DNA of 35,867 nucleotides, taken from positions 1 to 35,867 of the forward strand of contig QHVJ01000015.1 in NCBI GenBank assembly GCA_003222275.1, read 5' to 3'. Within the stretch, counting starts at the first letter, position 1, and the number at the start of each line of letters is the position of its first letter. The translations under genes were made by a program, and so were the position numbers. Positions 1 to 35,867 of this stretch are shown piece after piece. This stretch comes from Acidobacteriota bacterium. GTDB taxonomy: Bacteria; Acidobacteriota; Vicinamibacteria; Fen-336. The notes below the pieces were generated by a model. It was not told the DNA's origin, ran no database searches, and saw only the letters and a list, made by a program, of their open reading frames with translations.

Positions 1-317
1 TCATGCTCGCCCAGGTGGCGGTGAACCTGATCCTCAACGCCTGCGAAGCGCAGCCGCGCGGGGGCGAGGTGCGCATCCGCTCGGAGCGCGTCGGCGCGCA
101 CGCGGTGGCCGAGATCGCCGACCGCGGCCAGGGTGTGAAGGAGTCGGACCGGGAGCGCATCTTCGAGCCGTTCTTCTCCACCAAGGACTCGACCGGCCTC
201 GGGCTCTCGATCTGCCACTCCATCGTGCGGCAGCACGAGGGGGAGCTGACCGTCGCCGCGCGCGAGGGCGGGGGGGCGCTGTTCCGGATGACCCTGCCCG
301 CGCAGGAGGCTCGGTGA
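1..317 (+). CDS. Sensor histidine kinase, C-terminal ATPase part (5' truncated)
   Basis: This is the end of a two-component sensor kinase; the window edge removes the sensor and the phospho-acceptor His domain. What remains is a GHKL (HATPase_c) domain: an N-box (NLILNACEA), a G1 box (DRGQGV), an F-box-like stretch (FEPFFSTK) and a G2 box (TGLGLS). The first ATG in the track lies inside the N-box helix, so it is not the true start and the reading frame enters from outside. The stop overlaps the GTG start of the next gene (GTGA), so kinase and regulator are almost certainly a cognate pair made from one transcript. The domain style matches NtrB-type soluble or membrane kinases that partner sigma-54 activators. 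The signal sensed cannot be inferred. Confidence 0.9.
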   Translation, partial: MLAQVAVNLILNACEAQPRGGEVRIRSERVGAHAVAEIADRGQGVKESDRERIFEPFFSTKDSTGLGLSICHSIVRQHEGELTVAAREGGGALFRMTLPAQEAR

Positions 318-1708
318 GCGCGCTCGAAAGGACGGGCTCCCGCGGCCGCCTGCTCGTGGTCGAGGACGAGGCCTACGTGCGGGACTCCCTCGTCGCGGTG
401 CTTCGCGCGAAGGGCTTCGACGCCGAGCCGGCCGCCTCCGCCGCGGAGGCGGTGGCGCTCGTGGCCAGGGCGCCGGTCGACCTCGTGCTCTCCGACCTCC
501 GCATGCCCGGCGCCGACGGCCTGGACCTCCTGCGCCGGCTGCAAGCCGTCTCCCCCGAGATCCCGGTCATCATCCTGACCGGCCACGGCAACGTCGCCTC
601 CGCGGTCGAGTGCCTCAAGGCGGGCGCCAGCGACTACGTGCTGAAGCCGGCCGACCCGGAAGCCCTGGAGGTCGCCGTGCAGCGGGCCCTCGACGCGCGC
701 TCGCTCCGGCGCGAGGTGCGCTACCTGCGCAGCGCGGTGGCGCCGGCGGCGGAGCCCGTCGGCGACAGCGCGGCGTGGCGCCAGGTCATGGCCATGGTGG
801 ACGCGGCCGCGCCCACCGACGCCACGGTGCTCCTGATCGGAGAGTCGGGAACGGGCAAGGAGCTGCTCGCCCGGCGCCTCCATCGCCTCAGCGCGCGCGC
901 CGCCGCCGCCTTCGTGCGCGTCAACTGCGCGGCCATCCCGCTCGAGCTGTGGGAGAGTGAGTTTTTCGGCCACCGCAAGGGGTCGTTCACCGGCGCCAGC
1001 GCCGACCGCGACGGGCGCTTCCATCTCGCGCACCGCGGCACGCTGCTCCTCGACGAGGTGGGTGCGATGCCCGCCGCCGGCCAGGCCAAGCTGCTGCGCG
1101 CGATCCAGGACGGCGAGTTCGACCGGCTGGGAGACGAGCAGCCCACCCGCGTGGACGTGCGCATCCTGGCCTCGACCAACAGCGACCTGGAAGCCGAGGT
1201 CAAGCAGGGACGCTTCCGGGCCGACCTGTTCTACCGGCTCAACGTCGTGCGGATCGACGTGCCGCCGCTGCGCGAGCGGAAGGACGACATCGCCGCGCTG
1301 GCCCGGCTCGCGGCGGCCGAGGTCGCGGCCCGGCTCGGCCGGCCGTCGCCCGCGATCCCTCCCGAGACGCTCGCCCGCCTGCGCGCGTACCCCTGGCCCG
1401 GCAACGTGCGTGAGCTGCGCAGCGTGATCGAGCGGGCGATGATCCTCGATCCTGCGCATGCGCTCGAGAACCTGGACCTGCTGCCGGCACCTGCGCCCGG
1501 CCCGTCGGCGCCGGAGAGCTCCGCGGCCGGGGGCGAGCTGAACCTGCGGGCGGCCCTGACACAGCTGGAGCGCGATCTGCTGCTGGAGGCCCAGCGCCGT
1601 TCGGGCGGGGTGCGCAAGGAGGCGGCCCGCCTGCTCGGCATCGATCCGCGGAACCTGGCCTATTACCTGCGCAAGCACGGCCTGGGCGACGCCGCCGAGG
1701 AGGGCTGA
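314..1708 (+). CDS. NtrC-family sigma-54-dependent response regulator
   Basis: A 464-residue transcription activator with three domains. The receiver (about 10-125) has acidic residues E17/D18, phospho-acceptor D61 (LSDLRMPG), T89 and K111. The AAA+ sigma-54 activation domain (about 148-385) has Walker A GESGTGKE at 176-183 and Walker B with D248/E249. A Fis-like helix-turn-helix occupies about 425-460 (EAARLLGID). The sigma-54-contacting loop reads GSFTGA (224-229) rather than the usual GAFTGA. The GTG start at 314 sits 4 nt after AGGAGG and overlaps the kinase stop. Family knowledge predicts that phosphorylation by the upstream kinase drives ring assembly and open-complex formation at sigma-54 promoters. 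I found no convincing -24/-12 promoter in the window, so targets are unknown. Confidence 0.95.
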   Translation: MSALERTGSRGRLLVVEDEAYVRDSLVAVLRAKGFDAEPAASAAEAVALVARAPVDLVLSDLRMPGADGLDLLRRLQAVSPEIPVIILTGHGNVASAVECLKAGASDYVLKPADPEALEVAVQRALDARSLRREVRYLRSAVAPAAEPVGDSAAWRQVMAMVDAAAPTDATVLLIGESGTGKELLARRLHRLSARAAAAFVRVNCAAIPLELWESEFFGHRKGSFTGASADRDGRFHLAHRGTLLLDEVGAMPAAGQAKLLRAIQDGEFDRLGDEQPTRVDVRILASTNSDLEAEVKQGRFRADLFYRLNVVRIDVPPLRERKDDIAALARLAAAEVAARLGRPSPAIPPETLARLRAYPWPGNVRELRSVIERAMILDPAHALENLDLLPAPAPGPSAPESSAAGGELNLRAALTQLERDLLLEAQRRSGGVRKEAARLLGIDPRNLAYYLRKHGLGDAAEEG

Positions 1709-1711
1709 GGT

Positions 1712-2476
1712 TTGCCGACCCGGAAGGCGCGGCCTATCATGGCTCGCCGAAACTCGCTGAAGGAGCGTAGCTTGGAGCCGCCGCGCCGGGATCCCATGCT
1801 GGACTTCGCGGTCAAGGACACCTGGCGGATCTTCCGCATCATGGGCGAGTTCGTCGAGGGGTTCGAGACCCTATCGACGATCATGGGGGTCTCGATCTTC
1901 GGCTCGGCTCGGAGCGAGCCGGGCAGCCCGGATTACCGGCGGGCCGAAGCCATGGGGCGGGCCCTGGCGCGCGCGGGCTTCGCCGTGATCACGGGGGGTG
2001 GACCGGGCGACATGGAAGCCGCCAACAAGGGCGCGCTCGAGGCCGGGGGCGAGTCGGTGGGTCTGGCGGTGGAGCTGCCGTACGAGCCGCGCCCCAACCC
2101 GTACCTCACCCGCACGCTGTCGTTCCGCTACTTCTTCGTCCGGAAGGTGATGTTCGTCAAATACAGCCAGGCTTTCGTGATCATGCCCGGCGGCTTCGGC
2201 ACGCTCGACGAGCTGTTCGAGGCGGTGACGCTCATCCAGACGAAGAAGGTGAAGCCGTTCCCCGTGATCCTCGCCGGCGAGGACGACTATTGGGATGGGC
2301 TCATGGGCTGGATCCAGGGGACGATGGTGCGGCGCGGGAAGGTGCGGTCCGAAGAGGTGCAGATCCTGCAGCGGGCCCGTACGCACAAGGAGGTCCTGGC
2401 CATCCTGAAGCGTCAGGCCCGGCAGGCCCCCCGCGATCGCACGGGCCGGACGCGGGCCGGGAAGGAGATCCCGTGA
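1712..2476 (+). CDS. LOG-family (TIGR00730-type) Rossmann-fold protein
   Basis: The 254-residue protein has the two hallmarks of the LOG / lysine-decarboxylase-like family: a GGGPGDMEAA nucleotide-binding loop (about 95-104) and PGGFGTLDE (about 159-167). Characterised relatives are cytokinin-nucleoside 5'-monophosphate phosphoribohydrolases, or nucleotide 5'-monophosphate nucleosidases in bacteria. Which activity applies here is not visible. The TTG start at 1712 is supported by GAGGAGGG 7 nt upstream; an in-frame ATG at 1739 has a weaker GGAAGG, and one at 1797 begins just before the conserved helix. The C-terminus (about 230-254) is basic and low in complexity. The stop overlaps the GTG of the isocitrate dehydrogenase gene, so the two are translationally coupled. 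Confidence 0.85.
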   Translation: MPTRKARPIMARRNSLKERSLEPPRRDPMLDFAVKDTWRIFRIMGEFVEGFETLSTIMGVSIFGSARSEPGSPDYRRAEAMGRALARAGFAVITGGGPGDMEAANKGALEAGGESVGLAVELPYEPRPNPYLTRTLSFRYFFVRKVMFVKYSQAFVIMPGGFGTLDELFEAVTLIQTKKVKPFPVILAGEDDYWDGLMGWIQGTMVRRGKVRSEEVQILQRARTHKEVLAILKRQARQAPRDRTGRTRAGKEIP

Positions 2477-3480
2477 GCCGTCCGCCCTACACCGTGACGC
2501 TGATACCGGGCGACGGCATCGGTCCCGAGGTGATGGCGGCGGCGGTGAGGGTCCTGACCGCCACGGGGATTGCCTTCGAGTGGGAGACCCAGCAGGCGGG
2601 CGCGTCGGCCATCGGCGAGCACGGCACGGCTCTTCCCTCCCAGGTGCTGGAGTCCGTCCGCCGGAACAAGGTGGCGCTCAAGGGTCCGACCGAGACGCCG
2701 GTGGGTACCGGACACCGCTCGGTGAACGTGGAGCTGCGCATACAGCTCGACCTCTACGCCAACCTCCGCCCGGTGCAGTCGCTGCCGGGGGTCAAGAGCC
2801 GCTACGAGAACGTGGACCTCGTGGTGGTGCGGGAGAACACCGAGGACCTCTACAGCGGCCTCGAGCACGTCGTGGTCCCCGGGGTCGTGGAGTCGCTGAA
2901 GATCATCACCGAGAAGGCGTCGACCCGGATCGCGCGCTTCGCCTTCGACTACTCGCGCGCCCATTCCCGCAAGAAGGTGATCGCCGTCCACAAGGCGAAC
3001 ATCATGAAGCTGTCGGACGGCCTCTTCCTGGACTGCTGCCGCAAGGTGGCCAGGGAATATGCCGACGTCGCCTACGACGAGATGATCGTCGACAACACCT
3101 GCATGCAGCTCGTCCTGGATCCCGGCCGTTTCGACGTGCTGCTCCTCGAGAACCTCTACGGCGACATCGTGTCCGACCTGTGCGCCGGCTTCGTGGGCGG
3201 GCTGGGCATGACGCCCGGGGCCAACATCGGCGCCACCGGGGCGGTGTTCGAGGCGGTGCACGGGAGCGCGCCCGACATCGCGGGGAAGAACCTCGCCAAC
3301 CCCATCGCCCTCATCCTCTCCGGGGCCTTGATGCTCGACCACCTCGGGGAGAAAGACGCCGCGGAGCGCGTGCGCAAGGCGGTACGCGCGGTGCTCACGG
3401 AGGGACGAACGCTCACGCGTGACCTCGGCGGCACCGCGGGCACCACCGAGATCACGGAAGCGATCGCGGCCGGCGTCTAG
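2473..3480 (+). CDS. NAD-dependent isocitrate dehydrogenase (IDH/IMDH family)
   Basis: A 335-residue beta-decarboxylating dehydrogenase. It has the family N-terminus (LIPGDGIGPEV, about 10-20), the substrate-binding segment with S83, N85, R89 and R99 (SVNVELRIQLDLYANLRP), the RENTEDLYSG stretch (R120, Y127) and the NAD-site motif HGSAPDIAGKNLANP. LYANLRP and the RENTE context fit the IDH3-like NAD isocitrate dehydrogenase subgroup better than isopropylmalate dehydrogenase; homoisocitrate dehydrogenase is a less likely alternative. The oxidative decarboxylation of isocitrate to 2-oxoglutarate would place it in the TCA cycle. The 396-residue track ORF extends upstream into the LOG gene; the true start is GTG 2473, 5 nt after AAGGAG and overlapping the LOG stop codon (GTGA). 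Confidence 0.9.
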   Translation: MSRPPYTVTLIPGDGIGPEVMAAAVRVLTATGIAFEWETQQAGASAIGEHGTALPSQVLESVRRNKVALKGPTETPVGTGHRSVNVELRIQLDLYANLRPVQSLPGVKSRYENVDLVVVRENTEDLYSGLEHVVVPGVVESLKIITEKASTRIARFAFDYSRAHSRKKVIAVHKANIMKLSDGLFLDCCRKVAREYADVAYDEMIVDNTCMQLVLDPGRFDVLLLENLYGDIVSDLCAGFVGGLGMTPGANIGATGAVFEAVHGSAPDIAGKNLANPIALILSGALMLDHLGEKDAAERVRKAVRAVLTEGRTLTRDLGGTAGTTEITEAIAAGV

Positions 3481-3488
3481 CGTGGCTC

Positions 3489-3662
3489 TTCCACGCAGAG
3501 GCCGCAGAGGGCACGCAGAGGCCGCAGAGAACGGACAGGAAGCCAGGAACATACAGTAACGAGAGGGCGCGGGACTAGGCTGTCGCCAATGCCGCGCGGT
3601 TCCCTGTTGCCCAGTACGTCCTCTGCGGCCTCTGCGTGATTCTCTGCGGCCTCTGCGTGGAA
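3489..3662 (+). repeat. Intergenic element with ~40-bp terminal inverted repeats built from CGCAGAG units
   Basis: The left arm (about 3489-3530) and right arm (about 3620-3662) are reverse complements over about 40 bp, with one short gap (GG versus AAT). Each arm contains two copies of the 18-mer CACGCAGAGGCCGCAGAG, so the element carries four copies, two in each orientation. The roughly 90-bp centre shows no ORF and is less GC-rich than its surroundings. It sits between convergent genes (the isocitrate dehydrogenase and the holin-like gene), where it could fold into a very long hairpin and stop transcription from both sides. Its form resembles a non-autonomous, MITE-like or REP-type repeat. 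No transposase is nearby. Confidence 0.85.
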
Positions 3663-3679
3663 AGGCTAGCTGCGGAGAG

Positions 3680-4021
3680 CTACTTCCCGCTCACGAGGTG
3701 GTGCAGGATCCAGTTGATGATCGTGATGACGAGTGCCCCCAGGATCCCCGGCACCAGCCCCTGCACCACGTAGCCGGGAATGAACAGCGAGGCCAGCCAC
3801 AGCAGGATCCCGTTGAGGACGAAATAGAACAGGCCCAGCGTCAGGATCAGCAGGGGCAGGGAGAGGAGCAGGGCCAGCGGCCGCACGATCAGGTTGAACA
3901 GGCCCAGGATCACGCCCCCGATCAGCAACGTCACCAGGTTGCCGCGGAACAGGATGCCGGGGACGAATGTGGTGACCCACAGCGCGAAGGCATTGAACAC
4001 GATCGACAGCAATATTCCCAT
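3680..4021 (-). CDS. Phage_holin_4 / YvlD-like small membrane protein
   Basis: A 113-residue, very hydrophobic protein with about four predicted membrane segments (roughly 3-20, 28-50, 52-75, 85-108) and the PF04020-style pattern VTLLIGGVILGLFNLIVRPL followed by a Leu-rich helix and NGILLWL. Despite the family name, chromosomal members such as YvlD are not phage holins, and no phage genes are near. Function is unknown; relatives are often linked to envelope stress, which is family background only. It begins 10 nt after the stop of the upstream exported protein, so they are probably cotranscribed. AGGAG lies just upstream of the ATG at 4021. Confidence 0.8.
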   Translation of the reverse strand: MGILLSIVFNAFALWVTTFVPGILFRGNLVTLLIGGVILGLFNLIVRPLALLLSLPLLILTLGLFYFVLNGILLWLASLFIPGYVVQGLVPGILGALVITIINWILHHLVSGK

Positions 4022-4031
4022 TGATGAACTC

Positions 4032-4733
4032 CTATCGGCCCTCGAAGGGCGCCTTGGGCTCGAGGCGGTAGCCGGGTGGTGGCTCGAACAGGCCGGCGGC
4101 GAAGGGACCGAGGGTCACCTTCGTGACCGTGGAGAGCGTCTCCTGCAACTCCCCCATCACCTCCACGCGTGACCGGGTTTGCAGCGGGAAGCCGGGCAGC
4201 CGCCGGATCTCGCCGAGCAGGCCGCCGAGGGATCGGCTCGCGCCCGACCACTCCAGGAAGTCGGCAAAGGCGTCGACGCCGAGGGGCACGGCCTTGGAGA
4301 CGTAGAGGTCCATCGAGACGCCTCCGGCCGCGATACGGTAACCCCGGCACGAATACCCCGCCACCACCTTCCCCCCCGGCAACTCGGTGGTGCGCACCGC
4401 TCCGTCCGCCCCTCCCATGAGCTCACCGGCGAGAGCGAGGTCCATCTGCGCCCGGGCGCGCATGCGCTCGAGGTCCAGCTCGATGGCCCGCTTGTGCTCG
4501 GGGTCGATGCGGTACGCCTGGCCGCGGTCGAGGCGCAGCACGAGCGCGGGGCCGCCCTCCCCCTCCCCCGGCTCCAGGCGCATCCGCCGGCCCGCGTACC
4601 AGACGCGAGAGAGCACGCCGGGCGCGGCGGCCCCGTCGCGGCCGCGCACGAGGGTCGTCTGCTCGAAGTACACCTCGGCGGGCAGGGCGGGCCGAGCGGC
4701 GAGCGGGAGGAGCAGGAGCGCAGGGATGAGCAC
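4032..4733 (-). CDS. Exported DUF4412-like protein
   Basis: A 233-residue protein with an N-terminal signal peptide (MLIPALLLLPLAARPALPAE, cleavage likely after ALP or A). The body resembles DUF4412/LolA-like periplasmic folds: an early VYFEQTT strand, paired strands around RMRLEPG and VLRLDRGQAYRIDPEHK, then VAGYSCRGYRI near the centre, where the family usually has a GY-x-C motif. No catalytic signature is visible, and a lipid- or ligand-binding periplasmic role is only a guess. The start is GTG at 4733 with CCGGAG just upstream; no better in-frame ATG exists. It is the first gene of a two-gene minus-strand unit with the YvlD-like protein and is divergent from the GGDEF gene. Confidence 0.65.
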   Translation of the reverse strand: MLIPALLLLPLAARPALPAEVYFEQTTLVRGRDGAAAPGVLSRVWYAGRRMRLEPGEGEGGPALVLRLDRGQAYRIDPEHKRAIELDLERMRARAQMDLALAGELMGGADGAVRTTELPGGKVVAGYSCRGYRIAAGGVSMDLYVSKAVPLGVDAFADFLEWSGASRSLGGLLGEIRRLPGFPLQTRSRVEVMGELQETLSTVTKVTLGPFAAGLFEPPPGYRLEPKAPFEGR

Positions 4734-4744
4734 GGGTCTCCGGA

Positions 4745-4773
4745 TTGGACAACGCCCTCGTGGTTATCATACT
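4745..4773 (+). promoter_or_regulatory. Putative sigma-70 promoter for the GGDEF-PilZ gene
   Basis: TTGGAC (4745-4750) and CATACT (4768-4773) are separated by exactly 17 nt, in the only AT-richer patch of the 69-bp divergent gap. A start site near 4780 would leave a leader of about 23 nt carrying the AGGAAGG ribosome site. The match to consensus is moderate. No minus-strand promoter is equally clear. Confidence 0.45.
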
Positions 4774-4802
4774 CTCTCCCGGTATCCCGCCAGGAAGGTC
4801 CA

Positions 4803-5954
4803 TTGCCGCCCAGACCGACAGACGAGATCAACGTCCGGCAGAGCCTGCTCAAGCTCCTCGAGTCCGATCCCCCGCACGAGGAGCGCCTGCTCGAGGAGCT
4901 CGAGGGCTACCGGCAAGCGGGCCAGGCCGTCTACGCCTGCCTGCTGTCGATCCTCACGCATCTCAACTTCACCGAGAGCGAGGCGTACCGGCACTGGCGG
5001 CGGATCCAGGCCCACCGCGACCGTCTGCTGAGGGCCCTCCGCCGCGACGTCGGCCTTCGTGTGGCCCTGCTCGATTACTTCGTAAACGTGAACCGGGAGC
5101 TGCACAACCCCAAGGTCATCGAGATCGCGATCTACGAGCGGACCGAGCGCTCCGCGGTGACCGACGCCCTGACCGGCCTCTTCAACCACGCCTACTTCAT
5201 CCAGGCCCTGAACCGCGAGGTGCTGCGCGCGCGCCGGCACGACCTCAAGCTCTCGCTGGCGATGTTCGACCTCGACGACTTCAAGAAGGTCAACGACACC
5301 CGCGGCCACCTCGAAGGGGACCGCATCCTCATGAAGACGGCGGCGGTCGTCCGGGAGAGCCTGCGGGAGATCGACACCGCCGCCCGGTACGGGGGCGAGG
5401 AGTTCGTGATCCTCCTCCCCGAGACGTCGCGCGCGGGCGCGCACGTGGTGGCCGACCGCATCCGCCGGCGGATCGAGGAGCGCTTCCGCGGGCGTGACGC
5501 CCCGCAGGAGACGATCTCCGGAGGTGTCGCGACCTACCCCGAAGACGCCACCAGCCCTGAAGACCTGCTGCGCCGCGCGGACGAAGGCCTCTACCGCGCC
5601 AAGGCCGACGGCAAGAACCGCATCACGATGGTGGGCGGCGAGCGGCGGCGCCACCTCCGGGTGTCGGTGAGCCATCCCCTGCTGCTGCGCGCGCGCTCGA
5701 CGCGGCGCACCGCGCGGGCCAAGAACGTCTCCGCCGGCGGTCTGCTCGTGAGCCTGCGGGGTCCGGTACCGGTGGGAAGCAACGTCACGCTCGTGATCCC
5801 GCCGGCGGGCGGAACGTCGATGGCGCTGCGCGGGGTGGTCGTGAGGGTGGAGAAGGCGGGCCACGACGGCGGCCGTCCGTACGAGATCGGCGTCCGGCTG
5901 GCCGCGGAGTCCACCGCAGCCCTCCGCGCACTGCGCCGCATCGGCGCGTATTGA
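4803..5954 (+). CDS. GGDEF diguanylate cyclase with C-terminal PilZ domain
   Basis: A 383-residue cytosolic protein with no membrane segments. Residues 1 to about 115 form an all-helical region I cannot assign. The GGDEF domain (about 118-275) has an active GGEEF signature at 197-201 and the inhibitory-site RxxD (REID, 188-191) placed exactly five residues before it. The PilZ domain (about 279-383) has an RRHLR element matching RxxxR and NVSAGG matching (D/N)xSxxG. It should therefore make c-di-GMP, be product-inhibited and also bind the product through PilZ. The TTG start at 4803 is chosen because AGGAAGG lies 4-5 nt upstream and the conserved helical domain follows directly; the 591-residue track ORF is an antisense extension through the DUF4412 gene. 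Confidence 0.9.
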   Translation: MPPRPTDEINVRQSLLKLLESDPPHEERLLEELEGYRQAGQAVYACLLSILTHLNFTESEAYRHWRRIQAHRDRLLRALRRDVGLRVALLDYFVNVNRELHNPKVIEIAIYERTERSAVTDALTGLFNHAYFIQALNREVLRARRHDLKLSLAMFDLDDFKKVNDTRGHLEGDRILMKTAAVVRESLREIDTAARYGGEEFVILLPETSRAGAHVVADRIRRRIEERFRGRDAPQETISGGVATYPEDATSPEDLLRRADEGLYRAKADGKNRITMVGGERRRHLRVSVSHPLLLRARSTRRTARAKNVSAGGLLVSLRGPVPVGSNVTLVIPPAGGTSMALRGVVVRVEKAGHDGGRPYEIGVRLAAESTAALRALRRIGAY

Positions 5955-5955
5955 G

Positions 5956-5984
5956 CTGGGGGGTGCTAGCGGCGCACCCCCCAG
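5956..5984 (+). terminator. Strong GC hairpin after the GGDEF-PilZ gene
   Basis: CTGGGGGGTGC (5956-5966) pairs perfectly with GCACCCCCCAG (5974-5984) around a 7-nt loop, starting 2 nt after the stop codon. There is no U-tract, so it is at best a weak intrinsic terminator or an mRNA 3'-end stabiliser. It overlaps the first copy of the direct repeat listed next. Confidence 0.55.
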
Positions 5985-6080
5985 ACCCCCCCTCGCTGCG
6001 CGCGAATGAATCGCGCTCCGCTCGCAGCCTGTGGCTCTCTGTAACGCTAGCGGCGCACCGCCCAGACCTCCCCGCTCGCG
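5965..6080 (+). repeat. Two-copy direct repeat (GCTAGCGGCGCACC...CCCAGACC)
   Basis: GCTAGCGGCGCACCCCCCAG... at 5965 recurs as GCTAGCGGCGCACCGCCCAG... at 6046. About 26 of 28 bases match, with a period of 81 bp. Between the copies lies a Ser/Arg-codon-like GC stretch (CGCGCTCCGCTCGCAG) with no ORF. The second copy runs up to the presumed promoter of the Omp85 gene. It looks like a REP-type intergenic repeat rather than coding sequence. Confidence 0.7.
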
Positions 6081-6104
6081 GTCTTTGCCGTATAGGCTAG
6101 GGAC

Positions 6105-7718
6105 GTGATCGGGTCGCTGGCAGCGTGCGCCGTGGCCGTGCTTCTTGCCGCGGCGGATCCCACCGTTCGCAGCATCGAGGTCCGCGGCGCCACCGCCTAC
6201 GACCTCAAGGCCATCCAGCGCATCCTCCGCGTCAGTCCGGGCTCGACGTTGCGCCGCCCCGTTCCGGAGCTGGCCGATCAGCTCGAGCGGCGCTACCACA
6301 TCCTCGGCTTCCCCGCCGCGCGGGTCGAAGGCACCTTCGACCCCTCGACGGACACGCTGAGCTTCACCGTGGACGAGGGACGGCTGGGTATGGTGGCGGT
6401 GGACGGGCTGGAGGGCGACACCGAGGCCCGGGTGCTGAAGGTGCTCGACTTGCGACCGGGAAAGCCGGTCAAGGAGCGCGACGTCTCGGGCGCGCTCGCT
6501 CGGCTGGAGAAGCTCTCCGGCGGTGCGTTCGTGTCGACGGCCACGCCGCCGTACACGATCGAGCCCGGCCCGGAGGGAGCGAAGCTGACCTTGCATCTGC
6601 GCCGGCGCGCGGCCCGGCTGCAGCTCCGGCCCGGGGGTCCGGCCACCGCCTCGCTCTACAACCGCGTCGACGGCCTGAACCTCGGCGCCAGCGCACGGGT
6701 GACCCTGTTCGACCCGGTCTCCTTCGATCACGCCGAGGCCTATGGCCACATGGCGTACGGCTTCTCCTCGCACAAGGCGCGTTACGCGGTGGGCGCGCTG
6801 AAGCCGTTCGGGCCCGATCGCCAGTTCACGGTCGGTTACGAGTACCATGACCTCACCGACAACGACGACGCGTTCCGCCGACGGACCGTAGACGACCTGC
6901 CGGGATCGCGGATCTACTTCACGATCTTCGAGGACTACTACCGGCGCCGGGGCCATGAGGCCTACGCGTTCGCCCGGGCCACCTCGCGCTTCCAGGTCGG
7001 CGCGCTCTGGCGCAGCGACGATTACCGCAGCCTGCCCGTCACCGCCAACGACCAGATCCTGTTCTTCCACGACCGCACGTCGAACCCGCTGGTGACGGAA
7101 GGCCGTATGCGCTCGATCCTGGGCGTCGCCCGCTGGGCGTGGAAGCGCGACCTGTTCGGCAGCTGGTCGGAGGAGCGCGAGTCGTTCCTGCTGCGCAATC
7201 CCTACGGCACGCCCTTCGAGCGCGACCAGCAGGCCCGGGTCGAGACGAGCCTCGAGGTCGCATCGCCCGGGCTCGGCGGCGACTTCGACTTCCGGCGCTT
7301 CATCGGCCAGGCGCGCGCCGCCCGCGTCTTCTCGCCCCGCCAGGCGCTGCTGCTGCGAGGTCTCGTGGGTGTGGGCTCCGGCGAGCTTCCGGTCCAGCGC
7401 CGGTTCTACCTGGGCGGGATGGGGACGCTGCGGGGGTACTCGCTCAAGCAGTTCGCCGGCGATCACCTGGTCCTCACGACCGCCGAGTACTGGTTGTATC
7501 CGCGCTCCCCCTGGCCCGGCCTCGTCTTCTTCTATGACGGCGGCACGGCCTGGGACCGCGGCCGACCCCGTTCCGGCTGGAAGCAAGACGTGGGCGCGGG
7601 GATCGACTGGCCGGGGGGAGGCAAGGGCTACCTGCGCCTCGACGTCGGCTTTCCGCTCAACCGCGAGCCGGCCAACCGGCGGGCCTACGTGACCGGCCTC
7701 ATCCGCTTCCCGTTCTGA
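6105..7718 (+). CDS. Omp85/TamA-like outer-membrane barrel protein with POTRA domains
   Basis: A 537-residue surface-antigen (Bac_surface_Ag) protein. A signal peptide (about 1-18) is followed by two POTRA-like repeats (about 20-92, VRSIEVRGATAYDLKAIQ; and about 93-165, LGMVAVDGLEG...). A roughly 16-strand barrel region follows, ending in the terminal-Phe signature RFPF. The conserved lid-loop motif is present as GTLRGYS (R443-Y445). Two POTRAs make it shorter than BamA, which has five, so a TamA/patatin-type or specialised translocation/insertion role is more likely than the essential BamA job. The GTG start at 6105 follows AGGGA by 3 nt. The stop overlaps the ATG of the next gene (TGATG), indicating joint expression with a LolA-like periplasmic partner. 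Confidence 0.85.
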   Translation: MIGSLAACAVAVLLAAADPTVRSIEVRGATAYDLKAIQRILRVSPGSTLRRPVPELADQLERRYHILGFPAARVEGTFDPSTDTLSFTVDEGRLGMVAVDGLEGDTEARVLKVLDLRPGKPVKERDVSGALARLEKLSGGAFVSTATPPYTIEPGPEGAKLTLHLRRRAARLQLRPGGPATASLYNRVDGLNLGASARVTLFDPVSFDHAEAYGHMAYGFSSHKARYAVGALKPFGPDRQFTVGYEYHDLTDNDDAFRRRTVDDLPGSRIYFTIFEDYYRRRGHEAYAFARATSRFQVGALWRSDDYRSLPVTANDQILFFHDRTSNPLVTEGRMRSILGVARWAWKRDLFGSWSEERESFLLRNPYGTPFERDQQARVETSLEVASPGLGGDFDFRRFIGQARAARVFSPRQALLLRGLVGVGSGELPVQRRFYLGGMGTLRGYSLKQFAGDHLVLTTAEYWLYPRSPWPGLVFFYDGGTAWDRGRPRSGWKQDVGAGIDWPGGGKGYLRLDVGFPLNREPANRRAYVTGLIRFPF

Positions 7719-8500
7719 TGACCGCGGCCCTGCTCCTCGCCGGGACCCTGCTCGTCCCCGTTGCGCCCTCGCTGCCCGACGGCAACGCGCTCGTGCGCGA
7801 GCTGGCACAGAAGCAGCGCCGCTGGGAGGAGATCCTCAACCGCTACACCTACGACGTGGAGGTCGTGCGCGAGGACCTGGACAGGGAAGACCGCGTCACG
7901 AAGCGCGAGAGCCGCCGCTACGAGGTCTTCTACGTGAAAGGGCGGCCCATCCGGCGCCTCGTCGCCGAGGACGGTCGGGCGCTCGGCGCCGAGCGCCAGG
8001 CCAAGGTCGACCGGGAGGTGAGGGAGAAGGTCGACGCCGTCAACGAGCAGCGCGTGGCCCAGGAGCTCCCGGCCGTGCGCCTTTCCGCGATCCTGGATCG
8101 CTACGATTTCCGCTCCGTCGGACGGGAGGCCATGGACGGCCGGCCGGCGATCGTCCTGGAGTTCACGGCCCTCCCCGGCTCCCGACCGCTCGCCCACGAC
8201 GACGTGCTGCGCAACCTGGCTGGCCGCGTGTGGATGGACGAGGCCGAGCGCGAGGTGGTCCGGGCCGAGGTGCGCAACACCGCCGGCATGAGGTTCTTCC
8301 TCGGGCTGGGGGCATCGGTCTCGGCGGTGAGCGGCACATTCGAGTTCCGCAAGGTGGACGACACGCTGTGGCTGCCGGTGCGCGACGAGACGCGGGCCAT
8401 CGGCCGCATGCTGCTCTTCAAGTCGTTCCGGACGCGGGTCGTGCATACATACGGCAACTTCCGCCGTTTCGACGTGCACTCGGAAGAGAAACTCCGGTAG
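7718..8500 (+). CDS. Exported LolA-like / outer-membrane-lipoprotein-sorting-like protein
   Basis: A 260-residue protein with a signal peptide (MTAALLLAGTLLVPVAPSLP). After it comes a charged helix (ELAQKQRRWEEILNRYTYDVEV), then alternating beta strands typical of the LolA/DUF superfamily: YEVFYVKGRPIRRLV, PAIVLEF, and GRVWMDEAEREVVRAEVR, which is close to the 'G-x-x-W-x-D-x-x-x-x-x-V' strand of sorting proteins. No catalytic residues are evident. The ATG overlaps the Omp85 stop by one base. The pairing suggests a periplasmic chaperone or cargo protein for that barrel, which is inference. A weak -10 for the following P-II gene overlaps its stop. Confidence 0.65.
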   Translation: MTAALLLAGTLLVPVAPSLPDGNALVRELAQKQRRWEEILNRYTYDVEVVREDLDREDRVTKRESRRYEVFYVKGRPIRRLVAEDGRALGAERQAKVDREVREKVDAVNEQRVAQELPAVRLSAILDRYDFRSVGREAMDGRPAIVLEFTALPGSRPLAHDDVLRNLAGRVWMDEAEREVVRAEVRNTAGMRFFLGLGASVSAVSGTFEFRKVDDTLWLPVRDETRAIGRMLLFKSFRTRVVHTYGNFRRFDVHSEEKLR

Positions 8501-8525
8501 GATTCGCCATCGAGAGGAGCCAGCC

Positions 8526-8888
8526 ATGAAGTTGGTGGTGGCGGTCGTGAGGCCGGAGAAGCTGTCCGACGTGCTGGAGGCGCTCTTCCGCGCCCAGGTG
8601 CAGGGGCTGACCATCAGCCGCGTGCAGGGCCACGGGGGCGAGATGGAGCGGGTGGAGACCTACCGCGGCACCACCGTCAAGATGGAGCTGTCGGACAAGG
8701 TCCGCGTGGAGATCGGCGTGTCGGACCATTTCGTCGAGCCCACCGTTAAGGCGATCCTGGCCGGCGGGCGCACGGGAACGGTCGGCGACGGCAAGATCTT
8801 CGTGCTTCCGGTCGAGAAGGTGTACCGGATCCGCACCGCGGAAGAGGACCGCGCCGCGGTGACGCCCGTCGGTATCCCTCCGGGCTAG
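8526..8888 (+). CDS. P-II family signalling protein (GlnB/GlnK-like), orphan
   Basis: A 120-residue P-II protein: N-terminal KLVVAVVRPEKL, a T-loop with the conserved uridylylation-type Tyr (ETYRG, Y46), the B-loop TGTVGDGKIFV and the C-loop RIRTAEED. These are the residues that bind ATP/ADP and 2-oxoglutarate in P-II trimers. The T-loop is about five residues shorter before the Tyr than in Escherichia coli GlnB, where it is Y51. Neither amtB nor glnA is adjacent, so the partner is unknown. GAGAGGAG precedes the ATG at 8526. TAGGAT at 8498-8503 could be its own weak -10. It ends tail to tail with the molybdopterin oxidoreductase gene, the two stop codons sharing the palindrome CTAG. Confidence 0.9.
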   Translation: MKLVVAVVRPEKLSDVLEALFRAQVQGLTISRVQGHGGEMERVETYRGTTVKMELSDKVRVEIGVSDHFVEPTVKAILAGGRTGTVGDGKIFVLPVEKVYRIRTAEEDRAAVTPVGIPPG

Positions 8889-11065
8889 GCGCGCTCCACG
8901 CGTACGAAGGTGTTGTAGTCCGGCTCGCGCGAAATGGCGTCCTTCTCTTCGCGCGACAGCAGCGCGTTGCCCTCCGGCCAGTGCACCTCCACGTTGCCGG
9001 GCTTGATCTCGTCGATGCGGGCGCGGCCCGCGTAGCGCCCGGCCGCGGAGACGAGGTGGATGGGCGCGCCGTCCGTGACGCCGAGCCGCGCCGCGTCCTC
9101 GCGTGAGATCAGAACGTCGGCGCGCGCCGCCCCCGTGAGCGGATCGACCTCGCGTTGAACCATCGAGTTGAACTGCTTGCCCCGCCGCGTCGAGAGGCGG
9201 AGCGAGCCCACCGGCGCCGCGCGCCCATGCGCCGCCACCACGGAGAAGTGCGCCTTGCCGTCGGGAGTGACGAAGCGCCCATCGGCGAAGAGCCTCGGTC
9301 CGCCCCACTGCACGGAATCGCCCTGCTTCGCGAGGGCCTCGATGCCGGCGTAGAGGGGCACCGCGCGGGCGATCTCCTCGCGGATGGCGGCCGAGGAGGC
9401 GAAGCGCAGCTTCTCCGCGAGCTCCGGGCGGACGCGGGCCGCCACCTCGCCGAACACTTCCCACTCCGCGCGAGCCTGGCCGATGCGGCGGCCGGGCACC
9501 TCGGGCGAGAAGATGATCCGCCGCTCGGTCGAGGTCTCGGTGCCGCCGCCCGGCGACTCGTAGCGCGTCGTCGCGGGAAAGATCACGACCGTGTCCTTCG
9601 GCGGCAGCAGCATCATCGAGGAGACGACCACGTCCTGGTGGATGCGCGTGCCGACCCGGCCGAGAGCGGTCGCGGCCGCCGCGGGGTCCGGCAGCGTCTC
9701 CAGGAAGTTCCCCCCTGTCATCCAGAAGACGTCCAGCTCGCCTCGCCACGCTCCGTCGACCATCTCCGCCGCGGTGAGGCCCGACCACGCGGGCACGTCG
9801 AACCCCCACACCTCGGCGAAGCGCGCGCGCTGAGACTCGTCGAGAGCGGGGGCGCAGCCGACCTCCGCCCCGCCCTGGACCCCGGAGTGACCGCGGATCG
9901 GCATGAGGCCGGTGTGCGGCCGGCCGACCCAGCCCCGCGCCAGGCCGACGTTGACGAGGGCCTGGATGGTCGGCACGCCGTGCGCGTGCTGGGTGAGCCC
10001 CATCGACCAGACGAAGATGCCGGTGCGCGCGCCGTTCAACATCTCGGCGAAGCGCCGCATCTCGGCGCGGGTCGTGCCGCTCTCCCGCTCGAGCTCCTCG
10101 AAGGGCGCCGCCTGCGCGGCGGCCGCGGCTTCCGCGAAGCCCGTGGTCGACTGCGCGATGAAGTCGCGGTCGACCCAGCCCTCGGCGGCCAGCACCTTGA
10201 AGACGCCCCCCAGGAACGCGAGGTCGCCGCCGGTGTCGACTGGGAACCACTCGTCCGCGAAGCGCGTGCCGAAGAGGGCCGACTCGGGCACCGACGGCAC
10301 CCAGTACCGCTTCAGCCCCGGCTCGAAGTAGGGGTTCACGACCGCGACCTTCGTGCCCCGCTGCCGCGCCTCGTAGAGGTACTTCATCGTGACCGGCTGG
10401 TTGTTGGGGGTGTTGGAGCCGAAGAAGACGATCAGGTCGGCGCCGATCCAGTCGCGGTACGAGCAGGTCGTGGCGCCATGGCCGAGCGTCTTTTTCATCG
10501 CGGAGGTGGAGGCGGCGTGGCACAGCCGGGCGGAGTTGTCGACGTGGCTCGTGCCCATGGCCCGCGCCGCCTTCTGCGCGGCGTAGTAGTTCTCGTTGAG
10601 CAGGCCCCGCGACGTCAGGTACACGGCGAATCGCTCCGGCCGTACCGCGCGGATCTTCTCCGCCGCCGAGGCGAGCGCCTCGTCCCAGGACACGACACGG
10701 AATCCCGTTTCCCCGGTGCGCCGGATCATCGGCTCCCCCAGCCGGCCCAGCTCCCGGAGCTGCCGGGACGTGAGGCCCTCGAGCCGGGAGAGATCGGCGA
10801 GCCGGCCGGGATCGAGCGCGGGCGCAGTGTTGAGCCGCATCAGCTCCAGCCGCACCATGCAGAGATGGATCCCGTCCATCGTCCAGTCCCGCAGACCCGT
10901 CGTGCCGAGGGCGCAGCCGTCGCAGACCCCGCTCTTCAGGATCCGCCAGGCGAAGGGAAGCTGGTCGCGGTTCTCCCACGCCGTGCGCGCCATCTCGAAG
11001 TAGTGGTTCGGCTTCTGCTGCGACGGATCGCGCGGGACGGCGGAGGCCCAGAGCTTGCGGTTCAA
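8885..11065 (-). CDS. FdhF/YdeP-type molybdopterin oxidoreductase
   Basis: A 726-residue member of the DMSO-reductase superfamily. The N-terminus carries CDGC (C48, C51) and a later C69, the reduced iron-sulfur pattern of the YdeP subgroup rather than the four-Cys formate dehydrogenase set. C182 in ARLCHAAST is the likely molybdenum ligand. Further motifs for bis-MGD binding include FFGSNTPNNQP, RGHSGVQGG and the C-terminal aspartate-decarboxylase-like barrel (about 600-726, GKQFNSMVQRE). No signal peptide is visible, so it should be cytosolic. YdeP relatives are linked to acid or formate stress, but the substrate is unproven. The TTG start at 11065 overlaps the amidase stop (TTGA) with no clear ribosome site, so coupling to the amidase is expected. 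Confidence 0.88.
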   Translation of the reverse strand: MNRKLWASAVPRDPSQQKPNHYFEMARTAWENRDQLPFAWRILKSGVCDGCALGTTGLRDWTMDGIHLCMVRLELMRLNTAPALDPGRLADLSRLEGLTSRQLRELGRLGEPMIRRTGETGFRVVSWDEALASAAEKIRAVRPERFAVYLTSRGLLNENYYAAQKAARAMGTSHVDNSARLCHAASTSAMKKTLGHGATTCSYRDWIGADLIVFFGSNTPNNQPVTMKYLYEARQRGTKVAVVNPYFEPGLKRYWVPSVPESALFGTRFADEWFPVDTGGDLAFLGGVFKVLAAEGWVDRDFIAQSTTGFAEAAAAAQAAPFEELERESGTTRAEMRRFAEMLNGARTGIFVWSMGLTQHAHGVPTIQALVNVGLARGWVGRPHTGLMPIRGHSGVQGGAEVGCAPALDESQRARFAEVWGFDVPAWSGLTAAEMVDGAWRGELDVFWMTGGNFLETLPDPAAAATALGRVGTRIHQDVVVSSMMLLPPKDTVVIFPATTRYESPGGGTETSTERRIIFSPEVPGRRIGQARAEWEVFGEVAARVRPELAEKLRFASSAAIREEIARAVPLYAGIEALAKQGDSVQWGGPRLFADGRFVTPDGKAHFSVVAAHGRAAPVGSLRLSTRRGKQFNSMVQREVDPLTGAARADVLISREDAARLGVTDGAPIHLVSAAGRYAGRARIDEIKPGNVEVHWPEGNALLSREEKDAISREPDYNTFVRVERA

Positions 11066-12522
11066 CCGAGTGCCGGGCGCTTCTTGTGCCAGTCGGTCGC
11101 CTGCTGATAGCGATCAGCGATGGCGATGAGGGTGGCCTCCGAGAAAGCGCGGCCGATGAGCTGCAGCGATGTCGGCAGGCCGTGCTGGCCGAAGCCGTTC
11201 GGCACGCAAAGCGCCGGAATGCCCACCAGGTTGCCGGCGGGGATCGTCGCGGGGGGCGCGGGCCGTTCGGGCGAAGGCGACGGTGGAGGCGAGGGTGACG
11301 GGGACGGGGAAGGCGGCTTGTCGAAGTCGTAGCCGATCGGCGGCGCCACCCCGAGGCGAGTGGGCGTGACCAGGGCGTCGTACCGCGAGAGCAGCGCGTC
11401 GAGCGCGGCCCGCATGGGGACGCGCGCGCGCATCGCCTCCAGGTAATCCACGGCCAGGGTCATGATGGCCGGATAGCCACCCACGCGGTCGGCCGCCGCG
11501 CGCAGCTTGCGCGTGCCTCCGCTCTCGATGAGGTCGCGGAATGCGCTCGCCCCCTCCGCGTCCACGATGATGCCGACCGCGGCGGACCACGGGAAGTCCG
11601 GGAACTCCACGTCCTCGTCGAGCTTCGCGAAGCTGCGGAGCACGTCCAGCGATCGCCGGAAGTTCTCCTTCACCTCGGGCTGGGCCCGCTCGGTCGCGTT
11701 CTTCACCACCCCGATGCGGAAGCGGCGGCGGGGCCCTCCCGCCCGCGCTCCTCGCACGGGATAGTCGAAGTCGCCCGCGCCGGTCGTGGGGTCGGCGGGA
11801 TCCTTGCCGGCGATGGCCGACAGGACGAGGCCGCAATCGTCGGCGGTCCGGCACATCGGCCCCAGCTTGTCGAGCGTCCAGCAGAGCGCCATCGCGCCAT
11901 GCCGCGACACGAGGCCGTACGTCGGGCGCAGGCCGGAGAGCCCGCAGTTCGTGGACGGGGTCATGATGGAGCCGGACGTCTCGGAGCCGATGGCGAAGGC
12001 GACGAGGCCGGCGGCGGTCGAGGCGCCGGAGCCGCTGGAGCTGCCGCCGCTCCAGTGATCGGGATTCCACGGCGAGCGACCCGGACCCGTGAAGCTGGCG
12101 TCCGGGTTGTTGTAGCCCATGCCCCCCGCCAGCTCCACCATGGCCAGCTTTCCCAGCAGCACCGCTCCCGCCTCCCGCAGGCGCTCGATGACGGTCGCGT
12201 CGTAGTCGAACACCTGGTCCCGGTACGGCTCGGCGCCCCACGTGGTCGGGATGCCCTTGGTGGCCAGGAGGTCCTTCGCGCCGAACGGGATGCCGTGGAG
12301 GGGGCCGCGATAGCGCCGCGGGACGGCCAGCTCGTGGTCCGCCTTGCGGGCCTGGGCGACGGCGAGGTCGCGGGTCACGGTCACCACCGCCCCCAGGCGA
12401 GGGCCGATCGTCTCCAACCGGCTCAGGTACGCTTCGGTCAGCTCCACCGAGGAGATCCTCCGTCTGCGCAGCATCTGGCCCAGGTCGCGCACGGACGCGA
12501 AGACCACGTCGTCGCCGATCAC
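11062..12522 (-). CDS. Amidase-signature enzyme (GatA-like), probably the second half of a Tat-exported amidase
   Basis: A 486-residue amidase-signature hydrolase with the Ser-cisSer-Lys machinery: K83 in FGAKDLL, a cis-Ser in SGGSSSGSG and nucleophile S185 in GSETSGSIMTPS (variant of GTDTGGSIR). It would hydrolyse an amide of unknown identity. A Ser/Pro low-complexity insert (PSPSPSPSPPPSPSP) sits in the C-terminal third, just before the ATIPAGNLVGIPAL segment. The 1536-residue track ORF runs far upstream; the first credible start is GTG 12522, inside a GTGA overlap with the Tat/GatC-like gene. The protein itself lacks a signal peptide while the upstream protein has one. A missing base in the C-run near 12558 would explain this, and the finding on this point gives details. 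Confidence 0.88.
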   Translation of the reverse strand: MIGDDVVFASVRDLGQMLRRRRISSVELTEAYLSRLETIGPRLGAVVTVTRDLAVAQARKADHELAVPRRYRGPLHGIPFGAKDLLATKGIPTTWGAEPYRDQVFDYDATVIERLREAGAVLLGKLAMVELAGGMGYNNPDASFTGPGRSPWNPDHWSGGSSSGSGASTAAGLVAFAIGSETSGSIMTPSTNCGLSGLRPTYGLVSRHGAMALCWTLDKLGPMCRTADDCGLVLSAIAGKDPADPTTGAGDFDYPVRGARAGGPRRRFRIGVVKNATERAQPEVKENFRRSLDVLRSFAKLDEDVEFPDFPWSAAVGIIVDAEGASAFRDLIESGGTRKLRAAADRVGGYPAIMTLAVDYLEAMRARVPMRAALDALLSRYDALVTPTRLGVAPPIGYDFDKPPSPSPSPSPPPSPSPERPAPPATIPAGNLVGIPALCVPNGFGQHGLPTSLQLIGRAFSEATLIAIADRYQQATDWHKKRPALG

Positions 12523-12890
12523 CGGCGCCTCCGCCGCACGATCGCCGGCGGCGGGGGCGGCGCCACCCGCGGACGGAAGAGGTTCACGGGCTCGTCGGCG
12601 TTGCCGAGCTTCACCGCCTTGCGCAGGCGATCGGCGGCCTGCAGGTTGTCCTCGATCCCCTTCCGGACCTCCGCGAGGTCGGCCTCCTCCAGCTGCGCGC
12701 CGTAGCGGATGCGCACCACCTCTCCGAGCGCCTGCGCGACGGGCCCGGGCGGTGACGGCGACGGCGAGGGGATCGTCGGCGTCGGAGAAGGCAGGGCCGG
12801 CGCCGGCGAGGGCGGTGCCGGCGGCGGGGACAAAGCCGTCGGCAGCAGCGGCGCGACGGCGAGCGATCGTAGGAAGCGTCGGCGGCTCAT
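12519..12890 (-). CDS. Tat-signal, GatC-like small protein preceding the amidase
   Basis: A 123-residue protein starting with a Tat signal (MSRRRFLRSLAVAPLLPTA). A Pro/Ser-rich tether follows (about 22-50, PPSPAPALPSPTPTIPSPSP), then a helical GatC-like segment (about 55-105: LEEADLAEVRKGIEDNLQAADRL...NADEPVNLFRPR) and a tail of five Pro and five Arg. The ATG at 12890 has GGAGG 5 nt upstream; the 151-residue track start is an extension. Exported amidases that I recall from other bacteria carry this segment fused to the enzyme. The Pro5/Arg5 tail looks like out-of-frame reading of a GC-rich linker, so this may be the first part of a broken or frameshifted amidase gene. Alternatively, it may be a true separate subunit. 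Confidence 0.7.
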   Translation of the reverse strand: MSRRRFLRSLAVAPLLPTALSPPPAPPSPAPALPSPTPTIPSPSPSPPGPVAQALGEVVRIRYGAQLEEADLAEVRKGIEDNLQAADRLRKAVKLGNADEPVNLFRPRVAPPPPPAIVRRRRR

Positions 12891-12915
12891 CGGACCTCCG
12901 CGGGCGGTGCGCCCT

Positions 12916-12945
12916 CTTATAGCAAGCGGGCGCCCGGAGGCACAA
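12916..12945 (-). promoter_or_regulatory. Putative promoter of the Tat-protein/amidase/YdeP operon
   Basis: On the minus strand TTGTGC (12945-12940) and TATAAG (12921-12916) are 18 nt apart, and transcription would begin near 12909. The leader would be about 20 nt and carry GGAGG. The -10 is a 5 of 6 match to TATAAT. It is divergent from the promoter of the kinase-like barrel gene. Confidence 0.5.
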
Positions 12946-12967
12946 ACCGGCCAACGTGCGCGAGGGC

Positions 12968-12996
12968 CAGACACCTTCGGTGGGGACTCCTATGAT
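12968..12996 (+). promoter_or_regulatory. Putative promoter of the kinase-like/barrel fusion gene
   Basis: CAGACA (12968-12973) and TATGAT (12991-12996) lie 17 nt apart. TATGAT is followed after 6 nt by an in-frame GTG (13003), which could serve as a leaderless start. The ATG at 13042 gives a better signal peptide. Confidence 0.45.
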
Positions 12997-13041
12997 GGAA
13001 CTGTGGGCCGCGACGCCGATGCGTCCGGTCTTCAGGCAACC

Positions 13042-15591
13042 ATGATCGCCAACCGGTTCCCCGGATCGCTGTTTGTCCTCGCGATCGTCGCCCTCGGCGC
13101 CGCCCCGGCCGCCGCACGGGCGGCAGAGCCGGCGCCTTCTGCGCCCGCCCGCGTGAAGGTCGTCGCCGCGCCCCGCTACAAGGCCGGCGCCATCCACAAG
13201 TTCCTGCTCGGACCGACCTACCGTCGCCTCTGGACGACCCCCGTCGAGGTGGAGGTGCTCGACCTGCGCACGTTCCACGGCGGGCTCAAGCCCGTCTCGA
13301 AGGGCGGAGGCAAGCAGACGAAGTCGCTGAAGTTCGAGAGCGCCGACGGCCGCGAGTGGCGGGTGCGCTCGGTGGACAAGAGCGCCGCGCGGGTCCTGCC
13401 GCTCGAGCTGCGGGACAGCTTCGTGGAACAGCTCGCGCAGGACCAGATCAGCGCCGCCAACCCGGCCGGTCCCCTGATCGTGGACGGCCTCAGCGAAGCG
13501 GCCGGCCTTCTCACGCTGCCTCACCGGCTCGTGGTGCTTCCCGACGACCCGCTCCTCGGCAAGTACCGCGAGGAGTTCGCGCACATGCTCGGCCTCATGG
13601 AGGAGGACCCCCGGATCGAAAGCCCGGTTACCCCCGGCTTCGAGGGCTTCACCGAGAAGCACAGCAACACGGTCGAGCTGTGGGAGCACCTCGACGCGCA
13701 TCCGGGAGAACGGGTGGACGCCCGCGCCTTCTTGGAGGCGCGGCTCTTCGACGTGTTCATCGGGGACTTCGACCGTCACGACGATCAGTGGGACTGGCTG
13801 CAGCGGCCCGGCAGTCCGACCTGGGTCCCCTACCCGAAGGACCGCGACCAGGCCTTCGCGAAGTTCGACGGCTTCATCCTGTCCCTCATCCGCCCCGCCG
13901 AGCCCAAGCTGGTGAACTTCGAGAAGCACTACTCGGACATGGTCGGGCTCACGTGGCAGGGACGTATCCTCGACCGCCGGCACCTCACCACGCTGGAATG
14001 GCCGGTGTGGCAGGAGGTCGCCGCCGAGCTGCAGGCCCGCCTCACCGATCCCGTCATCGACGCCGCGGTCAAGCGCATGCCCCCCGAGTACTACCGGATC
14101 GTGGGCCGGCAGATGGCAGCGAAGCTCAAGGCACGGCGGAACCTGCTGCCGGGGGCGGCGCGGAAGTTCTACGAGATCCTGGCGAAGGACTCCGAGGCCA
14201 TCGGCACCGACGAAGCCGACTCGGCCCAGATCCGCCGCGCCGACGATGGGCGGGTCGAGGTCACGCTCGGGGCGGCCGAGAACGTCGCGCCCTACTTCAG
14301 CCGGCGCTACGACCCCCGCGAGACCCAGGAGGTGCGCGTCTACCTCAAGGGCGGCGACGACCGGGCGGTGCGCGGGCCGGACACCGAGCGCCTGTTCGTA
14401 CGGGTGATCGGCGGGGAGGGCAACGACGTCCTCGACGATTCGAGGGGCGGCCACACCCATTTCTACGACTCGGCCGGCGAGAACCGCGTCATCCCCGGAC
14501 CCGGCACGCATTTCAGCGACGAGGCGTACGTGCGGCCGGTGGAGCGCAACGGCGATCCGGCCCGGGACTGGGGCCACATGGACCTCAAGTTCCCGTGGCT
14601 GGCGGCGGGAGCGGACCTCGGTGTCTTCCTCGGCGCGGAGTGGCAGCACACCGCGTACGGCTTCCGCAAGAATCCCTACAAGAACCGGCAGAGCCTTCGC
14701 GCGGGATACTCGACCGCGCTGCGGGGTGCGCGGGCCGAGTACCAGGGTGAGTTCATCAGCACCCACTCGAAGCAGCGCTGGCTCCTCCTCGCCCGCTACT
14801 CCGACGTCGACCTCTTCCGCTTCTACGGCTTCGGCAACGAGACCCTCGACACGGGCACCGACCGCTTCCACCAGGTGCTGATGCACGCGTACACCCTGGC
14901 CCCGGCGTTCCGCTTCGGTCCCGATGCGGTGAACATCGCGGTCGGGCCCGTGGTCCGCTTCACGTCCACGCGGCTCCAGCCGGACCGGCTCATCACGATC
15001 GCCCCGCCCTACGGCGTGGGCGACTTCGGCGAGGTGGGCGCCTCCGCCCGGTTCGTTCTCGACGGGCGGAACCGCACGAACGCTCCCAGCCGCGGCGGGC
15101 GGCTGTGGGCGGCCGGGACCTACTATCCGGCCGTCTGGAGCGTCGACAAGGGCTTTGGCGAGGTCCACGGCGAGGCCTCGACGTATCTTTCCCCTCCCCT
15201 CGTGCTCGACCCGATCCTCGCCCTGCGCGTGGGCGGCAAGCGCGTGTGGGGGCCCTACCCGTTCCAGGAGTCGGCGTTCCTCGGAGGGCTCGAGTCGGTG
15301 CGGGGCTTGCGGCCGGGGCGCTACGCCGGAGACGCCGCCGCCTACGCGAACGCCGAGCTGCGCCTCGCGCTCTTCCGCTTCCGCGCGCTCGTTCCTGCCC
15401 GCTTCGGCATCTTCGGCCTCGCCGACGCCGGCCGCGTGTGGCTCAAAGGCGAGGACTCGACGAAGATCCACACCGGCTTCGGCGGAGGGATCTGGACGGC
15501 CTTCCTGAAGCCCAACAACACGCTGAGCCTGGGCGCGGCCCACAGCGAGGGCCATCTCCGCGTTTACTTCTACGCGGGCTTTGCGTTTTAG
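13042..15591 (+). CDS. Exported kinase-like domain fused to an Omp85-type outer-membrane barrel
   Basis: An 849-residue protein. A signal peptide (about 1-28, LFVLAIVALGAAPAAARA) precedes a roughly 400-residue soluble region, then a beta barrel (about 540-849) ending in FYAGFAF with the lid-loop-like SVRGLRPGRY. The soluble region resembles atypical kinases of the HipA/FAM20/CotH type: a strand ending in K113 (VRSVDK), a helical lobe, then GDFDRHDDQW (241-250), which looks like a catalytic loop with metal ligand, and PYPKDRDQAF (264-272), a DFG-like position. The kinase assignment is inference. I recall similar N-terminal segments in long surface-antigen proteins of Bacteroidetes. No POTRA domain is evident. 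ATG 13042 is preferred to GTG 13003 because the n-region is then short and basic. Neither start has a clear ribosome site. The 960-residue track start is an extension. Confidence 0.75.
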   Translation: MIANRFPGSLFVLAIVALGAAPAAARAAEPAPSAPARVKVVAAPRYKAGAIHKFLLGPTYRRLWTTPVEVEVLDLRTFHGGLKPVSKGGGKQTKSLKFESADGREWRVRSVDKSAARVLPLELRDSFVEQLAQDQISAANPAGPLIVDGLSEAAGLLTLPHRLVVLPDDPLLGKYREEFAHMLGLMEEDPRIESPVTPGFEGFTEKHSNTVELWEHLDAHPGERVDARAFLEARLFDVFIGDFDRHDDQWDWLQRPGSPTWVPYPKDRDQAFAKFDGFILSLIRPAEPKLVNFEKHYSDMVGLTWQGRILDRRHLTTLEWPVWQEVAAELQARLTDPVIDAAVKRMPPEYYRIVGRQMAAKLKARRNLLPGAARKFYEILAKDSEAIGTDEADSAQIRRADDGRVEVTLGAAENVAPYFSRRYDPRETQEVRVYLKGGDDRAVRGPDTERLFVRVIGGEGNDVLDDSRGGHTHFYDSAGENRVIPGPGTHFSDEAYVRPVERNGDPARDWGHMDLKFPWLAAGADLGVFLGAEWQHTAYGFRKNPYKNRQSLRAGYSTALRGARAEYQGEFISTHSKQRWLLLARYSDVDLFRFYGFGNETLDTGTDRFHQVLMHAYTLAPAFRFGPDAVNIAVGPVVRFTSTRLQPDRLITIAPPYGVGDFGEVGASARFVLDGRNRTNAPSRGGRLWAAGTYYPAVWSVDKGFGEVHGEASTYLSPPLVLDPILALRVGGKRVWGPYPFQESAFLGGLESVRGLRPGRYAGDAAAYANAELRLALFRFRALVPARFGIFGLADAGRVWLKGEDSTKIHTGFGGGIWTAFLKPNNTLSLGAAHSEGHLRVYFYAGFAF

Positions 15592-15600
15592 AAACGAACG

Positions 15601-15659
15601 TTCAACGCGGAGGGCACGGAGAACGACAAGGAGGTTTCCTCCGCGTTCTCCGCGTTGAA
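15601..15659 (+). repeat. Intergenic inverted repeat of CGCGGAG units
   Basis: TTCAACGCGGAG (15601-15612) pairs perfectly with CTCCGCGTTGAA (15648-15659). Inner GGAG/CTCC units add partial pairing around a roughly 12-nt loop. The unit style (9-nt period, xxCGCRGAG) is the same as in the larger element at 3489-3662. It fills the 80-bp gap between the barrel gene and pssA. It could attenuate or terminate read-through into pssA. Confidence 0.7.
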
Positions 15660-15671
15660 GAGCGCGCGGCA

Positions 15672-16283
15672 ATGAAGCATTTCTCGATGATCCGCGATTT
15701 TCATCTCGCGGATCTGTTCACGCTCGCCAACGGCGGCAGCGGGACCGCGGCCTTGTTCCTGGCCATGGACCACGTACGCGAGGCCCGAGTGGGCAAGCTC
15801 TACGCCGCGGGAGCATTCGTGGCCGCCGCCCTGGTCTTCGACGTGATGGACGGGCGCATCGCGCGGTGGCGCCACCGCGCCTCGCCGCTGGGCCGCGAGC
15901 TGGACTCGCTCGCGGACGTGATCAGCTTCGGCGTCGCTCCCGCCGGCCTCGCCTTCGCCGCGGGCATGACGGGACTCTGGGATGCTCTCGGCCTGATCTA
16001 CTTCGTGGCCTGCGGCATCAGCCGCCTCGCGCGCTACAACGTCACCGCGGAAGCCATGTCCGCGGAGACGGGCAAGGTCACGTATTTCGAAGGGACGCCC
16101 ATCCCCACGAGCGTCCTCCTCGTCGTCCTCCTCATGGCCCTCGCGCGCGCCGGGCGCATCGGCGATTCGATGCTCGGAGGCGTGTGGGGCGTCGGGGGCT
16201 TCGACCTCCATCCGGTGGCGCTGCTCTTCGTCCTGTCGGGCTCGTTGATGATCTCGAAGACGCTGAAGATCCCCAAGCCCTAG
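15672..16283 (+). CDS. pssA: CDP-diacylglycerol-serine O-phosphatidyltransferase (PssA-type)
   Basis: A 203-residue membrane enzyme of the CDP-alcohol phosphatidyltransferase family. The full catalytic signature DGxxARx8Gx3Dx3D is present (DGRIARWRHRASPLGRELDSLAD), followed by ISFGVAPA, the stretch typical of bacterial type II phosphatidylserine synthases. About six hydrophobic segments are visible. It would make phosphatidylserine from CDP-diacylglycerol and serine in the inner membrane, the precursor of phosphatidylethanolamine. No psd gene is adjacent, although the two often pair. The ATG at 15672 lies 12 nt after the inverted repeat without a convincing ribosome site. The 392-residue track ORF is an upstream extension through the barrel gene. 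Confidence 0.9.
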   Translation: MKHFSMIRDFHLADLFTLANGGSGTAALFLAMDHVREARVGKLYAAGAFVAAALVFDVMDGRIARWRHRASPLGRELDSLADVISFGVAPAGLAFAAGMTGLWDALGLIYFVACGISRLARYNVTAEAMSAETGKVTYFEGTPIPTSVLLVVLLMALARAGRIGDSMLGGVWGVGGFDLHPVALLFVLSGSLMISKTLKIPKP

Positions 16284-16311
16284 TAACATTGAGTTCGGAG
16301 GCCGCCCGCCG

Positions 16312-18993
16312 ATGGGCTTGAAGGAATACCACCGCAAGCGCGACTTCGGGATCACTCCGGAGCCACGGGGCAAGGAGAAGAAGAAGCCAGGCCGCTCGTT
16401 CGTCATCCAGAAGCACGCGGCCACGCGGCTCCATTACGACTTCCGCCTCGAGATGGAGGGCGTGCTGAAGAGCTGGGCGGTGCCGAAGGGGCCGAGCCTC
16501 GACCCGAAGGACAAGCGCCTGGCGATGATGACCGAGGACCACCCGGTCGAGTACGGCGGTTTCGAGGGGATCATTCCCAAGGGCCAGTACGGCGGCGGCA
16601 CCGTCCTGCTCTGGGACCGCGGGACGTGGGAGCCCATCGAGGATCCCCACGCCGGATTGCGCAAGGGTAACCTGAAGTTCCGGCTGAACGGCGAGAAGCT
16701 CACGGGCGGCTTCGCCCTCGTGAAGATCAAGGGCCGCGATCCCAGGGACTCCGAGAAGACCTGGCTCCTCATCAAGGAGAAGGACGAGTTCGTGCGTCCG
16801 GGATACGACATCACCGAAGCGCGGCCGGAGAGCGTTACGACCGGGCGCACGCTGGAACAGATCGCTGCCGACCGGGACCGCATCTGGGACTCGGGCGTGG
16901 GCGAGGTGAAGGTCGAGAAGACGTCAAAGAAGACGGCGGCGCGCCCACGGCCGAAGCCTCCCGCGAAAGCCCGGCCGGCGGCCCGCGTGGACCCTTCGTC
17001 CCTGGCCGGCGCGCGCAAGGCTCCCCTGCCCGCCTCGCCGCAGGCGCAGCTCGCGACGGCGGTCACCGACCCGCCCAAGGGCGACGAGTGGCTGCACGAG
17101 ATGAAGTTCGACGGCTACCGCATCTTGAGCCGCCTCGAGAAGGGCCGGGTGAGGCTCGTGAGCCGCAATGGCAAGGACTGGACCGATCGCTTCACCCTGC
17201 TGACGGACGCGATCGCGGGTCTCGGCACCGAGCGGGCGGTGATCGACGGCGAGGTCGCGGTCCTGCTCCCGGGCGGCAACACGAGCTTCCAGGCCCTCCA
17301 GAACTTCATGAGCGGGGCCGGGGCCGGGCAGCTCGTCTACTACGTGTTCGATCTCCTCTACCTCGACGGCTACGACCTCTCCGGCGTCGTCCTCGAGAAA
17401 CGCAAGGGGACGCTACAGCAGCTCGTCACCGGCGTGAGCGGCGGCAAGATCCGATACAGCGACCACGTCGTCGGCCAGGGCGAGAAGGTCTTCGAGAACG
17501 CGTGCCGCATGGGAATGGAAGGGATCGTCTCCAAGCGCCGGGACATGCCCTATACCCCCGGGCGGACACGCGGCTGGCTGAAGGTCAAGTGCCACCTCGA
17601 GCAGGAGGTCGTGATCGGCGGCTTCACCGATCCCGAGGGTACCCGGGTGGGGCTGGGCGCTCTCCTCGTCGGCGTCTACGACGGCAACGGCCGTCTCGTC
17701 TACGCGGGGAAGGTCGGGACCGGGTACACGGAGAAGGTGCTCCAGGACCTGCGGCGCAAGCTGGAGGCACGGGAGCAGAAGACCTCGCCGTTCACGGCCG
17801 GGACCGGGCTGCCCCGCAACGCACACTGGGTGAAGCCGGAGCTGGTGACGGAGGTGGCGTTCACCGAATGGACGAGCGAGGGTCACCTGCGCCACCCGAC
17901 GTTCCGCGGCTTGCGCGAGGACAAGCCGGCGGCGCAGGTCGTCCGCGAGAACCCGGAGCCGACGGCGCAGGCGGAGGCGGAAGCCGAGGAGGAGATGGCC
18001 ACCCCGCGTCGTCCGCGGCGCGCGCCCGACAAGAAATCCGGCGCCGCCAAGGCCACCGTCGCCCGGCGTCAAGCCCAGGCGGAGCCCAAGAAGGCCAAGG
18101 CGGACGTGGTGGTGGCCGGCGTGCCCATCACCAATCCCGACCGCATCGTCTACCCCGGGCAGGGCCTCACCAAGCGCGACATCGCCCTCTATTACGAGTC
18201 GATCGCGGGCCACATCCTGCCCCACCTCGAAGGCCGTCCCACGACGCTGGTGCGCTGCCCGGAGGGAATGGGCAAGCCGTGCTTCTACCAGAAACACATC
18301 GGCTATTGGGCGCCGGATACGCTACGCCGCGTGCGCATCCAGGAAAAGAAGAAGGTGGGCGAGTACCTCGTGGTGGATGATCTGCCCGGCCTCATCGGTC
18401 TCGCGCAGATGGGGATCCTCGAGATCCACACGTGGAATTCCACCGTGGAGCGCCTCGAGGAGCCCGACCGCGTGGTCTTCGACCTGGACCCCGACGCCGC
18501 CGTGGGCTGGCCCGCGGTCGTGAAGACGGCCGAGCGCATCCGCGAGCTGCTCGACGGCCTGGGCCTGGCCGCCTACGTGAAGACGACCGGGGGCAAGGGC
18601 CTGCACGTCGTCACCCCGTTGCGCCCCGACGCCGGCTGGGACCAGTGCGCGGAGTTCTCGCATGTCGTCGCGGAGACGATCGCCCGCCGGCACCCGGAGG
18701 AGTACCTCACCGAGGCGTCGAAGGCCGCGCGCAAAGGCAAGATCTTCATCGACTGGCTGCGCAACGTCCGCGGCGCGACCTCGATCGCCGCCTACTCGAC
18801 CCGGGCGCGCCCCGGCGCCCCGGTCTCCGTCCCCGTGACCTGGGAGGAGCTGGCGCGCACGCGGCCGGACGGTTACACCGTGCAGACGCTGTCCGCCCGA
18901 TTGGCCTCGCTCGAGCAGGATCCCTGGGCGGGGTACGACCAGGCCGGCCAGCCGCTCAGCTCCGCGCTGCGACAGGCCGGCAGCCTGCGCTAG
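16312..18993 (+). CDS. ligD: ATP-dependent DNA ligase D (PE-LIG-POL)
   Basis: An 893-residue non-homologous end-joining enzyme with all three modules. The N-terminal 3'-phosphoesterase (about 1-190) has KHAATRLHYDFRLE, including H35, H41, D43 and R45. The ligase (about 235-550) has nucleotidyl-transfer lysine K265 in MKFDGYRI and downstream ligase motifs such as EGIVSKRRDMPY. An acidic/basic low-complexity linker (about 560-600) leads to the polymerase/primase domain (about 605-880), with metal ligands D724 and D726 (FDLDPD) and TTGGKGLHVV. The order matches Pseudomonas LigD rather than the mycobacterial POL-PE-LIG arrangement. Family knowledge says it acts with Ku, but no ku gene lies in this window. 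CGGAGG precedes the ATG. It ends 4 nt from the convergent yjbQ gene. Confidence 0.97.
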   Translation: MGLKEYHRKRDFGITPEPRGKEKKKPGRSFVIQKHAATRLHYDFRLEMEGVLKSWAVPKGPSLDPKDKRLAMMTEDHPVEYGGFEGIIPKGQYGGGTVLLWDRGTWEPIEDPHAGLRKGNLKFRLNGEKLTGGFALVKIKGRDPRDSEKTWLLIKEKDEFVRPGYDITEARPESVTTGRTLEQIAADRDRIWDSGVGEVKVEKTSKKTAARPRPKPPAKARPAARVDPSSLAGARKAPLPASPQAQLATAVTDPPKGDEWLHEMKFDGYRILSRLEKGRVRLVSRNGKDWTDRFTLLTDAIAGLGTERAVIDGEVAVLLPGGNTSFQALQNFMSGAGAGQLVYYVFDLLYLDGYDLSGVVLEKRKGTLQQLVTGVSGGKIRYSDHVVGQGEKVFENACRMGMEGIVSKRRDMPYTPGRTRGWLKVKCHLEQEVVIGGFTDPEGTRVGLGALLVGVYDGNGRLVYAGKVGTGYTEKVLQDLRRKLEAREQKTSPFTAGTGLPRNAHWVKPELVTEVAFTEWTSEGHLRHPTFRGLREDKPAAQVVRENPEPTAQAEAEAEEEMATPRRPRRAPDKKSGAAKATVARRQAQAEPKKAKADVVVAGVPITNPDRIVYPGQGLTKRDIALYYESIAGHILPHLEGRPTTLVRCPEGMGKPCFYQKHIGYWAPDTLRRVRIQEKKKVGEYLVVDDLPGLIGLAQMGILEIHTWNSTVERLEEPDRVVFDLDPDAAVGWPAVVKTAERIRELLDGLGLAAYVKTTGGKGLHVVTPLRPDAGWDQCAEFSHVVAETIARRHPEEYLTEASKAARKGKIFIDWLRNVRGATSIAAYSTRARPGAPVSVPVTWEELARTRPDGYTVQTLSARLASLEQDPWAGYDQAGQPLSSALRQAGSLR

Positions 18994-18997
18994 CGCC

Positions 18998-19414
18998 TCA
19001 CTCGCCCATGACGTGGACCACCACCTCGCGGCGGTGGCGGCCGTCCCGATGCTCCCAGACGTAAACGCCCTGCCACGTGCCGAGGACCAGCTCGCCCTCC
19101 CGCACCGGCACCTGCTCGGAGGTACGGGTGAGGGCCGCCTTCACGTGGGAGGACATGTCGTCGTCGCCCTCGGCCACGTGGGTGAAGAGCGGATCGCCGT
19201 CGGGGACGAGGCGGCTCAGGAACGCCTCGAGGTCGCGCTGTACGGCCGGATCGGCGTTCTCCTGGATGAGGAGGCTGGCCGAGGTGTGCCGGATGAAGAT
19301 CGTGCACAGGCCCTCGCGAATGCCCGAGCCGCGGAGGACGCCCCGCACGCCGCCGGTGATCTCGGTCAGGCCCCGCCGGGTCGACACGCTGAGCGTCTCG
19401 CTGCGCTGCTGCAT
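18998..19414 (-). CDS. yjbQ: YjbQ / UPF0047 family protein
   Basis: A 138-residue UPF0047 protein with the family's conserved blocks: GLCTIFIRHTSASLLIQENAD (the HTSA block plus the ENAD loop), a His/Asp-rich HVAEGDDDMSSHVKAAL, and GTWQGVYVWEHR near the C-terminus. Members form small trimers, and the His residues and D/E loop probably bind a metal. Some show weak thiamin-phosphate synthase activity, so the true role is unsettled. The length is normal for the family. It is divergent from a lipoprotein gene, with a shared palindromic -10-like TAGTCTA between them. Confidence 0.92.
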   Translation of the reverse strand: MQQRSETLSVSTRRGLTEITGGVRGVLRGSGIREGLCTIFIRHTSASLLIQENADPAVQRDLEAFLSRLVPDGDPLFTHVAEGDDDMSSHVKAALTRTSEQVPVREGELVLGTWQGVYVWEHRDGRHRREVVVHVMGE

Positions 19415-19443
19415 TTGATCCGCGGCCCTCTTGGCATTAGTCT
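19415..19443 (+). promoter_or_regulatory. Putative promoter of the lipoprotein A gene
   Basis: TTGATC (19415-19420) and TAGTCT (19438-19443) are 17 nt apart. The predicted start near 19450 gives a leader of about 25 nt with GGAGG. The -10 with its next base is the palindrome TAGTCTA/TAGACTA, so it could serve the divergent yjbQ gene too, although no -35 is clear on that strand. Confidence 0.45.
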
Positions 19444-19474
19444 AGGCGTTTCGTTGGGACGGGATGGAGGCGCG

Positions 19475-20350
19475 ATGATGTTACGGAGGGCGACTCGGGT
19501 GGCGGCGGTCGTCGCGCTGGCGGCCGTCGCGGGTTGTGGAGGCGGATCGTCGCCGACCGTGCCCCCGGCCACCACCCCCACTCCCGCGCCGACCCCCACG
19601 CCCGTGCCGAGCGCCACCCCGACGCCTTCGGCCACGTCATGCCGCTATGGCATGGGGGTCCTCGACGCTTCGTGCGTGCGCCAGAGCCCGACCTTCCTCG
19701 ACGACGTGGACGGCGCCATCAACCTGCTCGGCCAGCAACATCCGGAGCTGTTCAACTTCAACGATACCGCCGGCGCGGGCGGGTGGCGCGTCCTCGACGC
19801 CGACCGCTACTACTCGGGGGTCATCGCCAACCTCCAGGCCAAGGACTACTGCGCGGGGTTCGACCTGCAGAACCTGCAGGTGAAGAACAGCAACACGTTC
19901 AGCGAGGACTACGACATCCTGCTCTCCTCCGGCTTCGTCCGCCGCGGCGCCGTCTCCTATCGCCAGACCTGCTCGCCCGCCAACTTCCCGCTCGATCCCA
20001 AGGACCTCATCGACAGCGTGCGCGTGGCCTTCTTCGGCTTCCGGTGCCCCGACGACGTCGCCGTGCCGAACAACGGCGGGAATCGCCTGCCCGTCGGCTG
20101 CACCGGCAACGTCACCGCGACCCCGAAAAACAAGAACAACCAGGACGTGGATCCGCGGATCCACGGCAGCCAGATCGCGTGGACCTTCGAGCTGGAGAGC
20201 GGCAAGCCAGCGGAGCTGATCAACTACCCCGACCAACCCTTCAACAAGAGTGTCGTCGGCCTCGCCCTCGGCAACTTCACGCTCTGCGCGATCGTGAAGG
20301 AGGTGCAGGGCTGCCTGCACGGCGAGGTGGTGGCCCCCAGCTCGCGCTAG
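19475..20350 (+). CDS. Lipoprotein A: RVLDxxRY-family domain plus C-terminal Ig-like domain
   Basis: A 291-residue predicted lipoprotein. The signal ends in AVAGC (C21), followed by a Pro/Thr tether (TPTPAPTPTPVP). The first domain (about 50-165) shares a clear pattern with the lipoprotein at 22739-23242: HPELF, RVLDADRY, VKNSNTFSEDYDI, and a Cys pattern ending in TCSPANF. The second domain (about 166-291) has a GFRCPDD...GCTGNVTATPK pattern and paired Cys (C-x-I-V...GCLH), resembling a bacterial Ig-like beta domain. Function is unknown. GGAGG precedes tandem ATG codons (19475, 19478); either may be used. The 445-residue track ORF is an antisense extension through yjbQ. Its stop shares CTAG with the convergent ybaK gene. 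Confidence 0.75.
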   Translation: MMLRRATRVAAVVALAAVAGCGGGSSPTVPPATTPTPAPTPTPVPSATPTPSATSCRYGMGVLDASCVRQSPTFLDDVDGAINLLGQQHPELFNFNDTAGAGGWRVLDADRYYSGVIANLQAKDYCAGFDLQNLQVKNSNTFSEDYDILLSSGFVRRGAVSYRQTCSPANFPLDPKDLIDSVRVAFFGFRCPDDVAVPNNGGNRLPVGCTGNVTATPKNKNNQDVDPRIHGSQIAWTFELESGKPAELINYPDQPFNKSVVGLALGNFTLCAIVKEVQGCLHGEVVAPSSR

Positions 20351-20838
20351 GGCTTCGGTCGGGCCAGGCCCGGCACTACCTTCACCGCGGGAAGCCGCTT
20401 CAGCGCCGCGGGCGCGACCTTGATCTTCGAGGATCGGCCTCCGCCGCCGAGGATGACCCATTCCGGCGCCATCACCGCCTCGTCCACGTAGACCGGAAGG
20501 CCTTCGGGCACGCCGAAGGGCGTCACCCCGCCGACGAGCATCCCCGTCACCGCCACCGTCTCCTCGGCCGAGGCGAAGGAGAGCCGCGAGACGCCGAGGA
20601 GGCCACGCACGGCGTGGTTGACGTCGAGGGACGTCGTGGCCAGGACGACGCACACGGCGTAGATCCTCGGCTCCTTCTTCGAGGCGACGAGGATCGTGTT
20701 GGCGGAGCGCTCGGGAGGAATGCCGTAGCGGGCGCAGAAGGCGGCGGTGTCCGCGGCGGCGGGGTCGCACTCGAGCCGCTCGTACTCGATCCCCAGCCGG
20801 GTGAGCGCGGCGACCACGGCCGCCTCCGGGTCAATCAT
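20347..20838 (-). CDS. ybaK: YbaK/EbsC-family aminoacyl-tRNA deacylase
   Basis: A 163-residue single-domain protein of the YbaK/ProX editing family. Visible blocks are RLGIEYERLECDP at the N-terminus, ILVASKKEPRIYAVCVVLAT, LSFASAEETVAVTGMLVGGVTPFG (the conserved G-GV-PFG block around the active site) and PVYVDEAVMAPEWVILGGGGRSSKIKV at the end. Family members hydrolyse mis-charged tRNA, such as Cys- or Ala-tRNA(Pro), in trans. The specificity here is unknown. ATG 20838 is chosen over the track start because GAGGGGGGG lies just upstream and the N-terminus then aligns with family starts. No linked proS is seen. Confidence 0.85.
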   Translation of the reverse strand: MIDPEAAVVAALTRLGIEYERLECDPAAADTAAFCARYGIPPERSANTILVASKKEPRIYAVCVVLATTSLDVNHAVRGLLGVSRLSFASAEETVAVTGMLVGGVTPFGVPEGLPVYVDEAVMAPEWVILGGGGRSSKIKVAPAALKRLPAVKVVPGLARPKP

Positions 20839-20961
20839 CGACCCCCCCTCGAATGTTCGGCGCGCGCAGCGTAGCATTTCCTCTGTCGCCGGCGACGGAT
20901 TCACTCCGAAGTCCGGCGCTCGATGGAGACCGATGCGGGGCGGAGCGCGCCGCATTCACGA

Positions 20962-22146
20962 ATGGACCCGATCTACCGCAGCGCGCTGAACCGCGAAGTC
21001 CTCGCCGCCCGACCGGCCGAGTTCGCTTCTCTGCGCGTCGGCGCGATCGCGGTGTGGCCGCCGGTGGTGCTCGCGCCCATGGCCGGCGTCACCAACCCGC
21101 CCTTCCGCACGCTCTGCCGGCGGTATGGCGTGGGCCTCTACGTCAGCGAGATGATCACCGCCCGCGCCCTCGTCGAAGGAAACCGCAAGACGCTGCTCAT
21201 GGCGAGCTTCGATGCGGAAGAGACGACGCGCAGCCTGCAGCTCTACGGCGTCGATCCCTTCTACGTGGGGGAGGCGGTGCGCCTGCTCGTCGGCGAGGGC
21301 CGCGTCGACCACCTCGACCTCAACTTCGGCTGCCCCGTCCGCAAGGTGACGAGCCGCGGGGGCGGGGCCGCCATCCCCGTGAAGCCGCGCCTGCTCCGGA
21401 GCATCGTGCGCTCGGCGGTGGCGGCGGCGGGAGACATCCCGGTCACCATCAAGTTCCGCATGGGGATCGACGAGCAGATCCTCACCTACCTCGATGCCGG
21501 CCGCATCGGCGAGGAGGAGGGCTGCGCGGCCGTGGGGCTCCACGCGCGGACGGCGGCGCAGCTCTACGACGGCGAGGCGTGCTGGGATGCGATCGCCCGG
21601 CTCAAGCAGGCCGTCAAGACCATTCCCGTCCTCGGGAACGGCGACATCTGGGAGGCGGAGGACGCCCTGCGCATGATGCGCACGACGCGGTGCGACGGCG
21701 TGATCGTCGGGCGGGGCTGCCTCGGCCGGCCGTGGCTCTTCCGCGACCTCGCCGACGTGTTCGACGGCCGCGAGGCGGCCGACCCTCCCGGCCTGGGGGG
21801 CGTGATCGAGGTGATGCTGGAGCACGCCCGCCTGCTCGTGGAGTGGCTGGGCGACGAGGGTTCGGCCATGCGCGCCTTCCGCAAGCACACCTCGTGGTAC
21901 ACGAAGGGATTCCGCGGCGGTGCGCCCCTCCGGCAGCGGCTCATGCAGGTGACGCGCCTGGCCGATCTGCGCGCGGCGCTGGCGGACGTCGACCGCGCCC
22001 AGCCCTTCCCCCCCGACGCCGTGCGCGTGCCTCGCGGAAAATCGGCGGGCCGGCAGAAGGTCGCCCTGCCCGCGGGCTACCTGGACGACCTGGAAGACGA
22101 CACGCCTCCCGGCATCGAGGCCGAAGCCGCCGACTCCGGCGGTTAG
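20962..22146 (+). CDS. dusB: tRNA-dihydrouridine synthase (Dus)
   Basis: A 394-residue TIM-barrel flavoenzyme. It has the FMN-site motif LAPMAGVTNPPFRTLC, active-site C124 in NFGCPVRK, K/R FMN contacts in VTIKFRMG, and the closing NGDI...VGRGCLGRPW. It reduces U to dihydrouridine in the tRNA D-loop. The C-terminal helical domain (about 300-350) is present, and a low-complexity acidic tail ends in ...EAADSGG. The enzyme is closest in style to DusB, but subfamily assignment needs alignment. ATG 20962 (MDPIYRSALN) is chosen; an in-frame ATG at 20923 adds 13 residues, and neither has a good ribosome site. The coding end overlaps the first copy of the hairpin repeat, which recurs after the TerB gene. 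Confidence 0.93.
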   Translation: MDPIYRSALNREVLAARPAEFASLRVGAIAVWPPVVLAPMAGVTNPPFRTLCRRYGVGLYVSEMITARALVEGNRKTLLMASFDAEETTRSLQLYGVDPFYVGEAVRLLVGEGRVDHLDLNFGCPVRKVTSRGGGAAIPVKPRLLRSIVRSAVAAAGDIPVTIKFRMGIDEQILTYLDAGRIGEEEGCAAVGLHARTAAQLYDGEACWDAIARLKQAVKTIPVLGNGDIWEAEDALRMMRTTRCDGVIVGRGCLGRPWLFRDLADVFDGREAADPPGLGGVIEVMLEHARLLVEWLGDEGSAMRAFRKHTSWYTKGFRGGAPLRQRLMQVTRLADLRAALADVDRAQPFPPDAVRVPRGKSAGRQKVALPAGYLDDLEDDTPPGIEAEAADSGG

Positions 22147-22147
22147 C
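22123..22147 (+). repeat. Hairpin direct repeat, copy 1 (end of dus)
   Basis: GAAGCCGCCGACTCCGGCGG followed by T/C and TAGC. The core CCGCCG-ACTC-CGGCGG is a perfect hairpin. This copy encodes the last seven Dus residues and its stop codon. It matches copy 2 at 24 of 25 bases, 591 bp away. Confidence 0.85.
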
Positions 22148-22178
22148 GCTCCGCGGGAGTTGGGGAGGAGGAATCCTC

Positions 22179-22715
22179 ATGTCGATCATCGAGTTCCTTG
22201 GACTGGCCAGCAAGGAAAAACGTGCGGAGGCCTCCGCGGAGACAGAGACCGTTCGCAGGATCGTAGCGGCGCTCGACCAGATGGACCCCGAACGCGCCCG
22301 GTACCTCGCCGGGTTCGCGTTCATCCTTTGCCGCGTGGCGAGGGCTGACCTGAAGATCACCACCTCCGAAACCGAGACCATGGAGCGGATCCTGGCGGAG
22401 CGAGGCGCATTGCCGCTCGAGCAAGCCATCCTCGTCGTTCAGATGGCGAAGACCCAGAACATCCTCTTCGGCGGAACCGAGAACTTCCTGGTTACGCGGG
22501 AGTTCAATCGGATCGCGACCCGGGAGCAGAAGCTCGCGCTCCTCGATTGCCTGTTTGCCGTCTCGGCGGACGATTGGATTTCCACGATCGAGGAGAACGA
22601 GATCAGCAGGATCTGCGGGGAGCTCGACCTCACCCACGACGATTTCATCTCCGTGCGCTCGGCCTACCGGGAGCAGCTCGCCGTGCTGAGGAAGCCGCCC
22701 GAAGGTCGCCGCTGA
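22179..22715 (+). CDS. TerB-like helical protein
   Basis: A 178-residue all-helical cytosolic protein. Its centre (about 38-140) reads like a TerB/DjlA-N domain: ARYLAGFAFILCRVARADLKIT followed by a second helical pair (LALLDCLFAVSADDWISTIEENEISRI) with the usual acidic turn where TerB binds metal. TerB alone does not prove tellurite resistance, because no other ter genes are present. GGGAGGAGG precedes the ATG at 22179. Base composition looks lower in GC than the flanks (an estimated 60% against about 70%). It lies between the two hairpin direct repeats and converges on the lipoprotein B gene. Confidence 0.7.
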   Translation: MSIIEFLGLASKEKRAEASAETETVRRIVAALDQMDPERARYLAGFAFILCRVARADLKITTSETETMERILAERGALPLEQAILVVQMAKTQNILFGGTENFLVTREFNRIATREQKLALLDCLFAVSADDWISTIEENEISRICGELDLTHDDFISVRSAYREQLAVLRKPPEGRR

Positions 22716-22738
22716 AGCCGCCGACTCCGGCGGCTAGC
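22714..22738 (+). repeat. Hairpin direct repeat, copy 2 (after the TerB gene)
   Basis: GAAGCCGCCGACTCCGGCGG then CTAGC, a near-exact copy of the dus 3' end. Here the stem extends to 8 bp (AGCCGCCG-ACTC-CGGCGGCT). It begins inside the TerB stop codon and lies in the 23-bp gap before the convergent lipoprotein B stop, so it may act as a bidirectional terminator. Confidence 0.85.
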
Positions 22739-23242
22739 TCAAAACTGGGCGGGGAAGCAGGTGGTGATGTAGGCTCCCGGCCCCTTGCGGATGTAGCCGC
22801 CGGTCGAGACCCAGATGTTGTACTGCTCGTTGAATTCGTTGCTCGTCTTCACCGCGATCTCCTCGAACTCCTCGACCGCGCACACGCCCTGGGCGTGGAT
22901 GGCCTGCACCACCGCCTTGACGTACCGGCTGCGGTCCAGGACCCGGTAGTTCCCGTTGAACAGGTCGTCGTGGAGGTCGAACAGCCCCGGGTGGTCCCTC
23001 ACGGTCTGGGCGATCGCCTTGTCCACGTACTCATTGAGCTGAGGTGTGAGCTTGGGGCAGGTGTTGTGCAGGTCGGGCATCGCCGCCAGCGGGCACGAGA
23101 AGGCCTGAGGGGTGGCCGCCGGAGCCGGGGTCGGCGTCGGCGTGGGGGCAGGATTGCTGGCGGCCGGGCTCTTGCTGGAGCCGCATCCCGCGAGCGCGAT
23201 CGCGCCGAGCACCGCGGCGGCGAAGGCAGGGTTCATCTTCAC
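22739..23242 (-). CDS. Lipoprotein B: minimal RVLDxxRY-family lipoprotein
   Basis: A 167-residue predicted lipoprotein: a signal ending in ALAGC (C20), a Pro/Thr/Ala tether (PTPTPTPAPAATP), then a single domain with four Cys. It aligns by eye with lipoprotein A over the whole domain: HPGLFDL, YRVLDRSRY, CAVEEFEEIAVKTSNEFNEQYNI, and TTCFPAQF at the very end. It lacks the second, Ig-like domain of A. No known domain is recognised. The GTG start at 23242 is 8 nt after GGAGG; an ATG two codons later is the alternative. TAGAAT upstream (23301-23296) may be its -10. It follows the DUF5916 gene on the same strand. Confidence 0.72.
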   Translation of the reverse strand: MKMNPAFAAAVLGAIALAGCGSSKSPAASNPAPTPTPTPAPAATPQAFSCPLAAMPDLHNTCPKLTPQLNEYVDKAIAQTVRDHPGLFDLHDDLFNGNYRVLDRSRYVKAVVQAIHAQGVCAVEEFEEIAVKTSNEFNEQYNIWVSTGGYIRKGPGAYITTCFPAQF

Positions 23243-23295
23243 TAATGGGCCTCCGGGGAAGAAACCAACAGGCTTCCCGACAAGAACACGGCGGG

Positions 23296-23301
23296 ATTCT
23301 A
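23296..23301 (-). promoter_or_regulatory. Possible -10 element for lipoprotein B
   Basis: On the minus strand TAGAAT matches TATAAT at 5 of 6, within TCTAGAAT, in the 93-bp gap after the DUF5916 gene. No good -35 lies 16-18 nt upstream, so this may be a weak or activator-dependent promoter. Confidence 0.3.
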
Positions 23302-23335
23302 GACGAGCCCTGCGCCCGATCGGGTCCGAATGCGC

Positions 23336-25585
23336 CTAGCGCTGGAAGGCGTACGACAGCTTCATGAAGAACTGGCGGCCGACCCGGTCCAGGTGCTGGG
23401 CCGTATCGTCCAGCTCGCGGCTGTCCCCGTACCCCGCGAACAGCACCGTCTGCCAGTTGAGCTTGTAGGCGAACAGGGCCGATGCGCCGAAGGCACCGTC
23501 CTTGCGCGCGACACTGCTCGAATAGAGGCTGGGATCGCGGCGGGTGCTGACGTATTGGCCGATGACGCGCAGGAAGATTCGAGACGTGAACGTGTACTGC
23601 GCGCGCAGCCGGTCGACGCTGGCCGTGAACAGCCGGGCCCGCGACCCGGAGGGGGTGTCCACGTTCAACCAGCGGCGCGATTCGTTGAACCGCAGCTCGA
23701 GGTGGTTCGTGGGGCGGAAGGTGGCGTTGAAGTTGACGTTGGCGCCTCTGCCGGTGCGGGCGCCGTCGAAGTCGATCTCCTCGCCCACGAACCCGTCGAC
23801 GCCGATCTGGTTGAACCTCAGGGAGGGGCTCGCCTGCACGATGTAAAGGAGCTGCTGCCGCGGCAGCGTCACGGTACCGGCGCGCACGCGATCGAACGCG
23901 TACCAGAAGCGGAAGAACGAGCTCCACTTCCCGTCCATGCCGGTGCCGACCGACAGCCGCCGGTTGAGCAGTCCCCCGTCGCGATCGGTGGAGCGGTCGA
24001 AGATGTAGAAGGTCCGCAGTCGCCGCAGGAAGCCGTTCGGCCGGAACGTATATCCGCCCTCGAGGTCTGTGCGGCGGTAGCCGACCTGGGGTACGAAGCC
24101 GTCGTCGGCGCGGAAGTCGTTGGCGAAGTCGTTGTACTGCGCGTACCAGTCGACCGTCTTCGTGGTGTGGAGCCACCAGGCCGTTGCCCCGTGCCCCTGG
24201 AGCGCGCGGCCGTCCCACTCCGCCGTCAGGTCCGGCCGGACGGGCGTCCGGCTGTCGCTGAGGAGCACCTGGCCGGTGACGGTGTCCTTCGTCGACGGCC
24301 GCCATTGGAAGTCCGGTCCGATGACCCGGTTATGACCGCCGCCGCGGATCTCCCGGTCGGTCCCGAGGAGGCTGACAAATGACTTGCCCACATCCCGGCG
24401 CAGCCGGCCGATCGCCACGAACGAGCGAAACTCCTGGTCGGCGAGGTCGGAGCTGTTGGAGCCCGGCAGGATCACGCTGCCCCCACCGTCGTCCTCGGCC
24501 AGGAGCGCCGTGTACGCCGTCGAGCCGAACTTCCCGGTGCCCCGCACACCCCAGCGCGGGGCGGTGACCGTCCGCGTATAGACGGCCTGGATGGGCGTGC
24601 TGAACAGCTCGCTGCCTTCGAGGAAGAACGGCCGCTTCTCGGAATAGAACAGGGCGAAGCGCTCGTTGACGCCGATCTGGGCGACGTCGGACTCGATCTG
24701 GGAGAAGTCGGGGTTCACGGTGGCGTCGACCGCGGTGCTGGCGGTGGGCGTCCATTTCAGGTCGAGGCCGGCGTCACCCTTGACCTTCTCGTCGTGCCAC
24801 GGCGTGCCGGGGCCGTCCGTGGCCGCGCCCGCCTGTCGTCCGGTGGCGTAGGGCGCCAGCACCAGGTGGCCCCCGGAGGGTAACCCCTCCAGGCCGGTGA
24901 TCGAGGCGCTCCGGCAGACGAAGCAGCTGCCCCCCCGCGGCAGCTTCACGGTGAAGAACTGATAGCGGTAATCCCGGGGGTAGTTGCGATAGAGCATGAT
25001 CCGCCACGTGCGCGGATCGGCCCTTGCGTAACGGAGCGAGGAGAAGGGGATTCTGATCTCCAGCATCCAACCGTCGCTGGTGATGCGGCCCTTGGCATCC
25101 CAGTAGTAGTCCGGAGAGGAGTCCTCATTGCCGGACGGGTCGTCCAGGACCGAGTCGTACTGGATGCTCCGCGGGTTGGCGACGAAGAGGATCCCCGTCT
25201 TGCCGTCGTTGCGAGTGTCCAGCAGCACGCCGCCATAGTCGGTGGTCCCGGAGAGGTTGTCGCGGTCGCCGAGGGGGGCACGTATCTTGGCCGGCTGCGG
25301 GTCCTGGAACTCGAAGCCCGCGTAGAAGAACTTGTCGTCGTAGGTGAGATAGCCGACGTTCTTCACCTTCGGCGGCGTGTTGTCCCCGGGGTTGGTCTCA
25401 TACCACGTGTCGACGCGCGCGGCCCCCTTCCACCCCTCGTCGGAGAGGTCGCCGTCGATCGAGATCGGTCCTGCGGCGCGATGAATCTCGATCGGCGGCG
25501 CGGGCGCATCCTCCGCTGCCTGTGCGAGGGCGGCCCCACGCATCATCAATAAAATCAGGATTTTGAATGGGCGGGACAGGGCCAT
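23336..25585 (-). CDS. DUF5916 outer-membrane protein with N-terminal CBM9-like domain
   Basis: A 749-residue exported protein. A signal peptide (about 1-23) precedes a CBM9-like beta-sandwich domain (about 30-220: IDGDLSDEGWKGAARVDTW, LTYDDKFFYAGFEFQDP, WMLEIRIPFSSLRY). The large DUF5916 region (about 240-749) has the family signature NPDFSQIESDVAQI followed by FALFYSEKRPFFLEG. The rest shows alternating strands ending in FFMKLSYAFQR, as expected for an outer-membrane barrel. Members are often near sugar- or peptide-uptake genes, but the substrate is unknown and no partner genes are adjacent. ATG 25585 is preceded by GAAG. The length is normal for the family. It is divergent from the suf operon. 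Confidence 0.88.
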   Translation of the reverse strand: MALSRPFKILILLMMRGAALAQAAEDAPAPPIEIHRAAGPISIDGDLSDEGWKGAARVDTWYETNPGDNTPPKVKNVGYLTYDDKFFYAGFEFQDPQPAKIRAPLGDRDNLSGTTDYGGVLLDTRNDGKTGILFVANPRSIQYDSVLDDPSGNEDSSPDYYWDAKGRITSDGWMLEIRIPFSSLRYARADPRTWRIMLYRNYPRDYRYQFFTVKLPRGGSCFVCRSASITGLEGLPSGGHLVLAPYATGRQAGAATDGPGTPWHDEKVKGDAGLDLKWTPTASTAVDATVNPDFSQIESDVAQIGVNERFALFYSEKRPFFLEGSELFSTPIQAVYTRTVTAPRWGVRGTGKFGSTAYTALLAEDDGGGSVILPGSNSSDLADQEFRSFVAIGRLRRDVGKSFVSLLGTDREIRGGGHNRVIGPDFQWRPSTKDTVTGQVLLSDSRTPVRPDLTAEWDGRALQGHGATAWWLHTTKTVDWYAQYNDFANDFRADDGFVPQVGYRRTDLEGGYTFRPNGFLRRLRTFYIFDRSTDRDGGLLNRRLSVGTGMDGKWSSFFRFWYAFDRVRAGTVTLPRQQLLYIVQASPSLRFNQIGVDGFVGEEIDFDGARTGRGANVNFNATFRPTNHLELRFNESRRWLNVDTPSGSRARLFTASVDRLRAQYTFTSRIFLRVIGQYVSTRRDPSLYSSSVARKDGAFGASALFAYKLNWQTVLFAGYGDSRELDDTAQHLDRVGRQFFMKLSYAFQR

Positions 25586-25648
25586 ATCTTCGTTGATACG
25601 ACGTTACTCGTAGACGATTGGTTGGGGGGAAAGTTCCTGCTGTGATCC

Positions 25649-25677
25649 TTGACTTTTTCGTACAGATTCAATAGATT
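25649..25677 (+). promoter_or_regulatory. suf operon promoter with overlapping candidate Rrf2 operator
   Basis: TTGACT (25649-25654) and TAGATT (25672-25677) are spaced by exactly 17 nt, a good sigma-70-type promoter; transcription would begin near 25684, 17 nt before the sufB ATG. The -35 is also half of an imperfect palindrome, TTGACT-N11-ATTCAA (25649-25671), of the TTGACT...AGTCAA style used by IscR/Rrf2 regulators. An Rrf2 gene ends this operon, so autorepression is plausible. Confidence 0.55.
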
Positions 25678-25700
25678 CGGGGTTGGAGGACTCTCCCGAC

Positions 25701-27897
<2,197 letters not shown>

Positions 27898-27901
<4 letters not shown>

Positions 27902-29307
27902 CACCGGCCAGCGCCGTGGATCAGGGGGGCGCGCCGCAGCGGCTTCCGGCTCAGTCGATGACGGAGACCGACCGGTACCGGACCGAGTTCGAGGCCTTCG
28001 CCGCCGGCCGATCCACCCCCGAGCCGGCGTGGCTTCGCGAGCAGCGCGAAGAGGCCATCGCCCGCTTCCAGGACCGCGGCTTCCCGACCGTGGCCGAGGA
28101 GGAGTGGCGCTTCACGAGCGTCGCTCCCATCGCGCGCACCGCCTTCCGGCGCCCGGCGCCCGGCGAGGGATCGGGGGTGCGGACGGCGGACGTGGCCGCC
28201 TTCGGCTTCGAGGGCGCGTTCGAGGGCCACCAGATCGTCTTCGTCGACGGCCGCCTCGCTCCGGGACTGTCGTCGATCACGCCGGAGGGCGGCCTGCAGA
28301 TCTGCAGCCTGGCCGACGTGCTCTCGCGGGAGCCGGAGCGGCTGCGATCTCATCTCGGCCGCGTCGTGAGCGATGGGGCGTCCTCCTTCGCCGACCTCAA
28401 CGCGGCGTTCTTCGAGGACGGGGCATTCGTCTTCATCCCGCCCGGCCTGGCGGTGGACAAGCCCATCCACCTCGTCTTCATGTCTTCCCGGGGAACGGGG
28501 CCCGCGTCCACGATCAGCCATCCCCGCACGGTCGTGGTCGCCGGCCGCGGCAGCCAGGTCCAGATCGTGGAGAGCTACGCGGGGGTCCCCGGCGCCGCGT
28601 ACCTCGCCAACGCGGTCACGCAGATCGTCCTCGAGGACGGCGCCGGCCTCGAGCACTGCACGGTCCAGCGGGAGAGCGAGGCGGCGTTCCACGTGGGCTT
28701 CATGGCCGTCGTCCAGGGCCGCGCCAGCCGCTTCAAGTCCCACTCGTTCGCCCTCGGCGGGCGCCTCGCGCGCAACGACGTGCGGCAGCTCTTCGCCGAC
28801 GAAGGAGGTGAGTGCGAGCTGAACGGGCTGTTCGCGGTCGCCGGCGAGCAGCACAGCGACACCCACACCGTCATCGACCACGCCCATCCCCACTGCACGA
28901 GCCGCGAGCTCTACAAGGGGATCCTGGACGGCAAGTCCCGCGGCGTCTTCGTCGGACGCATCCTCGTGCGCGAGGGCGCCCGCAAGACCGACGCCCACCA
29001 GACCAACAAGAACCTGCTGCTGTCGCGGGAGGCGCTGGTCGACAGCGTCCCCCAGCTCGAGATCCTCGCCAGCGACGTCAAGTGCAAGCACGGCTCCACC
29101 ACCGGCCAGCTCGACTCCGCCGCCCTCTTCTACCTGCGCTCGCGGGGGATCCCGGAGGCGGCCGCGCGGAGCCTTCTGGTGTGCGCCTTCGCCAGCGACG
29201 TCGTGGGCCGGGTGCGGATCCCCGCCGTGAAGGCCGGCATCGAGCGCCATCTGCGGGAGCAGCTGCCCGGCCTCCGCGACCGGGAGATCCAGGAGGCGGT
29301 CCTATGA
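27898..29307 (+). CDS. sufD: SufD, Fe-S assembly subunit
   Basis: A 469-residue SufD paralogue of SufB. It has the N-terminal helical part ([15 protein letters not shown]), the central right-handed beta-helix region ([14 protein letters not shown]...), and the C-terminal SufBD signature [24 protein letters not shown]. It completes the SufBC2D complex, where its conserved His contributes to iron acquisition. ATG 27898 overlaps the sufC stop (ATGA); an in-frame ATG at 27958 is a possible later start. Ala/Gly-rich residues before that point are weakly conserved. The stop overlaps the sufS ATG. Confidence 0.95.
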
Positions 29308-30572
29308 GCACATCCCCCGACGTCCGCCGCGAGACCCGGCCGTCCTCCGCGGTGGCCATCGACGTCGCCGCGGTGCGGCGGGACTTCCCGATCCTCTCCC
29401 GGCAGGTCCACGGCCGACCGCTCGTGTACCTGGACAACGCAGCCAGCAGCCAGAAGCCCCGCTCGGTGATCGAGGCCGAGCGCAGCCTGTACGAGGGGTA
29501 CTACGCCAACGTCCACCGCGGCGTGCACTCGCTGTCCATGGAGTCGACCGACGCCTACGAGGCGGGGCGGGTCAAGGCGCAGGCCTTCCTGAACGCCGCC
29601 TCGACGCGGGAGATCATCTTCACGCGCGGCACGACCGAGGCCATCAACCTGGTGGCGGCGACCTTCGGCCGGTCGCGGGTGGGCGCCGGGGACGAGGTGC
29701 TCGTGTCCGGCCTCGAGCACCACTCGAACATCGTGCCCTGGCAGATGCTGTGCGAGGAGAAGGGGGCCCGGCTCCGCTCGGTGCCCATCAACGACGACGG
29801 CGAGGTCATCCTCGAAGAGCTCGAGCGGCTGCTCACGCCGCGGACCCGGATCCTCGGCATGGCCCACGTCTCCAACGCGCTCGGCACGATCAACCCGGTG
29901 GCGCAGATCGTCGAGATGGCCCACGCCCGGGGCGTCCCCGTCCTTCTCGACGGCGCCCAGGCCGCCCCCCACGTCGCGGTCGACGTGCAGGCGATGGGCT
30001 GCGACTTCTACGCTTTCTCCGGCCACAAGATCTATGGACCGTCGGGGATCGGCGTGCTCTACGGAAAGGCGTCGCTGCTCGAGGAGATGCCTCCCTACCA
30101 GGGCGGAGGCGACATGATCCTCTCCGTCAGCTTCGAGAAGACGACCTACAACGAGCTGCCGTACAAGTTCGAGGCCGGCACGCCCAACATCGCGGGCGTG
30201 GTCGGGCTGGGGGCGGCGCTCGACTGGGTCACCGGCATCGGGCTCGACCGCATCGCCGCCCACGAGCACGCGCTGCTCGAGTACGGCACCGCTCGCCTGC
30301 TCGAGATACCCGGCCTGCGCATCATCGGCACCGCCCGCGAGAAGGCGGCCGTGCTCTCGTTCGTGATGGACGGCGTCCACCCCCACGACATGGGCACCGT
30401 GCTGGACTACGAGGGCGTGGCCGTGCGCACCGGCCACCACTGCGCCCAGCCCGTGATGGAGCGCTTCGGCGTTCCCGCCACCACGCGCGCGTCCCTGGCC
30501 GTCTACAACACCAAGCAGGAGATCGACGTGCTGGTCGCGGGGATCGAGAAAGCCAGGGAAATGTTCGCATGA
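29304..30572 (+). CDS. sufS: SufS, type II cysteine desulfurase
   Basis: A 422-residue PLP enzyme. It has K242 in FSGHKIYGPSG (Schiff base), a PLP-phosphate/His cluster in SGLEHHSNIVPW, the DGAQAAPH aspartate, and active-site C380 in RTGHHCAQPVM, the short-loop environment of SufS rather than IscS. It removes sulfur from cysteine and passes the persulfide to SufU and then SufBCD. The N-terminal 20 residues are a variable extension. The ATG overlaps the sufD stop (ATGA), and the stop overlaps the sufU ATG. The 586-residue track ORF is an upstream out-of-frame run. Confidence 0.96.
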   Translation: MSTSPDVRRETRPSSAVAIDVAAVRRDFPILSRQVHGRPLVYLDNAASSQKPRSVIEAERSLYEGYYANVHRGVHSLSMESTDAYEAGRVKAQAFLNAASTREIIFTRGTTEAINLVAATFGRSRVGAGDEVLVSGLEHHSNIVPWQMLCEEKGARLRSVPINDDGEVILEELERLLTPRTRILGMAHVSNALGTINPVAQIVEMAHARGVPVLLDGAQAAPHVAVDVQAMGCDFYAFSGHKIYGPSGIGVLYGKASLLEEMPPYQGGGDMILSVSFEKTTYNELPYKFEAGTPNIAGVVGLGAALDWVTGIGLDRIAAHEHALLEYGTARLLEIPGLRIIGTAREKAAVLSFVMDGVHPHDMGTVLDYEGVAVRTGHHCAQPVMERFGVPATTRASLAVYNTKQEIDVLVAGIEKAREMFA

Positions 30573-31087
30573 GTTCCGAGTTGCGAGAGCTTTACCAGGA
30601 GGTCATCCTCGACCACAGCAAGCGGCCGCGGAACTTCCGCGAGCTGCCCGCGGCCACCGGCCGGGCCGAGGGCTACAACCCGCTCTGCGGGGATCGCGCC
30701 ACCGTCTACGTCGAGCTGGAGGGCGACCGCGTGAAGGACGTCAGCTTCAAGGGCGCGGGCTGCTCGATCTCCACCGCCTCCGCCTCGATGATGACCGAGG
30801 CGCTCAAGGGGAAGACGCGGGCGGAGGCGGACGCGCTGTTCGACCGTTTCCACCGTCTCATCACCAGCGACCCGTCCCGCGCGGCCGAGAACGTCGCCCC
30901 CGAGCTGGGCAAGCTGGCCGCCTTCTCGGGCGTGTGCGAGTTCCCCGTGCGCGTGAAATGCGCGTCGCTGCCGTGGCACACCCTGCGCTCGGCCCTGGAA
31001 GGCGAGGCCGCCCGGGTCTCCACCGAGGAGACCGAGGCCAGCCGCGGCGACGCCGACGGCAAGACGCGGCCGGAGGGGTCGTCATGA
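30569..31087 (+). CDS. sufU: SufU, zinc-dependent sulfur acceptor
   Basis: A 172-residue SufU-type protein. The zinc/sulfur site is intact: C40 and D42 in NPLCGD, C65 in GAGCSIS, and C131 in VKCASLPWHTL. The SufU-specific insertion (about 85-108) distinguishes it from IscU. SufU accepts persulfide from SufS by zinc-ligand exchange. The C-terminal 25 residues (EGEAARVSTEE...RPEGSS) are variable and low in complexity, and their last codons form the first copy of a 20-bp tandem duplication. The ATG overlaps the sufS stop; its own stop overlaps a 7-codon ORF that leads into sufT. Confidence 0.95.
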   Translation: MSSELRELYQEVILDHSKRPRNFRELPAATGRAEGYNPLCGDRATVYVELEGDRVKDVSFKGAGCSISTASASMMTEALKGKTRAEADALFDRFHRLITSDPSRAAENVAPELGKLAAFSGVCEFPVRVKCASLPWHTLRSALEGEAARVSTEETEASRGDADGKTRPEGSS

Positions 31088-31107
31088 GGCCGGAGGGCTC
31101 GTCGTGA
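31068..31107 (+). repeat. 20-bp tandem duplication forming a 7-codon ORF between sufU and sufT
   Basis: GGCCGGAGGGGTCGTCATGA (31068-31087) is followed immediately by GGCCGGAGGGCTCGTCGTGA (31088-31107), with 18 of 20 bases identical. The duplication creates an ORF MRPEGSS-stop (31084-31107). Its ATG overlaps the sufU stop (ATGA) and its TGA overlaps the sufT GTG (GTGA). The GGAGGG within each copy may serve as a ribosome site. Whether it is translated is unknown. Confidence 0.8.
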
Positions 31108-31643
31108 GGGAAGAGATCGTCCTGTCCCGGGACGTCGAAGGGACAGCCATCCCGTACGGCGACAAGATCCCGCTCACGGCGGGCAGCCCTGTGATCATCA
31201 GCCAGGCCCTGGGCGGCTCCTACACGGTGGTGACGATGCAGGGCTACATGGTCCGCATCGACGGGAAAGACGCCGACGCCATCGGCAAGGAGGTCGTGGC
31301 GCCGCCGACCGCGGAGGAGGTGGCCGGCCGTCCCCTCGTCGACCTCGTGTGGGACCAGCTCAAGACCTGCTACGACCCCGAGATCCCCGTCAACATCGTG
31401 GAGCTGGGTCTGGTGCATTCCGCGGAGGCCGCGCCGCGGCCCGAGGGGGGCCAGAAGGTATCGGTGCGGTTCACGCTCACCGCCCCCGGTTGCGGCATGG
31501 GCGACGTCTTGCGCCAGGACATCGAGCGCAAGGTGCTCGAGCTGCCGGACGTGAAGGAGGCCGACGTGCAGGTGCAGCTCGACCCGCCGTGGGACCAGAG
31601 CCGGATGTCGGACGCCGCCCGTCTTCAGTTGGGACTGATGTGA
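31104..31643 (+). CDS. sufT: SufT, DUF59/MIP18-family Fe-S maturation protein
   Basis: A 179-residue SufT-type protein. An N-terminal extension (about 1-70, with PLTAGSPVIISQALGGSYTV, typical of the long SufT form) precedes a DUF59 domain (about 78-165). The domain contains DPEIPVNIVELGLV and the conserved cysteine in LTAPGCGMGDVLRQDIE. SufT helps load Fe-S clusters into target proteins in other bacteria. The GTG start at 31104 overlaps the stop of the 7-codon ORF, so its translation may depend on re-initiation. The next gene starts 10 nt after the stop. Confidence 0.93.
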   Translation: MREEIVLSRDVEGTAIPYGDKIPLTAGSPVIISQALGGSYTVVTMQGYMVRIDGKDADAIGKEVVAPPTAEEVAGRPLVDLVWDQLKTCYDPEIPVNIVELGLVHSAEAAPRPEGGQKVSVRFTLTAPGCGMGDVLRQDIERKVLELPDVKEADVQVQLDPPWDQSRMSDAARLQLGLM

Positions 31644-31653
31644 GGGAGGGGCC

Positions 31654-32133
31654 ATGAAGCTCAGCGCTCAGGAGGAATACGGCCTCCGGTGCCTGCTCCG
31701 CCTCGGACGCGAGGGTGAAGCGGCGAGCCTCACCATCTCCGAGCTCAGCCAGCGCGAGGGCATATCCGCCCCCAACGTGGCCAAGCTGATGCGGGTTCTC
31801 CGCCGCGGCGGCTACGTGCGCAGCACGCGCGGCAAGGAAGGCGGCTATACGCTCGCCTGTCCCGCCAAGGACATCAACCTCGGCGAGGCGCTCGCGGTGC
31901 TCGGCGGCCGGCTCTACGACCCGGCGTTCTGCGGGCGCCACTCCGGCGTGGAGCGCCTCTGCACCCACATGCCCGACTGCTCCATCCGCTCGGTGTGGCG
32001 GCTCGTCCAGGGCGCGGTGGACCAGGTGCTGGGCCGGCTCAGCCTTCGCGACCTCCTCTGCAGCGAGGAGCAGATGAGCGGGTGGAAGGGCCCCAACGCG
32101 GTGACCCTGCCCACGGTGTCACGCCCGGCCTGA
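31654..32133 (+). CDS. Rrf2-family transcription regulator with Fe-S-type cysteines
   Basis: A 159-residue Rrf2 protein: an N-terminal winged helix (about 1-65: SAQEEYGLRCLLRLG, ISAPNVAKLMRVLRRGGYV) and three cysteines, C93, C103 and C109, placed as in IscR (CxnCx5C) for a cluster. The last gene of the suf operon, it is the obvious candidate to repress the operon when clusters are plentiful. Its likely site is the TTGACT-N11-ATTCAA palindrome at 25649. GGAGGGG precedes the ATG. Its last 15 nt overlap the end of the convergent amidase gene. Confidence 0.93.
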   Translation: MKLSAQEEYGLRCLLRLGREGEAASLTISELSQREGISAPNVAKLMRVLRRGGYVRSTRGKEGGYTLACPAKDINLGEALAVLGGRLYDPAFCGRHSGVERLCTHMPDCSIRSVWRLVQGAVDQVLGRLSLRDLLCSEEQMSGWKGPNAVTLPTVSRPA

Positions 32134-33630
32134 GGGATTCACTGCCGGCCGCTTGAGACCGAAGCCGGTGGCCTGCTCGAACGCGTGGGCCATCTGCAGC
32201 ACGCCGAGGTCGTCGCGGTACCGGCCCACGATCTGGATGCCGACCGGCAGGCCCTCGGCGGTGAAGCCGGCGGGGACCGACGCCGCGGGCCGGAACGTCG
32301 TCGTGATCCAGTAGGCCGACTTCATCCACGCCACGTAGTTCTCCATCTTCACGCCCTCGATCTCGTGCGGCCAGTCGAGGGTGGCGTCGAAGGGCGGTAC
32401 CTGGCTCACCGCACACGCCAGGAACTCGTACTTGTCCTGGAAGCGCCGCATGCGCTCCAGGATCTCGCCGTGCTGCGCCATCGCGCGCGCCACGTCCGCG
32501 GCGCCGATCCGCGACCCCGACTCGATCTGCCAGATCGCTTCCGGCTTCATCTGGTCCCGGTGCTTCTCCAGCACGGGCCCCAGCGCGTACCACGAGGTCC
32601 ACAGCCGTATCGCAAGGAACGCCTCGTCGACCCCGCTCAAGTCGGGGCACGCGTCCTCCACGATGCAGCCCAGATCCTCGAAGGTCTTGCGCTGCGCCTG
32701 GAGCACGGAGCGCACCCGCCGGTCGAGGGGCAGGCCGCCGAGGTCGGGACACCAGGCGACCCGCACGCCCTTCACGTCGCGATCCAGCGGCTGGGCGAAG
32801 ATCGCAGGGTCGGAGGGATAGCCGCCCGGGTCGCGCGGATCGTAGCCGGCCATGACACTCAGCAGGAAAGCGGTGTCGGCGACCGACCGCGCCATGGGGC
32901 CCTTCACCGCGAAACCGCCGAACGGGTGCAGGCTGGGCGCCGCCGGCACCAGCCCCACGGTCGGCCGAAGAGCAACGACGTTGTTGAAGTTCGCGGGATT
33001 CCGCAGGGAGCCACCGAGGTCGCTGCCGTCGGCGAGGGGTAGGAGCCCGCTGGCCAGGGCCGCCGCCGCGCCGCCGCTCGACCCGCCCGCGCTCTTCGTC
33101 AGGTCGTAGGGATTGAGCGTCGTGCCGTACACCTTGTTGTAGGTGTGCGAGCCCATCGCGAACTCGGGCACGTTCGTCTTCCCGATGGGAATCGCGCCCG
33201 CCTTCCGGAGGCGCTCGACGAGGACCGTGTCCTCTTTCGGCATGTCGTTCTTGAATATCGGCGAGCCGCGGGTCCAGGGAAAGCCGACCGCGGCCTCGGT
33301 GTCCTTGAACGCGATCGGAAGGCCGTGCAGGGCGCCGACCTCGCCGCCTCCGGCCCGCCGCCGATCGGCCTCGTCGGCGAGGGCGAGGCAGGCGTCGTCG
33401 TCGAGCTTCGCCACGATGGCGTTGATCCGCGGGTTCACTCGCGCGATCCGTTGCAGATGCGCCGCCATCACCTCGCGCGCCGACAATTCGCGCGTACGGA
33501 TGAGGCGCGCCAGCTCGCGCCCGCTCATCAAGCACACGTCGCGCGACGGGTCGGGCCCGGCCGCTGCCGGTGCGACCGCGCTCACCGCCGCCGTGGCGCC
33601 GGCCGTCTTCAAGAATCGCCGTCGGTTCAT
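32119..33630 (-). CDS. Tat-exported amidase-signature enzyme
   Basis: A 503-residue amidase with a Tat signal (MNRRRFLKTAGATAAVSAVAPAAA). The mature part has all catalytic elements: Lys in IAFKDTEA, cis-Ser in AGGSSGGAAAAL, and nucleophile Ser in GSDLGGSLRNPANF. It lacks the GatC-like segment and the Ser/Pro insert of the amidase at 11062, so it is not simply its recent duplicate. The substrate is unknown. The start at 33630 has a poor ribosome site (AACCTTCCGGC), so translation may be weak. It overlaps the end of the Rrf2 gene tail to tail by 15 nt. Confidence 0.93.
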   Translation of the reverse strand: MNRRRFLKTAGATAAVSAVAPAAAGPDPSRDVCLMSGRELARLIRTRELSAREVMAAHLQRIARVNPRINAIVAKLDDDACLALADEADRRRAGGGEVGALHGLPIAFKDTEAAVGFPWTRGSPIFKNDMPKEDTVLVERLRKAGAIPIGKTNVPEFAMGSHTYNKVYGTTLNPYDLTKSAGGSSGGAAAALASGLLPLADGSDLGGSLRNPANFNNVVALRPTVGLVPAAPSLHPFGGFAVKGPMARSVADTAFLLSVMAGYDPRDPGGYPSDPAIFAQPLDRDVKGVRVAWCPDLGGLPLDRRVRSVLQAQRKTFEDLGCIVEDACPDLSGVDEAFLAIRLWTSWYALGPVLEKHRDQMKPEAIWQIESGSRIGAADVARAMAQHGEILERMRRFQDKYEFLACAVSQVPPFDATLDWPHEIEGVKMENYVAWMKSAYWITTTFRPAASVPAGFTAEGLPVGIQIVGRYRDDLGVLQMAHAFEQATGFGLKRPAVNPSGRA

Positions 33631-33681
33631 GCCGGAAGGTTAGCACCGGTCCGTTCGACCTCGCCGCGCCCGGCCCGGGCC

Positions 33682-33687
33682 TATGAT
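33682..33687 (+). promoter_or_regulatory. Putative -10 (TATGAT) of the AddB-like gene, leaderless geometry
   Basis: TATGAT lies 6 nt before the GTG start codon at 33694, so transcription would begin at about the start codon and no ribosome site is possible. No convincing -35 is seen (CCTCGC at 17 nt spacing). The same TATGAT-N6-GTG pattern occurs at 12991. Confidence 0.4.
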
Positions 33688-33693
33688 GCTGCG

Positions 33694-35867
33694 GTGGGCA
33701 TCCGCCCGGTCGTCCTCCTCGTTCCTTCCCTGGCCGCGGCCGTGGAGCTGCCCCGGCGCCTGGCCAGCGCCGGCCCGGGACTGACCGGCCTCTACCCCTT
33801 CAAGGTGCTCGACCTCGCCCGCGCCGTGGCCGAGCCGTCACTGCTCGGCCGCGGCCTGCAAGCCTGGCACCCCGGCCACGACGCCCTCCTTGCCGCCCGC
33901 CTCCTCGAGGAGGACCCTTCGCCGCTCGTTCCCCCCGACGTGCCGCGCGCTCCGGTCGCCGCGGCGCTGGCGCGCACGCTCTCCGCGCTGCGCATGGGAG
34001 GAGTCGAGCCGAAGCATCTGGAAGCCGCGGCGGCGAGCGCGGGGCCCGGAGACGCCGGCCGGCTCCTCTTCCTCGCCCGCCTGTACCGCGGCTTCCTTTC
34101 CGAGGTGGACGGTCGCCTCGCCGACCCGGCCACGCTGCTGCAAGCCGCCCGCGAGAGCCTCGAGTCCGCCCGCTGGCTGGAGGGGGCGGAGGTCCTGATC
34201 GCGGATGATCTCGAGCTGGACCTGAGGGAGCGCGAGTTCGTGGCGGCCCTCGCCCGCGTCCGGCCGGCGCGCCTGGTCGCCCGCGAGCGGCCGGCCGGTC
34301 TCGGCGCGTCGTCCTTCGCGGCATGGGCCGCCGGCCACGGCGTGGCCGAGGTGCCCCTCGAGCAGACGGTTCTCGCGGGCCTCGCGCCGGCCACCTCTCC
34401 ATCGTCGCTGCGGCGGCTGCGCACGCGTCTGTTCGAGCCGCCGCAAGGCGAGCCGATACGCGACGGCGCCGTGGAGCTCGTCACCGCGCCGGGCGAAGCG
34501 GCCGAGGTGCGGGCCCTCGTGCGCCGGTTGCTGCGCGAGGCCGCCCGCGGCGTGCCGTTCGAGGAGATGGGCGTCATCCTTCCCCGCCCCGAGGACTACG
34601 CCCCGCTGGTGACCGACCTGCTGGAGCGGCTCGCGGTTCCCCATCGGCTCCATCCCTCGCTCCCGCTGCGGTGCGGCCGCTCGGCGCGCTCGCTGCTGCT
34701 GCTGTTCCGCTGCCGGGGCCTCGCCCGTCGCGCCGTCATGGAGTTCCTGACCTTCGCGCCGGTGCCGTTGGAGCGCATGCTCGATGGAGATGTCGGCCGC
34801 CAGGTGCGGCCGTCGCGGTGGGACGCGATCAGTCGCGACGCCGGCATCGTGTCCGGGCTGGACCGCTGGCGAGTGGGGCTGCAGTCCCACGCGCAAGCCG
34901 AGCGCGCGGCCGCGGCGGACGAGCCCGCGGGCGATCGCGGGGAACGCCGGCGCCGCGGCGCCGCCGAGGCCGAGGCCCTGCTCGCGGTCGTGGAGGCGCT
35001 CGCGACGACGCTCGAAGGCCTCGCGGGCGAGTCTTCGTGGCCGGAGTGGTCACGGCGGCTCGAGGCGGTCTTCGACACGTGGGTGGGGCGCGAGCGCGAC
35101 CGCGACGCGGTCGCGGAGGTGCTGGCCGATCTCGCGGGCCTCGCCTCGGTGAGCCCGCGGTCGGCCTGGCGGGAGGTGGAGGCCGTCCTCGAGGCTCGCT
35201 TCGAGTGGGAGCGGCTGCCCCTCGGGCCCCTGGCGAGCGGAGGCATCCACGTCGGTGCGCTCGACGCCATGGCCGGCCTTCCCTTCCGCGTGGTGGCCAT
35301 CCCGGGGCTGGTCGAGGGCGGTTATCCCGGCGTCCTCCGGCCCGATCCCTTCCTCCTCGACGCCGAGCGCGAAGCGCTCGCCGCGAGCGCGGCGGCGCCT
35401 GCCGTTCCGCGCGCGCGGACCCGCGGGCAGCTCTCGCTCTTCGATCACCAAGAGGGCGCGGCGCCCGCCGCCGGCGCACCTCAGCGCCTCGCCACCACGC
35501 AAGACCGCCTCCTCGAGGCGCGGCGGATGTTCCACCGCGCCCTCGGCCAGGCGACCGAACGGCTGATCCTGTCCTATCCTCGCGCCGACCCCCGCACCGG
35601 CCGCGAGCGCCTGCCGTCGCTCTTCCTCGTCGCCGCCGCGTCGGCGCTCGAGGGGCGGCCGGTGGGAGCGGCCGACCTCGACGCGCTCGTCGGCGAGGAC
35701 GACCTCGATGCTCTCCCCCTCGAAGACGCGCTCGACGCTTCGGAGCGCGATCGCATCCGGGTGCGCCGCGGAGGCGACGAAGCGGCGGAGGCCATCGCCG
35801 GCGGCTCGCTCTTCTTCCGGGGCGCGCGCCAGGCGTTGAGGGCGCGCTGGTCGAACCGGCTCACCGC
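33694..35867 (+). CDS. AddB-like helicase/PD-(D/E)XK nuclease subunit, 3' truncated by the window
   Basis: An open frame of over 720 codons, missing from the ORF track because it runs off the end, starts at GTG 33694. The N-terminus (VVLLVPSLAAAVELPRRL) sits where AddB/RecC-like proteins have a degenerate helicase fold without Walker A. A region near 240-270 (VELVTAPGEAAEVRALVRRLL) and one near 518-550 (VGALDAMAGLPFRVVAIPGL...YPGVLRPDPFLLD) match conserved UvrD-like accessory motifs of the AddB family. The PD-(D/E)XK nuclease would lie beyond the window. It probably acts in double-strand-break repair. A QLSLF element (about 579-583) resembles a beta-clamp-binding motif. There is no ribosome site. 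An addA gene is not visible. Confidence 0.75.
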   Translation, partial: MGIRPVVLLVPSLAAAVELPRRLASAGPGLTGLYPFKVLDLARAVAEPSLLGRGLQAWHPGHDALLAARLLEEDPSPLVPPDVPRAPVAAALARTLSALRMGGVEPKHLEAAAASAGPGDAGRLLFLARLYRGFLSEVDGRLADPATLLQAARESLESARWLEGAEVLIADDLELDLREREFVAALARVRPARLVARERPAGLGASSFAAWAAGHGVAEVPLEQTVLAGLAPATSPSSLRRLRTRLFEPPQGEPIRDGAVELVTAPGEAAEVRALVRRLLREAARGVPFEEMGVILPRPEDYAPLVTDLLERLAVPHRLHPSLPLRCGRSARSLLLLFRCRGLARRAVMEFLTFAPVPLERMLDGDVGRQVRPSRWDAISRDAGIVSGLDRWRVGLQSHAQAERAAAADEPAGDRGERRRRGAAEAEALLAVVEALATTLEGLAGESSWPEWSRRLEAVFDTWVGRERDRDAVAEVLADLAGLASVSPRSAWREVEAVLEARFEWERLPLGPLASGGIHVGALDAMAGLPFRVVAIPGLVEGGYPGVLRPDPFLLDAEREALAASAAAPAVPRARTRGQLSLFDHQEGAAPAAGAPQRLATTQDRLLEARRMFHRALGQATERLILSYPRADPRTGRERLPSLFLVAAASALEGRPVGAADLDALVGEDDLDALPLEDALDASERDRIRVRRGGDEAAEAIAGGSLFFRGARQALRARWSNRLT

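Follow-up and report, generated by a model that had tools for sequence, protein, structure and literature searches.

A predicted exported kinase-like domain fused to an Omp85-type barrel in Acidobacteriota and its relation to HipA and CotH kinases

Introduction

Among described kinases, those most similar to the protein studied here are the HipA kinases (PF07804, PF20613), together with CtkA, and the CotH kinases (PF08757). In HipA, D309 and D332 are 23 residues apart (PMC10653801), as are D228 and D251 in CotH (PMC7821199). The present family shares with HipA and CtkA a catalytic-loop motif of the form FNxLiGNxDxHxKN, an interval of 22–23 residues to the metal aspartate, and HMM-HMM similarity over ~150 columns; it differs from them in its predicted export and barrel fusion, in carrying Q rather than N at +5 and D or N at −2, in showing no toxin–antitoxin context at the loci seen, and in falling below the Pfam cut-offs. 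With CotH it shares DRDQAF, which resembles the WDhDlaF motif, a C-lobe alignment over ~146 columns and the aspartate spacing, whereas the fusion to an Omp85 barrel and a score below the cut-off set it apart.

A second point of comparison is the 'Metallo' subfamily of Omp85 proteins, in which PF00149 was called a metalloprotease by Heinz and Lithgow (2014), in a main text where the word 'kinase' is absent (PMC4104836). A Persicobacter homologue of the present family has the same kind of architecture, and the barrel without POTRA domains is likewise shared, whereas no metallophosphatase was detected in the acidobacterial proteins. Nucleotide transporters (NTT/TLC) of free-living bacteria are also relevant: the NTT, NTT-HEAT and cNMP-binding genes at two related loci (L023, L024) match types described in the parts of that literature drawn on here, which mention no association with an exported kinase-like protein (PMC5381601).

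Here, we analyzed a 35,867-nucleotide stretch of acidobacterial DNA (the window) and one of its genes, whose product is predicted to join an exported kinase-like domain to an outer-membrane barrel. This combination, met here in soil bacteria, is surprising because kinases need ATP, which is not normally expected outside the inner membrane. How ATP crosses the inner membrane to the periplasm is listed as unknown in a review (PMC7432876).

Results

Protein architecture and predicted location

The features of the gene and its product are collected in Table 1. Comparison with a 75%-identical homologue gave dN/dS values of 0.32 for the N-terminal domain, 0.22 for the linker and 0.27 for the barrel, indicating that the gene is coding and under purifying selection. 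An earlier note, made from the window's letters, had proposed a signal peptide, a C-terminal Omp85-type barrel and three kinase-like motifs. Translation of the gene confirmed K113 in VRSVDK and GDFDRHDDQW at residues 241–250; PYPKDRDQAF is also present, at residues 263–272 rather than the 264–272 given there.

A putative signal peptide was recognized by inspection, and the barrel was matched by NCBIfam Omp85_fam over residues 671–849 (E 8e-18, below that family's strict 200-bit cut-off) and at its end by ShlB (E 4e-4). The barrel ends in a Phe and contains VRGLRPGR, a motif of the L6 type; in the Persicobacter homologue Pfam Omp85 (PF01103) scored above its cut-off. Unlike BamA and TamA, neither the window protein nor the homologues scanned gave a match to POTRA domains. 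These sequence features support export of the protein and membership of its barrel in the Omp85 superfamily. The N-terminal domains of other Omp85 proteins sit on the periplasmic face, and by this analogy the kinase-like domain is likely to lie on the periplasmic side of the outer membrane rather than at the surface.

Two further observations concern the window. The RTX nonapeptide consensus was matched once, by GGEGNDVLD (residues 457–465, window 14410–14436, + strand), which lies in the linker before the barrel and is partly conserved in homologues. A second Omp85 protein, this one with POTRA domains, is encoded upstream (6105–7718, + strand), and a P-II regulator gene lies at 8526–8888.

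Table 1. Features of the kinase-barrel gene in the window, and nucleotide-transporter neighbors of related genes
Feature	Position	Strand	Basis
CDS, 849 aa: signal peptide, kinase-like domain, beta-rich linker, Omp85-type barrel	13042..15591	+	ORF without internal stop
Putative signal peptide, residues 1–28, MIANRFPGSLFVLAIVALGAAPAAARA followed by AE...	13042..13125	+	By inspection: hydrophobic core, AxA site
Kinase-like domain, ~370 aa, about residues 31–400	13132..14241	+	HMM-HMM to HipA and CotH; blind Pfam/PDB best matches
Candidate glycine-rich loop GGL...GG.QT, residues 80–95	13279..13326	+	Conservation; aligned near HipA GAQ.K loop
K113, candidate beta3 lysine, in VRSVDK 108–113	13378..13380	+	Conserved 30/31
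D134, candidate alphaC acidic partner	13441..13443	+	Conserved 31/31; equivalence inferred
Catalytic-loop motif DVFIGDFDRHDDQW, residues 237–250 (D244 candidate base, Q249 at +5)	13750..13791	+	Aligned to HipA FNFLIGNADAHAKN and CtkA GNFDRHNGNW
DRD, residues 267–269, candidate metal site	13840..13848	+	Conservation; aligned to CotH WDhDlaF
Beta-rich linker, about residues 400–520	14239..14601	+	Position between domains
Omp85-type beta-barrel, about residues 530–849	14629..15588	+	NCBIfam Omp85_fam match
NTT neighbor in L023, L024 (same genus, counted once)	upstream, ~22-bp gap in L023	same strand	
NTT neighbor in L026	downstream	same strand	
NTT neighbor in L033/L034	both sides of gene split over two contigs		
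NTT neighbor in L175	divergent		

Relation of the N-terminal domain to kinases

In a single-sequence search, the first ~400 residues matched no curated Pfam or NCBIfam family and no solved structure. Profile searches were more informative. Against 177,635 PDB sequences, the best match, still sub-threshold, was the kinase CtkA; the alignment falls on the CtkA catalytic loop, and the E-value improved from 0.11 with a 10-sequence profile to 0.016 with 25 sequences. When 25 family members were scanned against 24,736 Pfam models, CotH was the best match (E 0.0045, 2 members). HipA_2 gave E 0.056 (2 members) and HipA_C E 0.21 (1 member); no family besides CotH and HipA_2 was hit by two or more members. 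The curated cut-offs of HipA_C and HipA_2 were not reached by any of the 25 members; the two CotH matches, for which the member table shows no cut-off, are likewise taken as sub-threshold, and the window protein itself had no CotH match.

Profile–profile comparison, the check that the earlier note had suggested for HipA and CotH, gave hhalign scores of 45.1 for the family against HipA and 38.5 against CotH, versus 38.7 for HipA against CotH. With a 15-sequence alignment both family scores were lower (41.8 and 32.2). Control alignments of APH, amidase, aminotransferase and NTT proteins scored at most 22.4, 100 shuffles each reached at most 25.4 and 23.9, and 250 unrelated single ORFs reached at most 24.1; the APH-type kinase relationship, whose score lay at background, was dropped. 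The HipA alignment runs from the N-lobe to the catalytic loop, and the CotH alignment takes in the catalytic loop, DRDQAF and the C-lobe. The K113 segment did not align cleanly with the lysine of HipA, and its structural equivalence is inferred. In the window family D244 and D267 are separated by 23 residues, the interval found in HipA and CotH. The likeness to HipA, FAM20 and CotH kinases, on which the earlier note had remarked, is supported by the blind scans, which assumed no such relation, by the HMM-HMM scores set against their controls, and by the conservation and the spacing.

The relation to HipA and CotH rests on a convergence of weak signals, none of which clears a curated cut-off by itself. 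This circumstance leaves some room for an unrelated Omp85 N-terminal domain that resembles kinases by chance or convergence, as does an AlphaFold prediction from a two-sequence alignment (the window protein and its closest homologue, L003), which had a pLDDT of 36 because of that alignment depth. Such a resemblance is quite improbable, however: independent blind best matches all fall in one kinase group, the HMM-HMM scores stand far above the controls and rise with alignment depth, and the order and spacing of the motifs match those of kinases. Taken together with the invariant residues described below, these lines of evidence make a kinase-like fold likely and catalysis plausible.

Conservation of the candidate catalytic residues

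Conservation was counted over 31–32 homologues, according to the copies covering each site. In the candidate N-lobe, K113 was found in 30/31 copies, D134 and G81 in 31/31, G89 in 30/31 and T93 in 25/30. In the candidate catalytic loop, D244 was present in 29/32 copies, R245 and H246 in 30/32 each, Q249, at the +5 position where this kinase group has a metal-binding Asn, in 30/32 (with N in the remaining two) and W250 in all 32. At the candidate metal site, D267 was present in 32/32 and D269 in 31/32. Conservation across so many homologues argues that the motifs are not chance. D242, invariant in the first 15 sequences, was considered as the catalytic base and dropped, since four further copies have N at this position, as in HipA GNxDxH.

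In every acidobacterial copy covering the sites, K113, D134, D244, H246, Q249, D267 and D269 are invariant. The Bacteroidota homologues differ: three of the four have G, S or N in place of D244, and the Parabacteroides distasonis homologue (L021, 5875–8334) has lost K113, D244, H246 and D269, so that it looks like a pseudokinase retained as a complete outer-membrane protein. In Bacteroidota the domain can therefore evidently persist without catalysis, and these degenerate copies point to an additional, non-catalytic use of the fold or to its decay there.

These copies bear directly on the possibility of a kinase-like fold without catalysis, which the earlier note had raised as a plug or substrate receptor for the barrel and which might also act as a ligand sensor. 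That reading suits the three Bacteroidota copies, and the lack of ATP expected in the periplasm also speaks for it; the acidobacterial copies do not fit it, because they keep a complete K/D/D/H/Q/D/D set that a mere scaffold would not need. We consider a pseudokinase unlikely as the general explanation of the domain, and on the strength of the intact residues catalytic activity in Acidobacteriota seems reasonably probable.

Distribution of the family

The source genome (6.76 Mb) encodes a paralogue 48% identical to the window protein, as well as a separate bona fide CotH gene. With a single-sequence query, relatives were found in 9 of 396 genomes of the phylum sample; a profile search found them in 13 of 17 genomes of the window's acidobacterial order, with up to four copies each. 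Members also occur in another two families of Acidobacteriota and among Bacteroidota, where the relatives came from plasmid records; a search of viral contigs and phage records returned none. In the Persicobacter homologue (L020), a PF00149 metallophosphatase, the kinase-like domain and the PF01103 barrel occupy one chain. PF00149 is absent from the window protein, and none was found in the long acidobacterial ORFs checked for it (L168, L171). The family is an unnamed one, and its predicted location is new for kinase-like proteins.

In the closest homologue (L003, Acidobacteria MAG AA32), an in-frame TAG at 7528–7530 apparently replaces a Glu codon. The stop sits precisely at the junction of kinase-like domain and barrel, and the halves on either side of it still look constrained; it could reflect decay, an error of assembly, or a means of releasing the domain free of its barrel.

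Gene neighborhoods and nucleotide transporters

The window copy is flanked by a divergent amidase gene upstream and by genes for a CDP-alcohol phosphatidyltransferase and then LigD downstream, a neighborhood conserved in L003 by position and sequence start. At 11065–12974 (− strand), a short Tat-signal-like ORF overlaps the amidase start by GTGA; because a similar two-ORF arrangement occurs in L003 (3940–5786), the leader appears to be encoded apart from the amidase and coupled to it in translation.

An all-against-all comparison of neighbors identified a TLC/NTT nucleotide-transporter gene (PF03219) as the most recurrent one, adjoining the kinase-barrel gene in four separate acidobacterial contexts (Table 1); in L023 and L024, NTT-HEAT and cNMP-binding genes also lie beside it. 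Assuming at most five NTT genes per genome (nine genomes counted), two neighbors and about 16 contexts, 0.03 such contexts would be expected and the probability of four or more is ~4e-8, a rough estimate because some contexts are related to one another, the contigs are fragmented, the numbers of genes rest on assumption and the link was noticed before counting. Most copies, that of the window included, have no NTT neighbor, and linkage as a general rule was dropped, as it holds in only four of about sixteen contexts. Because NTT genes repeatedly adjoin the kinase-barrel gene, they suggest a supply of ATP to the periplasm in some genomes.

The neighbors also bear on whether a kinase-fold enzyme here might perform other chemistry, namely AMPylation, glutamylation, or transfer from a non-ATP phospho-donor such as polyphosphate or a lipid pyrophosphate. 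SelO and SidJ, kinase-like families with other activities, set a precedent (PMC10870513), and lipid-phosphate genes adjoin some copies: the CDP-alcohol phosphatidyltransferase in the window, and undecaprenyl-diphosphate phosphatase and PAP2 genes in Hymenobacter. We nevertheless judge other chemistry to be rather improbable, since ordinary kinases have this catalytic set and the repeated NTT neighborhood favors ATP/ADP.

Other neighbors were recorded. Histidine kinase/response regulator pairs lie near the gene in L022, L027 and L028, and in L027 and L028 it stands beside a haem-peroxidase-like and a Na/Ca-exchanger-like gene, so named by sequence appearance. On the Hymenobacter plasmids (L019, L022), RND efflux genes precede it, and undecaprenyl-diphosphate phosphatase or PAP2 phosphatase genes are nearby.

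Discussion

On balance, the protein is probably an exported, outer-membrane-anchored kinase of a new family in the HipA/CotH/FAM20 group that phosphorylates an envelope substrate. As we picture it, the protein would be exported by Sec, after which its Omp85-type barrel would insert into the outer membrane and leave the ~370-residue domain most likely facing the periplasm. Within the domain, K113 and D134 would serve to hold ATP, the catalytic loop would be made up of D244 and Q249, and D267 and D269 would bind metal, allowing the domain to phosphorylate a protein, lipid or glycan of the envelope. The neighboring TLC/NTT-type transporter may bring in the nucleotide in several relatives.

A broader and distinctly speculative proposal, which we hold to be unlikely as a whole, is that diderms have a dedicated extracytoplasmic phosphorylation system: an inner-membrane NTT would export ATP, probably in exchange for ADP, the Omp85-anchored kinase would phosphorylate outer-membrane or periplasmic targets, and in some Bacteroidota the modification would be reversed by a metallophosphatase carried on the kinase polypeptide itself. 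If true, this system would be to bacteria what the FAM20 kinases are to the secretory pathway of eukaryotes.

Phosphorylation in the periplasm is generally considered improbable because ATP is lacking there, and a widespread exported kinase-like family makes it directly testable. With the catalytic set intact and an NTT gene sometimes adjacent, a route for ATP into the periplasm becomes testable as well. The predicted kinase also offers a possible role for a class of Omp85 proteins to which none had been assigned.
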